Below, piece by piece: positions 1 to 64,000 of a DNA stretch of 64,000 bases. The stretch spans positions 372,001 through 436,000 of the forward strand of contig NZ_CABHOU010000025.1 in the NCBI RefSeq assembly GCF_902168175.1, in the 5' to 3' direction. The first letter of the stretch is position 1. Every line of letters begins with the position of its first letter. This DNA is from an uncultured Chitinophaga sp. GTDB taxonomy: Bacteria; Bacteroidota; Bacteroidia; Chitinophagales; Chitinophagaceae. The notes beneath the pieces were generated by a model. It saw nothing but the letters and a program-made list of their open reading frames with translations. It was not told the DNA's origin and did not search any database. Position numbers and translations under genes: made by a program.

Positions 1-211
1 TGCCGGGCGCCACGTTCCGGATAACATAAGCGCCGTTTTCGTTGGTAACGGTTTGCTTGCGAGCGTCTTTCAGGCGAACGCCTACGCCTGGTACTTCCGT
101 ACCGTCTTCCGCCGTAACGCGGCCTTTGATCGCGCCGTAGTTAATTGTCTGTGCAGTCGTTGTCCTGATCATGACGAGCATGAAGAGGCTTATAATGGTA
201 ATTACTCTCAT
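1..211 (-). CDS. TonB-dependent receptor, N-terminal fragment
   Basis: Read on the minus strand from the ATG at 209-211, the frame stays open to the window edge, so only the first 70 residues are seen. They give a hydrophobic signal peptide ending TTTAQ, then a carboxypeptidase-regulatory-like beta-sandwich domain (GAIKGRVTAEDGTEVPGVGV, then a TVTNENGAYVIRNV segment). In Bacteroidota this arrangement normally opens an outer-membrane TonB-dependent receptor for siderophores or glycans. The barrel and plug lie outside the window, so the substrate cannot be inferred. A different surface protein with the same leading domain remains possible. Confidence 0.75.
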   Translation of the reverse strand, partial: MRVITIISLFMLVMIRTTTAQTINYGAIKGRVTAEDGTEVPGVGVRLKDARKQTVTNENGAYVIRNVAPG

Positions 212-389
212 GGAAAGATGTTAAGGTTAGGCTGATTACAGGATTCAGTAATCGAGGCGCAAAGTTAGAAGAAGGACAAAGGGTGTGTAGATCAAATGCG
301 GAATTTGATTTACGCTAACGGGAAATCTTCCGTAATCAATTACAAAAAGGGCGACTAACAAGTGGTCGTTGCACAACTAAACCATAGGC

Positions 390-439
390 ATAATAAGAAA
401 GCACAACAAACCTTACCGTTTGTTGTGCTTTCTTATTAT
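390..439. repeat. Long perfect hairpin upstream of transposase remnant
   Basis: Two 22-base arms (390-411 and 418-439) pair perfectly around a six-base loop. The hairpin lies 42 bases upstream of the start codon of the IS1182-type transposase remnant. It could be an IS-borne structure that blocks read-through into the transposase, or the terminator of an outside transcript. The rest of the 212-481 interval shows no gene. Confidence 0.7.
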
Positions 440-481
440 AGCATATTGATAATCAAATGTTTGATTTGTATAATTTATACT

Positions 482-960
482 ATGCAAGACAAGAAAGATT
501 ATCAGGAGAGACTGTTCATTCAGTTCCTGCTCTCCGACTACGTTCCTCAAGACAATTTTTACAGGCAATTGAAGTCAATAGTTTATTTTAGCTTCTTATA
601 TGCATCAACTGCTAAATATTATGGAAGTGAAGGGCAGAAAAGTATAGACCCGGTAGTTTTTATGAAGTTGATGTTGGGGGGATTTAGAGAATCTAAACAG
701 CGATCGAAGGATTATCTCCACTTCTAGGATGCGCATAGATATTCTGTATTTCATAGGTTATGATTAGATGAAGAACTTCCCTGGCATTCCATGCTTAGTC
801 CCACTCGTCAACTTTATGGAGAAGAAGAGTTTATGACTTTATTTAAACTGGTATTGAAACAATGTATGGATAAGGGTTTGATATCAGGTAAGCGTCAGGC
901 GGTCGACAGTGTATTTTTTTTCGGCATTGTTTGCGGGTATTTCAACCGGCCAATACTTGT
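482..960 (+). pseudogene. IS1182-family transposase remnant
   Basis: Three blocks on the + strand match the N-terminal part of IS1182-type transposases: the opening LSDYVPQDNFYRQLK and EGQKSIDPVVFMKLML (frame starting at 482), then RIDILYFIGYD, then LPWHSMLSPTRQLYGEEEF and SGKRQAVDSVF. The blocks are broken by a TAG at 725-727 and by frame changes between about 727 and 790. Similarity stops at about 930, so the catalytic C-terminal half is missing. The element is inactive. It sits at the outer edge of the accessory region and may mark past IS-mediated rearrangement. The original length would be about 500 residues. Confidence 0.8.
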
Positions 961-1216
961 TTCTTCTCTTTAATTTGATACGGATGTGGACAGGGCAACA
1001 ATCGCTTTTATTTCGTCTTTTTCGCCAGTTTAAAATGGGCGCAAATGAAGGAGTAAAACATTGCCTCTTAGTTTAATCTTGAGCGTATTTTTTGTGGAGG
1101 CGGGAGGTCTTGTGGAAGGGAAAAAATGATTGAGCTTTGGGCAGAACCAATGGTAGAACAACCCGCGATTTTCGGCGAGTTTCGGCGGAGGTGGCCTTGA
1201 ATGGAGGTAAAATAGA
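961..1216. other. Gene-free stretch
   Basis: I see no credible gene, RNA or repeat here. Short open frames begin here but have no family resemblance. Confidence 0.5.
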
Positions 1217-1249
1217 AAAACCGCTACAGAGTAGACCTGTAGCGGTTTT
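1217..1249 (-). terminator. Hairpin terminator of tRNA-remnant module a
   Basis: Arms of 13 bases (1217-1229 and 1237-1249) pair perfectly around a 7-base loop. The ends are A-rich on one side and T-rich on the other, so it can act in both directions. On the minus strand it follows a tRNA 3'-end remnant (1294-1317), as the working terminator follows the real tRNA-Gln at 11.8 kb. Confidence 0.75.
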
Positions 1250-1293
1250 AGAGACTTTTGAAACCCGCGGAGAAGGGTTTCGTTGTAATACCT

Positions 1294-1317
1294 GTTACCA
1301 AGGATGGATTCGAACCA
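1294..1317 (-). repeat. tRNA 3'-end remnant (module a)
   Basis: GTTACC, nine bases, then TTCGAACCA: on the minus strand this is a T-loop TTCGAA followed by an acceptor end GGTAAC, the same spacing as in the intact tRNA-Gln at 11841-11911. No D-arm or anticodon arm can be folded upstream, so it is not a tRNA gene. The natural reading is an attachment-site scar left by integration into a tRNA 3' end. Confidence 0.6.
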
Positions 1318-1362
1318 CCAAACAACTGTAAATCAACAATAAACATCAGACTGCACAATAGC

Positions 1363-1411
1363 AAAAAAAAGAAGATCCGCTCTACGAGCGGATCTTCACC
1401 ATCTGTTACCC
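1363..1411 (-). repeat. 49-base direct repeat of the tRNA-Gln terminator
   Basis: This stretch is identical over 49 bases to 11798-11846, which is the last bases of tRNA-Gln(CTG) plus its terminator. It contains the same 12-base-arm hairpin (1371-1382 with 1386-1397) and a T-run on the minus strand. The bases to its left (1304-1362) also resemble 11740-11797, so roughly 105 bases are duplicated about 10.4 kb apart. Confidence 0.85.
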
Positions 1412-1455
1412 TTGACGATTTTTTTTCGAACCAATTTATACAGATAATCAGTAAG
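1405..1455 (-). repeat. tRNA 3'-end remnant (module b)
   Basis: GTTACC, 14 bases, then TTCGAACCA, then an A+T-rich tail. The same arrangement with 14-base spacing and a similar tail occurs at 6951-7004, but not at the intact tRNA, which has nine-base spacing. Modules b and c therefore look like corresponding ends of two related inserts. Confidence 0.55.
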
Positions 1456-1659
1456 TTAAGCTGATTTCTCTCGTTACACTGTTAGGCAAGACACCCCTTC
1501 AGCAATCATAAAGAGTCATAGCTCCGGCACTCCGCTTTCCGCTGAATGGCATTGTGAGCTTTGTGACTACGGTGCTAAGGGAGAATAATGAAGTTTTAGG
1601 CTACACGATGCAGAAAACCTAAAAGCAGCGAAAAACATATTCCTATTTTGGTGAGTTTA

Positions 1660-2263
1660 TTATTGGAGGGCTGAAAATATTTTTTTGCATTTTAGTACCA
1701 ATAGCACTTTATGTTGCTTTTAAAAGGTATAAAAAAACGTAAGGTCGTATTTCATCTTATTCGCACCCATCAATTATTTCGCTTTTTTTATTGCCATCAA
1801 ACCCATTGTATTTTTCACCACTCATTTCGGCTGAGAAGTCAATGCCTCCACGCTGGAAATTAAGAATTTCACCTACGATGGATATGCAGATTTCAGTAAG
1901 GCTTATTTTCATATTGGTGCTGCAAATGCAGATAATGATTTATTATTAAGCATTGATTTAAACCTCTATAATAGTTCATTACAGAAAATATTTTTACATA
2001 ATAATTTCATGGTGGATCTTCAATTACTCACCCTCGATCCGCATGGTAACACCTGGCAAATTAACAACCCAGACGCTAAAGGCATTCTATTTCCCATTAA
2101 CAGCGACAATCAATTTGACATCATCGAAATTCCTCCTAAGTCCTTTAAGGCATTCCATGCAACGGCCATTGATATCCCGAATAAATTTCTTTTTTGGTGG
2201 ACTAGGGATATCCTAACAAAGATAGCCCCAGGGACCTTAGTTGGTCAAGTAGCGTTAGGATAA
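1660..2263 (+). pseudogene. Broken paralogue of the neighbouring membrane protein
   Basis: Conceptual translation matches the C-terminal half of the protein at 2614-3876: a last membrane helix (FILFAPINYFAFFIAIKPIV) followed by THFG, then NASTLEIKNFTYDG, IDLNLYNSS, and EIPPKSFKAFHATAIDIP. The copy carries an in-frame TGA at 1832-1834 and a frameshift in the poly-A run near 1730-1740, and the C-terminus has diverged. The part after the stop is still open from 2009, but I judge the gene dead. It probably arose by duplication of the neighbour followed by decay. Upstream of 1580 no similarity is visible. Confidence 0.75.
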
Positions 2264-2613
2264 CGGTAATGGAACCTGATCACGGTCAACATTTATCCGA
2301 GACCCCATTACTATTCACCGTAGTGGCCCCCATGTCCAAAGGTCTACCGGCCAGCCAACTTCCCCGTAGTTTGAAAACTAGATCTACTAACTAAGTCAAC
2401 CGACTGATACCATTTACAACAATGGTCACTAAGAGCAGTCAACATAGGACTGCAATCCGTTGCAAGGAAATGCGTACAAAAGAAGTATTAAATGAAATGT
2501 TTTTACCGAACACCTATACACGGATTGTTTTAACATCTCGCCTCTATTGTCAATATCGGTTAAATCGTTATATTCCATGCCTAAAATTAATCGTACACCT
2601 AACCCCAAACATC

Positions 2614-3876
2614 ATGGCTTTAATTGATAATCTCCTGAATAACATTAAGGGGACGTTTAATCGGTTCTTACTCACCACCAAATGCTTGCTATACCGACAC
2701 CAACAATTAACGGCGGGGTTATACAAAAGGAACGTGGTCTTATTTGATCCACTTCACTACTGCTTAATTTGTCAGTTGATTTTCTTTGCTGCCATCCATT
2801 CGGTCAACAACAAGGATACTAATCGATTCTCCGTATTATTTTACGATATAGTTCAATGCTCGAATCCATTAAAAATATTTTTTGCCCTGATCCCGACCAC
2901 TATAATTTATTACAGCGTTGGGGAGATCATTAGTCGAGTGTTCATTAAACTAAAATTTGAAAAAGCTATTTTTAAAGCGTTAACTTTTTATTACACAGGC
3001 TTTGCACTACTCTGCTGGTCGGTGCTTCATATCATTAGAGTCTTCGTGTTAGCGATCGCCTTCCCTACCAGCGACCGCCATGGACGCGCGATTATATATG
3101 CCCTAATAGATTCGCAGGATCGCTATGACACCATTTATACTGCCTTCATGATAATATTTATCGGATTTTGCATGATAGCACCCTTTCTTTTTCTCCTTTC
3201 ATTTTGCCGCTACAAACTGTTGGTCAGGTGGTACTTTGCACTCCTGATACCCGTGACTTATCTGGCCTATGTGATGGCGGTCCGCCCCATTTTATTTTTC
3301 GCCACTCACTTTGGCACTGAGGTAACTGCTTCCAGCTTGAAAGTATCAGATTTTGAATTTACTGGCGATCCGATATTCAAAACCGGGATTTTTCAATTTG
3401 AAGTAGGCGATTCAATGACAGCAGATGAGGTAAAGATAATAGTGGACCTCAATCTATATAATAGTTCATCCCAACCCATTTATGTGGTTAATCGGTTTGT
3501 GATGGACATCAGCTTTGAAACGGCCCGACCCAGGGCCCCGGATTGGAAGATTGTAAGTAAGGAAAGCAAAGCAATCGTGTTCAGTTCGGCACCAGATGGT
3601 CGCCATGATATGATTAAAATACCGCCTAAATCGTATATGGCGATCCGAGGTCATGCCATCGAAATCCCAGACAAGGCCTTATTTAGTTGGGGTAGTTCGG
3701 AGCGTAAAAAAACGAAGTTTGACAACCACGAATGGTTTTCTTTGGTCCACTTTAAATTTAGTGATGCCGAACAAAAAGAATTTCAGTGTAAGACCGCTTT
3801 ACTTCGGTCAGAGATACGATGGGCACCCGCCGATGGCACGGTTGCCAAACAGGAACGCAACCATGCTATCCCCTGA
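2614..3876 (+). CDS. Multi-pass membrane protein with C-terminal beta domain
   Basis: I do not recognise this family with certainty. From the chosen ATG the protein has 420 residues. The first half carries about five hydrophobic segments (around CLICQLIFFAAI, IFFALIPTTIIYY, YYTGFALLCWSVL, AFMIIFIGFCMIAPFLFLLSF, YFALLIPVTYLAYVMAV), loosely like Yip1 or DUF3667 membrane proteins. The last 185 residues are a predicted soluble beta-rich domain shared with the broken copy upstream. The frame is open back to 2422, but the first 64 residues are basic and unlike the paralogue, so I prefer 2614. It lies in the accessory region, and a neighbouring decayed copy suggests repeated turnover. The function is unknown. 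Confidence 0.6.
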   Translation: MALIDNLLNNIKGTFNRFLLTTKCLLYRHQQLTAGLYKRNVVLFDPLHYCLICQLIFFAAIHSVNNKDTNRFSVLFYDIVQCSNPLKIFFALIPTTIIYYSVGEIISRVFIKLKFEKAIFKALTFYYTGFALLCWSVLHIIRVFVLAIAFPTSDRHGRAIIYALIDSQDRYDTIYTAFMIIFIGFCMIAPFLFLLSFCRYKLLVRWYFALLIPVTYLAYVMAVRPILFFATHFGTEVTASSLKVSDFEFTGDPIFKTGIFQFEVGDSMTADEVKIIVDLNLYNSSSQPIYVVNRFVMDISFETARPRAPDWKIVSKESKAIVFSSAPDGRHDMIKIPPKSYMAIRGHAIEIPDKALFSWGSSERKKTKFDNHEWFSLVHFKFSDAEQKEFQCKTALLRSEIRWAPADGTVAKQERNHAIP

Positions 3877-4182
3877 TTGTAGGTAGCCAGGTACAACCCA
3901 TCGCTGACCTTAATGGCAGCCGACATGGCCCGCTTTGTGAATGCTGTAGCCCACGAGGGCGGCGCCTTGGTTCTCCATCCTTTTTTTGATGATAAGGATG
4001 CCGTCCTAAAAAAATTCATCTGACACCTGAAGTGGGTCGCTAGGGATTTCCATTGTTGACCAAGTTAGCCATATTACAAGATAGCAGCGCATCTCACGGG
4101 CAGGAAATAACAAAAAAAGAAGGGGGCAAAAGCCCCCTAATCATTGCGTATTGCTAGAATTATAATTAAAAAATTTGCCTCG
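3877..4182. other. Gene-free stretch with minus-strand terminator
   Basis: No convincing gene is present. Around 3890-4020 both strands have short open frames that could be the tail of a lost gene. A hairpin at 4121-4138 (seven-base G/C arms, AAAA loop) precedes a T-run on the minus strand and should terminate the protease cassette to its right. Confidence 0.6.
4121..4138 (-). terminator. Terminator of the subtilase cassette
   Basis: Arms AGGGGGC and GCCCCCT pair around AAAA. Read on the minus strand a T-rich run follows (4112-4118 as A on +). It lies 45 bases past the stop of the small I9-like gene. Confidence 0.85.
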
Positions 4183-4401
4183 TTACTTCTTCCCATTTGC
4201 CTCAATCACAAAATGACTTTCTTCTGTTGTCTTTACCCCTGGGACAGATTTTAGTGCTTCTATTCTGTCTGTCCCCTCCACTGAAATGGTTCGGGTAAAT
4301 GGCCTTGATTTTATGACATTGAATCCCAGTGCCTTCACCGAGGCTATCACCGTTTGAAAATCAAACTTCTGGTCTATGGTAACGATAATATTGTTTAACA
4401 T
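4183..4401 (-). CDS. Small protein, possible I9-like protease inhibitor
   Basis: This 72-residue protein has the pattern of a beta-alpha-beta-beta-alpha-beta fold: a strand (NIIVTID), a helix (FDFQTVIASVKALGF), two strands (IKSRPFTRTISVEG), a short helix (IEALKSVPGV) and a last strand (HFVIEA). That order and the VPGV turn are typical of the I9 propeptide/inhibitor family, which folds and inhibits subtilases. It lies 42 bases downstream of a subtilase that has no obvious I9 prodomain in front of its catalytic core. I infer that it acts in trans as inhibitor, chaperone or immunity factor for that protease. It has no signal peptide, so it should be cytoplasmic like the protease. Confidence 0.7.
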   Translation of the reverse strand: MLNNIIVTIDQKFDFQTVIASVKALGFNVIKSRPFTRTISVEGTDRIEALKSVPGVKTTEESHFVIEANGKK

Positions 4402-4443
4402 CTGAAAATGGAACCTTTTGGCCCCGAAAATTCATGATTAAAG

Positions 4444-6189
4444 TTACGTTTTTGTCCTCAAATATACCAACCCTGCCCCCACTTCGGTCGCAGGATGCGG
4501 TAATGGGTCGGCATTTTTCTCCAATTTGGCCCAAATTTCCGACGCTTTCTGGTTTAGGTCCTCCTGCCAATACAGCGCCGCAATGCCTGCTACATAAGGG
4601 GACGCAAGCGATGTGCCAGAGGAGGCCACTACTCCCTTATTAACGATATTAGCCGTTAAAATATTGACTCCCGGCCCAGTAATATTAACGGGATGACCGT
4701 TTGCAGGCACCTGGGAGCAAGCCTTTTTGTACATCTTAAAGTCTTGATCTACAGCCGATACGGCCATAATGGAAGGACTATTTGCTGGCGCGCCAACGCC
4801 CACTTTTATCCCATTATCCCGGTCAGCAAAATTACCTGCGGCTGCAACAATAAGGCATTGATTTACAAGGGACATCTGCGCAACATCTTCGAAAGCCTGG
4901 GAAAAAGGCTGCTTTTCATGGGCAAAAGGTAGTCGAGAGAGGGAGAGATTGACAATATGACATTTTTTAGACAAAGCCCATTCAATGCCATCGATCACCG
5001 GTTCATCTTTACCTGGTCCAGCTTTTGGCAAAACTTTACCACAGTAAAGATCAGCTTCATAGGCCACCCCGATACGCCTACCACCCACCATTTCGCTCCC
5101 GCCTGCAGCGATGGCGGCCACCTTTGTCCCATGTCCGTTCGTATCAACGTAATCTTCGCCATCGATAAAACTTTCCTTTTCAATGATCCGTCCTGCAAAA
5201 AGCGGATGGGTATTATCAATACCGGTATCGAGAATGGCTACTCGGATTCCTTTGCCAGATAGGTGAGTACCAACCACATTCGTGGCTATGTTGCCCCAGG
5301 TAACATTGCCACCATCTGCAAAAGGAGGAACGGGTTTGGAAGTAGTGTTATCAGCCAAAGCCTCATTATACCGGGCAGGTTCCCCGTAGCGAAAAAACTC
5401 CGTTTGGTTGATCAGTTTTTCAATTATAGGTGCTTGGCCTTTGCGGAAAATGACCAATCGACACCTGGGAAAAATCACGCCATCGGCTTTTTGAATGGCT
5501 ATTGTCGCGGGTGTGCGTTTGCCCTTGCGTGTGAACTCATAGATGGTTTTCAGGTTTACCCCCACACGCCTGGCCGCTTTCTTCATTTTGGTAGTCGAAG
5601 TACTACGGTCCATCAGCACTAGGTGACTACCAGTAAAAATGGGTCGTTGCTGCTCGTCTACAACAGGCTCCACTTCCGCAACGTGAATATATTCCTTGAC
5701 AGGCGCATTGACCTTCGCCAGCCTTCTTTCTTGAGCAGCCTTTACCGCTTTGAGCGCCCTTTCTACGGACTCACGCCTTGCCGTCTGCATGCCACCTTGC
5801 GGTTGAACAACGTTTTGTAGCACCATTAATACCAGGTTGACCGAAGCGGGGGTAAGAAGGCCCAACCGATAACCCAAAAGGTGAGGATATTGCTGTCCGA
5901 TAAACTCATTGACTTTCCCTAACGTAACAGCAGGATGATAGGCTTGGCGCCTGATTTGCTTTACCGTGTTAAGGATCACGATCGCATCGTCGCGATCCTT
6001 AACCGGGATTGTATTGACAAAAGGTTTTGCCCGGACGCGAATAAATTGCACGCCTTTGCCGGCCTTGGAATTGCCCGTTTTCATCCGGCGTCCATAAAAA
6101 TTCGCCGAATGACCCTTTACTTTCGGTTTCTTCTTTGGGCTTTGTTCCTGTTTTTTAGCGGCCCTGATCGATGAATTGCGTGCAGCCAT
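4444..6189 (-). CDS. Intracellular S8 subtilase with long N-terminal region
   Basis: A 581-residue serine protease. The S8 catalytic domain occupies about residues 305-560: Asp321 in ILDTGID, His353 in NGHGTKVA, the oxyanion Asn453 in AAAGN, and Ser527 in SGTSLASP, so all catalytic residues are present. The roughly 300 residues before it are unusual. They start with a Lys/Arg-rich segment without any signal peptide, then a mixed alpha/beta region with an Arg/Ala-rich helix near 138-160 and no recognised domain. The enzyme should therefore act in the cytoplasm. It starts 26 bases after a four-helix membrane protein gene and ends 42 bases before the I9-like gene, on the same strand, so the three form an operon. 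Known families suggest activation by cleavage or a conflict role; the target is unknown. Confidence 0.9.
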   Translation of the reverse strand: MAARNSSIRAAKKQEQSPKKKPKVKGHSANFYGRRMKTGNSKAGKGVQFIRVRAKPFVNTIPVKDRDDAIVILNTVKQIRRQAYHPAVTLGKVNEFIGQQYPHLLGYRLGLLTPASVNLVLMVLQNVVQPQGGMQTARRESVERALKAVKAAQERRLAKVNAPVKEYIHVAEVEPVVDEQQRPIFTGSHLVLMDRSTSTTKMKKAARRVGVNLKTIYEFTRKGKRTPATIAIQKADGVIFPRCRLVIFRKGQAPIIEKLINQTEFFRYGEPARYNEALADNTTSKPVPPFADGGNVTWGNIATNVVGTHLSGKGIRVAILDTGIDNTHPLFAGRIIEKESFIDGEDYVDTNGHGTKVAAIAAGGSEMVGGRRIGVAYEADLYCGKVLPKAGPGKDEPVIDGIEWALSKKCHIVNLSLSRLPFAHEKQPFSQAFEDVAQMSLVNQCLIVAAAGNFADRDNGIKVGVGAPANSPSIMAVSAVDQDFKMYKKACSQVPANGHPVNITGPGVNILTANIVNKGVVASSGTSLASPYVAGIAALYWQEDLNQKASEIWAKLEKNADPLPHPATEVGAGLVYLRTKT

Positions 6190-6215
6190 GCGCTCTATAT
6201 TGTTTTAGTGGGAAA

Positions 6216-6647
6216 CTACGATTTGGCAAATTCCGGGAAAGCGGCTCTAGGAATGGCCAGGGTAAAAACGGCCGTGACAATGGTCCCCCAAAGTTGGATG
6301 GATGCTCCCCCAATGATAAACCCTTCGAATGGGCCACCAAAGCAGCATACCCATAACAAAAAGGAGATCCAACAAATGATGATTGTTCTCCAGGCCTTAA
6401 TCTTTGCAATTTTATACAAATAGTAGGGCGCAACCGCGACCATCAGCCCATAGAATACCCACTGAGGAATGCTACGGCCACCATCAGCGCCAGTAGCGGC
6501 TTTAATGATGTTGAATATCGAAATATAGACGGTGATCAAATCAACCGGCACCAGTTTTACCAGCCGGTCCATATAGGAAAAATCAGGGGCCGGTTCGTCT
6601 GATTGCGTCGTAACGCCTTTTATCGGTAGAATAATATCCCTAGGCAT
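6216..6647 (-). CDS. Four-helix membrane protein of the subtilase cassette
   Basis: I do not recognise a family. From the ATG chosen at 6647 the protein has 143 residues: a soluble N-terminal 45 residues (MPRDIILPIKGVTT, then an acidic stretch), then four likely transmembrane helices around VDLITVYISIFNII, IPQWVFYGLMVAVAPYYLY, TIIICWISFLLWVCCF and IQLWGTIVTAVFTLAIP. The open frame continues 18 codons upstream, but MPRD is a cleaner start for an inner-membrane protein. It is the first gene of the cassette with the subtilase and I9-like gene. A plausible, untested idea is that it is the membrane-acting partner or substrate of the protease. Confidence 0.75.
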   Translation of the reverse strand: MPRDIILPIKGVTTQSDEPAPDFSYMDRLVKLVPVDLITVYISIFNIIKAATGADGGRSIPQWVFYGLMVAVAPYYLYKIAKIKAWRTIIICWISFLLWVCCFGGPFEGFIIGGASIQLWGTIVTAVFTLAIPRAAFPEFAKS

Positions 6648-6916
6648 TGTGGAAATATATTTTGGTTTATAAATGAGCAATATTGGGAGGTAAGGGAGCA
6701 AACGCTATGGGGCAGCGGGATTGATCGAATTACCGGAGCGAATCGTTCATCACTAAATTGTTTAATAAAAACTGATCTATTAAAAATACACATTTTTCTT
6801 TCAATCCAACACCTAAACGACTATCCGAAGCCTGTTGAAGTAAAATTGTTACTGACTACGACTGTCTTGCTTGAGTTAATATGCAGGCCAGGCAAGGGTT
6901 CTGGCGGCCCAAAAAA

Positions 6917-6942
6917 ACAGGCTGGAGAAAACCCCAGCCTGT
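6917..6942 (-). terminator. Terminator hairpin of module c
   Basis: Arms ACAGGCTGG and CCAGCCTGT pair across an 8-base loop, and seven A residues on the + strand (6911-6917) give a T-run on the minus strand. It stands just past a tRNA 3'-end remnant, as the terminator does at the real tRNA-Gln. The stem sequence differs from that at 1371 and 11806. Confidence 0.8.
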
Positions 6943-6950
6943 CCACTTTA

Positions 6951-7004
6951 GTTACCGGGGATAGATTGCTTTCGAACCAGTTTATACATATAATTAATAA
7001 CTTA
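6951..7004 (-). repeat. tRNA 3'-end remnant (module c)
   Basis: GTTACC, 14 bases, TTCGAACCA, then a TTTATACATATAAT-like tail. This matches 1405-1455 in spacing and in most tail bases. It divides the accessory region into two parts of similar size. Confidence 0.55.
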
Positions 7005-7150
7005 ACCCTAAATATTTGACAGAAATCGTTCTGGCCTCGATATGTAGAAACGCTCATTAGTGCCCGGAATGCCGAACATTTTTTGAAATAGACAGAACCT
7101 GCATAAATGCTTATCTTGTTATATCGCAAAACATCTTCAAAATAAATGTA

Positions 7151-7921
7151 ATGAACGAAGAATTTACTTCCTTTTCAGCCTGCTCTGCAAGGCTTATGGG
7201 TTCCTTTATAAGCCTTAAATTTTCACTCTCATGTATAAGTCAAATAACCCCATCTGAAACATCGGGGTGGGCGGCCAGGCTGGAAAAAAATGTAGGTAAC
7301 AAACTGTCTGACCTAGGCGTGCATGGAAGGATTAAGGGTGCTTTAGAAAATGGCGAATTTGCGACAGAATATATTAAATTTTCCGCCCTTACCAACGCGA
7401 TTATGAGTTTTTCCTCTACGACGGAATATTTCATAAAAGATATTATTCAACTCTGTCTACAACGAAGCAGCAAATTGAGAATGCACGCCTTCTCCCAATT
7501 TGAGATTTCGGCATTGATGCTAGAAAATAACAAATCTATTGACGAAATAAAGCTTCATCTCGTTCAGCGGCTTTCTTCTACATATTCCAAGGGGGGATCA
7601 TTCAAAGACAAAATAACAAAGGCATCGACCTTCTTAATATTAGATAACGGCTGGCAAGAAAAACAACTATTTAAGGCATTGGACTCAATTTTTACTATGA
7701 GAAACCATATTGCTCATAATAATACAGACTTTCTTGAAACCATAGAGCTACAATCTAATGAAGGGCCGCTTTCCATCAAGAGAAGCTCATCAAGTGAAGA
7801 ATTTACAAACTTCACTATAAAGTTTGTTGAAATTTTAAATGAAGCGTACGCCTATCTGATTAAATGGGATAAGCAATGTTTAATAAGATGGAACGCGGAT
7901 AATTTCATTGCTCGAAAATAG
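7151..7921 (+). CDS. HEPN-like protein
   Basis: A 256-residue, mostly helical protein. Near the C-terminal third it has MRNHIAHNN, which fits the R-x4-H signature (Arg184, His189) of HEPN domains, many of which are RNases in toxins and abortive-infection systems. Helix-rich segments before it (around FSSTTEYFIKDIIQLCLQ) fit the usual four-helix HEPN layout. There is no signal peptide or membrane segment. It is the first gene after the module c border and stands alone on the + strand with wide gaps on both sides, so no MNT-type antitoxin partner is visible. The HEPN assignment rests on the motif and helical character only. Confidence 0.65.
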   Translation: MNEEFTSFSACSARLMGSFISLKFSLSCISQITPSETSGWAARLEKNVGNKLSDLGVHGRIKGALENGEFATEYIKFSALTNAIMSFSSTTEYFIKDIIQLCLQRSSKLRMHAFSQFEISALMLENNKSIDEIKLHLVQRLSSTYSKGGSFKDKITKASTFLILDNGWQEKQLFKALDSIFTMRNHIAHNNTDFLETIELQSNEGPLSIKRSSSSEEFTNFTIKFVEILNEAYAYLIKWDKQCLIRWNADNFIARK

Positions 7922-8177
7922 AGCGTCAATGGCAGCTTGAAACCCTGCGTTAACTCAAAATCATTGCTGAAATAGGAGGTTTATCATAACGCATATTTGA
8001 TTAAAAAAGCGTATCTTAACGATGCTTCCCAAACCGAAAAGAAATTATACTAGGATCTATTTTGTCTGTATTCTCATCGGTGCGCACAACTTAATTCATT
8101 GTAAAAATTTTACCGACTAACGAAACGTTACGTTATATCGGTAAACCACCCACAATCCTTGCTCCAAAATTCTTATT

Positions 8178-9515
8178 ATGGAAAATGGCCGCTACCTAAC
8201 ATCTTTTCTCGAAATATCAGTTGAAACAGATCTGAATCTATCAAACCTTGCCTTATTAGACAACGCTGCCCAAGGCACCTACTACCACGAATATCTCCAC
8301 TACATACAAGATATTACAACTTGTAGTGGATTATGCAAGATTTGGCGTGCTTTTGACTGTCTTCGTCAACTCATATCATCGATTCAACCAAATGACGTAA
8401 TAGACGTGAATGCGCCAATGGACAATGCTGTTGCTACAGAACAAAAAAGACATCTAGACTTCCTGGAAACCTTACGTGGCAGCGGCCAAATTAGAGGAAT
8501 CTCTATTGAGCTGGCTGACAGCTACAATATAGTAGAAGTATTGGAAGAAAAAAATCCGCTAATCCTTGACTACTATGCAAATTCTTCTGCAACTGCAATC
8601 AAATTGAGACTGCAAAGTCCCCTACCAGAGACACGTGAAAAACACTTTACTTTTGGAGAAAATGCAGTATCTGAGACGATGGCTTATTTAGTAGAACGCA
8701 AATTCTATCCTGATCTCCAAGCCCTTCCCCGTTACCCTTACAAAGTAGCTACCGACTTAGTCCACCATCTTTATCCGGATCTTGTTGCTTGTGATGAAAT
8801 TATTTTTTCGCTTTGTGATGCTTCATTACTCTACAATATGCCTGGCTGGGCATTTTCCCAAATCATCCGACGGATGGCCGCTCAAAACATAGTTCCTATA
8901 AACGGTCGCGAAGTTATTGACTTTGCTTATTCATTTTACGATGAAATAGAATGGAACCACAATGAATATTCGAGGTATGCAATCCAGTCTATCCAATTCA
9001 TTAGTGACGCACTATACGGCCACAACTATTATACAGCGACCAAAGATCTGTTACAGGCAAGTGTTGAAAGAGGAATGTTGATTCGGCAAGAAAACCCTTA
9101 CTTCTTAGTTGATATTTTCACTCAAAACCAGCCATTAAGTCCCGAATTTTATATGACTTTTAATTTCCTAGGCGGCCCTCTCTCAATTAACAACAATGGA
9201 GGGAGATGGGTCCGAGTGCCACTTGGAATGGAAGCGCTGCAAGACATGGCGGATCCTTCTCATTTTCGCGTAGCTTGGCAATTAAGTAAGTTTTTACTTG
9301 AGGCGGAAAGACCTTGTAGCCTAATAAGATGTTGCCGATCAGCCGATAACCGTAATATCGATCACCGTTGTGAACACAGTCCATGGCAACGTGTTAATGA
9401 CGAAAATGGATGCCCTTACGCCGCAGCTTGGGCCTTATATGGCTTCCATAAAAAAGATTTCTATCTGAACGGAGTTTTAATACAACAGAGATCTGAAGAT
9501 GTATTACCGGAGTAG
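8178..9515 (+). CDS. HExxH metalloprotein with Cys/His-rich tail
   Basis: A 445-residue protein. Residues 37-41 are HEYLH inside YYHEYLHYIQD, a zinc-metallopeptidase-type HExxH helix placed unusually near the N-terminus. The body is mainly helical with no signal peptide or membrane segments. The last 75 residues hold a cluster of cysteines and histidines (CSLIRCC, then HRCEHSPW, then CPYAAAW) that could bind a second metal. I recognise HEY-H-LQD proteins as an uncharacterised group in many genomes. In this accessory setting a conflict-related protease or toxin is a reasonable guess, but there is no direct evidence. Confidence 0.65.
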   Translation: MENGRYLTSFLEISVETDLNLSNLALLDNAAQGTYYHEYLHYIQDITTCSGLCKIWRAFDCLRQLISSIQPNDVIDVNAPMDNAVATEQKRHLDFLETLRGSGQIRGISIELADSYNIVEVLEEKNPLILDYYANSSATAIKLRLQSPLPETREKHFTFGENAVSETMAYLVERKFYPDLQALPRYPYKVATDLVHHLYPDLVACDEIIFSLCDASLLYNMPGWAFSQIIRRMAAQNIVPINGREVIDFAYSFYDEIEWNHNEYSRYAIQSIQFISDALYGHNYYTATKDLLQASVERGMLIRQENPYFLVDIFTQNQPLSPEFYMTFNFLGGPLSINNNGGRWVRVPLGMEALQDMADPSHFRVAWQLSKFLLEAERPCSLIRCCRSADNRNIDHRCEHSPWQRVNDENGCPYAAAWALYGFHKKDFYLNGVLIQQRSEDVLPE

Positions 9516-9733
9516 CACCCAGTTTAATATTTGATGCTAAAACTAAGACTCGCCTAACAACCTAGATATTGACTTCAATCAGTGGTAGAGTGCAAAAATT
9601 CTAATTTTTTTACAATTAGCACATATTTTAAATCGACATTCGGGCAGACTTACGCATGATTATACTTCAATTTGGTATTTTCCATTAATAGAAAAAATAA
9701 AATCATTTTATTATAACCTACAATTACGGTAAC

Positions 9734-10423
9734 ATGACAGAAGTAAAAGTACCAGAAGCCAATGGGCTTGATAAAGTATCCTTACTGCTGAAGTTTGCCT
9801 TCAATTCGGTACCAGGCGGGGCGATCCTCTATGAACTTTACACCTTTATGGTGCCCAACAGCTTAGAAAAGCGGCGTGATCGCTTTTTTTCTGCCCTCGT
9901 TGAAAGAATGAATCGATTAGAACAAGAAGGAAAGATCCTACTAGATCGTTTGCGAGATAGTGAAGAATTTCACGAGATTTTGATGGAAGCCACCCGGCAG
10001 GGCATTTTAACAGCAGATGAGGAGAAACGAAAGGCTTTCGTAAATATAATTCTCAATTCCGCTTTGGGAAACAGCCCTGACCATCCTACGTCTATGATCT
10101 TCCTCGGAATGATGCGAGAGTTTACGTCCTTACATATTAAAATGTTGGTCTACTGCAATGACCCCAAAGCTTATTTAAACAACATTAAAATTAGCCAAGA
10201 AATGTTTCGAGGATTGAATACCTCGCAGGTATTTGACTATTTGTTTCCTCAGAAAGATGGATATGAGTCTATTTTGGATAAAGTTCATGCCGATTTATAT
10301 ACGCCACATTTAATCTATGAAATCGGAGTGTCTTCCTCTATCGATGATTGTATTATCGGTAGAATAAAACCGTTGGGAGAAAATTTTTTAAAGTTTATTA
10401 CCGAACCTCCCCTAGACATATAA
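9734..10423 (+). CDS. Unrecognised protein with possible membrane-binding segment
   Basis: A 229-residue protein. An N-terminal hydrophobic stretch (KFAFNSVPGGAILYELYTFMV) is followed by a charged helical region (RRDRFFSALVERMNRLEQEGKILLDRL, with likely coiled-coil character) and a helical core ending in EEKRKAFVNIILNSAL. The overall form recalls small uncharacterised proteins seen near defence genes, but I cannot name the family. Its stop codon (10421-10423) directly abuts the stop codon of the convergent NTPase-nuclease gene with no base between, so the two may share a history or regulate each other by antisense. Confidence 0.6.
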   Translation: MTEVKVPEANGLDKVSLLLKFAFNSVPGGAILYELYTFMVPNSLEKRRDRFFSALVERMNRLEQEGKILLDRLRDSEEFHEILMEATRQGILTADEEKRKAFVNIILNSALGNSPDHPTSMIFLGMMREFTSLHIKMLVYCNDPKAYLNNIKISQEMFRGLNTSQVFDYLFPQKDGYESILDKVHADLYTPHLIYEIGVSSSIDDCIIGRIKPLGENFLKFITEPPLDI

Positions 10424-11503
10424 TTATTTTTTTGCGTTTCCATACTTGAGTATCCAGTTAACCAGATGCATGTAATCCCGTAACGACAGTTGGTATTCAT
10501 GTTTTTTCTCAAACGCCCTAGCGTCCGCTGTAAATGAAGAGGTTGTCACCATCATAGCGCGAGTGGCTCTCGCATCACAAAGCGTACCGTAAAGGGTACG
10601 CACCAGCTCTACTCCGATTTTCCGATCTTCCCGGTATTTTTTGGCTTCTACCAAACACAATACCTTCCCCTCTTCTGAATTGCGACGCGCCAGAATATCA
10701 GCTCCTCCGTCCCGGGTTTGTTTTGTGAGTTCCACTTCCCATCCCATATCCTGAAGTAATTCAGCAAGCATTTTTTCAAAATCTCTTGGACTAAGCGAGT
10801 GCACAGCCGAAGGCTCCTTTTTTAAACGAGCAATTAATTCACTGTCGGCGGCCACGATGAGGGGTTGATACGTGGAAATAATCTGTGTTTCTGGCACGAT
10901 TATACGGCCAGGCAAGTCGTATAAGGGGACACTATACATGTCTGCAAAATGTTGTGCCATTCGGATAATGGCGGCAGGCGAACCGGCGGCTTCTTGCAGC
11001 AACATTTCACTTTGCGCAAATAAAAGTGGCGGCGTCACTTTCAACAGCAATCTCCTTGCATCTGAATCTGTTAAGGGGCCAACTTCTAAATGTCGGGCGA
11101 GCATATTTGAAGGTGTATCTCGAAGGAATATAGTTGTATCGATATCACGATTACTAAATAAGTAGTTTTTTATCGACTGCTGTTTCTCTGTGGTCATACT
11201 GCCTGCATCGTCAATGACGACCAAATTAGTTTGCCCATTTAAAGTATTTCTTTGCGCAGAAAATGACAACATGATTTCATCCAGTAGTTCGCGCGGACCC
11301 AAGTCCTTAGTGCTTATCCAAATGGGCTCATAGGCTGCTGCATTGGTAACAAACCAGTGTTTTAGTAATGCTGTTTTCCCATAGCCTGATTGACCACAAA
11401 TTGTTATTATTTTGTCCTTATCGGAACTGTAAAGATTTCTATCTAACCATTGCAGCTCAGTCCTTCTACCAGTAAAAAGCTCTTCGTTTTCTAGTCCAAA
11501 CAT
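10424..11503 (-). CDS. NTPase fused to Mrr-type restriction nuclease
   Basis: A 359-residue two-domain protein. Residues 8-200 form a P-loop NTPase of STAND/AAA type: an FTGRR lead-in at 10-14, Walker A GQSGYGKT at 37-44 and Walker B LVVIDDAG at 94-101, then a GSPAAI segment like the GxP motif of STAND proteins. Residues 236-350 match the Mrr endonuclease domain (LSPRDFEKMLAELLQDMGWEV), with PD-(D/E)xK residues Asp269 in GGAD and Glu286 and Lys288 in EAKK. Mrr domains cleave DNA, and NTPase-nuclease fusions are typical of phage defence. Large Avs-type proteins carry the nuclease first and long sensor repeats. This one has the nuclease last and no repeats, so sensing probably needs a partner. 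Confidence 0.88.
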   Translation of the reverse strand: MFGLENEELFTGRRTELQWLDRNLYSSDKDKIITICGQSGYGKTALLKHWFVTNAAAYEPIWISTKDLGPRELLDEIMLSFSAQRNTLNGQTNLVVIDDAGSMTTEKQQSIKNYLFSNRDIDTTIFLRDTPSNMLARHLEVGPLTDSDARRLLLKVTPPLLFAQSEMLLQEAAGSPAAIIRMAQHFADMYSVPLYDLPGRIIVPETQIISTYQPLIVAADSELIARLKKEPSAVHSLSPRDFEKMLAELLQDMGWEVELTKQTRDGGADILARRNSEEGKVLCLVEAKKYREDRKIGVELVRTLYGTLCDARATRAMMVTTSSFTADARAFEKKHEYQLSLRDYMHLVNWILKYGNAKK

Positions 11504-11740
11504 GTCCTTGAAAGTTTAATTGTTTACGTGCCTTCGTGTCAGATAAACTATTACCTTACAAAGCACTATTCACTAAAATACAGATTTTCGAAATGGGGTG
11601 ACGCGGACACTTCGTAGGTTAGCTGGGGTTATTCCTCTGCACCCGGCCGAGGATAAAAAGACTATAGTTTGACCTTCTCTGTCAAGAGAAAAATGGGATA
11701 TTTCGAAAAGTTCGATGTCGTTCAGTTCAGTACCGCATAT

Positions 11741-11797
11741 GGATTCGAACCAACAAACAATTGCAAATCAATAATTAACACACCGGGGCGAAATAAT
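11741..11797 (-). repeat. tRNA T-arm remnant next to tRNA-Gln
   Basis: ATGGATTCGAACCA and the following bases resemble 1304-1362. On the minus strand it lies beyond the terminator of tRNA-Gln(CTG). It has a T-loop but no foldable rest of a tRNA. It closes the repeat array on the right side. Confidence 0.55.
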
Positions 11798-11846
11798 AAA
11801 AAAAAGAAGATCCGCTCTACGAGCGGATCTTCACCATCTGTTACCC
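11798..11846 (-). repeat. 49-base direct repeat at tRNA-Gln 3' end
   Basis: Identical to 1363-1411. It covers the terminator hairpin, its T-run and the last bases of the tRNA gene. Confidence 0.85.
11806..11832 (-). terminator. Terminator of tRNA-Gln(CTG)
   Basis: Arms of 12 bases (11806-11817, 11821-11832) pair perfectly around TAC, and eight A residues to the left give a T-run on the minus strand. It begins nine bases past the tRNA 3' end. Confidence 0.9.
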
Positions 11847-11911
11847 GACCTGGATTCGAACCAAGACAAGCAGAACCAGAATCTGCGGTACTACCATTAT
11901 ACTATCGGGCA
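11841..11911 (-). tRNA. tRNA-Gln(CTG)
   Basis: The minus strand folds into a full cloverleaf. The acceptor is TGCCCGA with TCGGGTA (one G-U pair) plus discriminator A. The anticodon stem GCAGA/TCTGC closes a TTCTGGT loop giving anticodon CTG, and the T-arm is CTTGG-TTCGAAT-CCAGG. CCA is not encoded. It reads CAG glutamine codons. It is the only complete tRNA in the repeat array and is the likely integration target of the accessory islets. Confidence 0.93.
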
Positions 11912-12081
11912 ATCTTACTTCGGTAGAAGGGCAAAGATACTAAACACCGGGTATTTAGTCCAAAAAAACATACTGTTTTTTTACGTTTTACCTCTTCCGT
12001 ATGCGTTTAAAAGGCTTAGTTATCAACCTTCGCCCCGCTAACCGGGGTGCAAATATACTTAAGCCTTTGGAAATACAAAAT

Positions 12082-12570
12082 TTATTCTTCATCCATCTCG
12101 CCCTCGGAAAGATCGTCGACCGAAACGGGATTTTCGCCATTAAACAGTACAGATACGCCGTAGGGCTCGCAAATTGGCAAATCGCCTTCGGAAAAATGGA
12201 GCAGCCATTCTTCACCGGGATAAAATATAAAAGTAGGTGTGTACACCGGGAAATGATCGGGCGGCATGGACAATAATTCATCGGCGGCTTGTTGGTCGAG
12301 CCCGAAAAACGCAGGGTCGCCTTTCAGCTGCTCCTGCAGGAACAGGATACCTCTTTCTATCCAGTTATCCTCGGCATTTACCACGTTACGGCAATGGTCC
12401 ATGTTGATTACAGCAAGATCGCTGCTGCCTTCCAGCATAATGTTGACGGGCACTTTTCCATCGGCCCTGCCTTTCCACAAATAAATATCTTCTGGTCCGC
12501 TGTAAAGCTCAAGCGTACCCAATACAGGGTCCTGTAATGTTTCTCCGGTAAATTTTTCCATCGGCAACAA
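12082..12570 (-). CDS. Hypothetical acidic protein
   Basis: A 162-residue soluble protein rich in Asp and Glu with a beta-rich N-terminal half (DPVLGTLELYSGPEDIYLWKG) and an acidic tail (VDDLSEGEMDEE). The start may be three codons later at 12561. I cannot assign a family with confidence; it vaguely recalls DUF2262/DUF6985-type proteins. It is monocistronic, on the chromosomal side of tRNA-Gln, with base composition like the downstream genes. Confidence 0.6.
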   Translation of the reverse strand: MLPMEKFTGETLQDPVLGTLELYSGPEDIYLWKGRADGKVPVNIMLEGSSDLAVINMDHCRNVVNAEDNWIERGILFLQEQLKGDPAFFGLDQQAADELLSMPPDHFPVYTPTFIFYPGEEWLLHFSEGDLPICEPYGVSVLFNGENPVSVDDLSEGEMDEE

Positions 12571-12972
12571 TTTAAATCGATTCTTAAACTTTTTTTAATG
12601 CAACCTGCTAAGGAGGGCCGTTGAGTGTTCTAAGACCTGGCGGCAGGCGGCCAGCCGGTCAGCATGACTTAAGCTAAGTTTGGATAAGTTTCCTGCGCAC
12701 AAGTTAACAAGAAAGTAGAAAATATCACCTGAATTTTGAAATGCACCCGGGCAAATGGGTTTTCGCTCCTTTCCCTACCCTGTTTTCTGATAAATGTATA
12801 ACCATTCCCTTTGTTTATCCATTGTACCACAACTGGACCAGGGATAATTTTACACCAGCTGTTTAACGAATTCATCTGCTTTTAAATAAACCGCAATTCC
12901 TGCACCGGTAACGATGCCTGGCAACGCCATCTTCAAAACAATTAACATTCTTCAACAACAAAAATATACTAC
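12571..12972. other. Intergenic region upstream of the seven-gene operon
   Basis: No gene is supported here. It should contain the promoter of the + strand operon starting at 12973 and that of the minus-strand gene ending at 12082. I see no clear -33/-7 pair or operator. Confidence 0.45.
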
Positions 12973-13605
12973 ATGACAATTTCTCCCAAACTGCTTGATC
13001 CCACTAACCACGCGCTGGTCCTTATCGATTTTGAAAGCCAGATGGCTTTTGCTGTAAGTAATATCGACATCTCTTTACTGCGCATCAACACGGCTATCAT
13101 TTCAGGCGCCTCTAAAATCTTTAATGTGCCTACTATTGTTACTACCGTGGCCGAGCGTAGTTTCAGCGGCCCCGTGTTCCCGGAAATCGAGGAGTTTTAC
13201 CCGATCGCTACTTCGGGTTACATCGACCGGACTACTATGAATAGCTGGGAAGATGTACCTGCTTACAATGCGATTACCGGTACCGGTAAAAAGAAGATCG
13301 TACTGGCCGGACTGTGGACCAGCGTATGTATCGTTGGTCCGGCTTTATCGGCACTGGCGGAAGGTTACGAAGTATACATCATTACTGACGCCTGTGGTGA
13401 TGTAAGCACCGAAGCACATGAACGCGCCATCGAGCGTATGATACAGGTGGGTGTACAACCTATGACGTCTATCCAATACCTGCTGGAATTGCAGCGCGAC
13501 TGGGCACGCCAGGAAACTTATGGTGCTGTTACCTCGCTGATGAAACGTTTCGGCGGCGCTTACGGCGTAGGTATCCAGTACGCACACACAATGCTGGCGC
13601 ACTAA
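12973..13605 (+). CDS. Isochorismatase-fold cysteine hydrolase
   Basis: A 210-residue protein of the isochorismatase-like hydrolase superfamily, close in style to YcaC. It has Asp19 in ALVLIDFESQMAF, the nucleophile Cys119 in AGLWTSVCIVGPALSAL, and the helix after DACGDVS that shapes the active site. The classical lysine position falls in YIDRTTMNSW and appears to be Arg, as in some YcaC-type members, so the reaction is uncertain. It is cytoplasmic. It is the first gene of a + strand operon, and its TAA is followed at once by the GTG of the porin gene. Confidence 0.88.
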   Translation: MTISPKLLDPTNHALVLIDFESQMAFAVSNIDISLLRINTAIISGASKIFNVPTIVTTVAERSFSGPVFPEIEEFYPIATSGYIDRTTMNSWEDVPAYNAITGTGKKKIVLAGLWTSVCIVGPALSALAEGYEVYIITDACGDVSTEAHERAIERMIQVGVQPMTSIQYLLELQRDWARQETYGAVTSLMKRFGGAYGVGIQYAHTMLAH

Positions 13606-14967
13606 GTGAAGGTCACTGTTTCATATATCGTTGTTGCGCTGGTTTGCCTGGCGCAACAACCTTTATTCGGCCAGCAGTTTAAGCTGATGCGCTTTAATGA
13701 AGACTACCCCCTGCCTGATCCCAACAGTAACTGGTACCAGCATTTAAAACATGTGGGCGATAGCACCTGGTATGTATCATTCGGCGGGGAAGCCCGCTAT
13801 GAATATGTATTAACAGTGAACGAGGATTGGAGTAAAGAAGGCGACCGTACCGACCAGTACAACTTACAACGCTACCTGCTGCATGCCGACGTACATCTTG
13901 GAAAAGCAGTACGCCTGTTCGCACAACTGGGCAGCGCCTTTCAACTGGGCGGTAAATACGAAGCGGGGCCACTGAACGAGGACAACCTGAATATACAGAA
14001 CCTCTTCGTAGACGTAAGTCCCCTGCATCAGCCTGCACAAACACTCACTATACGCATAGGCCGACAGGAACTGGATTACGGCACCGGACGACTTATTTCT
14101 GTGAGAGAGGGCACCAACGCCCGTAAATACTTCACCGGCGCCAAAATCATGTACACCACCCCGCGATTCGGGATCGATGCATTGATGATGATGAACGACG
14201 AAGTAAGGCCCGGTACCTTCGACAATACCGCCAGCCGCGAAATCAATCTCTGGGGCACCTACGCCTGGCTCGCCATTCCCGCCAGCGGTAACTTCGATTT
14301 TTATTACCTGGGCACGCACCGCGACGAAGCAAGATTTGAAGAAGGGGTGGCGAAAGAAACGAGGCACACGATTGCCACGAGGTATTGGAAATACGGTGGC
14401 GGCTTTATCTACAACCTCGAAGCAGCTTACCAGTTCGGCTCCTTCGGCCAGGACGACATACAAGCCTGGACGCTGGCCATAGACCTCGGTTATACGTTCG
14501 AGCACCTTGCCTGGAAGCCGTCGGTGAACCTGCGTAACGATTACATTTCGGGCGACGGGCAACCGGGTGATGGTAAACTGCAAACCTTTAACCCATTATA
14601 TCCCAAGGGTGGTTACTTTGGTTTTAATCCAAGGATAGGGCCTGCCAATCTCATCGACCTGCATCCTTACCTGTTGCTTACCCCCGGCCCGCGTTTATCG
14701 TTGCAGGCGGATGCTGTGTTTAACTGGCGGTATGCTACCAGCGACGGCATTTACAGGCCCAGCGGGAACTTTAACACATCGGGACTGGGATCTGACAAAC
14801 GTTACATCGGTACGGCTTACCTGCTTAGCGCCGACTACAGCTTTTCGACATTCATAAAACTCAGTTGCGGCGCGCAGTACTTCCATACGGGGGCATTTAT
14901 TCACGACATCGTAAGCGCACCCGCTAACTCCTGTTTCTTTAATACACAACTTTCTTTCCGTTTCTAA
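13606..14967 (+). CDS. AlgE-like outer-membrane porin
   Basis: A 453-residue protein starting at a GTG immediately after the upstream stop. Residues 1-23 form a signal peptide (VALVCLAQQPLFGQQ). The mature part is a run of amphipathic beta strands ending in SFRF with a C-terminal phenylalanine, the sign of an outer-membrane barrel. IRIGRQELDYGTGRLI and YFGFNPRIGPANLIDLHPYL are typical of the alginate_exp family, whose members form small selective channels. Substrate specificity cannot be read from sequence. The neighbours suggest uptake or export of a small acid or amide processed by the two hydrolases of the operon. Confidence 0.88.
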   Translation: MKVTVSYIVVALVCLAQQPLFGQQFKLMRFNEDYPLPDPNSNWYQHLKHVGDSTWYVSFGGEARYEYVLTVNEDWSKEGDRTDQYNLQRYLLHADVHLGKAVRLFAQLGSAFQLGGKYEAGPLNEDNLNIQNLFVDVSPLHQPAQTLTIRIGRQELDYGTGRLISVREGTNARKYFTGAKIMYTTPRFGIDALMMMNDEVRPGTFDNTASREINLWGTYAWLAIPASGNFDFYYLGTHRDEARFEEGVAKETRHTIATRYWKYGGGFIYNLEAAYQFGSFGQDDIQAWTLAIDLGYTFEHLAWKPSVNLRNDYISGDGQPGDGKLQTFNPLYPKGGYFGFNPRIGPANLIDLHPYLLLTPGPRLSLQADAVFNWRYATSDGIYRPSGNFNTSGLGSDKRYIGTAYLLSADYSFSTFIKLSCGAQYFHTGAFIHDIVSAPANSCFFNTQLSFRF

Positions 14968-14979
14968 ATATTCAAACTG

Positions 14980-15681
14980 ATGATCATGAGAAAAACGATT
15001 TTATACTTTTCCTTTATGCTGGCAACACTGGGCGCGTTTGCCCAAACGTTGCCTGCCATTGGCACGGCTGCGGTTGTGGGTAAGGTGGATGGTATTGCCA
15101 TTGAGGCGAAGGTACAAAGCCCCTCCGCCCAGCCCACTCCCCTGCAGGTTGCCTGCCTGTTCGAATACACCGAAAATGATTTAACCAACCCGCCTGCCCT
15201 GCCAGCTGCGCTTAACGGCATGTTACACCTGGACGAAGCGCTGCACGGCATCATTACTGAATTACGTAAAAGTGGCAGGTTCACGGGGCATGCCTACGAA
15301 ACACTGCTGATCACGCCTCCTGCAGGTACCATTCCGGCTAAAAAACTACTGCTTATCGGGCTGGGCGACCGTAATAAATTCGACGCATCTATTATGGTAA
15401 CGGTAGGTAGTATAGGGATGCGTGAGGCCTTAAGACTGGGTGTTACTGCCTATTCCCACGCCAGTGATCTGAAAGATGCAGGCATCGATTCGCCTACTGC
15501 ACTGGTGGCGGAGAATGTGTTAAAGGGTGCGCTGGAAGCTCATCGTACGCAGGTTTTCCTGAAAGAAAAGAAAATGTCGGACCTCAAACCGCTCAGCAAA
15601 ATCACTTTACTCGCCGGCCCGGCCTTCTATGCACCATCCGGCGAGGCGTTGAAGAAGGTAATCGCATCTTATCACAACTAA
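14980..15681 (+). CDS. Secreted stand-alone M17 N-terminal domain protein
   Basis: A 233-residue protein with a signal peptide (LYFSFMLATLGAFAQ). The rest matches the macrodomain-like N-terminal domain of leucyl aminopeptidases (LLLIGLGDRNKFDASIMVTVGSIG and the ALRLGV helix). The catalytic M17 domain with its metal ligands is missing, and the next gene starts 11 bases on, so this is not a frameshift product. Domain-only M17_N proteins are known but without a function. A binding or structural role in the periplasm is likely. An ATG two codons later is also possible. Confidence 0.8.
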   Translation: MIMRKTILYFSFMLATLGAFAQTLPAIGTAAVVGKVDGIAIEAKVQSPSAQPTPLQVACLFEYTENDLTNPPALPAALNGMLHLDEALHGIITELRKSGRFTGHAYETLLITPPAGTIPAKKLLLIGLGDRNKFDASIMVTVGSIGMREALRLGVTAYSHASDLKDAGIDSPTALVAENVLKGALEAHRTQVFLKEKKMSDLKPLSKITLLAGPAFYAPSGEALKKVIASYHN

Positions 15682-15692
15682 TTACTGCCACT

Positions 15693-17549
15693 ATGACTGC
15701 CGATATGATCCTTTACAACGGGAAAATACATACCGTTGACAAAGAAAATCCAACCGCCACTGCTGCGGCTATCAAAGACGGAAGGTTTGTTGCGGTGGGC
15801 AGCGACTTCACGGTGATGCAGCTGAGTGGCGATAACACCACGCTCATCGACCTGAAAAGGAAATGTGTGATACCGGGCATTAACGATTCGCATACGCACC
15901 TGATACGCGGCGGTCTTAACTACAACCTGGAACTACGCTGGGATGGCGTGCCTTCGCTGGCCGATGCTATGCGCATGCTCAAACACCAGATAGACCGTAC
16001 GCCATCGCCGCAGTGGGTAAGGGTTATAGGTGGATGGTCGCTGTTCCAGTTTGCGGAAAAACGACTGCCTACACTGGCGGAACTGAATGACGTAGCGCCG
16101 GACACGCCTGTGTTCCTGATGCACCTGTACGACCGTGCACTGCTTAACCGTGCTGCGTTAAAGGCCGTTGGTTATACTAAAGATACGTCCGCCCCGCCCG
16201 GTGGTGTTATTGAACATGATGCGAACGGTGAACCTTCGGGCCTTTTACTGGCCGCTCCGAACGCCATGATCCTTTACTCCACCCTGGCAAAAGGCCCCAA
16301 ACTGTCGTACGAACACCAGTTAAATTCGACCCGGCACTTCATGAAAGAACTGAACCGCTTCGGTATTACCAGCGTAATTGACGCGGGCGGCGGTTTCCAG
16401 AATTACCCGGACGATTATAAGATCATTGCCGAACTGCATAGCAAAAACGAACTCACGTTACGCATTGCCTACAACCTTTTCACGCAAAGGCCTAAGCAGG
16501 AATATGAAGACTTTGATAACTGGATAAAATCGATCAAACTACACCAGGGCGATGATATGTATCGCCACAATGGTGCGGGTGAAATGCTGGTATTTTCGGC
16601 GGCCGACTTTGAAGATTTCCTTCAGCCCCGTCCAGACCTATCGCCTGATATGGAGAAGGAACTGGAAAAGGTGATACGGCTGCTGGTGAGCAACCGCTGG
16701 CCTTTCCGCCTGCACGCTACTTACAACGAAAGCATTACCCGCTTCCTCGATGTGTTCGAAAAAATAGATCGTGACATTCCTTTTAACGATCTGCATTTTA
16801 TTATCGACCATGCCGAAACCATCGACCAGCGCAATATAGAAAGGGTGCGCAAACTCGGTGGCGGTATCGCTATCCAGTCGCGCATGGCTTTCCAGGGCGA
16901 ATATTTTGTGGATAGATACGGCCACTCTGCCGGCGCACACACGCCACCCGTAAAACAGATGCTGGACATGGGTGTACCGGTAGGCGCAGGCACCGATGCC
17001 ACGCGTGTATCGAGCTACAATCCATGGGTAGGTCTGTACTGGCTGAGCGCGGGCCGTACGGTAGGTGGTTTACAGTTGTACGACGATGATACCAAACTGA
17101 GTCGCGAAACGGCATTGGAGCTGTATACCCGCGGCAGTGCATGGTTCTCGAACGAGCAGGATAAAAAGGGGAGTATCAAAAAGGGCATGCTGGCCGATGT
17201 GGCGGTGCTTAACAGCGACTACTTCGGTATAGCGGATGAAGACATTAAACACATAGAGGCCGACTTAACGATCGTTGGCGGTAAAGTGGTGTATGCAAAA
17301 GGGGAATTCTCTCCCTTTGCCCCTCCTACTATTCCCGTATTACCCGACTGGTCGCCGGTGAAGGTGTACGGTGGTTACTTTAACGCTAAGTCCAAACTGG
17401 CCGATACCATTGCTACCACTGCCCACCACTGCTCTGGCAGTTGTAGCGTACACGGGCACAACCACGATGTGGCACGAAAAAGCGATATCCCGGTTAATAA
17501 TTACACCGCTTTCTGGGGTGCGCTGGGTTGCTCCTGCTTTGCTTTTTAG
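15693..17549 (+). CDS. YtcJ-like amidohydrolase with Cys/His tail
   Basis: A 618-residue metal-dependent hydrolase of the amidohydrolase superfamily. It shows the opening beta-sandwich (MILYNGKIHTVD), the metal site DSHTHLIRGG, a later His (RLHATYNES), FIIDHAET, and GAGTDATRVSSYNPW with the last Asp. These fit the YtcJ/DUF1446-type group, whose members act on amides or N-acyl compounds. There is no signal peptide. The last 60 residues add a HHCSGSCSVHGHNH cluster and end in GCSCFAF, which is unusual and may bind another metal. It is the central enzyme of the operon, with a porin upstream and DoxX and Dps downstream. Confidence 0.88.
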   Translation: MTADMILYNGKIHTVDKENPTATAAAIKDGRFVAVGSDFTVMQLSGDNTTLIDLKRKCVIPGINDSHTHLIRGGLNYNLELRWDGVPSLADAMRMLKHQIDRTPSPQWVRVIGGWSLFQFAEKRLPTLAELNDVAPDTPVFLMHLYDRALLNRAALKAVGYTKDTSAPPGGVIEHDANGEPSGLLLAAPNAMILYSTLAKGPKLSYEHQLNSTRHFMKELNRFGITSVIDAGGGFQNYPDDYKIIAELHSKNELTLRIAYNLFTQRPKQEYEDFDNWIKSIKLHQGDDMYRHNGAGEMLVFSAADFEDFLQPRPDLSPDMEKELEKVIRLLVSNRWPFRLHATYNESITRFLDVFEKIDRDIPFNDLHFIIDHAETIDQRNIERVRKLGGGIAIQSRMAFQGEYFVDRYGHSAGAHTPPVKQMLDMGVPVGAGTDATRVSSYNPWVGLYWLSAGRTVGGLQLYDDDTKLSRETALELYTRGSAWFSNEQDKKGSIKKGMLADVAVLNSDYFGIADEDIKHIEADLTIVGGKVVYAKGEFSPFAPPTIPVLPDWSPVKVYGGYFNAKSKLADTIATTAHHCSGSCSVHGHNHDVARKSDIPVNNYTAFWGALGCSCFAF

Positions 17550-17566
17550 GAATATTTTAAACTGAT

Positions 17567-17998
17567 ATGATGATGATGGAGTTGATTAAAACATTACTGT
17601 ATTCCGATTTGGGCAATGCCGTGAGTAATGGCGCCATGCTGGTTTTCCGCGTGCTGCTGGCGGTGGAACTGTTCAGGGTACACGGACTGAGAAAGTTTAC
17701 GGGCGAGAAGGAAATAGTGCCTAACCCTTTAGGGCTGCCCGCTGTTATTAACCAGTTCATGGCCACCTTTGCCGATACAGTTGTACCACTACTGGTGATA
17801 CTGGGCATTGGCACCCGGCTGGCGGTTTGGCCCACGATAGGCGTTACCGCGGTAGGTTACTTCGTGGTACACCGCCACGACTCAATAGCCGTAAGGGATG
17901 TGCCTTACGTGTACACCATCTGCTTTTTACTGATCGCATTTGTAGGCCCGGGCGCTTATTCGCTCGACCATTACCTCTATTCTTTACTAAACAAATAA
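17567..17998 (+). CDS. DoxX-like membrane protein
   Basis: A 143-residue protein with four hydrophobic helices (NGAMLVFRVLLAVELF, FADTVVPLLVILGIG, WPTIGVTAVGYFVV, YTICFLLIAFVGPGAYSLD). The ending GPGAYSLDHYL is a hallmark of DoxX-family inner-membrane proteins, which are linked to redox homeostasis. The start is one of several consecutive ATG codons. It lies 17 bases after the amidohydrolase and 11 before dps. Confidence 0.85.
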   Translation: MMMMELIKTLLYSDLGNAVSNGAMLVFRVLLAVELFRVHGLRKFTGEKEIVPNPLGLPAVINQFMATFADTVVPLLVILGIGTRLAVWPTIGVTAVGYFVVHRHDSIAVRDVPYVYTICFLLIAFVGPGAYSLDHYLYSLLNK

Positions 17999-18009
17999 AA
18001 CAAAGTAAT

Positions 18010-18483
18010 ATGCAACCTCACATTGGTATTTCCGCCGAAAACCTGGCCACGGTTTCACACGCGCTTAGCAACATACTGGCCGACGAATTTATGCTGTACG
18101 CTAAAACCCGCAGCGCACACTGGAACGTAGAAGGTGCAGACTTCTACAACAAACACCTGTTTTTCGAAGGCCAGTATGAGCAGCTGGACGAGATCATGGA
18201 CAGCGTGGCAGAACGTATCCGTTACCTCGGCCACTACGCCCCTGCCACCTTACATGAGTACTTAAAACTCACCCACTTCTCTGAAAGGCTGCCGGACGAT
18301 AACAGCTCGGCCACCTTTATTAAACACCTGCTGGAAGATCATGAAAGCCTGATCATTCACCTGCGCGGCAACATCGACCTGTTCGCCAATGAACTGAAAG
18401 ATACCGGCACCAGCGACTTCATTACAGGCCTGATGGAAACACATGAGAAAATGGCCTGGATGCTGAGGGCGCATTTAAAATAA
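18010..18483 (+). CDS. dps: Dps ferritin-like DNA-protection protein
   Basis: 157 residues from the ATG at 18010. The frame extends upstream but overlaps doxX and lacks family match. The Dps four-helix bundle is evident: the ferroxidase ligands at the dimer interface come from SAHWNVEG and from DEIMDSVAERIRYLG, with the HEYLKLTHFSE linker after it. Dps forms a 12-subunit shell that oxidises iron with peroxide and shields DNA. Together with DoxX it points to a stress link for this operon. Confidence 0.95.
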   Translation: MQPHIGISAENLATVSHALSNILADEFMLYAKTRSAHWNVEGADFYNKHLFFEGQYEQLDEIMDSVAERIRYLGHYAPATLHEYLKLTHFSERLPDDNSSATFIKHLLEDHESLIIHLRGNIDLFANELKDTGTSDFITGLMETHEKMAWMLRAHLK

Positions 18484-18487
18484 GTTT

Positions 18488-19162
18488 ATGGAGCAGAATA
18501 ACACCATCAAATACATTACGCTGCTGCTTACGTTTTGTGCAGGCTTTTGCGATACTGCTACCTTCGTGGCCGCCGACGAATTATTCTCGGCCCACGTTAC
18601 CGGCAACTTTATCGTATTTGCCTACGACATCGTGAACTATTCCGATAAACAGGCATGGCTAAAACTGCTGTCTTTCCCGGTGTTTATTGTATCGGTAGCT
18701 GTTGGTGGCAGGATTATCTCGAAGGCAGGTAACAAGTACACCATACTGGTAATAGAAGGTTTGCTGATGCTGTTGTGCGGAGGGGCTATACTGGGAATGG
18801 AATACAGCGGCAGTTTACCAAAACCGGTATTGTTTACCATAGCCATGGTACTGGTATTTGCCATGGGTTTACAAAATGCTTTCAGCAGGTTGTTTGCGAA
18901 AGAAACCTACGGCCCTACTACCATCATGACCGGTAATGTAACACAACTGGCGCTTGACCTGGAGCAGGGTTTAAGGAATAAGTTCGATGATGGCATAGGT
19001 GCCGCTGTGAAGCGGCAATCCATCACACTGAGCGGCTTTTTAGCAGGTTGCCTGGCCGGCGGCGTACTGGCGCAACGGATGGGACTGGGCGCAGTGGCCC
19101 TGCCCGGCGTGCTGCTCGTACTGATGTGCGTGGCCTGTTTCCCCCTGGGGAAAAAGAATTAG
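18488..19162 (+). CDS. DUF1275 (YoaK-like) membrane protein
   Basis: A 224-residue inner-membrane protein with six predicted helices. The opening LLLTFCAGFCDTATFV, then FSAHVTGNFIVFAYDIV, and MGLQNAFSRLFAKETYGPTTIMTGNVTQLALDL are the standard DUF1275 blocks. The function of the family is not established; small-molecule transport has been suggested. It is the last gene of the operon, starting four bases after dps, and is followed by a strong bidirectional terminator. Confidence 0.9.
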   Translation: MEQNNTIKYITLLLTFCAGFCDTATFVAADELFSAHVTGNFIVFAYDIVNYSDKQAWLKLLSFPVFIVSVAVGGRIISKAGNKYTILVIEGLLMLLCGGAILGMEYSGSLPKPVLFTIAMVLVFAMGLQNAFSRLFAKETYGPTTIMTGNVTQLALDLEQGLRNKFDDGIGAAVKRQSITLSGFLAGCLAGGVLAQRMGLGAVALPGVLLVLMCVACFPLGKKN

Positions 19163-19168
19163 TTAAAC

Positions 19169-19202
19169 AAAAGCCCGGTCACCTCGCGATGACCGGGCTT
19201 TT
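19169..19202. terminator. Bidirectional terminator
   Basis: Arms of 13 bases (19169-19181 and 19190-19202) pair perfectly around an eight-base loop. It lies between two convergent genes and should stop both. Confidence 0.92.
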
Positions 19203-19206
19203 ATCT

Positions 19207-19671
19207 TTATTGCGCCTGGTAATGCACCAGGTCAATACCCACTCCATTAGGGTCCTGTATGGCAAAGTGCCTGTCGCCCCAGGGCTCGTTGCGTATATCG
19301 ATCTGGATCTTTATGCCCTTTTTCCTGATCTCACTATATAGTTTGTCCACATCATCTACTTCAATCGTAAGGTACATTCCTTCACCTTTAAACGCTTTGT
19401 GAAACAAGGGCTGCTGCGAAGGATGATCGGGCAGCAGGAAGCTTATTTCGGCCTGTTTGCCCGGGGTGTGCAGCAATAGATAAAATTCGTTTTCGAAGGT
19501 TACGCCAAAGCCCAGCACTTCCGTGTAAAAAGCCTTGCTCTCGGCGAGTTTGTTGGTGATAATACCTGCATTCAGTTTCATGGTCCTTTGTTTTTGGGTG
19601 ATGGTTTTCTTTTGTGCCTGCGCGGTAACGCTGAGTGCCGCCAGTAGCATGATTGTTAGTATCCGTTTCAT
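19207..19671 (-). CDS. Secreted VOC (glyoxalase-fold) protein
   Basis: 154 residues from the ATG at 19671. The frame runs further upstream but only this start gives a signal peptide (ILTIMLLAALSVTAQAQ). The mature part is one glyoxalase/bleomycin-resistance fold: AGIITNKLAESKAFYTEVLGF, the VDDVDKLYSEIRKKGIKI repeat unit and the terminal FAIQDPNGVGIDLVHY. VOC proteins bind metals and small ligands, mostly in the cytoplasm, so export to the periplasm is the odd point. It follows the AraC gene on the same strand. Confidence 0.83.
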   Translation of the reverse strand: MKRILTIMLLAALSVTAQAQKKTITQKQRTMKLNAGIITNKLAESKAFYTEVLGFGVTFENEFYLLLHTPGKQAEISFLLPDHPSQQPLFHKAFKGEGMYLTIEVDDVDKLYSEIRKKGIKIQIDIRNEPWGDRHFAIQDPNGVGIDLVHYQAQ

Positions 19672-19723
19672 GATGTAAAGGTCTGCCTTTACGTGCTGCC
19701 AACATTGTAAAAATCGGACATAA

Positions 19724-20539
19724 TCAGCGGCCGAATGCTTTGGAGGGTGTAACGCCGTAGAAGTTTTTGAACTCTTTAATGAAATGTGCCTGGTCGTAAT
19801 AACCTGCATCAAAAAAGAGTTTGTTTTGCCTCAGGCTTTGGCTGGAGGGTTTGGCGCGCAGGATGTTCTGGAAGCGCACCACCTTGCTGAAGGTTTTGGC
19901 CGTGTCGCCTATATAAAACTCAAACAGGCGGCGTAACTGGCGCGGACTGATACCCGTATCCAGGCCGGTTTCCACATCTACTACCCCTGCGTTTTCAAGA
20001 ATAAGCGCCATGGCATTGTACAGGCGGGCATCGGCATTAAACTTTAAGTTGGATAAGCAATCCAGGAAATACTTATCCAGTATCGCTTTCATTTCAGTGA
20101 TAGATTGCTGTGCATGAAAACGGTTCCTGATAAAATCAGCGGTAGCAGGAACAACGGCATCCAGTGGTGAAGCCTGGTTGCTGAGGGTGGCGGCGTTGAT
20201 ATTAAATAGTTGCGGGAACATTGTGGGCAGAAAACGAATGCCTACGTAGTTAAATGTATTATCGAGCGCAAACTCCGTATACTGCTTGCAAAAACCCATT
20301 ACGAAGTGTTCTTCCGGATGACCGGGCTCAAAGAAAATATCGATACAACCATCGGCCACTACGCGGTAAGTGAACACCTCGTTAAGCGGCTGTTGGGTTT
20401 TAAGTTGCCAGTAACAATAAATAAACGGTTGCAGGCTTTCGTCGGGCAAAAACTCGGCGTACGTAACATTCGTGGCCGATTGTTTTACGGTAGGCTGTAT
20501 GGGCCGGTAAAGCTGTCGTATATACCCGGGTATCTCCAA
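19724..20539 (-). CDS. AraC-family regulator with DUF6597-like N-domain
   Basis: 271 residues. The N-terminal 150 form a cupin-like sensing domain (LQPFIYCYWQLK, GCIDIFFEPG, YVGIRFLP) typical of the group written as DUF6597. The C-terminal 95 are the double helix-turn-helix of AraC regulators (ISPRQLRRLFEFYIG, FFDAGYYDQAHFIKEFKNFYGVTPSKAF). It lies just upstream of the VOC gene, which it may control. Confidence 0.9.
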   Translation of the reverse strand: MEIPGYIRQLYRPIQPTVKQSATNVTYAEFLPDESLQPFIYCYWQLKTQQPLNEVFTYRVVADGCIDIFFEPGHPEEHFVMGFCKQYTEFALDNTFNYVGIRFLPTMFPQLFNINAATLSNQASPLDAVVPATADFIRNRFHAQQSITEMKAILDKYFLDCLSNLKFNADARLYNAMALILENAGVVDVETGLDTGISPRQLRRLFEFYIGDTAKTFSKVVRFQNILRAKPSSQSLRQNKLFFDAGYYDQAHFIKEFKNFYGVTPSKAFGR

Positions 20540-20572
20540 AATGCGAAGGATTTTGGAAGGAAAGATACAAAT

Positions 20573-20794
20573 CTAGTTGCTCTTTTTCCCCTTCGTAACA
20601 GCGCTTCGTTGAAAGTTCTCCATCACACGATAAAGATCTATCGCCATCTTTTCGGGGCTTATACCATTTTCGGACTGGCCCTGTGGAAACATCTTGTACA
20701 TCATCTTCAAAATCTTATCGAAACCCTGTGTTGCCAGAATTTCCTCGTCACTCTTTTGCGTAGCATTGGTTATAAGAAACTGTTTCTTCATCAC
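20573..20794 (-). CDS. Small hypothetical protein
   Basis: A 73-residue soluble, helical protein (DEEILATQGFDKILKMMYKMF, then PEKMAIDLYRVMENFQ) with no membrane segment. It sits 33 bases upstream of the AraC gene on the same strand. I do not recognise a family. The reading is supported by good helical periodicity and a plausible start, but it is short. Confidence 0.5.
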   Translation of the reverse strand: MMKKQFLITNATQKSDEEILATQGFDKILKMMYKMFPQGQSENGISPEKMAIDLYRVMENFQRSAVTKGKKSN

Positions 20795-20934
20795 GGTATT
20801 GATATTAGCGAATGTAGAAATTAAAATGAAACAGTGATTCGCAATTCGCCTGTAGGCCTGTCAATCGTGTTGGTTGTTGGGTATCCTTACTATTGATCTG
20901 TAATACGAATATAAGATTTTTCAATGCCCAAACT

Positions 20935-21843
20935 TTAATCTCCCCGTTCCAGTTCGTGCCTGAAACGGGTAAAGTTCATGCCGGTTTTTGTTTTAAAATA
21001 TTTAGAGAAGTGAGCAATGTTATCGAAACCCAAATGGAACGCGATCTCTTTCATACTTCCCCTTGAAGATAACAACTGACGTTTGGCTTCGTTGATGATC
21101 TGCTGCTGGATATGGTAACTGGCGGTAAATCCTGTCACTTTCCTGATGGATGTGTTGAGGTAATTAGGGGTTACCATCAGGGACGATGCGTATTCGGCCA
21201 CTTTCTTTTTACGCAGGAACTCTTTTTTCAGCATCAGCCTGAACCGGATGGTCAGTTCGCCTTCGCGGGTAACAACGGGTGCGGGCTTTACGGCTTCCAG
21301 CCTGCGCGATAAATAGATCATCAGCAGGCTCAGTAAACCGGTGAGTATTTCATCACGCATCCATAAATTATTCTGGTACTCGCGCTGCATTTTACTTATC
21401 ACTTCTTCCAGCTCGCGCTGTATGTCGTAGTCGGCCCGCAGGGTGAGCAGTTGCATATTGAGATTGTTCTGCTCCAGGATGCTGGCAATTTCTTTCAGGT
21501 GACTGCTTACATAGAGGAAGTCGGGGGAGAAACTGAGGTAATGTCCCGTTGCGCCGGGAGCTAAACGGAACCGGCGAAGCTGCCCGGGTGCGAGTAAAAA
21601 GATCTGCTGCGGTTTCACTTCGCACACTTGCGAATCTACCTGTATCCACCCACTGGCTGATTTACACCATAAAATCTCAAAGTGTTCGAGTCGTTTGGGC
21701 GCATCATCCTCCCAAAAACTTTCGCCTGCACTGCCGGCAAGGTCATATAAACTGAACTGTTTGGAGAAAAGGCAGGTGTTACGATTTGCCTGTAATACAG
21801 GCGGCCTGCCGGCGCTGAAGATAATGTTGCTATGCATATACAA
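20935..21843 (-). CDS. AraC-family regulator
   Basis: 302 residues. The N-terminal half is a cupin domain (FEILWCKSASGWIQVDSQVCEVKPQQIFLLAPGQ read as strands). The C-terminal 100 residues hold the two helix-turn-helix units (KKVAEYASSLMVTPNYLNTSIRKVTGF and MKEIAFHLGFDNIAHFSKYFK). The ATG at 21837 could be the start as well. It stands alone; no operon partner is visible. Confidence 0.9.
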   Translation of the reverse strand: MYMHSNIIFSAGRPPVLQANRNTCLFSKQFSLYDLAGSAGESFWEDDAPKRLEHFEILWCKSASGWIQVDSQVCEVKPQQIFLLAPGQLRRFRLAPGATGHYLSFSPDFLYVSSHLKEIASILEQNNLNMQLLTLRADYDIQRELEEVISKMQREYQNNLWMRDEILTGLLSLLMIYLSRRLEAVKPAPVVTREGELTIRFRLMLKKEFLRKKKVAEYASSLMVTPNYLNTSIRKVTGFTASYHIQQQIINEAKRQLLSSRGSMKEIAFHLGFDNIAHFSKYFKTKTGMNFTRFRHELERGD

Positions 21844-22050
21844 GTCCTTTAACGGAATTGCATAACATTTGCAATCGGAATGCCGGGTTTACAATCCATT
21901 GAATTACAATGAATAACAACCAATTACACGGGTCGTTTTAGCGATATTTCGCTAATGGTTTCGGAGGTTTTAATGAAATGTCGCTAACGTAACAATCCTC
22001 CACACAGGAAAGATACCCGGGTGGAGGATCGCTTCAATACGTTTGTTGGC

Positions 22051-22452
22051 TTAACACTCGTACATCTCTTCCTGCAGCAATTCATTAATGGCTTTACAGA
22101 GTTGGGTGCGGGTGAAAGGTTTTTCAAGGAAAATATCGGCGCCGCTTTCCAGCGCAACGTCTTTTGCTGCAGCGTCCATACCGGAGATCATCACGATCCT
22201 GGTATCCGGGTAATTATCTTTGATATAACCGATAAAATCGAGTCCGTAACCATCTGGTAAACGGTTATCGAGAACAACTATAGCAGGTGGTGTTTGTTGA
22301 AAATATTCCACAGCTGCGGTAATGGATTTTACATGTTCCACTTCCAGTCCCTTGCCGTCGAGCAGCAGGTTAATCAGCAGGCACATTTCGCCTTCGTCCT
22401 CTACAATCAGTAATTTCTGCGCTATGGCGGTTGATGTGGTATTGTTTGGCAT
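22051..22452 (-). CDS. Single-domain response regulator
   Basis: 133 residues from the ATG at 22452. The open frame reaches 22509, but the earlier part lacks receiver-domain character. The receiver has VEDE for the acidic pocket, the phosphorylation site Asp62 in VVLDNRLPDGYG and the switch residues ISG and Lys in EKPF. No DNA-binding output follows, so it acts as a phosphorelay or protein-binding module. No kinase lies nearby. Confidence 0.9.
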   Translation of the reverse strand: MPNNTTSTAIAQKLLIVEDEGEMCLLINLLLDGKGLEVEHVKSITAAVEYFQQTPPAIVVLDNRLPDGYGLDFIGYIKDNYPDTRIVMISGMDAAAKDVALESGADIFLEKPFTRTQLCKAINELLQEEMYEC

Positions 22453-22577
22453 AATCTGGCTTTTTAGAGATATACATTTTGTGTACATCTGGTATATAAT
22501 AAAAACCATACCAACCGCTCGTTTTATGTTTTCCGGGGAACAAGTGATATATTTAAGCGATTTTTAAAGTAATACGT

Positions 22578-23921
22578 ATGCCAGTTCAGAAAACGGAAAA
22601 GCTCACAGGTTGGGGAAATTACCCGGTAGTTGAATCATTTACAGGCTCTATCCGCGATGCGGGAGATGTTAAACAGGCCCTGGAACAGTATACACTGGTG
22701 CCCCGGGGACTGGGCCGCAGTTATGCCGACCAGGCGATAAATGACCACAACTTTGTGGGGGATTGTACCCATATGAACCTGTTCATGGGCTGGAACGAGG
22801 CGGAAGGCATCCTGGAATGTGGTGCAGGGGCCAGTCTTGAAGAGATCATCACCGCTTTCGCCCCTAAAGGCTGGTTACCGATGATTTGTCCCGGTACCAA
22901 GTTCGTGACCATCGGCGGCGCTATTGCCAACGATATTCACGGTAAAGCTCACCATACCGACGGCTCCTTCGTCAACTGTGTAGTATCGTTCACCATCCTG
23001 CTGGCCGATGGTAGTATCGTTACCGCCTCCCGCAATGAGTACGCCGACCTGTTCTGGGCCAACTTCGGCGGACTGGGCCTGCTCGGCGTGATCCTTACCG
23101 CTAAGATCAAACTGCGGAAGATCGAAACCACGTACTTCAAACAGAAATCTATCAAAATAAAAAACCTCGACCACATGCTCGAGGCGCTGGATACGTACGA
23201 CCACGAGTATAACTACTCCGTAGCCTGGATAGATGCACTGGCCAAAGGCAACAAAACCGGCAGTGGTGTGCTTACCCTCGGTAACGCGGCCAAATTCGGC
23301 GACCTGCCCGATAACCTGAAAGCCAATCCGCTGAAACTGCACCCTACCAGCAAACTGGCCGTGCCGTTCTTCATGCCCAACTTTACCCTCAACAACCTCA
23401 CGGTAAGGGTACTGAACAAGGTGATCGGTTTCGTGCAAAACTCCCCCAAAGAGTTTATCCACTACGAAAAGTTCTTCTTCCCGCTCGATGCGATCAATAA
23501 CTGGAACCGCGGGTATGGCAAAAGAGGTTTTGTACAATACCAGTTCGTCATCCCCGAAACCAACGGCAAACAGGTACTCACCGAAATCCTTAACATGATT
23601 GCCGACAGTGGCTGTACGCCGTTCCTGAACGTGTTTAAAAAGATGGGCGACGGGCAGGGTTTACTCTCCTTTCCTTTTAAAGGTTACACGCTGGCCATCG
23701 ACTTCCCGGTAACGAAGAAGTTATTCGAGTTCAGCCCTAAACTGGACAAGAAAGTACTGGACGCAGGCGGCAGGTTGTACCTGGGTAAAGACGGGCTGCT
23801 GGAAGAAAGTATGTTTAAAGCCATGTATCCGCAGTATACAGCGTGGATGGACGTGAAACGGAAGTATGATCCTGATGGAAAATTCAGTTCTAATATAGGC
23901 AGGCGTTTGGGCTTAAGCTGA
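22578..23921 (+). CDS. DprE1-like FAD-binding oxidoreductase
   Basis: 447 residues of the vanillyl-alcohol-oxidase flavoprotein family. The FAD-binding half has PRGLGRSYADQA, GAGASLEEI and PGTKFVTIGGAIANDIHGKAHH, and the C-terminal half ends in KRKYDPDGKFSSN. The order and IGGAIANDIHGKNHH-type motif resemble decaprenylphosphoryl-ribose 2'-oxidase DprE1. Here no DprE2-type reductase is adjacent, so the substrate may be a different sugar alcohol or lipid-linked sugar. No signal peptide is present. It is divergent from the response regulator gene. Confidence 0.85.
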   Translation: MPVQKTEKLTGWGNYPVVESFTGSIRDAGDVKQALEQYTLVPRGLGRSYADQAINDHNFVGDCTHMNLFMGWNEAEGILECGAGASLEEIITAFAPKGWLPMICPGTKFVTIGGAIANDIHGKAHHTDGSFVNCVVSFTILLADGSIVTASRNEYADLFWANFGGLGLLGVILTAKIKLRKIETTYFKQKSIKIKNLDHMLEALDTYDHEYNYSVAWIDALAKGNKTGSGVLTLGNAAKFGDLPDNLKANPLKLHPTSKLAVPFFMPNFTLNNLTVRVLNKVIGFVQNSPKEFIHYEKFFFPLDAINNWNRGYGKRGFVQYQFVIPETNGKQVLTEILNMIADSGCTPFLNVFKKMGDGQGLLSFPFKGYTLAIDFPVTKKLFEFSPKLDKKVLDAGGRLYLGKDGLLEESMFKAMYPQYTAWMDVKRKYDPDGKFSSNIGRRLGLS

Positions 23922-23946
23922 TGCGCCGCTTCGTGATATAAGTATA

Positions 23947-23978
23947 ACGCCTGGCATAACCGCCGGGCGTTTTTATTT
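23947..23978 (+). terminator. Terminator of the flavoprotein gene
   Basis: Arms ACGCCTGGC and GCCGGGCGT pair with one G-U around a six-base loop, followed by a T-rich run. It slightly overlaps the end of the convergent gene. Confidence 0.8.
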
Positions 23979-24383
23979 GGCGAACAGTTGTTCAAATTTC
24001 GCGATCGCGTCCTGCATTTTCCCATTCACTTTCCAGTCGGCCCCCTTCTGTGCTTCCACGATCATCCCCTTTAACCGCAGCCCTGTTTCCATATTGCCCT
24101 GCCAGGTAGTTTCCGGCATCGAAACCGCAGCCAGTAACAGGTCGCCAGGGTAAAAACGTGTATCCGTCATCAGGTCCTTCTCCAACACCTCCATTACCGA
24201 AGGCAGGATGTAAGGGATACCGATGTCCTGAGTAAGCAGGGTACGCAGCTCGTTGAGCGACAAGTCCTTAATCTTCTTTTTCCGCGCATTGTGGCAGGTT
24301 TCGATCAGGATGGTCGGGAACTTTTTATACTCCCAGATCTTGTTTTCGAGCGTTTCGATAGTGTTGTCGAGATAGGTATTCAT
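23973..24383 (-). CDS. CdiI-like contact-dependent inhibition immunity protein
   Basis: 136 residues, soluble and helical. KDLSLNELRTLLTQDIGIPYILPSVMEVLEKD followed by YPGDLLLAAVS fits the immunity-protein group named contact-dependent growth inhibition immunity (CdiI_2-like), whose members bind and block toxin tips. No CdiA, Rhs or other polymorphic toxin lies next to it. It may be an orphan that protects against competitors, or it may serve another role. The family match is from memory of the motif. Confidence 0.6.
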   Translation of the reverse strand: MNTYLDNTIETLENKIWEYKKFPTILIETCHNARKKKIKDLSLNELRTLLTQDIGIPYILPSVMEVLEKDLMTDTRFYPGDLLLAAVSMPETTWQGNMETGLRLKGMIVEAQKGADWKVNGKMQDAIAKFEQLFAK

Positions 24384-24572
24384 AGGTCCTCTGCGTAAAT
24401 GGTGGATTCACAAATATATACATTTAATTATCTATATTAAAGATTCCTGCCTTTAATCTACCAATCGAACAAATCAGTTAGAAATATATGCGCCTGAAGA
24501 ATATATGTTTTTCGATCAACTTTATAACTCGTTGTTTGTTATAACTGTTCACCATTAAAACTATGTAAAATC

Positions 24573-25373
24573 ATGGCAAAACAACAAGGAATATTCCCCT
24601 TCACCGGGAAACTCGGAAACGTCATCGGCTACTATGCCAATGGCCAATATATTACCCGCAGCGCCCCTGGCGAAGTGCGGCAAACACAGGCTACCCGTTA
24701 TGCCTCCAAAGACTTCGGCAATGCCAGTAAGGCGGCGGCTACGCTGCGGCATGCCATAGCCCGCGAAATAGACCTTCGGCACGACAGCAGCTTCACTAAC
24801 CGCCTCAACAAGGCAATGGGCGAGGTATTGCGGGCAGACTGGCAACACCGTGCGGGCAAACGGGTGGTGCAAACAGGCAACCTGCAAAAACTGTCCGGCC
24901 TCCGCATCAACCGTAACTGTATTCTTAAGACCGACGTGCTGGTACAACGCACCTTCGACGGCAGCATAGCCGTTACCGTAGTGGACCCGACAGGCCAATT
25001 CCCGGCCAAAGTACAGCACATGCAGTTCCGCGCTATTGCTATATGCCCCGACTTCGCACTCGGTTTGTCTAAAACCATCGCATCCGAAAGCATCATGGTA
25101 CAAAAGCATGATGACCTGGGCGAGCTTGTCTTCAACATCCCCGTAAAGCCAGGCCAAACCGCCATCGTGATCGTAGAAGCAATTGCCTACAGCATGACCA
25201 TGGGCAGGTTAAGCAGGATGCAGTACAAGATCTATAACGCCGCAGATGTGGTAGCCGTAGTACCCGCGGTAAAAAAGGTGGCTGCAGGCAAGGATTACAG
25301 CAGTGCGCCGATGTTGTATGAGCATGCGCCATTCCCTTTAACAGGCATATTTTCCGCGGAAAGCCCTGGTTAG
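24573..25373 (+). CDS. Conserved hypothetical protein
   Basis: 266 residues with no signal peptide or membrane helix. The start (MAKQQGIFPFTGKLGNVIGYYANGQYITRS) is of a kind common in Bacteroidota hypothetical proteins, where a MAKQ-GI-G-IG motif precedes a phage-tail-like or scaffold-like beta region. The function is unknown. Single gene with a terminator hairpin downstream at 25439-25455. Confidence 0.65.
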   Translation: MAKQQGIFPFTGKLGNVIGYYANGQYITRSAPGEVRQTQATRYASKDFGNASKAAATLRHAIAREIDLRHDSSFTNRLNKAMGEVLRADWQHRAGKRVVQTGNLQKLSGLRINRNCILKTDVLVQRTFDGSIAVTVVDPTGQFPAKVQHMQFRAIAICPDFALGLSKTIASESIMVQKHDDLGELVFNIPVKPGQTAIVIVEAIAYSMTMGRLSRMQYKIYNAADVVAVVPAVKKVAAGKDYSSAPMLYEHAPFPLTGIFSAESPG

Positions 25374-25870
25374 CATTTACGTTTATGGGGATTAATTTGC
25401 TGTAAGGCCGGCCTTGCTGTTGAGAGAGGTATATCTGCACCGCTATTTTAGCGGTTTTTTTGTGTTTTGTGGCGATGGGTTTTCATTTTTTGAAGGATAA
25501 TTAAGGGTGATTTTTGGAGTGAGATGGGAAAAAGTTGCTTTTGCGGGGGCTTCGCGATGAGAGAATAGCAAGTCCGCGTTTTGTGCGGGGCATCTGTGAT
25601 TACAGTGGTGTTATAGTAATGGTACATCAGGCTCACAGTGGGTCTGGTACATATCAACAAAAAACGCCCCCTTCCTGTAGCCTACTCTTTTATATACAGT
25701 AGCCACTACTCTCTTTAGCAGGCTATCCGATATACAAATTGCTTTTGCTATGCTGAACAATCACGATATACAATTACAGTGCATAAACTTAACCTAAACT
25801 TCATCCTCTCTCCCACCTCCCCAGCCCCAAAATCCCGAAATTCGCGCCCTGATAAAAACGACTCAATCCA
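25374..25870. other. Intergenic region
   Basis: No gene is supported on either strand. Apart from the terminator at 25439-25461 I see nothing definite. The right end should hold the promoter of the phosphodiesterase gene. Confidence 0.5.
25439..25461 (+). terminator. Terminator of the hypothetical gene
   Basis: ACCGCTA and TAGCGGT pair around TTT, followed by a run of T. It lies 65 bases past the stop at 25373. Confidence 0.85.
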
Positions 25871-27217
25871 ATGAAGAAAGTTCTTCTCGCGCTCGGCGCT
25901 TTCCTGTTATGGAACACCGGCGCACACGCACAGGAAAAGCATGTGATCCTTATTAGCATAGATGGTTTAAGACCCGAATTTTATAAAGACCCTTCCTGGA
26001 ACATGGTGAACCTGCGCCAGGGAATGGCGGAAGGCAGTTATGCAGAGGGAGTAGACGGTGTATTCCCTACCGTTACTTATCCTTCGCACACCTCTATTAT
26101 TACTGGCGTAAAACCGCTGAAACACGGCGTACTTTACAATACACCTTCAGAACCTACCGGTGTTACGGGTAAATGGATATGGGACTATTCTACCATTAAA
26201 GTACCTACGATATTCAGCCAGGCGAATGCGAAGGGATTGAAAACGGCCTCTGTTTACTGGCCCGTATCCGCAGGCATGCCTGTTACCTACAACATCCCGG
26301 AATTCTGGTACCTGCCTGCAACAAAAGGCGGTAAGCGTATTACCATCAAAGCACTCAGAGATAGCAGCAAGCCAGCCGGATTATTTGAAGAAATAGAGCA
26401 ATTCGCTACCGGTAAAATCGAAGAAGAAAACTGGAACGATAACTATCTGACCATCGATCAGAACCTGGCCCGTGCCAGCGCTTACCTGATCACCAAATAC
26501 AAACCTTCGTTACTGGCGGTACACCTGGTAATGGTCGACCACTTTGAACACGAGCAGGGCCGTGAGGGCGATAAAGTACGCGCGGCGGTGGCCAATGCCG
26601 ACCATTGCGTTAAAGTGATCCGCGAAGCGGTAGAGAGAGCAGGTATTGCTGCCAACACTACGTTTATCGTGACCGGCGATCATGGGTTCGTGAACGTTCA
26701 TTCGAACCTGGCACCGAATGTATTGCTTGCTAAAGCAGGCCTGTATAATCCCGATAAACCGCAAGACTGGAAAGCATATTTTCATACTGCGGGCGGAGGG
26801 GCTTTCCTGCATCTGAAAGATAAGAACGATACTCAAACAAAAGAGAAAGTACTGCAACTGCTGAAGGGCTTACCTGCTGCTCAACAAAAAACCTTCATCA
26901 TTAAAACCCGTGACGAACTGGATGCCATTGGCGCTGATCCTACCGCTATACTGGGCATCACCACAGAACAGGGTTATGCCTTTTCCGGCGCTGCTACCGG
27001 CGAATTTATTCGTGCACGCAAAGGTGGCACGCATGGTTTTTATCCTGATTTTAAAGAGATACAAACAGGTTTTGTTGCCTTTGGTAAAAACATTAAGAAA
27101 GGTGTGGTGATCCCGAAAATGGGGCTGGTAGATATTGCACCGATCATCAGCAAACTGTTACAACTTGAGTTGCCTGCGGGTGACGGCGTGTTGTTGAATG
27201 GTGTGTTTGTGAAATAG
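25871..27217 (+). CDS. Secreted nucleotide pyrophosphatase/phosphodiesterase
   Basis: 448 residues. A signal peptide ends in GAHAQ. The alkaline phosphatase-type NPP domain follows: metal-binding Asp31 in ISIDGLRP, the nucleophile Thr69 in TVTYPSHTSIITG, MVDHFEHEQG, VTGDHGFVNVH and GGTHGFYPD. NPP enzymes hydrolyse phosphodiester or pyrophosphate bonds of nucleotides and lipids. It acts in the periplasm or outside and could supply phosphate. It is a single gene with its own terminator. Confidence 0.92.
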   Translation: MKKVLLALGAFLLWNTGAHAQEKHVILISIDGLRPEFYKDPSWNMVNLRQGMAEGSYAEGVDGVFPTVTYPSHTSIITGVKPLKHGVLYNTPSEPTGVTGKWIWDYSTIKVPTIFSQANAKGLKTASVYWPVSAGMPVTYNIPEFWYLPATKGGKRITIKALRDSSKPAGLFEEIEQFATGKIEEENWNDNYLTIDQNLARASAYLITKYKPSLLAVHLVMVDHFEHEQGREGDKVRAAVANADHCVKVIREAVERAGIAANTTFIVTGDHGFVNVHSNLAPNVLLAKAGLYNPDKPQDWKAYFHTAGGGAFLHLKDKNDTQTKEKVLQLLKGLPAAQQKTFIIKTRDELDAIGADPTAILGITTEQGYAFSGAATGEFIRARKGGTHGFYPDFKEIQTGFVAFGKNIKKGVVIPKMGLVDIAPIISKLLQLELPAGDGVLLNGVFVK

Positions 27218-27238
27218 TTTTTGGTACTATTATTACGG

Positions 27239-27270
27239 AGGCTGCCGCATTTTGTGGCAGCCTTTTTTTT
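27239..27270 (+). terminator. Terminator of the phosphodiesterase gene
   Basis: Eleven-base arms (27239-27249 and 27253-27263) with one G-T pair close a three-base loop, followed by eight T residues. Confidence 0.92.
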
Positions 27271-27452
27271 ATTCCCGGGAGAAAATTTATATTGCATTTG
27301 CCTTCCCAAAAAGACCTGCCCATCTTAATGTATTTGCTTTTAAAATAGCCCATTTAAATCAAATACAAGTTGTTGTTATAAAAGACTTTCGAGTTTAATA
27401 ATCAAATCGTTATGTCTGTTTAATGAAAAATTTGTTAACCTATAAGTTGCGC

Positions 27453-28001
27453 ATGGAAATTATTTGTATCTTTGAGAAGAGGCATTGTGAAGATGCTTTG
27501 TGGGCGATTAAATTTCATGAAAACATGCCCGATGAATTTAACCGGTTGTTTGGTTTATGGAATGATCATGAATACGTTAGCGCCTTCTGTGAAGCGCACG
27601 AAGACAAACTACAAAGTGTTTTTGGGCAGGGCGTTACAGTAAACGATGCGGTAGATGAGATTATCGATGAAGCGGTATTACTGGAGCGTCAACTTTATTA
27701 TTTTTTCCGGTACAAAAAATTACAGGAAATATTCAGACCACTCCATAATAACGTTTATATGCTACACGCTCTTCAACAATCCAAAGCAGCACCCATCCTG
27801 AAAAAACGGAGCCCTGCACTTAGGATTTATGCACTGAGAATGTCGGCCAATACATTCATCATCACCGGCGGCGCCATCAAAATGACCCGTACCATGTGGG
27901 AAATGGAGCATTTGCAAAAAGAACTGCGAAAGCTCAACATGGCGGTAACCTGGCTAAAAGAAAATGGCCTTCACTCATCTGAATCTTTAAACGACTTTTG
28001 A
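27453..28001 (+). CDS. Putative toxin of a HigB/RelE-like toxin-antitoxin pair
   Basis: 182 residues from the ATG at 27453; ten more codons are open upstream. The N-terminal 120 residues are helical and not recognised (MEIICIFEKRH, MPDEFNRLFGLW, AVDEIIDEAVLLE). The C-terminal part RIYALRMSANTFIITGGAIKMT matches the last strands of HigB/Gp49-type toxins, which cleave mRNA at ribosomes, so this is a larger relative with an added N-terminal region. Its stop lies one base before the start of an XRE-type gene, giving the toxin-then-antitoxin order seen in HigBA systems. Confidence 0.75.
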   Translation: MEIICIFEKRHCEDALWAIKFHENMPDEFNRLFGLWNDHEYVSAFCEAHEDKLQSVFGQGVTVNDAVDEIIDEAVLLERQLYYFFRYKKLQEIFRPLHNNVYMLHALQQSKAAPILKKRSPALRIYALRMSANTFIITGGAIKMTRTMWEMEHLQKELRKLNMAVTWLKENGLHSSESLNDF

Positions 28002-28002
28002 T

Positions 28003-28338
28003 ATGAATATTAACGATAAACTTCGCGAGCTGTCCGGTGGCAAAATGAGTTCCTGGATGGAAGAGGCGCCTGAAAGAATTGCATCCTGGGAGAGCTGGCG
28101 GCGAAACTCCGGGAAAATAGCCCTGCACGTGCTTCAAACGTTGAGGGATAAGAACATGAGTCAAACAGAACTCGCGACCCGTATGGGGGTTTCCCGGCAA
28201 CAAGTATCTAAAATCGTAAAAGGGCAGGAAAACTTCACGCTCGAAACGATCTACAAACTGGAAACTGCCCTCAACATCAAATTGATCACGATTGAGCCCT
28301 GGCCAGATAAGAAAAAGAGTTCTTCAAAGAAAAAATAA
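28003..28338 (+). CDS. XRE-family antitoxin
   Basis: 111 residues. A Cro/C1-type helix-turn-helix occupies about 45-95 (LRDKNMSQTELATRMGVSRQQVSKIVKG, then FTLETIYKLETALNI). The N-terminal 40 residues are the probable toxin-binding part, and the C-terminus is Lys-rich. It should neutralise the preceding protein and repress the pair. A hairpin terminator follows. Confidence 0.88.
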   Translation: MNINDKLRELSGGKMSSWMEEAPERIASWESWRRNSGKIALHVLQTLRDKNMSQTELATRMGVSRQQVSKIVKGQENFTLETIYKLETALNIKLITIEPWPDKKKSSSKKK

Positions 28339-28366
28339 AGCCGCGGCTAAACAACCGCGGCTCTCT
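28339..28366 (+). terminator. Terminator of the toxin-antitoxin pair
   Basis: AGCCGCGG and CCGCGGCT pair around eight bases between the convergent antitoxin and SusD-like genes, followed by TCTCTCATTTT. Confidence 0.7.
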
Positions 28367-28387
28367 CATTTTATCAACCATTTAAAA

Positions 28388-30415
28388 CTAATTATAGCCG
28401 GGATTCTGATAAGCCCTCTTCTCCTCTGCCGTTAATGGCTTACCATTAATGGTAGTCGCATCTATCTGTAAAGAAGGAATTGGCCTCAGCTTGTGAAAGT
28501 CTTTGACATTCGGCGCATCCAGGTTAAACAACACCGTGCGGGGAACCAGCGTTTCGGTACGCACCAGGTCTTCCCAACGGTAAAACTCACCACACAACTC
28601 TCTTGTACGTTCATTCAGCATAAAATGAATGAAACGGTCCGCAGTACTGGTAACTGTGGGTGGATACTGTTCACTCGCGGCATTGGTCGTAAACAGGTCC
28701 TCTGTTGCCGTCATAGCTGCCACCGTATTGGTTACATCGCCCTGTGTACCACCATGCACCTGCCAGAAGGCGGGATTTTTAAACTCCCCGTCTCTGTATG
28801 CAGCACGCCTTCTTACTTCGTTGATATAAGGCAGCGCTCTGCCATACTCTCCCTTACGTCCCAATGCCTCGGCAGCAATAAGATAGGTTTCGCCAAGGCG
28901 GGCCATGTTACCATTACGTACGCCTCTTTCCTCATTGTAGTTAGGTGTTACACGTACAGGATCGAGGTGCTTCACCAGTGCTAACCATTTATTATTGTTG
29001 ATGCCTTCTGCTAATGCACCGCCGGCTGCCCTGTAATAACGCGCATATACGTTAAAGCGGAAGCGGGTGGTATTGGCCAGTTCGGCAGCGGTAAGTGTAG
29101 TGTTCCTATCGTTCACAATAAACAATGCAGCCGTATCACCGTTACCGTAACGGGGTTTACCTATCAGTGCGGGCGTTGGTGCATCGGCAGCAGTGAACTT
29201 AGGCACTACGTTATCTGCAGCGGTAGTGCTGCCATTATTGCGATAGTACACGGTGCGGAAGCTCTTATAAAAACGCGAATCGTTCTTGCGGTCGAACAGG
29301 TCCATGGTATAATCGGTAGGCCTCAAACGACGGTAAGGACGCATATTGAAATTATCGACCGTTCTTAATAAACCTGCAATACCACCATCGTAAGCCATCA
29401 TATAAAACAAATGCGCACGGTTACCACTGCTGCTGTTAAGGCTCGATACATTACTGAACTGCGCTGCAAAAATGATTTCCTTGCTGGCCTGCGCGGCCTG
29501 GAACTCAGCATAGTCAACCGCATTTACGCCGCTCGCATAGTTGGTATTGTATGGAGGATCGCCGTTAACACCCACTGGCGGAGTGGTTACCTGCGGATAT
29601 CCTTTGGGATACACACCTTTCCATAGATTCATATAGTTGGGCTCCAATATGTAGTTGCCGGAGCTGATCACCAGGTCTGCAAAATAAAAAGCACTATCCA
29701 TATCGGTAGCCTGTTGACCACGCTGATCGGTTACGGCACTGCCACGGGTAAGGTATACTTTAGCGAGGAAGTGATTGGCCGCACCTTTTGTTGCCCTGCC
29801 TAAATCTGAGGTAAGCGGTGCCAGTGTTTCGGAAGCATATCGCAGGTCGGCAATGATCTGTTTGTACACATCGGCCACACTTGCCTTGGGAAAATCGCTG
29901 CGGGCACCGGTAGCGGTGTTTAATACCAGGGGCACACTGCCAAACTGTTGTACGAGCTGGAAGTAATAAAAGGCCCTGAGAAAACGTAATTCAGCAATAC
30001 GCTGGTTCTTCGCCGCCTCGGTAGAGAGTGTGCGCGAAGCCGGGTTGTTGTAGAGGGGAAGGTTCTCAATCCCCAGGTTACAACGGTTAATACCGAAGTA
30101 GTTATTCGTCCATAAACCATCCAACAAACCCTGGGCGGGGTTCAGGAATGATTCGTCGTAGGTATTGTAAAACGAATAGTTAAACTGGTCGCCGAGGCGG
30201 AACTCGTCGGTACCAAAGTTGTATAATGCATACACCTGTTCGTTCTCATATTTCCAACGGGTACTGGCGTACGCCGATTTCACCAGGTCTTCGAGGCCCT
30301 GGTCGGTTTTATAGTAGTCGTATGTAAGGGTGCTTACCAGTTCTTCCTTCACGAACTTTTTGCAGGAAGTACCAAAGCTCAGCACACATATTATCAGTAA
30401 AAGATACTTTTTCAT
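28388..30415 (-). CDS. SusD/RagB-type glycan-binding lipoprotein
   Basis: 675 residues. A lipobox (FGTSCKKF) places the lipidated Cys at residue 18, so the protein sits on the outer membrane surface. The rest matches SusD-like proteins, with the helical TPR-type core around LRFLRAFYYFQLVQQFGSVPLV and the usual ending LRPIPSLQID before NPGYN. It starts 17 bases after its SusC partner and should form the lid of that transporter. The length is at the large end of the family. Confidence 0.95.
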   Translation of the reverse strand: MKKYLLLIICVLSFGTSCKKFVKEELVSTLTYDYYKTDQGLEDLVKSAYASTRWKYENEQVYALYNFGTDEFRLGDQFNYSFYNTYDESFLNPAQGLLDGLWTNNYFGINRCNLGIENLPLYNNPASRTLSTEAAKNQRIAELRFLRAFYYFQLVQQFGSVPLVLNTATGARSDFPKASVADVYKQIIADLRYASETLAPLTSDLGRATKGAANHFLAKVYLTRGSAVTDQRGQQATDMDSAFYFADLVISSGNYILEPNYMNLWKGVYPKGYPQVTTPPVGVNGDPPYNTNYASGVNAVDYAEFQAAQASKEIIFAAQFSNVSSLNSSSGNRAHLFYMMAYDGGIAGLLRTVDNFNMRPYRRLRPTDYTMDLFDRKNDSRFYKSFRTVYYRNNGSTTAADNVVPKFTAADAPTPALIGKPRYGNGDTAALFIVNDRNTTLTAAELANTTRFRFNVYARYYRAAGGALAEGINNNKWLALVKHLDPVRVTPNYNEERGVRNGNMARLGETYLIAAEALGRKGEYGRALPYINEVRRRAAYRDGEFKNPAFWQVHGGTQGDVTNTVAAMTATEDLFTTNAASEQYPPTVTSTADRFIHFMLNERTRELCGEFYRWEDLVRTETLVPRTVLFNLDAPNVKDFHKLRPIPSLQIDATTINGKPLTAEEKRAYQNPGYN

Positions 30416-30432
30416 AACTTCTTTTTTAAAAA

Positions 30433-33400
30433 TTAAAGGCCTAAACGCACACCAAACAACACGCTGCGGTAGTTAAACGAAGTGGGGCCCGGAGCGGAGG
30501 TGGAACTGGTGGGGTAAGAGGATAAGTAAGGAACGGTTTCCGGATCGGCCGTTTCGTAATCAGAAAACAGGAAGGGGTTGAGCACGTTTACATATGCGCT
30601 CAGGCTGGGTATCCTTAACTTATCCAATAACCTGCGCTGGAAGCGGTAAGTAAGGGAAATGTTTTTCACTCTTACAAAATCGCCTTTCCGGAAGCCCATT
30701 GCCTGCCAGTACTGCTGGATGTCGATGGTGTTATTGGCCTGTGCATACTCGTTAGACGGGTTTTCCGGTGTCCAGTAATTCACTTTAAAGGATTGATAAC
30801 GGCCGTTCAGACTGGGCCTCATCTCCCTTATCAGCGATCCCTGACGCATATATACAAACACGTTTAACTCGAAACCTTTATAACTAACGGTGTTACTGAT
30901 GCTGGCTGTCCACCTGGGATTGTGCGAACCGAGTACCTGTTTGTCCAGCTCTGTAATAAGGGTATCAGCATTTAAATCGGCTACATAGGCACGGCCCGGC
31001 TGGTAAGCTGCATTTGTTTTGTTACCGGTTTTTTGCCAGAAGTAATCGTACAATATGCCTCCTTTAACGGTATCTGCATACTGGAACACTCCTTTGAAAT
31101 TATAATCGTAATAAATGCTCAGCGGCTGACCAATGAACCACTGGCTCGCTATATTATCATTCTTAGTTTCCAGGCGATTGATCATCTCTTTATTCAACCC
31201 GAATATGAAATCGGTCGACCACATAAAGCCATCGGGTTTATTAATATTGAGGGTCGACAAACTGAACTCGATCCCTTTATTTTCTACCTCACCCACATTC
31301 ACCTGCACCGTGGAAAACCCGCTGGTAGAAGGTAAACGTTTACTCAGTATCTGGTTACTTTTTGTTTGATACAAATCCACCGTACCGCTGATGCGGTTGT
31401 TCAGGAAACCGAAGTCGAGCCCGATGTTGGCGGAATTTGTTTTTTCCCAGGTAATATCCAGCGGCAGGGTGTTGGGGCCATAACCCTGTGCGGCAGAAGG
31501 CCCGAAATTATACGGCGTTCTTACCAGCGTACCGCCTGCCAGGTAGGGACTGATACCGGCATTACCTACAGAACCGTAACCCAGTCTGAGTTTCAGGTTG
31601 TCCACGTAACTAACGTCCTGCATAAACTTCTCCTGGTTAATTCTCCACGACAATGCACCGGAGGGGAATACCTGGTGCTGGTTGCCGGCTGGCAGTACAG
31701 ACGACCAGTCGTCGCGTACGGTAAAGGTGAGCAGGTATTTATCATCATACCCATAGTTGATCCTGCCGAAATACGACCAGTTCTGCGACTGTGTAAATAT
31801 GCCCTGCGCCTGGTTAGGTGTGGTAGCAGAGTTATTCTGCAGAGAATGCCATTTCTGACTTTCGTAGATCAACTGGTCCGCACTTACAGAATTTTCTTCA
31901 AACCTGTTTTTCACAAACTCCTGTCCTACCACGAGGTTCAGCGCATGTTTCTGCGCAATACGCGTATCGTACGTAAGGAACTGCTGTGCCGACCATGTAA
32001 AGTAATTGCGGGTAGTATAGCTGGCGGTAGATGTACCGCCTACCCTGGCAGAAGAAACCGAGCCGCTGAAGGCACCAATCGTTACGTTAGAGAAATCGAT
32101 ATTCGCCGCCGCCCTGAACTTCAGGCCCTTGAGGAGTTGCACCTCACCGAATATGTTTGGGATAGCGCGATTGATACGCGTTTCATTAAATATCGTGTTG
32201 ATATCGTTCAAAGGGTTTACGATATTGGCATCGTTGCCTGGTGTCAGAATAAATGCGCCCGTACTGTCGTAAGGCTGTGCGATGGGCAGCATGCCTGAGG
32301 CATTACGGTACACAGTAGGGCCCGTATTCTGGATGGCAAAGGAATAAAGCATACCACCACCAAAGTTCACCACATCATGCGGTTTTACGTCCGCATTCAG
32401 GCTAAATGAATAGCGGTTGTAATCCTGTCCCTTCTCCAAACTCTTCTGATCGAAGTAACCTGCAGAAAAAGAGCCTTTGAATTTATCGGTACCACCGCGC
32501 ACCGTAATGTTATGGTTATTGGTGATACCTGTTTGCAGGCCGTTCTTTTGCCAGTCATACCCTCTCACTTTATTCGGGTCATAAATAGCAACACTATCTA
32601 ATACCGCGAGGCGAAGGTCCGCGAGCATTTTTCTCTCCTCTGCCGTAGTAGCACGTTTAGCTGCAATGTTACGCGACCGGTCTATCCAGGTATAACCATC
32701 TGCCACACTCTGCCAGGTGTAATAATCCTGCCTGGCACCAAACAGTACAGAGTCGATCGAGGGATCGGGGAAGTAATAGCTGGGATTAGTAGGCGTAGCG
32801 CCGCTTAGTGATTTGTTATACGAGCGCGAACCAAATTGCGCATCGCGCCGCATTTGCGCATAACCGGCTGCATCAAATACTTCGAGCGGACGGATAATAT
32901 TATCGAAAGAAACCTTTCCGTCATATTCCACCGTTACCCTGCCAGCCTTACCTTTTTTGGTAGTCACCTGTATAACACCGTTCGCACCGCGCGATCCGTA
33001 AATCGCGGTGGCCGACGCATCTTTCAGTACATCTATACTTTCGATGTCTAAGGGGTTAAGGTCGTTAATACTGGAAGAGATGGGCACACCATCCACTACC
33101 ACCAGCGGATCGTTGGTAGCCACCAGCGAGCGGTTACCACGAATACGAATGGTACCGCCGGAGCCCGGACGAAAAGAGCTGGGGGTGGATACAAGTCCCG
33201 GGATACGCCCCTGCAAAGCCTGTGTAAGGTTCGGGGTGGGAATTTCCCGTAACTTGTTTTCACCAACAGAAGCCACCGATCCTGTTACATCTCCTTTTCT
33301 GCGCGTACCATATCCTACCACTACTACATCCTGTAGCGAGGCAGTGTTAGGTTGCATAGAGATGCTGAGGGACTGGCCTGTTACTTTTATTTCCTGGGTA

Positions 33401-33657
33401 AGGTAACCTATATATGTTACTACCAGGCTGCTGGCTGTTACGCCGCTAATCGAAAACGTACCGTCTTTCTTTGTAATTGCGTTGTTGGTTAATCCTTTCT
33501 GTTGAATCGTAGCGCCTTCGAGGGGAATTCCATTTTCATCTGTTACCCTCCCGGTAACTGTGGTCGCAGACTGTGCGAATAATACTGAATGAGAAGTGAG
33601 GGTTAGCAGAACGAGCATGAGCAGCCTGTTCCGCCACTGTATCAGTTTGGGATTCAT
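30433..33657 (-). CDS. SusC/RagA-type TonB-dependent transporter
   Basis: 1074 residues. A signal peptide is followed by a carboxypeptidase-regulatory domain (VTGRVTDENGIPLEGATIQQKG), the plug with DVVVVGYGTRRKGDVTGSVASV, and LVVVDGVPISSSINDLNPLDIESIDVLKDASATAIYGSRGANGV, then a long barrel ending in FGVRLGL. It imports oligosaccharides across the outer membrane with SusD and TonB energy. It is divergent from GH105, PL22 and DUF4861 genes, which suggests pectin or rhamnogalacturonan fragments as substrate. Confidence 0.95.
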   Translation of the reverse strand: MNPKLIQWRNRLLMLVLLTLTSHSVLFAQSATTVTGRVTDENGIPLEGATIQQKGLTNNAITKKDGTFSISGVTASSLVVTYIGYLTQEIKVTGQSLSISMQPNTASLQDVVVVGYGTRRKGDVTGSVASVGENKLREIPTPNLTQALQGRIPGLVSTPSSFRPGSGGTIRIRGNRSLVATNDPLVVVDGVPISSSINDLNPLDIESIDVLKDASATAIYGSRGANGVIQVTTKKGKAGRVTVEYDGKVSFDNIIRPLEVFDAAGYAQMRRDAQFGSRSYNKSLSGATPTNPSYYFPDPSIDSVLFGARQDYYTWQSVADGYTWIDRSRNIAAKRATTAEERKMLADLRLAVLDSVAIYDPNKVRGYDWQKNGLQTGITNNHNITVRGGTDKFKGSFSAGYFDQKSLEKGQDYNRYSFSLNADVKPHDVVNFGGGMLYSFAIQNTGPTVYRNASGMLPIAQPYDSTGAFILTPGNDANIVNPLNDINTIFNETRINRAIPNIFGEVQLLKGLKFRAAANIDFSNVTIGAFSGSVSSARVGGTSTASYTTRNYFTWSAQQFLTYDTRIAQKHALNLVVGQEFVKNRFEENSVSADQLIYESQKWHSLQNNSATTPNQAQGIFTQSQNWSYFGRINYGYDDKYLLTFTVRDDWSSVLPAGNQHQVFPSGALSWRINQEKFMQDVSYVDNLKLRLGYGSVGNAGISPYLAGGTLVRTPYNFGPSAAQGYGPNTLPLDITWEKTNSANIGLDFGFLNNRISGTVDLYQTKSNQILSKRLPSTSGFSTVQVNVGEVENKGIEFSLSTLNINKPDGFMWSTDFIFGLNKEMINRLETKNDNIASQWFIGQPLSIYYDYNFKGVFQYADTVKGGILYDYFWQKTGNKTNAAYQPGRAYVADLNADTLITELDKQVLGSHNPRWTASISNTVSYKGFELNVFVYMRQGSLIREMRPSLNGRYQSFKVNYWTPENPSNEYAQANNTIDIQQYWQAMGFRKGDFVRVKNISLTYRFQRRLLDKLRIPSLSAYVNVLNPFLFSDYETADPETVPYLSSYPTSSTSAPGPTSFNYRSVLFGVRLGL

Positions 33658-33950
33658 AAATCGTGGTATTTAAATAAAGAACTTTAGATTGATACGTTAA
33701 ATTATAATGGATGCAGCTATTTAGCGTCCTGCTCTATCCTGTTTGATACTTTTTTACCCGTTCTTTAAATTGTACCAATGACACTTACATAGTATTTCCG
33801 GGCCATGTAGGTACAGGATGCACAAAATGATCACAATTTATATATTGCTAATCTGTACAGTTCCACGGGCAGAGATAATACGCGTTATGAACAATACTGT
33901 ACACGATTTACGGGCTACAAATGACTTATAAATTTCCAATTTCCACACAT
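33658..33950. promoter_or_regulatory. Divergent regulatory region of the pectin locus
   Basis: This region separates susC from the divergent GH105 gene, so it must hold both promoters. It is A+T rich. I could not find a convincing TTTG/TAnnTTTG pair or operator on either strand. Confidence 0.5.
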
Positions 33951-35315
33951 ATGAAAAATACATTCCGCAGGCGCACGGCGCTCCTGCCCGTTGCATGCCT
34001 GTTGCTGGCCGCGCCGGCACAAGCACAGTATGTTAGCGGCAAAGGCAACGATGTTACATCTCCCCTGCACCTTACGAAACCAGATTATGTAACGCCGTAT
34101 GGCGAAACCACACCCGAAAAAGTAAAAGTGGTGCTGGACCGGGTGTACAATTACCTGGATGGCGTTACGCCGGTGCAACTGGTGGATAAAACCAGCAAAG
34201 AAGCCATAGATATCAATAAGGCCACTACCAACAGTATTTTCAAACAAGGCGATTTCAGACTCACCAGTTATGAATGGGGCGTTACTTATACAGGTATGCT
34301 GGAAGCCGGTGCAGCTACCGGCGATAAAAAATATACTGCCTACACTATTAAACGCGTAAACTTTTTAGGCGATGTGGTAAAACACTACAAGTCTTACCTG
34401 CAAAAGAACGCCGGCGCAACTACTCCCGTACGCTCTGTACTGGAGCCACATGCGCTGGACGATGCCGGTTCGCTGGCCGCCTCTATGATTAAAGCATTAA
34501 GCAACGGGGCCGACAAAACAACGGTAAGACCAATGGTTGACAACTTCCTGAATTATGTGATGACCAAAGAATTTCGTTTAACCGATGGCACACTGGCCCG
34601 TAACCGCCCGCAACCCAATACCCTGTGGCTCGACGATCTGTACATGAGCCTTCCTGCCATTGTACAAATGGGCAAACTCACTGGCGACAAAAAATACTTT
34701 GATGAATCGATTAAGCAATTCAGACAGTTCAGCGCCCGTATGTTTAATAAAGAAAGAGGTTTGTTCATGCACGGATGGGTGCAGGACATGGAGCCGCATC
34801 CACAGTTCCATTGGGCCCGCGCCAATGGCTGGGCTATTATGACAATGATCGAACTGCTCGATGCTTTACCTGAAAACCAGGAAGGCCGCGATGAAATATT
34901 AAAAACACTTGCACAACATGCAGCAGGACTGGCCGAACGCCAGGATAAAACAGGTTTCTGGCACCAGTTACTGGACAGGAACGACTCTTACCTCGAAACA
35001 TCGGCCACTGCTATTTATGCTTATTGCATTGCGCGTGCAGTAAACAAAGGCTGGTTACACCCAAAAGCCTACGGCCCTATGGCACTGCTTGCCTGGAATG
35101 CGGTAAGCACCAAAGTAGCCGCTAACGGCCAGGTAGAAGGCACCTGCGTAGGCACCGGCATGGGCTTCGATCCGGCATTCTACTATTACCGCCCCATCAG
35201 CAATTACGCCGCACATGGTTACGGCCCGGTATTGCTGGCCGGCGCGGAAATATACCGTATGCTCGGTTTACATCCTTTTGAGATCAACGACAGTTCCGTA
35301 CAGATGAAAAAATAA
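33951..35315 (+). CDS. GH105 unsaturated rhamnogalacturonyl hydrolase
   Basis: 454 residues from the ATG at 33951, which gives a signal peptide ending in AQAQ; the frame is open ten codons further back. The (alpha/alpha)6 barrel of GH88/GH105 enzymes is clear: the catalytic Asp region WLDDLYMSLPAIVQMG, HGWVQDMEPHPQFHWARANGWAIM and DPAFYYYRPISNYAAHGYGPVL. These enzymes remove 4,5-unsaturated galacturonate from pectic oligosaccharides made by lyases. It acts in the periplasm. It starts the + strand half of the locus, with PL22 only five bases further on. Confidence 0.92.
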   Translation: MKNTFRRRTALLPVACLLLAAPAQAQYVSGKGNDVTSPLHLTKPDYVTPYGETTPEKVKVVLDRVYNYLDGVTPVQLVDKTSKEAIDINKATTNSIFKQGDFRLTSYEWGVTYTGMLEAGAATGDKKYTAYTIKRVNFLGDVVKHYKSYLQKNAGATTPVRSVLEPHALDDAGSLAASMIKALSNGADKTTVRPMVDNFLNYVMTKEFRLTDGTLARNRPQPNTLWLDDLYMSLPAIVQMGKLTGDKKYFDESIKQFRQFSARMFNKERGLFMHGWVQDMEPHPQFHWARANGWAIMTMIELLDALPENQEGRDEILKTLAQHAAGLAERQDKTGFWHQLLDRNDSYLETSATAIYAYCIARAVNKGWLHPKAYGPMALLAWNAVSTKVAANGQVEGTCVGTGMGFDPAFYYYRPISNYAAHGYGPVLLAGAEIYRMLGLHPFEINDSSVQMKK

Positions 35316-35320
35316 AATGC

Positions 35321-36646
35321 ATGAAATCTTTTTGTACGATCGCCGCTACTTTACTGATGTTGTCTGCACACGCGCAGATAGGCAAAAGGTTCCCTTCGGA
35401 GCGTAAAGTGATAACAGATCCTGTAACAGGCACCAAACTTACCTTCCTGACCAGCACTGCCGCCGGCGATTCCAAAATATACCAGACGCATAACCAATGG
35501 ACTTCCGACGGGCAATGGCTCATCTTCCGCTCCAACCGGGTTAAAGGGGAGGCCATGGCCGTGAACGAGAAAACCGGCGACATGGTACAGGTAACAGAAG
35601 GTGGTTACAGCGGCATGCTTAACATTGCCCGTAACTCCATGAAACTGTACTTCATGCGGAACAAAGAGAATAAAGAAGTAGAGATTGTAGAAGTGGATCT
35701 GGAGAAACTGTTTAAGGACAGTAAAGCCGGTAAACTGCAGCCCGCAAGTATTTACCAGCGCATATGCGGCACCCCCGCCCCGGAAATTGGCGCCAGCGGT
35801 GACCTTGCATTGGATGGTGATGAAAACTGGGTATACTTCCGCATAGGAAAAGAAGAAGCCGCCAGGCGTATAAGTCCAGGCACTAAAATAGAAAGCAGCT
35901 TCGGCCCGAGAAAGATGGGCGCCGGCCCTTCCGGCATCGGCGCGATGAACGTCCATACAGGCGAAATGAAACACGTGGTAGCCGTACCGTTCCAGGTAGG
36001 GCACATTCAAACCAATCCATGGGTGCCCGGCGAAATCGTTTTCTGCTGGGAAACCGGCGGCAAGTCGCCCCAGCGCACCTGGACGGTAATGGCCGACGGT
36101 AGTGGGCTGCGTCCCTTATACCCGGAGGCAGAATATGAATGGGTAACGCATGAAGCGGTGATCAGTAAAGACGAAGTGGCCTTTGCCATCATGGGCCATC
36201 GTAAAATACCGGCCAGTACTAAAAACGTAGCAGAAGGAACGGCAGTAGAAGGTGCCAATCCCGGTCAGGAAGCAGCCTGGGGACCATCGGGCACCAGGGA
36301 GAAACCGACAGGGCTGGCCATTGTGAACTTACGTACAAGGGAAGTGGAAATAGCAGGCCAGACCAAAAGCGGCAGCGGCCTTTGGCACGTTAGCGGTTCG
36401 GCAGACGGACGGTTTGTCGTAGGCGACGACTTCGCCCGTAACATCTACCTCATCGACCGCCACAGCCGGGAAATGTTGCTACTGTCTACCGGCCACAAAA
36501 CCACCGCGGCCGATCACCCACATCCTACCATGAGTCCCGACGGTACAAAGATCCAGGTACAATCCGCCATGCTGTCTGCCGACGGCCGGTCGATGAACAT
36601 TTGTATTATACCGGTACCGGAAGCATGGTTGAAGCGGAAGTATTGA
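35321..36646 (+). CDS. PL22 oligogalacturonate lyase, secreted
   Basis: 441 residues. A signal peptide ends in SAHAQ. The rest is a seven-bladed beta-propeller of the oligogalacturonate lyase family: TFLTSTAAGDSKIYQTHNQW, HIQTNPWVPGEIVFCWETGG, RTWTVMADGSGLRPLYPEAEYEWVTHEAVI. PL22 enzymes split digalacturonate and unsaturated digalacturonate by beta-elimination using Mn and His residues. Export is unusual for the classical cytoplasmic Ogl but known for Bacteroidota. With GH105 it completes breakdown of short pectin fragments. Confidence 0.9.
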   Translation: MKSFCTIAATLLMLSAHAQIGKRFPSERKVITDPVTGTKLTFLTSTAAGDSKIYQTHNQWTSDGQWLIFRSNRVKGEAMAVNEKTGDMVQVTEGGYSGMLNIARNSMKLYFMRNKENKEVEIVEVDLEKLFKDSKAGKLQPASIYQRICGTPAPEIGASGDLALDGDENWVYFRIGKEEAARRISPGTKIESSFGPRKMGAGPSGIGAMNVHTGEMKHVVAVPFQVGHIQTNPWVPGEIVFCWETGGKSPQRTWTVMADGSGLRPLYPEAEYEWVTHEAVISKDEVAFAIMGHRKIPASTKNVAEGTAVEGANPGQEAAWGPSGTREKPTGLAIVNLRTREVEIAGQTKSGSGLWHVSGSADGRFVVGDDFARNIYLIDRHSREMLLLSTGHKTTAADHPHPTMSPDGTKIQVQSAMLSADGRSMNICIIPVPEAWLKRKY

Positions 36647-36677
36647 GTATATTGTTAAAAAAAACAGCACATTCCAC

Positions 36678-37940
36678 ATGAAACAAGCCCTTTCCCTGCT
36701 GTTGCTCACTGCAATGGCGGCCACGTCCTGTAAATCAACGAGAACAAGCCAGATACAGCTCGAAAACACTTCACCCTTAAGTCTTACCGACAAAGCGATC
36801 GTAATTGCCCGCAGCAGCCTTAAAAACGTTCCTGAAGGCTATAAGTTCCCGGTGGTACTATCGGCCACTAACGACACTGTACCCTCACAGGTAAATGATA
36901 TGGACAGCGACGGGCAGTGGGATGAACTGGTTTTTGTAACCAATCTGCCAGCCAATTCAAAAAATACATATGCTTTAAGCTGGGCCGATGAGAGCCCCGT
37001 TTATACCACACGCACCAGTGTACGTTTTGGTAAAAGAGAATCGGCCACCGCCCCGGTTAAACCAGCATTAAGTGAAACGCTGAACCGCCAGGACATGCCC
37101 AAAGCGCAGGGCTTCCAAAAGTACCAGACCGACGGCCCTTCCTGGGAAAACGACAAAGTAGGTTTCCGCCAATACTTCGACGGCCGTAATGCAAAAGACC
37201 TGTTCGGCAAACTAACACCGGGTATCACACCGGAAAACGTGGGTATTAATGCCCAGGGCGCCGTAGAAGACAACTATCACGTAATGGCAGCCTGGGGCCG
37301 CGATCCGCTGGCCGTAGGTAATTCCAATGGCATAGGTGGTGTAGGTTTATTGTCTGATACCAATGTGATCAGACTCGGTGTTACTGTAGACGACAGCATC
37401 AACAACATAGAAAAAACCGACTTCTCCATTATCGCCGAAGGCCCCGTAAAATCCGCCTTCCGTATTAAATACCAGAAGTGGTATAACTGGAACCTCGAAG
37501 AAACAGTTAGCATCACGCCAGGCATGTACGCCTACCATAACAGCGTTAAGATCAGCAACACTGACGGCGGTGAAAAACTGCTGATAGGCATCGTGAACAT
37601 CAACGCAGTCAATCCTCCCCAGGAAATAAAGATCAGCGACCGCTTGACGGCCCTGGTATCGCATGAAAGGCATGGGTACAATAAAGAGTGGATCATAGGA
37701 TTGGCGCTGTTATTACCCACCGACCGATACGAAGGTTACATAAAGGCGCCGCAGGGCAACAAACTCACCAGCTGTTATCTGGCTAAAATGAAAATAACCG
37801 GCCAGCCCCTGGATTATTATGCGGTAGCGGGTTGGGAATTAAGTGATAAAGGTTTTGCCGATTCTGCTTACTTCCGGCAGTATGTCATCAACCTGGGCAA
37901 GCAAATAGATGCCGAAGTTAAAGTGACCGTTTTAGATTGA
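36678..37940 (+). CDS. DUF4861 family protein of the pectin locus
   Basis: 420 residues. The N-terminus is a lipoprotein-type signal (LLTAMAATSCKST). DUF4861 is recognisable by VNDMDSDGQWDELVFVTNLPANSK, the PSWENDKVGFRQYFDGRNAKDLFGK block and AAWGRDPLAVGNSNGIGG. The family is beta-rich and occurs with pectin and uronate genes, but I know of no settled activity. It lies 31 bases downstream of PL22, is probably cotranscribed, and is followed by a terminator. Confidence 0.85.
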   Translation: MKQALSLLLLTAMAATSCKSTRTSQIQLENTSPLSLTDKAIVIARSSLKNVPEGYKFPVVLSATNDTVPSQVNDMDSDGQWDELVFVTNLPANSKNTYALSWADESPVYTTRTSVRFGKRESATAPVKPALSETLNRQDMPKAQGFQKYQTDGPSWENDKVGFRQYFDGRNAKDLFGKLTPGITPENVGINAQGAVEDNYHVMAAWGRDPLAVGNSNGIGGVGLLSDTNVIRLGVTVDDSINNIEKTDFSIIAEGPVKSAFRIKYQKWYNWNLEETVSITPGMYAYHNSVKISNTDGGEKLLIGIVNINAVNPPQEIKISDRLTALVSHERHGYNKEWIIGLALLLPTDRYEGYIKAPQGNKLTSCYLAKMKITGQPLDYYAVAGWELSDKGFADSAYFRQYVINLGKQIDAEVKVTVLD

Positions 37941-37945
37941 TATTA

Positions 37946-37977
37946 AAAGGGAACAGGTTAAACGCCTGCTCCCTTTT
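37946..37977 (+). terminator. Terminator of the pectin operon
   Basis: AAAGGGAACAGG pairs with CCTGCTCCCTTT (one mismatch) around a 7-base loop, followed by T residues. It lies six bases past the stop at 37940. Confidence 0.85.
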
Positions 37978-38075
37978 TCATTAGTGGTGGAAATAATTTT
38001 TGTCTGATTTCGCCGGCTGTACCGGAAATATTTTATTGGTTTGCTGCACACAGTTATTTCCATCCACCTAAATAC

Positions 38076-38105
38076 ATAGCCCGCCACCAAAGGTTAGCGG
38101 GCTAT
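38076..38105 (-). terminator. Terminator of the GlxA-like regulator
   Basis: Nine-base arms ATAGCCCGC and GCGGGCTAT pair around 12 bases, 20 bases beyond the stop of the minus-strand regulator. The T-run is weak. Confidence 0.6.
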
Positions 38106-38124
38106 TTGCGTAATGATATTTTAT

Positions 38125-39132
38125 TTAGTCAGGCGTGGTATCGGCAGAAATCAATTCAGCATCTTTATTATAACGCTTGCGGTAATCGAGTGGCGTGAGT
38201 CCGGTTAACTTGCGGAACAGTTCACGAAAAGCTTTGACGTCGAGGTAACCTACTTCGTACATTACTTCACTCACTGTTTTATGCCCCGATTCCAGGAGTT
38301 TCTTCGCCGTTTCGATCTTCACACGCTGCTGGTATTCCAGCGGCGTATTACCCGTAGCGCGGAAGAAACGGCGGTCGAAGTTACGGCGGCTTAAGGCCAG
38401 TATATCGGCCAGCTGGTCCATCGAGAAACGTTCCATGATATTCTTCTCGATCATCTCCTGCGCTTTCATCACAATATCGTCTGTATGATCTTTTTGTCCG
38501 TTGAAAATAGTGAACTGCGACTGGCTATCCCGGTCCATATCTACCTGGAAGATCTTCGCGCAGAAAATGGCGGTTTCACGGCCGTAATACTTTTCCACCA
38601 GGTACAGTAAAAGGTTAAGGAAAGAGAACGCGCCACCGTTGGTATATATACCTCCTTCATCCGTAAGTATTTTATCTGTCTGTAAAATTACCTCGGGAAA
38701 CATACGGTGGAATTTGGAACTGGCTTTCCAATGTGTAGAGCATTGTTTGCCCTCCATTAGCCCGGTAGCCGCCAGCAGGAAAGCGCCGGTACAAATACTG
38801 GCCACTTCGGCACCCAGGTGGTGTTGTTCTTTTATGAATTCAATACATTGTTTATTGATGCTGATGGTATGTTCCAGACCACTGTAGGCCTGCGCGGGAA
38901 TGATGAGCAGGTCGGTTTTCTTCACGTCTTTAATATGCAGGTGCGGACGGATAGAAAATACACCATCGTACAGGTCCAGCTGTTTGTTGACGCCCGCCAA
39001 CTGCACCTTAAACACAGGTTCACGCCCCGTGAACTCCATGTACTCGTTCGCCTTAAGGAAAAACTTGTACGGACCTATTACGCTACTGAGGTTATTTTGC
39101 CCGGCAGGTATCAGTATGATCAGTGATTTCAT
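38125..39132 (-). CDS. GlxA-type AraC regulator (DJ-1 plus AraC)
   Basis: 335 residues. Residues 1-185 form a DJ-1/PfpI-like domain (LLIIPAQAYSGLEHT, VASICTGAFLLAATGLMEGKQCSTHWK), and the C-terminal 100 residues are the AraC helix-turn-helix pair (FSMDQLADILALSRRNFDRRFFRATGNTPLEY and SEVMYEVGYLDVKAFRELFRKLTGLTPLDYRKRY). GlxA-type regulators respond to metabolites. It is convergent with the pectin operon and could regulate it, although hybrid two-component sensors are the more usual PUL regulators. Confidence 0.9.
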   Translation of the reverse strand: MKSLIILIPAGQNNLSSVIGPYKFFLKANEYMEFTGREPVFKVQLAGVNKQLDLYDGVFSIRPHLHIKDVKKTDLLIIPAQAYSGLEHTISINKQCIEFIKEQHHLGAEVASICTGAFLLAATGLMEGKQCSTHWKASSKFHRMFPEVILQTDKILTDEGGIYTNGGAFSFLNLLLYLVEKYYGRETAIFCAKIFQVDMDRDSQSQFTIFNGQKDHTDDIVMKAQEMIEKNIMERFSMDQLADILALSRRNFDRRFFRATGNTPLEYQQRVKIETAKKLLESGHKTVSEVMYEVGYLDVKAFRELFRKLTGLTPLDYRKRYNKDAELISADTTPD

Positions 39133-39320
39133 CCCAGGATATATTTAGCCTAAAGGTAAGGCTTATTGCATGTCCAAAATGCCCCCTGGAACCGTCTGTT
39201 TAAGCCCGTGTTATTCTTTCACGAACACCCCGGTCTTCCACCCCCCTGCCTGAATCGCATTTCATTCTCTACCGGGTTAAATTTTAATCACAAACCGTGA
39301 TCATAGTTGGCCTGTTCGAT

Positions 39321-39356
39321 AAAAAAAACCGCCGCAATCAAAGATCGCAGCGGTTT
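39321..39356 (-). terminator. Terminator of tRNA-Gln(TTG)
   Basis: Ten-base arms (39326-39335, 39347-39356) with one mismatch around an 11-base loop, with A residues to the left giving a T-run on the minus strand, 11 bases past the tRNA end. Confidence 0.8.
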
Positions 39357-39366
39357 CATTTTCTTG

Positions 39367-39437
39367 TTGTCCTACCAGGATTCGAACCTAGACAGTCTGA
39401 ACCAAAATCAGATGTACTACCTTTATACTATAGGACA
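39367..39437 (-). tRNA. tRNA-Gln(TTG)
   Basis: The minus strand forms a complete cloverleaf: acceptor TGTCCTA with TAGGACA plus discriminator A, anticodon stem TCTGA/TCAGA around TTTTGGT (anticodon TTG), and T-arm with TTCGAAT. CCA is not encoded. It reads CAA and probably CAG. Unlike the CTG tRNA at 11.8 kb, it shows no integration scars. Confidence 0.95.
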
Positions 39438-39628
39438 TTACCGTATTTATTTCTAAAACAAAGATAGAAGTTTAAAACATCATCCCGTCTTTTTTCCTTT
39501 TTTATGTCCCTGTTTAACGGCACTCATTATGCTATGAGATATCGTTTATTGGGATGGCAAAATTATACTTTTTTTCTATTCTGCAAAAAAAACTTTTATA
39601 AAATCGCCTAATCCTTTACCACAGATCA

Positions 39629-40660
39629 TTACAGGCCACAAACCTGCTCCACTTTGGTGCTGATCGTTTCGGGTTTTATATTTTCCATACACGCATGATC
39701 GCCACGGTAGCAGGGTTTATTGCCAAATACAGAACAGGGCCTGCAATACAAATCGGTTTGCACCACATTGGCTTCCAGCTGACCATATCCCATAAATCCC
39801 GCAAAAGGATGGGTTGCTCCCCAGATAGAAACCACCGGCACGGCAAACAACGATGCCAGGTGCATATTGGCCGAATCCATACTTACCATCACATCCAATT
39901 GACGGATGATGGAAAGTTCCTCGGACAGCGAGTATTTACCGGCCATAACCTGTACGCCGGGATACCTGGCAGCGATTTCGTTCAACAGGGCCGTTTCATT
40001 TTTGCCGCCGCCGAAAAGCAGTATATCCGCATCCTTCCGTTTCCAGAGCGCGGCAATAGCCTGCTCCATTTTTTCAATGGGATAGGTTTTTTCACGGTAA
40101 GTGGCAAAAGGCGCTACGCCTATCCACTTTTTAGCTGCTTTTTGGGGCACTGAAGCGGAAACAGCACTCTTTTCCGGAGCAAGCGCTGTAAGGGCGCAGG
40201 AATAGCCTAACTGGCGAAAAACAAGGGCATAGCGCTCTACTGTAGTGGTCAGTTGTTTTAATTCCTTGTTTTCTTTGCGGGTAAGGGCCTTTTTCTCATC
40301 GCGGCCTTTGTCGATACCTCTTACGGGCGTACCCGTAAGACGAAAAAGGGTGCGTACGACCCTGGAACGTAACACGTTATGCAAATCGGCCACCGCATCG
40401 ATCCTGTAAGCTGCCCGCAGTTCGCGGAACAGGCGGTACAGGCCTTTCAGGCCCTTGTGAGCGCCCTTCAGGTCGGCCGGGTGGAAGACGAGCCGGGGAA
40501 TACCTTCGCAAAGCGCTGCCCAGTTGCGGTTACTAACGAATACGATCTGTATACCGGGATTGGCTTCCAGCACCTTTAGCATCACAGGTATTGTCATAGC
40601 AGCATCGCCCATGGCGGAGAAGCGGGTAGCCAGAATGGTTTTTAGCTGGATATCTGCCAT
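39629..40660 (-). CDS. GT9 family glycosyltransferase (heptosyltransferase-like)
   Basis: 343 residues of the GT9 fold. TRFSAMGDAAMTIPV at the N-terminus is the acceptor loop, and VSMDSANMHLASLFAVPVVSIWGATHPFAGF is the nucleotide-sugar-binding block of LPS heptosyltransferases. The donor sugar cannot be told from sequence; in Bacteroidota such enzymes build lipid A core or glycan. It starts one base past the stop of the DUF4254 gene. Confidence 0.9.
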   Translation of the reverse strand: MADIQLKTILATRFSAMGDAAMTIPVMLKVLEANPGIQIVFVSNRNWAALCEGIPRLVFHPADLKGAHKGLKGLYRLFRELRAAYRIDAVADLHNVLRSRVVRTLFRLTGTPVRGIDKGRDEKKALTRKENKELKQLTTTVERYALVFRQLGYSCALTALAPEKSAVSASVPQKAAKKWIGVAPFATYREKTYPIEKMEQAIAALWKRKDADILLFGGGKNETALLNEIAARYPGVQVMAGKYSLSEELSIIRQLDVMVSMDSANMHLASLFAVPVVSIWGATHPFAGFMGYGQLEANVVQTDLYCRPCSVFGNKPCYRGDHACMENIKPETISTKVEQVCGL

Positions 40661-40661
40661 A

Positions 40662-41264
40662 CTACTTCTGTGCGTAGAGTATGGGGTTCAGCGAAGGATC
40701 GTTATACATCTTCATCTGCTTGTACACCTTCATGTACTTACGGCCTTTCTGGATGTCGCCCAGCAAATCTTCAATCGCTGAAGACAGGTCGCGGTGCTGC
40801 TCGAGCAGTACTTCCAGTTTACGCTGGCAGGCGGCACGGTGCTCATCCGTAGCATCTGTACGGGTGGCTTCCTCCTGCATATGGTATATTTTCAGGGCCA
40901 GAATGGAAAGGCGATCGATAGCCCAGGCCGGGCTTTCGGTGTTAATGTTCGCATCCGGCTGAGGAATTACATTACTAAATTTATCCAGGAAATAGCTATC
41001 AATGTATTCCACCATATCGGTACGTTCCTGGTTCGACTTGTCGATCCAGCGTTTGATTTCCAGGGCTTTTACCGGATCGATCTTAGGATCGCGGATAATA
41101 TCTTCCAGGTGCCACTGTACCGTATCTATCCAGTTTTTGGCATACAGTAAATGCTCAATGGCTGATTTTTCAAAAGGATTTTCTACCTGCCTGTACACAT
41201 CGTCGGTAAGGTGGTAGTCCGCAATGCTGCGAACAAAGGTCTGGTAACACACATCTGTAAACAT
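40662..41264 (-). CDS. DUF4254 protein
   Basis: 200 residues from the ATG at 41264; the open frame reaches 41339 but the extra part is hydrophobic and unlike the family. DUF4254 is recognisable by the all-helical body with NPFEKSAIEHLLYAKNWIDTVQWHLEDIIRDP, IDRLSILALKIYHM and LNPILYAQK. The role is not known; it commonly stands next to glycosyltransferases in Bacteroidota, as here, so a role in surface polysaccharide assembly is likely. Confidence 0.88.
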   Translation of the reverse strand: MFTDVCYQTFVRSIADYHLTDDVYRQVENPFEKSAIEHLLYAKNWIDTVQWHLEDIIRDPKIDPVKALEIKRWIDKSNQERTDMVEYIDSYFLDKFSNVIPQPDANINTESPAWAIDRLSILALKIYHMQEEATRTDATDEHRAACQRKLEVLLEQHRDLSSAIEDLLGDIQKGRKYMKVYKQMKMYNDPSLNPILYAQK

Positions 41265-41396
41265 GCAGCAAATGTAAAAAACTTCCGGTACTAATAGGTA
41301 CCCAACCCATAATCGTTCGACCGTACAAAAAGGTAACATTTGCCTTAACGTTGGGATAACATCCCTTTCCTACATTTATTATCCGAAAGATCCACT

Positions 41397-41915
41397 ATGT
41401 CTGATAACCCTACTAAACATTTTCAGGAACTGTTCGACGCCAACAGGGACAAAGTATTCCGCTTTGCGCTGAAGCTTACGGGCGACGCAAGCCGGGCGGA
41501 TGAAATTACCCAGCAGTGCTTTATACGGCTTTGGGAAAACATGGAACAGGTGACCCCGGGACAGGATATTTTTCCCTTGTTGTTTGTATACGCCAAAAAC
41601 CTGGTGATCGACGAGTCGCGCAAATTGTACCGCAGCCGCAAGGCTATGCAGGAACTTCCGCAGCCTGGGCACGATGCGCCTGTAGATAATATTTTGCTTG
41701 AAAAAGAATACCAGTCGCATTTGCAGAAAGTGATTGAAAAAATGCCCGACCAGCGCAAGGCGGTGTACCTGCTCAGTCGCGACAAAGGCTGCACGAACCG
41801 GGAAATTGCGGTACAATTATCCATTTCTCCGGCTACTGTAAAAAACCATTTAACCCTCGCGCTCCATTTCATCCGCCGTGAAGTAATGTCACATTATGGG
41901 ATCGAGCCGAAATAA
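41397..41915 (+). CDS. ECF-type RNA polymerase sigma factor
   Basis: 172 residues with region 2 (ADEITQQCFIRLWENM) and region 4 (TNREIAVQLSISPATVKNHLTLALHFIRREV) of FecI-like ECF sigma factors. A FecR normally follows such genes, but here the next gene (10 bases on) is an S41 peptidase. The nearest FecR is at 49.2 kb on the other strand. The sigma may act with either. Confidence 0.92.
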   Translation: MSDNPTKHFQELFDANRDKVFRFALKLTGDASRADEITQQCFIRLWENMEQVTPGQDIFPLLFVYAKNLVIDESRKLYRSRKAMQELPQPGHDAPVDNILLEKEYQSHLQKVIEKMPDQRKAVYLLSRDKGCTNREIAVQLSISPATVKNHLTLALHFIRREVMSHYGIEPK

Positions 41916-41924
41916 ATTCCGCTT

Positions 41925-43256
41925 ATGTCGCTCCGCTATCTTTTTTTACTGTTGATACCGGTATGCTTCGCATGCCGCAAAAACGATCCGCCCAAACCGC
42001 AGCCCAGTGGCCCTGTTACCCGCACTGAAATCAATACCTGGATACTTGACAGTCTCCGTTACTTCTATCTATGGAACGATGCACTACCTGCCCGCCCCGA
42101 TACCTCGGAAGAAACGCTTGCCTGGTTCAAAAGCCTGCTCTCCCCTTCCGATCTCTTTTCTGTACTGTATCACCCGTTGTACGACAGTACTCAGCCACAA
42201 TACTTATTAACCAATTTCGGTATCGAAATGAGTGTATTGCAATGGCCATTAGCTCCGGGAGGCGCAATTGGGATCATAAAACTCGTAGTACCATCCTCCG
42301 ATGCTGCAAACCGTGGATTAGTGCGCGGGAGCTATATTACACGTATCAACGGCGAATTGATTACCCCGGCCACCGCCGCGCAACTTGTAAGCAACATGCC
42401 TGCAGCACAAACGCTTTCGCTTACACCAGCTACTATTGAACAAAATAATGTTACGGAACAGGCGGCCATCTCTCTTCAAAATAAAACTTATGAACACCCT
42501 CTTACCTACAGTATTGAGCTGATAAACGGCCGCACCACTGCCCGCCTTTTCTACAACTCCTTCCGCGATGCTACCAATGCGGAATTGCTCAGCACTTTTA
42601 CGAAATTTAAACAGTCGGGGGTAAAGGAACTCGTACTCGATCTCCGTTATAACCGGGGCGGCAGTGTATCTTCCGCAGCGATGCTTACGGCACTTATTGC
42701 TCCCGGCATTAACGCCAACAGTGCATTTGTACAATACAGTGGCAACAAACGTCTTGGCAAACACGCCTACTCGTTTGCACAAATACTCGCTGTGCCCGAA
42801 AACGGTCAGCCCGTTTCATTCAGTTCCCTTGCGCCCGGCTCGCTGGGGCTCTCCCGCGTATTCATCCTCTGTGGGCATGAAACCGCATCGGCGGCAGAAC
42901 TTGTCATCAATAACCTGAAACCTTTTACCAAAGTGGTGCTGATAGGCGAAAAAACGTATGGAAAAGATAAAGGGGCTATATCGGTAAGGGATATGCGCAG
43001 CCCGCGGCGTGTGCCCTGGATCATGTTGCCTGTTACTTACCATCTCGCCAACTCAAAAGGAGAAGGGAATTATGCAAATGGGATCACTCCGGATTATGTA
43101 TTGGATGAAATGAGTGAGCAGCCCCTGGCCGACCTGTTGTATCGCCAGGCATTTAACATTATTAATGAGAACGGTCGTATGGCGGCGCTACCTGCATATC
43201 GTACTTTGTTCCGGCCAACGTATAATGTGTTGCCGGTAGTGCTGCCGCATCCTTAA
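41925..43256 (+). CDS. S41 family lipoprotein peptidase (PDZ-tail specific)
   Basis: 443 residues. A short signal ends in VCFACRK, so lipidation at Cys17 is likely. A PDZ-like region (AANRGLVRGSYITRINGELI) precedes the tail-specific protease core with LVLDLRYNRGGSVSSA, the Ser in CGHETASAAELV, and Lys in GEKTYGKDKG. It should act in the periplasm on protein C-termini. It is cotranscribed with the ECF sigma factor gene, which suggests a stress or regulatory proteolysis role. Confidence 0.87.
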   Translation: MSLRYLFLLLIPVCFACRKNDPPKPQPSGPVTRTEINTWILDSLRYFYLWNDALPARPDTSEETLAWFKSLLSPSDLFSVLYHPLYDSTQPQYLLTNFGIEMSVLQWPLAPGGAIGIIKLVVPSSDAANRGLVRGSYITRINGELITPATAAQLVSNMPAAQTLSLTPATIEQNNVTEQAAISLQNKTYEHPLTYSIELINGRTTARLFYNSFRDATNAELLSTFTKFKQSGVKELVLDLRYNRGGSVSSAAMLTALIAPGINANSAFVQYSGNKRLGKHAYSFAQILAVPENGQPVSFSSLAPGSLGLSRVFILCGHETASAAELVINNLKPFTKVVLIGEKTYGKDKGAISVRDMRSPRRVPWIMLPVTYHLANSKGEGNYANGITPDYVLDEMSEQPLADLLYRQAFNIINENGRMAALPAYRTLFRPTYNVLPVVLPHP

Positions 43257-43626
43257 AAAAGATAGCTGCGGAAGCCCTGCCGGATAAACAGGGAACCACA
43301 TCCAGCCAAAGAATATTCATTTATTAGAGATGTGATCTTATTTTTCCAGGAAACAATCTTCACGGTTAAAATTTGATTGAACTATCACGCCATGTGATAG
43401 CGTTTTGCTGTTACCTTCCTTAACGGGAAAGCGCTGCGTAAAAACGCTGCGCCGTCATCATGTGAAACGAATTAAACACTTGTTATATTCAGACATTAAA
43501 AAGGCACGGCGTTAATACACCGTGCCCTATCGTGAAACGAATAATTTCTATTGGGGCCGGGTAAGAATACATTCGCCCCTTTTTTAAGCGTAGTTAAACA
43601 AACAGGTTGAGAATGTATATATGCTA
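43257..43626. other. Intergenic region with minus-strand terminator
   Basis: No gene. GTGAAACGAAT occurs twice (about 43462 and 43531). A hairpin at 43503-43526 is the terminator of the lipoprotein gene on the right. Confidence 0.55.
43503..43526 (-). terminator. Terminator of the small lipoprotein gene
   Basis: GGCACGG and CCGTGCC pair around ten bases, and five A residues on the left (+) give a T-run on the minus strand, about 100 bases past the stop of the gene at 43627. Confidence 0.75.
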
Positions 43627-44370
43627 TTAATAAGGCAATTTTGTTACTTCTGTTGCGTAGCTATAACGTCCACGCTGTACCAGATGCATCACCGTAACTA
43701 TAAACCTCCCATTTTCCGTAAATGAGAACTGGGTAACGTCACGACCACCCGCCAGCAGGAATTCGCCTGTGGCAACGTCTTTGAATTTCAGTTCATAACC
43801 TAAGGGCGAACCATCTGCACCTATATAACGCAATGCAATTCCCAGGGGATGCATCTTATTTCTTTCAAATTTGGGGAACACCTTCAGTGGTGTTTCGTAT
43901 TCGCCTGCTTTATACAGATAAGCGTCTACCGTTACACCTTCTGGCATAATTTCCACCGGGAGTTTATTATACAAACGTACTTCCACCGAGTCTGGGTGTA
44001 CCTCATCCGTTCCACCTTTCACGAATTCTTTCATACCCAGTACCTCGCTCCACGCCAGCTTAAACTCATAAAACTCACCGGCCACCGGGGCTAACAAAGT
44101 GTCCAGCAATGCAGCGCCTGTATTTTTATCTTTAAATTGAAGATGTATTTTCTTTCCCGCAGGCAACATATGTATTGGCGACAGTGTGCCGGCAGCTGCG
44201 AGTGTATCAACTTCTTTATTATCCACAAACACCGTCATATCTGGTGTTTCGGGCAGCGAAATAATCTGGGCCCTGAATGAAGCAAAATAAAATTCTTCCA
44301 CAGGTTCTCCTTTTTTACAGGCGAACAGGGATATCGCCATCATACAAATCAGTGTAAATCGTTTCAACAT
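43627..44370 (-). CDS. Surface lipoprotein, unrecognised
   Basis: 247 residues from the ATG at 44370, giving a lipoprotein signal with ISLFACKK; the frame is open to 44517 but overlaps the preceding gene. The rest is a beta-rich protein in two parts, the first (MTVFVDNKEVDTLAAAGTLSPIHMLPAGKKIHLQF) resembling DUF4397-like immunoglobulin folds. It lies downstream of the TonB receptor and a beta-helix lipoprotein gene, and probably belongs to that uptake system. No function can be inferred further. Confidence 0.7.
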   Translation of the reverse strand: MLKRFTLICMMAISLFACKKGEPVEEFYFASFRAQIISLPETPDMTVFVDNKEVDTLAAAGTLSPIHMLPAGKKIHLQFKDKNTGAALLDTLLAPVAGEFYEFKLAWSEVLGMKEFVKGGTDEVHPDSVEVRLYNKLPVEIMPEGVTVDAYLYKAGEYETPLKVFPKFERNKMHPLGIALRYIGADGSPLGYELKFKDVATGEFLLAGGRDVTQFSFTENGRFIVTVMHLVQRGRYSYATEVTKLPY

Positions 44371-44396
44371 GTTTAACTTATTTTTTAATGAAAAAA

Positions 44397-44425
44397 GCAA
44401 GTACAGGGAACATCCCTGCACTTGC
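44397..44425 (-). terminator. Attenuating hairpin between two lipoprotein genes
   Basis: GCAAGTACAGGGA and TCCCTGCACTTGC pair with one mismatch around ACA, with A residues at 44391-44396 making a T-run on the minus strand. It lies between two genes of the same strand, so it may reduce transcription of the second. Confidence 0.8.
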
Positions 44426-44434
44426 CTGTAAATA

Positions 44435-45829
44435 CTATAAAACCCTTGCCCAAACGTTAACACCCCATGTTGCACCACTAGGTACAGCACCGGCGCCATA
44501 GAAAGCAGCATCACCACCAGTCGCAGCAGCGAAGTTGGTGAACGCGCTACGGCTAAACGGATTGGTCAGGCTGATACCAGCATTGGCAGTGCCACTGGTA
44601 TAACCACTGTTCAGTGTCAGCGGGAACGTGTAGTTAGAGAACACATTAGACAGCTCAGTTGAATAAGCTCTAACGTAACCGTGAGACAGGCTGTTGTCCA
44701 GGATGGAGATACCACGAGTGTCGTACCAGATTTTGGTATAACCCGGAGGAACACCACCACCGTCAAGAGAAACACCATTGTTGAAGCCCAGGAAAACAGA
44801 GTTCCTGATAGAGAACAAAGTATTCCTTCTCAGATGAGCCGCGCGGCCATAAGTAGCGGTTGGTGAAGTGTAAACAGTGCTGGCAGCGGTAGCAGTAGGC
44901 TGGCCAATGATAGTGAAATGGTTCAGTTTAGGGAAAGTGCGAGGTGTTACAGTAGTATCACCTGTAGCGTTACCATCCATTTCGATACCATTAGACTGGC
45001 TCTTATCAGCACGTGAGAAGTCGCTCAGACCCAGTGCATAGTCGATAGTACCAGTGTAACCGTTGTCAAAGTCAAACATGTCATCCTGAGAATCCACTAC
45101 GATCAGGTGATCGCCATTTACAGTACCACCAAAAAATTCGATACCATCGTCTTTAGACTTGTACACCTCTACATAGCTGAGGGTAGTTCCAGAACCAACA
45201 CCAGCAAGGGTCAGACCATTGAGTTCATTGTCGGTAGACAGTTCCCAGCCAGCGTACTCGATACGTACGTATTTCAGGATACCAGAGTTGTCGCTATCGT
45301 TGGTGCCACCATAAGTAGCATCAGCAGGAGGAGTACCGGTAATGCCTTCTACTACGGTAGTGTTAGCACGGTTGTGCCTGGCTTCACCCAGGATCACAAT
45401 ACCGCCCCAGTCACCAGATTGAGGGCTTGCAAGGTTTCTCCATGAAGTAAACACGATAGGACAGCTGGCAGTACCTTCAGCGTCGATGTAACCAGATTTA
45501 GTGATTACCAGGGTGCCACCGGCAGTACCAGGATTGTTGTCATCTATTCTGGGAGTACCTGCCAAACCACGAACGAGCGTACCTTCTTCGATGTTCAGCG
45601 TACCAGTTACGTACACGATACCATCAAGGTAATAAACAACATCATTCGTCAAATTTTTAGTGCCGGAAATTACACCACGCAGTGTGTCAGTAGCAGTGGA
45701 ATCAGAGCAGACGCTAATAAAGCCTGCATTAAGTGCGCGGGCACCAGGGGCATTTTGCTCTTTCTGACAGCTTGTGCCCAGGGCTACGAAGGCGGCTGCA
45801 ACAGAAAGAATAAGGGTCATCTTTTTCAT
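44435..45829 (-). CDS. Secreted lipoprotein with beta-helix-like repeats
   Basis: 464 residues. A lipoprotein signal with ALGTSCQKE (Cys21) starts it. The mature part has DLTLNIEEG-like repeats (GTLNIEEGTLVRGL, then GDWGGIVILGEA, then NGLTLAGVGSGTT, then DGIEFFGGTVNGDHL) with many short turns, typical of a right-handed parallel beta-helix on the cell surface. The role is likely binding or capture for the TonB receptor directly upstream (74 bases away). Confidence 0.78.
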   Translation of the reverse strand: MKKMTLILSVAAAFVALGTSCQKEQNAPGARALNAGFISVCSDSTATDTLRGVISGTKNLTNDVVYYLDGIVYVTGTLNIEEGTLVRGLAGTPRIDDNNPGTAGGTLVITKSGYIDAEGTASCPIVFTSWRNLASPQSGDWGGIVILGEARHNRANTTVVEGITGTPPADATYGGTNDSDNSGILKYVRIEYAGWELSTDNELNGLTLAGVGSGTTLSYVEVYKSKDDGIEFFGGTVNGDHLIVVDSQDDMFDFDNGYTGTIDYALGLSDFSRADKSQSNGIEMDGNATGDTTVTPRTFPKLNHFTIIGQPTATAASTVYTSPTATYGRAAHLRRNTLFSIRNSVFLGFNNGVSLDGGGVPPGYTKIWYDTRGISILDNSLSHGYVRAYSTELSNVFSNYTFPLTLNSGYTSGTANAGISLTNPFSRSAFTNFAAATGGDAAFYGAGAVPSGATWGVNVWARVL

Positions 45830-45903
45830 GGCTTTGCTTGTTTTTTTTAGTTTTTCGAGTTACACAAATGAATACCTGATCAGGATATCTGGATACGCGT
45901 ATT

Positions 45904-48900
45904 TTAGAATCTGTAAGTGATCGTACCGCTCCAGGTTCGGCCTGGCATGGCTTTGTACACGATCTTGTCCTGCCCTTTGTTGTACAACAGCTCGCGTGAT
46001 TGCGGCGGTACACCCAGCACATCTTTTCCCATGTCTGCATAATAATTCTCATACACCATGGAGAAGCTGTTCAACAGGTTGCTCACATTCAACCGCAATT
46101 CCAGTTGCTTCAGCGGACGGAATGCGATTTGGGCATCAAGGGCTTCTATCGGACGTTCGAATTGAGAATTGCCATAGAACAACGCAGGACGAAGCATGCG
46201 GTTGCTCACCCAGTTATACACCAGGCTGGCCGATAAAACTTTAGTATCGAAGTAAGCTCCAGCATTCACAGTGTAGGTGCTGGCACCGGCCTGCGTACGG
46301 TCCTGTTCTTCACCAATCGTTTCTTTCACTATTATCTTTTCGTTGTCGGTCGGTGATACTTCGTACGACAACGTCATCGGGGTTACTTTCGATTTCAGGT
46401 AAGTAAAGTTGCCATACAGCGTAAGGTTGCGTATAACCGGCGCATTAATGAACGACAAACGTTTTCTTGCTTCCAGTTCCAGGCCATAGTTTTTGGCCAC
46501 TTTACTGTTTCGCAATTCAAAAACGCTTTGCTGATCGTTTTTAAATACCTCCATCGGGTCTTTCATATTTTTATAGAAAAGCGATACCGATAATATTTCG
46601 CCGGGGGCAGGATACCACTCGTAGCGGAAGTCGTAGTTGTCTATCAGGGTTGATTTCAGCAGGCCTGCTTCGTAAGCGCCTCCCAGTTCGAAATCATACT
46701 CGCGGAAAAACGACAACTCGCGCAAATCGGGACGGATAATACTTTTCGCATAGGCCAGGCGCAGGTTCATGGCCGGCGTCAGGCTATAGGTAAGGTTTGC
46801 AGAAGGGAACCAGTGCAGGCTTTTCTCCCGGTTTTCGAGCGCGCTGTAGTCATAAGGTCTGCCGCGATCCGTGGTTATTTTGCGGAACAGGGAGTCCAGC
46901 ACATCGTTCACACGGTTAAGGTCATAGTACTCTGCACGTACGCCCCATACCAGGCGCAATTTGTCTGCTATTTTATTGTCCAGCATCACAAAAGGCGCGT
47001 GCAGTGAAGCTTTTTTATGGAAGTTATCGTTAAACTGGCTCAGTGTAACAGTAGCTCTTTCCGGATCGAAATAATGCGCCAGTGGTGGGTAACTCAAATC
47101 AGAGCTGCCGCTGCCAAGGTTTATCACGTAAAAGCTTCGATCTTTGAACCAGCCGGCATAACCCACTTTCAGCGCGTTGCTCACCGCGGCGTTGCCGAGG
47201 TTAAATTTGAACGGCACGCTCATCGCCACATCCCAGTTCCATGAATCTTCCACTGCGCGGCTCCACCAACGTAACGCACCGCTGCTCAGGTAACTGTATT
47301 CGTTGCCAATGTTATATTCGTTGCTCTTAACCGATTGGTCATCCAGTATTTTCGCTGCCATGAAATGATTGTCCGGGCGCATACGATCAAGGTGAGTATA
47401 GCTGCCCAGCCATTTCAGTTTAATGCCGTTGTTTCCCAATGTATGCTCGCCTTTCAACTGGTTCTGCCACATATTGGTTTGTTGCGCCATATCGATGTAA
47501 CCCAGCGCCAGTCCGGGAATATTACCATGCTCGCCCGTGCCCAGCAGCAACTGTTGATCATAAGTCCGTAAGTAAATGGTGTTATATGATACGCGATGTT
47601 TTTGGCCCCTGTAGCCAATGCCGGCTAATCCACCGAGGTTAGTGGTAATACCATAACGTTTGCCCTGAAAGCCTACAGAATCGGGTCCAATTACCCACAA
47701 ACCTTCCCGCACAAAGCCATCGCGGGTCATCAGCACATCCTGGATTTGCATCGTGTTGCGATAGCTGGCAGACAGCACTGCCCCCCACTGACCCTTTTCG
47801 GTTTTTCCAAAGTTGTAGCCGCCAACCAACTGGTAGTTCTGCGAAGGATGCGCTTTCTTTTCGAACACGCCCCAGTTATTGCTGAATGCGTAGGCATCTT
47901 TACTGCTATTGTTGTATGCTTTTACGATCTCGCTCAGGTTATTCCATTTGCCGGACCCCAGCAGTTCGCGATGCGAAGCAGGTTTTGCCCAATATTCATC
48001 ACCGTCTAATTCAAGCGATTTAAAAGTTTCACCATTGGTTTTACTGTTCACACTGCCACCTACGCTCAGGTTCAGGAAGTTTACAGTGGGAATATCCAGG
48101 GTGTTCACTTCCACCAAACCACCGCCAAATTCGGCGCTACGATCGGGCGTAAGGGTTTTGATCACGGTTACGTTCTCAACAATGTTGCTCGGTATAATAT
48201 CAAAAGAAAAGTTTTTACGGTTCAGCTCTGTACTGGGCATCACCTGTCCGTTTAGTAAGGCCTGGTTATAACGTTCGCTCAATCCCCGCACTACTACATA
48301 TTTATTATCTACAGTAGCCAGACCGCTTACGCGCTTTAAGGTTTCGCCGATGTTTTTATCCGGCGTACGCGCAATTTGTTCGGCACTGATACCGTCGGTG
48401 AGGGCCGCGTTGTTCTTTTGTAAAGCATACAAACCTTCCACGGAAGCACGTTTGTAGTTGGCCGTTACAGTTACGCCACTGAGGCTGGAAGCACTGCCGT
48501 TCAGCACAATATCCAAGGGTGTGGCAACACCTTCCTTTACAATTACGTCCGTGATTTTTTTGGTTTCAAAAGAAACAAAACTAAAGGTAACCGTATAAAT
48601 ACCGGGCGCTAACGGGAGTTCGTAAGTACCATCCACCTGCGATACCACACCGGTATTATTGCTGGCCTGAATAGTAACACCGGGCAATGCTTCGTTCCGG
48701 TTGTTTACTATTTTACCGGTTACCCGTCCTTTATCCACACGCTTTTCCTGCATGCCTTTTTTGATAGAAATAATTTTGTCGGCATATTTAATATCAAGCG
48801 GCATATTTTCATCCAGGAATAATAATACATCGGCGAGTTTACCATTGCCAAATTTGATTTCGCGGATGGTACACTTCTCCAGGTATTCAGGATCGTATAT

Positions 48901-49107
48901 GAAGGTATAGGTGGTTTGTGACTGCAAAGCCTTTACCACGGCTGCTGCAGTAGTATGTTGCATTTTCACGTTTACTTTATCACCAAGCACCTGGTAAGAC
49001 TGTGCGGCCAGTGCGCCAGGAAGTTTCAGCATGAATAAACAGAGCAGGATAAGAGGCACATGCACCTTTAACTTCCTGTAATAATCCCTGTGTGTAGACT
49101 TTCGCAT
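45904..49107 (-). CDS. TonB-dependent receptor with STN domain
   Basis: 1067 residues from the ATG at 49107; 22 more codons are open upstream but without signal peptide character. The order is signal peptide, an STN domain (VNVKMQHTTAAAVVKALQSQTTYTFIYDPEYL), a carboxypeptidase-regulatory domain (VTGKIVNNRNEALPGVTIQA), a plug (PDKNIGETLKRVSGLATVDNKYVVVRG) and a barrel ending in GTITYRF. The STN domain signals to a FecR anti-sigma factor, which lies 114 bases upstream. The substrate is unknown. Confidence 0.92.
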   Translation of the reverse strand: MRKSTHRDYYRKLKVHVPLILLCLFMLKLPGALAAQSYQVLGDKVNVKMQHTTAAAVVKALQSQTTYTFIYDPEYLEKCTIREIKFGNGKLADVLLFLDENMPLDIKYADKIISIKKGMQEKRVDKGRVTGKIVNNRNEALPGVTIQASNNTGVVSQVDGTYELPLAPGIYTVTFSFVSFETKKITDVIVKEGVATPLDIVLNGSASSLSGVTVTANYKRASVEGLYALQKNNAALTDGISAEQIARTPDKNIGETLKRVSGLATVDNKYVVVRGLSERYNQALLNGQVMPSTELNRKNFSFDIIPSNIVENVTVIKTLTPDRSAEFGGGLVEVNTLDIPTVNFLNLSVGGSVNSKTNGETFKSLELDGDEYWAKPASHRELLGSGKWNNLSEIVKAYNNSSKDAYAFSNNWGVFEKKAHPSQNYQLVGGYNFGKTEKGQWGAVLSASYRNTMQIQDVLMTRDGFVREGLWVIGPDSVGFQGKRYGITTNLGGLAGIGYRGQKHRVSYNTIYLRTYDQQLLLGTGEHGNIPGLALGYIDMAQQTNMWQNQLKGEHTLGNNGIKLKWLGSYTHLDRMRPDNHFMAAKILDDQSVKSNEYNIGNEYSYLSSGALRWWSRAVEDSWNWDVAMSVPFKFNLGNAAVSNALKVGYAGWFKDRSFYVINLGSGSSDLSYPPLAHYFDPERATVTLSQFNDNFHKKASLHAPFVMLDNKIADKLRLVWGVRAEYYDLNRVNDVLDSLFRKITTDRGRPYDYSALENREKSLHWFPSANLTYSLTPAMNLRLAYAKSIIRPDLRELSFFREYDFELGGAYEAGLLKSTLIDNYDFRYEWYPAPGEILSVSLFYKNMKDPMEVFKNDQQSVFELRNSKVAKNYGLELEARKRLSFINAPVIRNLTLYGNFTYLKSKVTPMTLSYEVSPTDNEKIIVKETIGEEQDRTQAGASTYTVNAGAYFDTKVLSASLVYNWVSNRMLRPALFYGNSQFERPIEALDAQIAFRPLKQLELRLNVSNLLNSFSMVYENYYADMGKDVLGVPPQSRELLYNKGQDKIVYKAMPGRTWSGTITYRF

Positions 49108-49221
49108 GTTACGATAGTGGTTTTGTGGTTGAATAATTCGTTTATGATGATGACATAGCTCGCCCATTAGCACCGCAGGGCGGTACTTTAGGCTTAAGCT
49201 TTCGTGATGTGTGATCAGTAA

Positions 49222-50160
49222 TTAATGACCGACGATATAAGTCTGTTTATCTATTTGTCTATATGTAAATTGGTGTACGTAACTCAATGATTGCAGTATA
49301 TTTTCGGGTGTAGTGCCGGCGGTAAACACTGCTGTTATCCTACCTTTTAACAGACGCGGATCATCCACTTCTATCTTGCAGCCGAAGCGGCTCTCTATGC
49401 GGGCGAAGGCGTCGGCCACTGAAGTATTTTCAAATACAAGTTTACCAGCTCGCCAGTCCAGTACTTCCAGGCGGTTAAATCTTACGGGAGCTGCGGGTAT
49501 CTTTCCCTTCCTGTAACTAAGCATTTGTCCGGGCTTTAACGTTTGGGTTAACGACACGGCCGGGCTGCTGATATCGATACGCACTTTACCTTTTAGCAGG
49601 CTTACTTCAATACTGCTGTCGGCGCGGTTACTGGTTGAAATATTAAATTCGGTTCCCAACACGGTTGTAGTGAGTTCGTTGGTATGCACCAGGAAGGGAT
49701 GCTGCTCGCTGCCATTCACTTCAAAATATGCTTCACCGTTCAGCCACACTTCGCGGTTATTTCCCTGGCGGTAAGCCAGGCTGCTGCGCCCGTTCAGTGT
49801 AATGGTGGAACCATCGGGCATCTGTATACGACGGGCCGTAATCCGGCCATTGAATACAGTATCCCAGGTAGCAGCAACAACTTTGCTGGCTACATTCCTT
49901 GTATCCTTCCGCTGCCATGCCCATCCCAGGGTCATGCCCACAGCTATAACAGCGGCTGCGGCCGCATACCAGTTACGTCGCATAATAACCGGCCGGCGTT
50001 TTACTGGTTCTTCTACTGTTGTTTCCGCCCATGTCCGGTTCATAAAGGCGTCCAGCTCCGGCGTATTACCGGTAGCGATGTACGTTTCCACGAATGCCCG
50101 TTCAGCATCGCTGCAATCGCCTTTAAAATATTTCGCCAGGAGCGCGTCGTCTATTTTCAT
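49222..50160 (-). CDS. FecR-type anti-sigma factor
   Basis: 312 residues with an N-terminal cytoplasmic part (DDALLAKYFKGDCSDAERAFVETYI), a single membrane helix (WYAAAAAVIAVGMTLGWAW) and the periplasmic FecR domain (IQMPDGSTITLNGRSSLAYRQ, VWLNGEAYFEVNGSEQHPFLVHTNELTTTVLGTEFNIS). The STN-like C-terminal strand region is AFARIESRFGCKIEV. It should sense the receptor 115 bases downstream and hold a sigma factor, but no sigma gene lies upstream, which is unusual. Confidence 0.93.
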   Translation of the reverse strand: MKIDDALLAKYFKGDCSDAERAFVETYIATGNTPELDAFMNRTWAETTVEEPVKRRPVIMRRNWYAAAAAVIAVGMTLGWAWQRKDTRNVASKVVAATWDTVFNGRITARRIQMPDGSTITLNGRSSLAYRQGNNREVWLNGEAYFEVNGSEQHPFLVHTNELTTTVLGTEFNISTSNRADSSIEVSLLKGKVRIDISSPAVSLTQTLKPGQMLSYRKGKIPAAPVRFNRLEVLDWRAGKLVFENTSVADAFARIESRFGCKIEVDDPRLLKGRITAVFTAGTTPENILQSLSYVHQFTYRQIDKQTYIVGH

Positions 50161-50385
50161 GATGGGAGGAATGATATCCGGAAAGAGTACGATACAGAAA
50201 AGGGGAAGTCCTAAGAGACATGACAGAGTTCATAATTCGTTAACATTGCGGCGGTTTTGCATTCATAGTCGGCAGTTAGGGTTAGGTGGATGGGAGATTG
50301 ACTGGTGAATGGATTTTAGGCATTGGGGGCTGATAAGACGGTGGTGCGTATGGCTGCCTGCAGCATATGGGGCGACTAAAAACAG

Positions 50386-50403
50386 TGCGGTGTATACACC
50401 GCA
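50386..50403. repeat. 18-base perfect palindrome
   Basis: TGCGGTGTATACACCGCA reads the same on both strands. It lies 226 bases upstream of fecR and is followed by a second ACACCGCAAAAA copy. It is long enough to be a regulator binding site, though no regulator is known here. Confidence 0.6.
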
Positions 50404-50421
50404 AAAACACCGCAAAAAAAA

Positions 50422-50443
50422 GCGCAAAGTGGAAACTTTGCGC
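50422..50443 (-). terminator. Terminator of an unidentified minus-strand transcript
   Basis: GCGCAAAGT and ACTTTGCGC pair around GGAA, with eight A residues on the left making a T-run on the minus strand. The only thing to its right before the next terminator is a gene-free stretch, so it may end a noncoding RNA. Confidence 0.8.
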
Positions 50444-50445
50444 TT

Positions 50446-50790
50446 ATTGTAAAATCATGTGAATGTTCGAGAATGCAATTGTGTAGGCTTTTAATGGTTC
50501 TCTAAAGAGGGCTTTTCTAATAACCTCAATAGGGAAATTAAAGCGAAAAGTCCTCCATAACCTGGCTCCCCGCCACTGTTGGTAAAACCGTTGCGGAGAT
50601 ATGTATATATGTTTAGAAAATCAATTCCTGTGTTAGAAGTTTCGGGTTAAGCAATTCCATGTGTCTTCGCATCTATAGTTAACATTGTCTAAGCCGTTCT
50701 TTTTACTATTCAGGGTTCTACCCTCAAATTTCGGAAAGGTCACTGCGGCAGTCACGCAGTATAGATATTTTTTTATCACAAAAGGACACA
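50446..50790 (-). ncRNA. Candidate structured RNA, unassigned
   Basis: 345 bases lack a credible gene but are framed by two minus-strand terminators, one at 50799-50828 that ends the permease transcript and one at 50422-50443. On the minus strand stems can be drawn at about 50509-50557 (nine-base, GGGCTTTTC with GAAAAGTCC, with an inner CCT/AGG) and at about 50739-50755. I see no match to tmRNA, RNase P or SRP RNA by eye, and 6S RNA is possible but unproven. It is a candidate only. Confidence 0.3.
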
Positions 50791-50798
50791 GCAAAAAA

Positions 50799-50828
50799 AG
50801 GCCTGCCGTATTAGTGCGGCAGGCCTTA
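50799..50828 (-). terminator. Terminator of the permease gene
   Basis: Eleven-base arms (50799-50809 and 50818-50828) pair perfectly, with A residues to the left giving a T-run on the minus strand, 19 bases past the stop of the permease gene. Confidence 0.92.
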
Positions 50829-50847
50829 AAGTATTTATAGTCGCGGC

Positions 50848-52275
50848 TTACGCCGTTTTCTTAGCAAGGAAGTACAGGGGGATACCTAACAATATGATAC
50901 CCAGGCCGGCCAGTGCAAAACTGCTTTCAAAAACAAGCAGCAATAGTGCGAGTATAAAGGCCACTACGATGTACAGCGCTGGCAATACAGGGTAACCAAA
51001 TGCTTTGTACGGACGAGGTACATCGGGCTGTTTCTTACGCAGGATAAAGATGCCTGCAATAGTAAGAATGTAAAACACCAGTACCCCAAATATCACCATC
51101 GCCAGTAAATCGCCATAACGACCGGTGAGGCACAGCAGGCATGTCCAGAAGCATTGTATCCAAAGACCGAAAGAAGGTACGCTGAACTTATTGAGGATAC
51201 CGGCTTTCCTGAAAAACAGGCCATCTTCGGCCATCGTGTAATAAATCCTGGCACCCGAAAGTATCAGGCCGTTATTACAACCAAAGGTCGATATCATAAT
51301 CATGATGGCTATCACATGAGGACCAATACCGCCGAAAATATTCTCTGCGGCTACCACGCCTACCCTGTCCAGCGGGGCAAAAGCAATATCGTTAAATGGC
51401 ACCACCGCCAGGTACATCAGGTTGGCCGATACGTAAATGATGGTTACGATCAGGGTGCCGAGAAACAGTGCGCGGCCGATATTCTTATTAGGGTTTTTAA
51501 TTTCTGCTGCAATGAAAGTCACGTTGTTCCAGGCATCGCTGCTGAACAAAGAGCCTTTCATAGATACTGAAATGGCGCCCAGCAGCGCCAGGCCTCCAAG
51601 TGCGGCCGTAGTCAGCTGTCCGGCGCTGTCCATGGTCAGGGATTGTGCTGTCCAGGCATTCTGCCAGTTAGCGTTCCATATCTCCGCTTTCGCGCCCAGT
51701 AAAAAACCGAAAATGATCAGCCCGAACAGCGATGCCAGTTTAGTGATGGTGAATACGGTTTGAATGATCTTACCGTTTTTCACCCCTCGTGTATTGATAA
51801 AAGTGAGCAGGATTACAGATATAACCGCCAGTACCTGCGCACCGGTAATTTTCATCCAGCCCAGGTCGGCAAGAATATTATTCTCGCTTACTGCCGGCCA
51901 GAGGTAAGCGGTATATTTGGCAAAAGCCACTGCTACCGCCGCAATCGTACCGGTTTGTATAACGCCGAACTGCGTCCATCCAAACAGGAATGCAATAAAA
52001 GGATTGTAAGCTTCGCGAAGGTAAACGTACTGGCCGCCTGCTTTTGGAAACATGCCCGACAGTTCGCCGTAACTAAGTGCTGCAATAAGTGTAACCACCC
52101 CCGTTAGCACCCACATGGCCATCAGCCATCCTGCAGAACCTACGCTGCGTGCTATTTCAGAAGATACGATAAAGATGCCCGAGCCGATCATGGAGCCTGC
52201 CACGATCATGGTTGCATCCAGTAAACCCAAACTGGGCTTAAACGAAGTGGACTCGTTCTGGTTGATTGACGACAT
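50848..52275 (-). CDS. APC-family amino acid permease
   Basis: 475 residues with 12 hydrophobic helices. The opening GLLDATMIVAGSMIGSGIFIVSSEIARSVG is the APC signature with the substrate-binding GSGIF, and SYGELSGMFPKAGGQYVYLREAYNPFIAFLFGW is typical of LAT-type exchangers. It imports or exchanges amino acids at the inner membrane. It is monocistronic. Confidence 0.93.
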   Translation of the reverse strand: MSSINQNESTSFKPSLGLLDATMIVAGSMIGSGIFIVSSEIARSVGSAGWLMAMWVLTGVVTLIAALSYGELSGMFPKAGGQYVYLREAYNPFIAFLFGWTQFGVIQTGTIAAVAVAFAKYTAYLWPAVSENNILADLGWMKITGAQVLAVISVILLTFINTRGVKNGKIIQTVFTITKLASLFGLIIFGFLLGAKAEIWNANWQNAWTAQSLTMDSAGQLTTAALGGLALLGAISVSMKGSLFSSDAWNNVTFIAAEIKNPNKNIGRALFLGTLIVTIIYVSANLMYLAVVPFNDIAFAPLDRVGVVAAENIFGGIGPHVIAIMIMISTFGCNNGLILSGARIYYTMAEDGLFFRKAGILNKFSVPSFGLWIQCFWTCLLCLTGRYGDLLAMVIFGVLVFYILTIAGIFILRKKQPDVPRPYKAFGYPVLPALYIVVAFILALLLLVFESSFALAGLGIILLGIPLYFLAKKTA

Positions 52276-52415
52276 GAATGTTAGATAAAAAGGTAAAGAT
52301 TATGTTGATTGTTTAAGCGCTCTGGTTTTTCATCTCCACTTCTTCCCGACACGTAATTAACGTTCAAAGTAGCAATAAAATATTAAATATCTCCCGCCAG
52401 GCCAAAAAAAGAAAA

Positions 52416-52441
52416 ATCCCGGCACATTTCCGTGCCGGGAT
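52416..52441 (-). terminator. Terminator of the OmpH-like gene
   Basis: ATCCCGGCAC and GTGCCGGGAT pair around six bases, with A residues to the left giving a T-run on the minus strand. Confidence 0.92.
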
Positions 52442-52466
52442 CTCCCATCTATCTTTTGTTAATATT

Positions 52467-53072
52467 TTATTTAGTCGCTGTTTCGTTCAGCCCTTTAATA
52501 ACATCGGCAGTAATGTCGTACTGCGTGTCTTTGTAAAGGATGTTGCTGGCACCTTTGCGGTAAGAAAAGATGTAGGCGTAGCGGCCTTTATTGAACGCCT
52601 GGAGGAAAATATCCAGTTTGTTCTGCAGGTCGTCGTTAAACTGTGCTTCCTGCTGCATGTAGGACTGCTGCATGTTCTGGCGGTTAACCTCCAGTTGCTG
52701 GTTCTTCTGCATAAGGTCCCTTTCTGCTGCCTGGCCGTCTGCCTGGCTCAACTGGCCGGCCTGTGCCTTTTGCTGCAGCGCTGCTACTTCGTTCTGTAAT
52801 GCCCTCGCTTTTGCCTTCAGCTCATTATCCATTTGCTCTTGCTTCTTTTCCAGTTCTGCTTTCTTCTCTTTGAAATATCCGTAATGTGCTTCGAGGGAGT
52901 CAAGATCTACATAGGCAATCTTAAAGGAACCGTTTGCTTCGGCCTCAGTGCCGGCTGATTTACCGTCTGCTGCAGGTGATGCCGCTTTATCTTTCGGCTG
53001 GCATGCTGTCATTAAACCCGCCATAGCAACCAGTAAAAATCCGTTTTTCGCAATTTGTTGATGAATCATCAT
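52467..53072 (-). CDS. OmpH/Skp-like periplasmic lipoprotein
   Basis: 201 residues. A lipobox (LMTACQPK) puts the lipid on Cys24. After a low-complexity linker the Skp family fold follows: KIAYVDLDSLEAHYGYFKEKKAELEKKQEQM, a long coiled coil over about 70-140, and the ending NILYKDTQYDITADVIKGLN. Skp-type chaperones hold unfolded outer-membrane proteins. The lipid anchor is unlike the soluble E. coli Skp but common in Bacteroidota. Confidence 0.9.
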   Translation of the reverse strand: MMIHQQIAKNGFLLVAMAGLMTACQPKDKAASPAADGKSAGTEAEANGSFKIAYVDLDSLEAHYGYFKEKKAELEKKQEQMDNELKAKARALQNEVAALQQKAQAGQLSQADGQAAERDLMQKNQQLEVNRQNMQQSYMQQEAQFNDDLQNKLDIFLQAFNKGRYAYIFSYRKGASNILYKDTQYDITADVIKGLNETATK

Positions 53073-53160
53073 GATAAGAGGTAGGTTTTGACTCCTGGAA
53101 TTTTATTTTGAAGCAGCTAAAATAAGGTTTTTGAAATAATAAAAAAGGTTAAAATCCCTC

Positions 53161-53865
53161 TTAACGTTTTAACAGGCGGTTATTAACAATCTTTTCAAGT
53201 ACCGCTTCTTTCAGATATTTGCTCAGCGGCACCGCCTGAGTGCCTATAAAAAGCTGGTTCCCTTCTATGGATTTAATCTTGTCGACCGCCACCAGCCACG
53301 ATTTATGCGGTTGTATAAACAGGTCGGCCGGCAGTTGTTCCAACAAAGATTTAATGGTAAGATGCACGATATATTTTCGGGTGGTGGTGTAAATCATCAC
53401 ATAATTCTGCAAGGCCTCAATGTATAAAAGGTCTGTAAACAGTATTTTTTCCAGCCGGCCGTCGGTTTTTACAAAGATGTGATCTGCCGGGGCAGGCTGC
53501 TGTTGCTGCTGCCACAGGCGATGGGCCTTGTTGGCGGCCTTCAGGAATCGTTCGAACGAAATGGGTTTCAGCAGGTAATCTGTTACATCTAGGTCGAAGC
53601 CATCCAGTGCATACTGTTCGTAAGCGGTGGTAAAAATAACCATCGGCGGTTGGGCCAGCGTTTTAAGGAAAGCGATACCGCTTAGTTGAGGCATTTCTAT
53701 ATCCAGGAAAAGCAGGTCAGCCGGCTGACGTTGCAATATGGCGTTGAGTTGCAGTGCATCTTCACAAACGGCCGTCAATTCAAGAAATTCGGCTTTCTCT
53801 ACGTAACCTGCAAGGCCTTTACGGGCAAAGGGCTCATCGTCGGTAATAATACAGGTCATTTTCAT
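53161..53865 (-). CDS. LytTR-type response regulator
   Basis: 234 residues: a receiver domain (ITDDEPFARKGL, Asp55 in LFLDIEMPQLSG, Lys in LLKPISFERF) and a LytTR DNA-binding domain (IEALQNYVMIYTTTRKYIVHLTIKSL, IQPHKSWLVAVDKI). It overlaps the kinase gene by four bases, so the two are translationally coupled. Confidence 0.95.
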   Translation of the reverse strand: MKMTCIITDDEPFARKGLAGYVEKAEFLELTAVCEDALQLNAILQRQPADLLFLDIEMPQLSGIAFLKTLAQPPMVIFTTAYEQYALDGFDLDVTDYLLKPISFERFLKAANKAHRLWQQQQQPAPADHIFVKTDGRLEKILFTDLLYIEALQNYVMIYTTTRKYIVHLTIKSLLEQLPADLFIQPHKSWLVAVDKIKSIEGNQLFIGTQAVPLSKYLKEAVLEKIVNNRLLKR

Positions 53866-54905
53866 ATGCTAAGCGATAAGGTGAGTGTTACGGTAAAAAA
53901 GGTTTCCTCTTCTTCTATTTCCAGCAAATGTTTTTCCGGGTATAATAGTTCCAGGCGGCGGCGCAGGTTCTCGAGGCCTATCCCCTTCCCGCTTTGTAAG
54001 CTTAATGAGGGCGCGCTGCCTATGCTGTTACGCACACAAAAGATCATCAACGGCGCTGTCCAGCTGGCGCTGATACTCAGTTCATGTGCGCCTCCCACAT
54101 ATTTAAACGCGTTTTCTACCAGGGGGAGCAATAAAAGCGGGAACACCTGCTGCTGCTGTAAGGCTTCATCGATATATACTTCCAGTTTTAACCGTTCGCT
54201 ACGTAACTGTTGCAATGCCAGGTATCGTTGCAGATAATCCAGTTCCCGCTGCACCGGCACCTCCTGCTGGGGGTCGTACAACTGGTAACGAAGCAGGTCC
54301 GAAAACTGTTCTACGGTACGTTTGGCCCCTGCCACATCCTCATCCATCTGGAAGTAAATAGTATTAAGCGCATTAAACAGGAAATGGGGATGATACTGGG
54401 CCTTCAGGAATTTAAGTTCTGTCTGCAACTGGTCGTTCCGCAGTTTTTCCAGCTGCACCTGTTGCTGTACGTAGGATTGCAGGTAGTGGTTACCCCGGAT
54501 CACCGCAAAATAGAGCAGGTTAAACAGCATCGGGATGGTATTGATCATCACAATATCCTTTATTTGCAAACCATCGTCGGTGAATGCGGCCATCGGCGTA
54601 AGCAGCGCGTTCACGGTCACGAACAGCAAAAGGTACACTTTAAAAAAATCTTTCGCTATCTCCCACCGCGTAACCGGTAACACAGCGCGTTTTCGCATTG
54701 AACGCTCATACCGGTATAACAAGTTATCTGTTATAAATGCAGCCACCAGTGCTGTTGCAATTTCGATAGCTGTAATTTTCCAGGGACGTGTCCATATTCC
54801 AAAGGGAAGTATGCCGCTGGCAAACTGCACAACGGCATAAATCATTGCGGTTATCAAAAGTACCAGGCTATATCGCCGCAATCGTTTCATGTTCCGCGGT
54901 TTCAT
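53862..54905 (-). CDS. LytS-type sensor histidine kinase
   Basis: 347 residues. Four N-terminal helices form the membrane sensor; the kinase part has the phosphoacceptor His174 in YHPHFLFNALNTIYFQM, N-box LPLVENAFKYV and G-box KGIGLENLRRRLELLYPEK. It pairs with the downstream LytTR regulator. The 5' end overlaps the acyltransferase stop by 38 bases (or 23 if the second ATG is used). Confidence 0.93.
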   Translation of the reverse strand: MKPRNMKRLRRYSLVLLITAMIYAVVQFASGILPFGIWTRPWKITAIEIATALVAAFITDNLLYRYERSMRKRAVLPVTRWEIAKDFFKVYLLLFVTVNALLTPMAAFTDDGLQIKDIVMINTIPMLFNLLYFAVIRGNHYLQSYVQQQVQLEKLRNDQLQTELKFLKAQYHPHFLFNALNTIYFQMDEDVAGAKRTVEQFSDLLRYQLYDPQQEVPVQRELDYLQRYLALQQLRSERLKLEVYIDEALQQQQVFPLLLLPLVENAFKYVGGAHELSISASWTAPLMIFCVRNSIGSAPSLSLQSGKGIGLENLRRRLELLYPEKHLLEIEEEETFFTVTLTLSLSI

Positions 54906-56082
54906 TCAATTTACGATTTTTCTGCTGCTCCTTTTTATCCTCCTTCACCCCAAAAATAAAGCGCATCACTGCAAAAGGCCTTATAAACACATGGTATACC
55001 AGCACCGATAATACCAACGAAACAAAGCTGATAAAAAGGTATTTTTCAAGAATGCCGTCATTGGTGGCAATTACATAGTAACCTATAATAACAATAACGG
55101 TCTGGTGAAGGATATAAAAGGGATAAATACCGCGATTCGCATACTCCAGCGCGGGGTGCGGCCGGTTCAGGTAACGCTTGCCGTAACCAAGGGCAGTTAA
55201 CACCCAGCTCCAGCCGACGATGGGATATAACGCGTAATATAACCTGCTCACCGGATGATCCTGCCAGTCGTCGCCAAGTACGTCCCAGGGCTCGCGGCCA
55301 TTCCATCGTAAGTAATTAAGGACGATCAGGCTGATGAATGCCGCTGCCAGGAACAGCCGCCTGTTACGCTCAATACTGTCCCAAAGGCCGGGGGTAACAG
55401 CTACAATATATCCCACGATAAAAAAGGTGAACCAGTACGGCAGAAACGCGTAGTCGTGTAAAAGATCGTTGGTCTGAGGGTTGCCGGGCCTTAGCCAGGT
55501 GTACAACAATATGGTTGGCACTATTAACCATAATATATTGGCGCCCTTTGCGAACCATCGCAAACGCTGCGTTATACTGCCGGCACGCTTTAGCCACAGG
55601 AACAGGGGAAGGCCGGCCGCTGCATAAATAAACAGGTACAAAATGAACCACAGGTGATGCCAACTGGTATTGCCTTCGGGGTAAGGCCGGAATTCGAAAA
55701 TGCTCGGATAAAAATCGAAGTAGGATGGATAAGGCTGACCCTGTGAAAGCCGCTCTATGTATACCTGGGGCGGTACTATCAGTAGCATACCCGCCACCAG
55801 GGGAAGCAGCAAACGCAGGGCGCGTTCTTTCATAAACTGGCCGCCACTACGGCGTTTAAGGGCGTACCAAACACCTACGCCGGAAATGAAGAAAAGCAAC
55901 GGCATGCGAAACCGCGACAGCCAGAAATTGAACTCCAGGAACAGGTAACTTTGATCTTTGTTCTTGATATGCCAGTTTTCCTCCATGGCAAATATCATCG
56001 ATACATGATAAAAAAGTACCCCGATAATCGCGATAACACGTAACCAGTCTAAATCGTAACGGCGGGAGGTAGAAGTATACAT
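54868..56082 (-). CDS. Acyltransferase family 3 membrane protein
   Basis: 404 residues with about ten membrane helices. DLDWLRVIAIIGVLFYHVSMIF carries the family 3 His, and FWLSRFRMPLLFFISGVGVWYAL is the Arg-bearing second helix. Such enzymes put acyl groups on glycans or lipids from the inner membrane. It is first in a three-gene operon with the kinase and regulator, whose reading frames overlap, so its product could be linked to their signal. Confidence 0.9.
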   Translation of the reverse strand: MYTSTSRRYDLDWLRVIAIIGVLFYHVSMIFAMEENWHIKNKDQSYLFLEFNFWLSRFRMPLLFFISGVGVWYALKRRSGGQFMKERALRLLLPLVAGMLLIVPPQVYIERLSQGQPYPSYFDFYPSIFEFRPYPEGNTSWHHLWFILYLFIYAAAGLPLFLWLKRAGSITQRLRWFAKGANILWLIVPTILLYTWLRPGNPQTNDLLHDYAFLPYWFTFFIVGYIVAVTPGLWDSIERNRRLFLAAAFISLIVLNYLRWNGREPWDVLGDDWQDHPVSRLYYALYPIVGWSWVLTALGYGKRYLNRPHPALEYANRGIYPFYILHQTVIVIIGYYVIATNDGILEKYLFISFVSLVLSVLVYHVFIRPFAVMRFIFGVKEDKKEQQKNRKLNETAEHETIAAI

Positions 56083-56175
56083 GGCGCTTTTTTCACCAAA
56101 TGTACCTTCCCCTCCCGCCGTCCTAAATTTCTTTTGATCAATAGGCTCAGGCTGTTGACCATTAGACAGGAACGC

Positions 56176-57189
56176 CTATTTCCCTTTCACCTTTTCCAGC
56201 GCCAGTTCGGGTTCGTCTGTAGTCAGGAAATCTACGCCGGCGTCCAGCAGTTGTGTCATCTGTTCTGCCTTGTTCACGGTCCATACGTTGGTGGTAACCC
56301 CTTTACTACGGGCATCTTTCAGGATGCTCATGTCTTTGTTCACCACACCATAGTTATAATCAAAACCCCATATTTTATCGGCTTTCAGTTGAGCCGGGCT
56401 TTTTTCACCGTTCAGGTACTGCACTTTTGCGTAAGGGTCCAGTTCTACCACCCTTTTACAAATATCATAATCGAAGCTGATGTAGATGATCCAGCCCTGC
56501 GCCTGTTTCGCCCTTACCATCTCCACCGCTTTGGTAGCCAGTTCCTGCCCACGCTCCTTACTCACTTTGGATGGCTTTATTTCGAGTACCAGTTTGGTAC
56601 CGTTCTGTTTCATTCCTTCGTCCAGGTATTGCTCCAGGGTTGGAACCTTATCGCCATTGTCCAATGCAATAGCGGTAAGCTCGGCAGCATTAGTTTCTTC
56701 CACTTTTTTACCCCCAATTTCCGGATCGTGCGAAAGCACCATTTGCCCGTCGGCCGACATCCATATGTCGAACTCGCTACCGGCGCATCCCAGTTTGATC
56801 GCATCTTTTAAAGAAGAAAGAGAATTCTGACTGCCGGGCTGATTTTTCCAGGCACCACGGTGTGCCACCACTTTATTCTGATGAAATTCGTCTTTTACCA
56901 ATGTATACACCACCTTTTCTGTACCTGCGCTAACAGCCACCTCGAACTTAAAAGCGCCCGCTGGTAACGACTTTCCCTTTTTAAGGCGAAGTGTATTTTT
57001 TTCAATAGTAAAAAGACCGGACGTATCTGCACTGATCGTTGCCTTATTAGCACCGGTTACTTTACCGATAGCAGCGCCGGGTTTGCCAGCAGGTATAACG
57101 TAATTATCGAGTATCAGCTGGGCCTGTGTTTGCATCGCGAATGGCAGCAAAACCGTTGCCAGCAACAAACATTTCTTCCTGGAGATCAT
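56176..57189 (-). CDS. Glycerophosphodiester phosphodiesterase with extra N-domain
   Basis: 337 residues. A signal peptide ends in MQTQAQ. Residues 25-105 form a beta-rich domain (VIPAGKPGAAIGKVTG, like a cadherin-type module), and the GDPD barrel follows: VVAHRGAWKN, the SEFDIWMSADGQMVLSHDPEIGG metal site, LVLEIKPSK and the ending DFLTTDEPELAL. It hydrolyses glycerophosphodiesters in the periplasm. Monocistronic. Confidence 0.92.
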   Translation of the reverse strand: MISRKKCLLLATVLLPFAMQTQAQLILDNYVIPAGKPGAAIGKVTGANKATISADTSGLFTIEKNTLRLKKGKSLPAGAFKFEVAVSAGTEKVVYTLVKDEFHQNKVVAHRGAWKNQPGSQNSLSSLKDAIKLGCAGSEFDIWMSADGQMVLSHDPEIGGKKVEETNAAELTAIALDNGDKVPTLEQYLDEGMKQNGTKLVLEIKPSKVSKERGQELATKAVEMVRAKQAQGWIIYISFDYDICKRVVELDPYAKVQYLNGEKSPAQLKADKIWGFDYNYGVVNKDMSILKDARSKGVTTNVWTVNKAEQMTQLLDAGVDFLTTDEPELALEKVKGK

Positions 57190-57335
57190 GACGTGTTTTT
57201 TTTGAAAAATAGGTAATTGGGCAGATAGATGGAAATGTTTTACATGAAATCACTGTTATAAAAGTACAGCTGGTTCAAATCGCAGTTTGTATTGTCCGCG
57301 TTTGCCGATATATTTAATGTACCCAAACTATCGGT

Positions 57336-57866
57336 ATGACAAGTTATTTTATCATTCCCGGCCATGGTGACTCTGGCCCGCGCCACTGGCAAACCTATTT
57401 TGAACAATCGGGCGCCAACTTCCGGCGCATTAACCAGCTGGAGTGGGAATCACCGGATTGCCATACCTGGGTACAAACCATCGAGCAAACAGTTAGCATG
57501 TACGACATCAGCGAGATAGTGCTGGTGGGCCATAGCCTTGGCTGCATTGCTATCGCGCAATGGGCGCATCAGTTTCCCAGGCTTATTAAGGGTGCGTTCC
57601 TGGTGGCGCCGGCGGACGTAGAGGCGCCTGGCTTTTCGCTACCTGTAAGGAACTTCGGGCCCATCCCCTTAGAAAAATTGCCTTTTAAAAGCATAGTGGT
57701 AGCCAGCTCAAACGATCCATGGATGTCGCTCGAACGGTCGGAATACCTGGCTGGGCAGTGGGGTAGCGAATTCGAGAACCTTGGTGAAGCGGGTCATATT
57801 AACGCGGCCAGTGGGCATGGCAATTGGGATGAAGGGTTAAAATTGCTGAAAGAGAAACTGGGATAA
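57336..57866 (+). CDS. RBBP9/YdeN-type serine hydrolase
   Basis: 176 residues with the alpha/beta hydrolase fold. The nucleophile Ser is in LVGHSLGCIA, Asp in SSNDPWMS and His in GEAGHINAASGHG, and the opening YFIIPGHGDSGPRHWQ is typical of the DUF1234/YdeN group. The physiological substrate is unknown. It is cytoplasmic and convergent with rpoC. Confidence 0.92.
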   Translation: MTSYFIIPGHGDSGPRHWQTYFEQSGANFRRINQLEWESPDCHTWVQTIEQTVSMYDISEIVLVGHSLGCIAIAQWAHQFPRLIKGAFLVAPADVEAPGFSLPVRNFGPIPLEKLPFKSIVVASSNDPWMSLERSEYLAGQWGSEFENLGEAGHINAASGHGNWDEGLKLLKEKLG

Positions 57867-57911
57867 AGATTTATGCGGTGCAGGCAGATATTTAACTGCT
57901 GTTACAAAACA

Positions 57912-57940
57912 AAAAAGGGAAGCTTTCGCTTCCCTTTTTC
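57912..57940. terminator. Bidirectional terminator next to rpoC
   Basis: AAAAAGGGAAGC and GCTTCCCTTTTT pair perfectly around TTTC. It serves the hydrolase gene on + and rpoC on minus. Confidence 0.92.
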
Positions 57941-57977
57941 TTTTCTATCATTACTCGTGTGAGTGTAAAACTGATAA

Positions 57978-62273
<4,296 letters not shown>

Positions 62274-62367
62274 TGTATGTTATTTAAGAAAATTCAGGTT
62301 GCGAGATAGTTGATGAAGAGATATATACAGCCGGCGGAAATACTTCCGCCAGCTGTTATGATTTCAA

Positions 62368-64000
62368 CTATTCGAATTTCAGGTCAAGACCGAGGCCACG
62401 AAGCTCGTGGATCAATACGTTGAAGGATTCAGGTACGCCGGCTTTCGGAATGTTATCGCCTTTAACGATAGCTTCGTATGCTTTCGCACGTCCAACAATG
62501 TCATCAGACTTGATAGTGAGCAGTTCCTGAAGGATGTTAGCTGCACCGTATGCTTCCAGTGCCCACACTTCCATCTCACCAAAACGCTGACCACCGAATT
62601 GGGCTTTACCACCCAGCGGCTGTTGTGTAATGAGAGAGTAGGGTCCGATTGAACGGGCGTGCATTTTATCATCCACCATGTGGCTCAGTTTAAGCATGTA
62701 GATGATACCCACGGTAGCCTTCTGGTGGAAGCGCTCGCCGCTTTCACCGTCGCTCAGGTATGTATGGCCGAAGCTAGGCAGGCCTGCTTCTGTGATGTAG
62801 TCTGCAATTTCCTCTGTAGTAGCACCGTCGAAGATCGGGGTAGCGAATTTCACACCCAGTTTCTGGCCGGCCCAACCGAGTACAGTTTCGTAAATCTGAC
62901 CAAGGTTCATACGTGAAGGTACGCCCAGTGGGTTCAGTACGATATCTACCGGAGTACCATCTTCCAGGAACGGCATGTCCTCGTCACGCACAATTTTCGC
63001 AACAATACCCTTGTTACCGTGGCGGCCCGCCATCTTATCACCCACTTTCAGTTTACGTTTGCTGGCCAGGTAAACCTTCGCCAGTTTCAGTACACCTGCA
63101 GGTAATTCATCACCGATCGAAATGTTGAATTTCTCACGTTTGTAACGGCCCAGCTCTTCGTTATACTTGATATTGTAGTTGTGCAACAGGATGTTGATCT
63201 GCTCGTTGGTCTGATCGTCAGTGGTCCAGCCAAGCGGATTAACGTTCTGGAAGTCTACATTGGCCAGGTTCTTCTGAGAGAACTTAGAACCTTTGGAGAT
63301 GATTACTTCACCGTAAGTGTTGGTGATACCCTGTGAAGATCTGTCTTTCAACAGCGTCAACAGTTTGCTCATCAGCACTTCCATCAGGTCTTCTTCGTTC
63401 TTCTGGTGAACCTTTTCAAGTTTCTCCAGGGAAGCTTTTTCGCGTGTTTTAGAGTTTTTATCTTTCTTGGCACGAGAGAACAGTTTCTTGTCGATCACCA
63501 CACCTTCAGTTGATGGGGGGGCCTTCAGGGAAGCGTCTTTCGCATCGGAAGCTTTATCGCCGAAGATCGCTCTCAGCAGTTTTTCTTCCGGAGAAGGATC
63601 AGACTCACCACGCGGAGTGATTTTACCGATCAGGATATCACCTTCTTTAATGTGCGCACCAACACGGATGATACCGTTCTGGTCGAGGTCTTTGGTAGCC
63701 TCTTCGCTCACGTTCGGGATATCCGGGGTCAGTTCTTCTTCACCCAGTTTAGTATCGCGTACTTCCAGTTCATACTCGTCGATATGAATAGAGGTAAACC
63801 AATCTTCTTTAGCAACACGCTCAGAGATCACGATCGCATCCTCGAAGTTGTACCCTTTCCATGGCATGAACGCCACTTTCAGGTTACGGCCCAGGGCCAG
63901 CTCACCACCACGGGTAGCATAACCTTCGGTCAGGAAGTCGCCTTCTTCAAGACGCTGTCCTTTCTTCACTGCAGGACGGAGGTTGATACAGGTGCTCTGG
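62368..64000 (-). CDS. rpoB: RNA polymerase subunit beta, C-terminal part
   Basis: The frame runs open through the right edge, so the N-terminal part of the gene is missing. The visible 543 residues contain [21 protein letters not shown]-type core, [19 protein letters not shown] and the conserved ending with [24 protein letters not shown]. It is upstream of rpoC. Residues before 63969 (minus) continue in frame, so the in-frame GTG there is not the start. Confidence 0.98.

Follow-up and report, generated by a model that had tools for sequence, protein, structure and literature searches.

In this uncultured Chitinophaga genome, tRNA genes very probably carry at their 3′ ends arrays of tandem, non-autonomous cassettes belonging to a large serine recombinase (LSR) family, a reading drawn from sequence comparison. 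The repeats at tRNA-Gln in the window, a stretch of 64,000 nucleotides of contig 25, are real and are part of something larger. An earlier note on this DNA had listed five T-arm copies here, and a check of the sequence finds all five at the positions it gave. Its spacings between the core and TTCGAACC were also reproduced: exactly 14 bases for the pair 1405 and 6951, and exactly 9 for 1294 and 11840. The features of the window are as follows.

1..1293, last part of cassette B, whose start lies left of the window at contig 25:368043
362-727, transposase-like fragment in the tail end of cassette B
1217-1249, hairpin in the tail end of cassette B
1294..1404, cargo-free 111-bp unit: core GTTACC at 1294-1299, 9 bases, TTCGAACC at 1309-1316, then spacer and terminator
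1371-1397, terminator of the 1405 junction
1405..1459, plus strand, P.P′-type junction, the L-end of cassette C: core GTTACC at 1405-1410, 14 bases, TTCGAACC at 1425-1432, conserved tail
1411..6950, cassette C, three ORFs
2422-3876, plus strand, ORF of 484 aa in cassette C, no Pfam match
4444-6189, minus strand, subtilase in cassette C
6216-6644, minus strand, ORF in cassette C, no Pfam match
about 6918-6942, terminator hairpin of the 6951 junction
6951..7005, plus strand, P.P′-type junction, the L-end of cassette D: core GTTACC at 6951-6956, 14 bases, TTCGAACC at 6971-6978, conserved tail
6957..11839, cassette D, which adjoins the tRNA, four ORFs
7151-7921, plus strand, HEPN-like ORF in cassette D
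8178-9515, plus strand, ORF in cassette D, no Pfam match
9734-10423, plus strand, ORF in cassette D, no significant match
10424-11503, minus strand, ATPase/Mrr-like nuclease in cassette D
11729..11751, decayed 9-spaced module: AGTACC, 9 bases, TTCGAACC at 11744, some 111 bp in from the end nearest the tRNA
11806..11832, terminator hairpin immediately downstream of tRNA-Gln, putatively part of the P half-site with which cassette D ends next to the tRNA
11840..11911, minus strand, tRNA-Gln(CTG), the target gene and the single intact copy found at the site by ARAGORN: core GTTACC at 11840-11845, 9 bases, TTCGAACC at 11855-11862, attB-type right half

The 111-bp unit at 1294-1404 is homologous to 11729-11839, and the 108-bp blocks 1304-1411 and 11739-11846, offset by 10,435 throughout, are 85% alike. 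The match rises to 96% between 1357-1411 and 11792-11846, with its mismatches all before 1363, so that the identity claimed earlier for 1363-1411 and 11798-11846 holds. Two further modules lie left of the window (contig 25:360425-360595 and 368003-368098), and the element end recurs at or downstream of tRNA-Leu genes on three other contigs (42, 72 and 106), where eight modules share the same tail. With at most 3 mismatches allowed, the element-end pattern has 11 matches in this genome; a search of 58 other genomes gave none, and neither did the reversed control pattern. The module repeats therefore exceed chance. Decayed modules are found at contig 25:360553, window position 11729 and contig 42:104911, and cassettes can be shorter than 1 kb. 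A second T-arm-like motif was noticed near the tRNA-proximal end, 94-97 bp in for 9 of 36 junctions and 109 bp in for 7; the copy at 109 bp coincides with R-T-x-E-P-N, a conserved motif of the LSRs.

The genome encodes an LSR on contig 72, abutting tRNA-Leu(CAA), within an element whose end is the same and whose far junction (contig 72:8639) bears the same tail. This protein has the Resolvase (PF00239), Recombinase (PF07508) and zinc-ribbon (PF13408) domains of an LSR, and columns Y8, R10, S12, R82 and R85 are invariant in 16 relatives. A convergent tRNA lies near the 3′ end of 29 of the 40 distinct LSR frames in 36 genomes. GTDB genomes supplied 79 similar LSR loci, and a tRNA or tmRNA gene marks the end of 67 of them, compared with 0 of 79 in the control window; this figure describes the family rather than LSRs at large, the query alignment having been built from tRNA-adjacent LSRs. 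A tree was built by a quick method from 116 LSR frames, of which 94 carry a tRNA or tmRNA label, and contains some long branches; 40 target changes were counted on it against a shuffled mean of 59.7, and none of 200 shuffles reached so low a number.

The tRNA-Gln array itself contains no LSR, and none was found at tRNA-Gln elsewhere in this genome. PF07508 matches occur only on contigs 72 and 64, so the window cassettes are non-autonomous and carry no LSR of their own. This agrees with the earlier statement that the two segments lack an integrase, and of the two origins it had offered, satellites mobilised in trans are favoured over decayed islands.

The spacing between core and T-arm separates two kinds of site. 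In intact tRNAs, 9 bases separate the core (GTTACC or GTGCCC) from TTCGAACC, whereas at array-internal junctions the distance is 14 bases. We scanned 29 tRNA loci for the core and T-arm of each target tRNA at all 22 spacings from 4 to 25. Among 25 strict matches (at most 1 mismatch), 21 have a spacing of 14 and 4 a spacing of 9, and the other 20 spacings have none. The four 9-spaced matches are three tRNAs met again in overlapping stretches and window position 1294. The 14-spaced matches comprise 12 in this genome, 5 at relatives' loci whose modules had already been noticed, and 4 new ones, which belong to LSR elements at tRNA-Arg, tRNA-Asn, tRNA-Lys and tRNA-Leu. In the stretches covered at 23 LSR-bearing loci, 7 have a 14-spaced junction at no more than 1 mismatch and an eighth has one at 2. 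No 14-spaced match at that stringency was found in the up to 10 kb upstream of the 67 GTDB loci, and none was seen by eye among the exact TCGAACC sites of 20 relatives' tRNA-Gln stretches. Nor was the shift visible by eye in two attP-like sites for tRNA-Arg(ACG) on viral contigs (L246 and L248).

According to the account of serine integrase sites in PMC3783163, the zinc-domain motif occupies half-site positions 16-24 in attP and lies 5 bp further inward in attB. When the centre is set at GTG|CCC, TTTTCGAAC occupies positions 16-24 and GATTCGAAC positions 11-19, and the motif is thus 5 bp nearer the core in the attB-type sites. Judged from these alignments, the shift from 14 to 9 bases is the published attB/attP difference of serine integrases. 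The central dinucleotide of serine integrase sites is identical in attP and attB; here the two site types have the 6-base core in common, but the search itself demanded that core at no more than 1-2 mismatches. The copies at 1405 and 6951 had been described as what repeated integration at a tRNA 3′ end would leave; simple tRNA-fragment scars are ruled out by the spacing of 14 instead of 9 bases and by the non-tRNA tail at the inner modules. We read these copies instead as putative attP-type half-sites for a serine integrase, carried on the element.

Repeated site-specific integration at the tRNA 3′ end, as proposed earlier, is supported, and would proceed as follows. The tRNA T-arm would act as an attB half-site, and attP would mimic the T-arm, moved outward by 5 bases like the zinc-domain motif of other serine integrases. 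The tRNA-distal start of a cassette would be the P′ half-site (core, 14 bases, TTCGAACC and conserved tail), and the tRNA-proximal end would be the P half-site, which brings a transcription terminator of its own together with the final tRNA bases. Insertion would keep the tRNA whole, now with the terminator of the newest cassette, and would displace older cassettes away from the tRNA, so that inner modules become P.P′ junctions. The cassettes would be moved in trans by an LSR; where the crossover falls within the core, and in which order the cassettes were inserted, are likewise inferred. The Gln core (GTTACC) differs from the Leu core (GTGCCC), and a Leu-type LSR may therefore not move Gln cassettes. 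In known serine integrases, attL is no substrate with attP unless a directionality factor is present (as outlined in PMC3783163), and insertion into a P.B′ junction thus requires explanation.

Read in the LSR frame, the element end also codes for a conserved peptide, with the consensus V-P-S-S-G-x-F-S-N-Q-L-x-L-I-I-x-K-L for the P′-encoded tail, and 54 of 56 element ends leave this frame uninterrupted. We tentatively suggest that attP may lie within the 3′-terminal part of the recombinase gene, and that integration may swap the P′-encoded tail for tRNA-antisense residues (G-F-E-P...), rewriting the enzyme. The recombinase would then bear the conserved C-terminal tail in the circle or beside another cassette. 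If so, C-terminal exchange could set the direction or activity of the recombinase, and integrase-less cassettes would carry a spare 3′ exon for it. The idea that integration alters the recombinase itself is testable.

It is possible, if somewhat doubtful, that an LSR inserted the cassettes long ago and that they are now immobile and inherited. The decayed modules would fit such a history, as would the failure to find an LSR of Gln specificity in this genome and the congener G020, which has a cassette but no PF07508 match. Against it, the contents beside the orthologous dapD-tRNA-Leu pair differ in each of six congeners, one of which has an LSR there, and among the proteins at these sites (matches at E<=1e-20) only one pair exceeds 36% identity. 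The absence of this genome's tail from the 58 other genomes and the open LSR frame at nearly all element ends also speak against long immobility. These differing contents also support the cassette reading itself, as do the Leu-type junctions, which were found at 87 places in 19 of 59 genomes, including 18 of the 36 same-genus genomes, with none for the reversed control. The suggestion to look for other cargo with an integrase at the same site was borne out at the tRNA-Leu locus next to dapD but not at tRNA-Gln. No orthologous empty tRNA-Gln site could be defined among the relatives' loci. The right-flank proteins of the Gln array match in one of these loci only (L085; 77%, 36% and 50% identity), and the left-flank proteins have no syntenic match in them; the acyltransferase of the left flank matches nothing in relatives at more than 40% and nothing beside tRNA-Gln.

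Decayed ordinary islands of a tyrosine integrase, their modules being displaced tRNA 3′ fragments, are an improbable source, despite a similar layout of island and tRNA fragment and the use of such enzymes by the majority of tRNA islands, as described in PMC4383910. The inner modules are not tRNA fragments by their spacing, the non-tRNA tail is common to the Gln and Leu arrays, and the LSR element of contig 72 ends in the same way. A tyrosine integrase is also rejected as the mover, because the three PF00589 matches in the genome all lie outside the arrays, the nearest about 62 kb from the two segments. Copying of the tRNA 3′ end and terminator by homologous recombination or a transposon is very unlikely: it would suit the resemblance of 1304-1411 to 11739-11846, but it does not account for the single spacing of 14 that different tRNAs and genomes share, and the terminators differ from module to module while the tail is common to the Gln and Leu loci.

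The cargo had been described as conflict-type. This fits the Mrr-like nuclease with its ATPase and the HEPN-like ORF, but not the subtilase, nor the ECF sigma/FecR/TonB receptor and PepSY genes also in the array; cassette B left of the window encodes a PepSY-type protein and a TonB receptor. If tandem LSR-family cassettes are the right reading, tRNA 3′ ends in Bacteroidota would be used in common by a family of serine recombinases that has small cassettes and specificities for many tRNAs, and the arrays would naturally display the attP/attB spacing rule.

Integron cassette arrays consist of small tandem cassettes stacked at one end, mostly without a recombinase gene. The arrays studied here are alike in their tandem small cassettes at one end, most without a recombinase, but they differ in the tRNA gene target, in sites that are not attC-like by sequence and in a serine-family recombinase. 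The PF00589 search took in IntI and other tyrosine recombinases alike. The 5-bp inward shift from attP to attB is the same as in the Listeria integrase att sites, where the portions of PMC3783163 concerned establish it by structure and mutants, whereas here it is read from natural junctions at tRNA genes. The tRNA islands of tyrosine integrases covered by Islander are alike in an element-restored tRNA 3′ end and tandem arrays, but the recombinase differs. Islander, as presented in PMC4383910, requires a tyrosine integrase, and tools for tRNA islands that make this demand may miss such islands or label them integrase-free, as happened here. The use of tRNA genes by LSRs has been reported only rarely, and here such an enzyme apparently placed the stacked cassettes of this bacterium and several relatives. 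Serine recombinases also target a tRNA gene in actinobacterial AICEs (tRNA-Leu, Mycobacterium) and phage RSM1 (tRNA-Ser), termed rare in PMC3218068; these are from other phyla, and the passages on them give single targets and describe no cassette arrays. If the reading favoured here is right, the present family would also be a source of recombinases directed at tRNA genes, enzymes that are rare in the papers drawn on. In the Dehalococcoides ssrA islands, as far as PMC3146451 is drawn on here, the serine recombinase DsiB inserts tandem islands at the T-loop of a tRNA-like gene, 15 of 31 islands lack an integration module, and the repeat is embedded in a dsiB homologue. Those islands use the tmRNA gene only, whereas the targets here are tRNA-Gln and tRNA-Leu, with many tRNA types and a few tmRNAs at related loci, and the cassettes here reach smaller sizes. 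The arrays are therefore not members of that group but work alike, sharing a serine recombinase, a tRNA-like target, tandem islands, an often absent integration module and a repeat within the recombinase gene.

The earlier note had described, at 1217-11911, a module that combines a terminator hairpin, a GTTACC core and a tRNA T-arm and that is repeated four to five times; all copies are present, with the spacings it reported. The two segments that it described as integrase-free are so, and the tRNA-Gln array contains no large serine recombinase (LSR). The window (contig 25:372001-436000) belongs to a 6.65-Mb draft genome of 109 contigs, and comparison of the modules with the 60 kb to its left revealed two further modules, at contig 25:360425-360595 and 368003-368098. 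A stop-interrupted transposase-like fragment lies at 362-727, distally within cassette B (the array unit situated mostly left of the window), alongside a perfect 22-bp inverted repeat at 390-439. The window has another potential target, tRNA-Gln(TTG) at 39366-39437; among the TCGAACC matches, no adjoining array was seen there.

The same element end occurs at or downstream of tRNA-Leu genes of this genome. A pattern for the tail that follows the T-arm (TTCGAACCARTTTATACANATAATYA, at most three mismatches) matches 11 places, on contigs 25 (four), 72 (two), 42 (one) and 106 (four), and none in 58 other genomes; the reversed control also gave none. A twelfth copy, on contig 42, was found by reading the loci. 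Contigs 106 and 42 carry tRNA-Leu(CAG) and contig 72 carries tRNA-Leu(CAA), and the modules there have the Leu acceptor end GTGCCC where Gln has GTTACC, with the tail unchanged. Since the core is swapped and the tail is constant, the tail is a feature of the element and the core one of the target.

We counted pairs of core and T-arm, both taken from each tRNA itself, in 29 tRNA loci at all spacings from 4 to 25. With at most one mismatch, 21 pairs show spacing 14, four show spacing 9 (three being tRNAs re-counted in overlapping stretches, the fourth window position 1294) and none shows any of the remaining 20 spacings. Allowing two mismatches adds five pairs at 14, four at 9 and 0-3 at each remaining spacing. 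The 21 pairs comprise 12 in this genome, 5 in relatives' loci whose modules had been noticed beforehand, and 4 new ones from LSR elements at tRNA-Arg, -Asn (in another family), -Lys and -Leu. The zinc-domain motif of serine integrases occupies positions 16-24 of the attP half-site and lies 5 bp further inward in attB (PMC3783163). With a centre at GTG|CCC, as we infer, the array sites place TTTTCGAAC on positions 16-24 and the tRNA places GATTCGAAC on 11-19. From the anatomy and the spacing, a serine-integrase origin is likely. At 9 of 36 junctions, a second T-arm-like motif is located 94-97 bp inward from the tRNA-proximal end (window 11729-11751 and 1294-1316; loci L046, L048 and L049). One relative's locus (L087 in genome G035, 4724-4884 and 13760) has a cluster of several consecutive tRNA-like T-arms that are not part of an ordinary tRNA gene; it resembles a different type of tRNA-like array.

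The genome encodes two PF07508 proteins. The one on contig 72, with Resolvase, Recombinase and zinc-ribbon domains, has a frame that runs into tRNA-Leu(CAA); its element, bounded by the junction at 8639 and the tRNA at 30083, is about 21 kb long and carries type III methyltransferase-like and HNH genes as well. PF07508 was listed at 64 places in 36 genomes. Among 40 distinct LSR frames extractable from the loci analysed, a few of which were chosen for a tRNA nearby, a convergent tRNA lies near the 3′ end in 29 and is absent in 11. GTDB genomes were searched with an alignment of 16 tRNA-adjacent LSRs, and the best 79 of 436 confirmed loci were kept. A convergent tRNA or tmRNA lies between −60 and +250 bases relative to where the match ends in 67 of these best 79 (three contigs end early), and an equal-size interval on the opposite side holds one in 0 of the 79. 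The open frame continues beyond the core into the tRNA antisense in 63 of 68 GTDB loci with both readable. LSRs of the same kind are also found in some viral contigs; by eye, two of the nine most similar (L244 and L247) end in tRNA-Lys antisense. Targets change frequently along the LSR tree. Two relatives' loci (L127 in G008, L131 in G019) have a tandem pair of LSR genes, the second adjoining tRNA-Lys. Upstream of the core, many of the loci L163-L241 share, as judged by eye, the tRNA-adjacent terminator stem GGACAAA...TTTGTCC; therefore, the terminator and the P half-site (the tRNA-proximal end) seem to be one sequence in these loci.

In the LSR frame, the P′ (tRNA-distal) ends of the elements code for V-P-S-S-G-x-F-S-N-Q-(L/F)-x-(L/Q)-I-I-x-x-L. 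Over bases 28-57 of 56 distinct Leu-type ends, the LSR frame is open in 54 and the other two frames in 4 and 25; shuffling leaves, on average, about 33 of the 56 ends with a stop. Differences from the consensus at codon positions 1, 2 and 3 number 172, 117 and 257 (P = 0.005, column permutation; a guide only, as the 56 ends are related); the 12 ends of this genome by themselves give P = 0.018. Integration would swap this tail for G-(F/I/L)-E-P..., read off the antisense T-arm. The att site and the recombinase gene thus appear unexpectedly linked. Because most ends sit in LSR-less stretches, this suggests that element ends descend from LSR elements or serve as a spare 3′ exon.

The Leu-type junction pattern, with one mismatch allowed, matches 87 sites spread over 19 of 59 genomes, namely 18 of the 36 congeneric genomes and one genome from a different family; the reversed control gave 0 in the 59 genomes. 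The single other-family match (one place, one mismatch) is perhaps due to chance. In ten stretches picked for clustered matches, 39 modules lie 0.8-19 kb apart (median 3.3 kb), and three of these stretches yielded an LSR frame. One congener (G020) has the module and 0 PF07508 matches. At tRNA-Leu(CAG) beside dapD, the DNA after the tRNA differs in six genomes (a seventh contig, ending early, was excluded): this genome has LSR-less cassettes, one relative (G002) an LSR element of 21 kb whose far junction has spacing 14, and four more other genes. Only one protein pair exceeds 36% identity among matches at E ≤ 1e-20 in the six genomes.

The cargo is mixed, though some proteins have defence-type matches. 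The Gln array encodes an ATPase-Mrr nuclease, a HEPN-like protein, a subtilase, an ECF sigma/FecR/TonB receptor set, PepSY with a TonB receptor, and several proteins without a Pfam match; the Leu arrays encode a GmrSD-type nuclease, a ferredoxin, an S41 peptidase, a sulfatase and unknowns. Two observations bear on whether the window's cassettes still move: some modules are decayed, and no Gln-specific LSR was found in the genome.

In the portions of the sources available, serine-recombinase integration at tRNA genes is termed rare, with phage RSM1 and mycobacterial AICEs as examples (PMC3218068), and a table in a review of IMEs pairs tRNA 3′ ends with tyrosine integrases (PMC5704250). A search of open-licence PMC literature found nothing on Bacteroidota tRNA-targeting serine recombinases or such arrays. 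The distribution is wider than in known systems. The closest of these, as far as the accessible text describes it, is that of the Dehalococcoides tmRNA islands, which have the serine recombinase DsiB and lie in tandem, 15 of 31 being without an integration module (PMC3146451).
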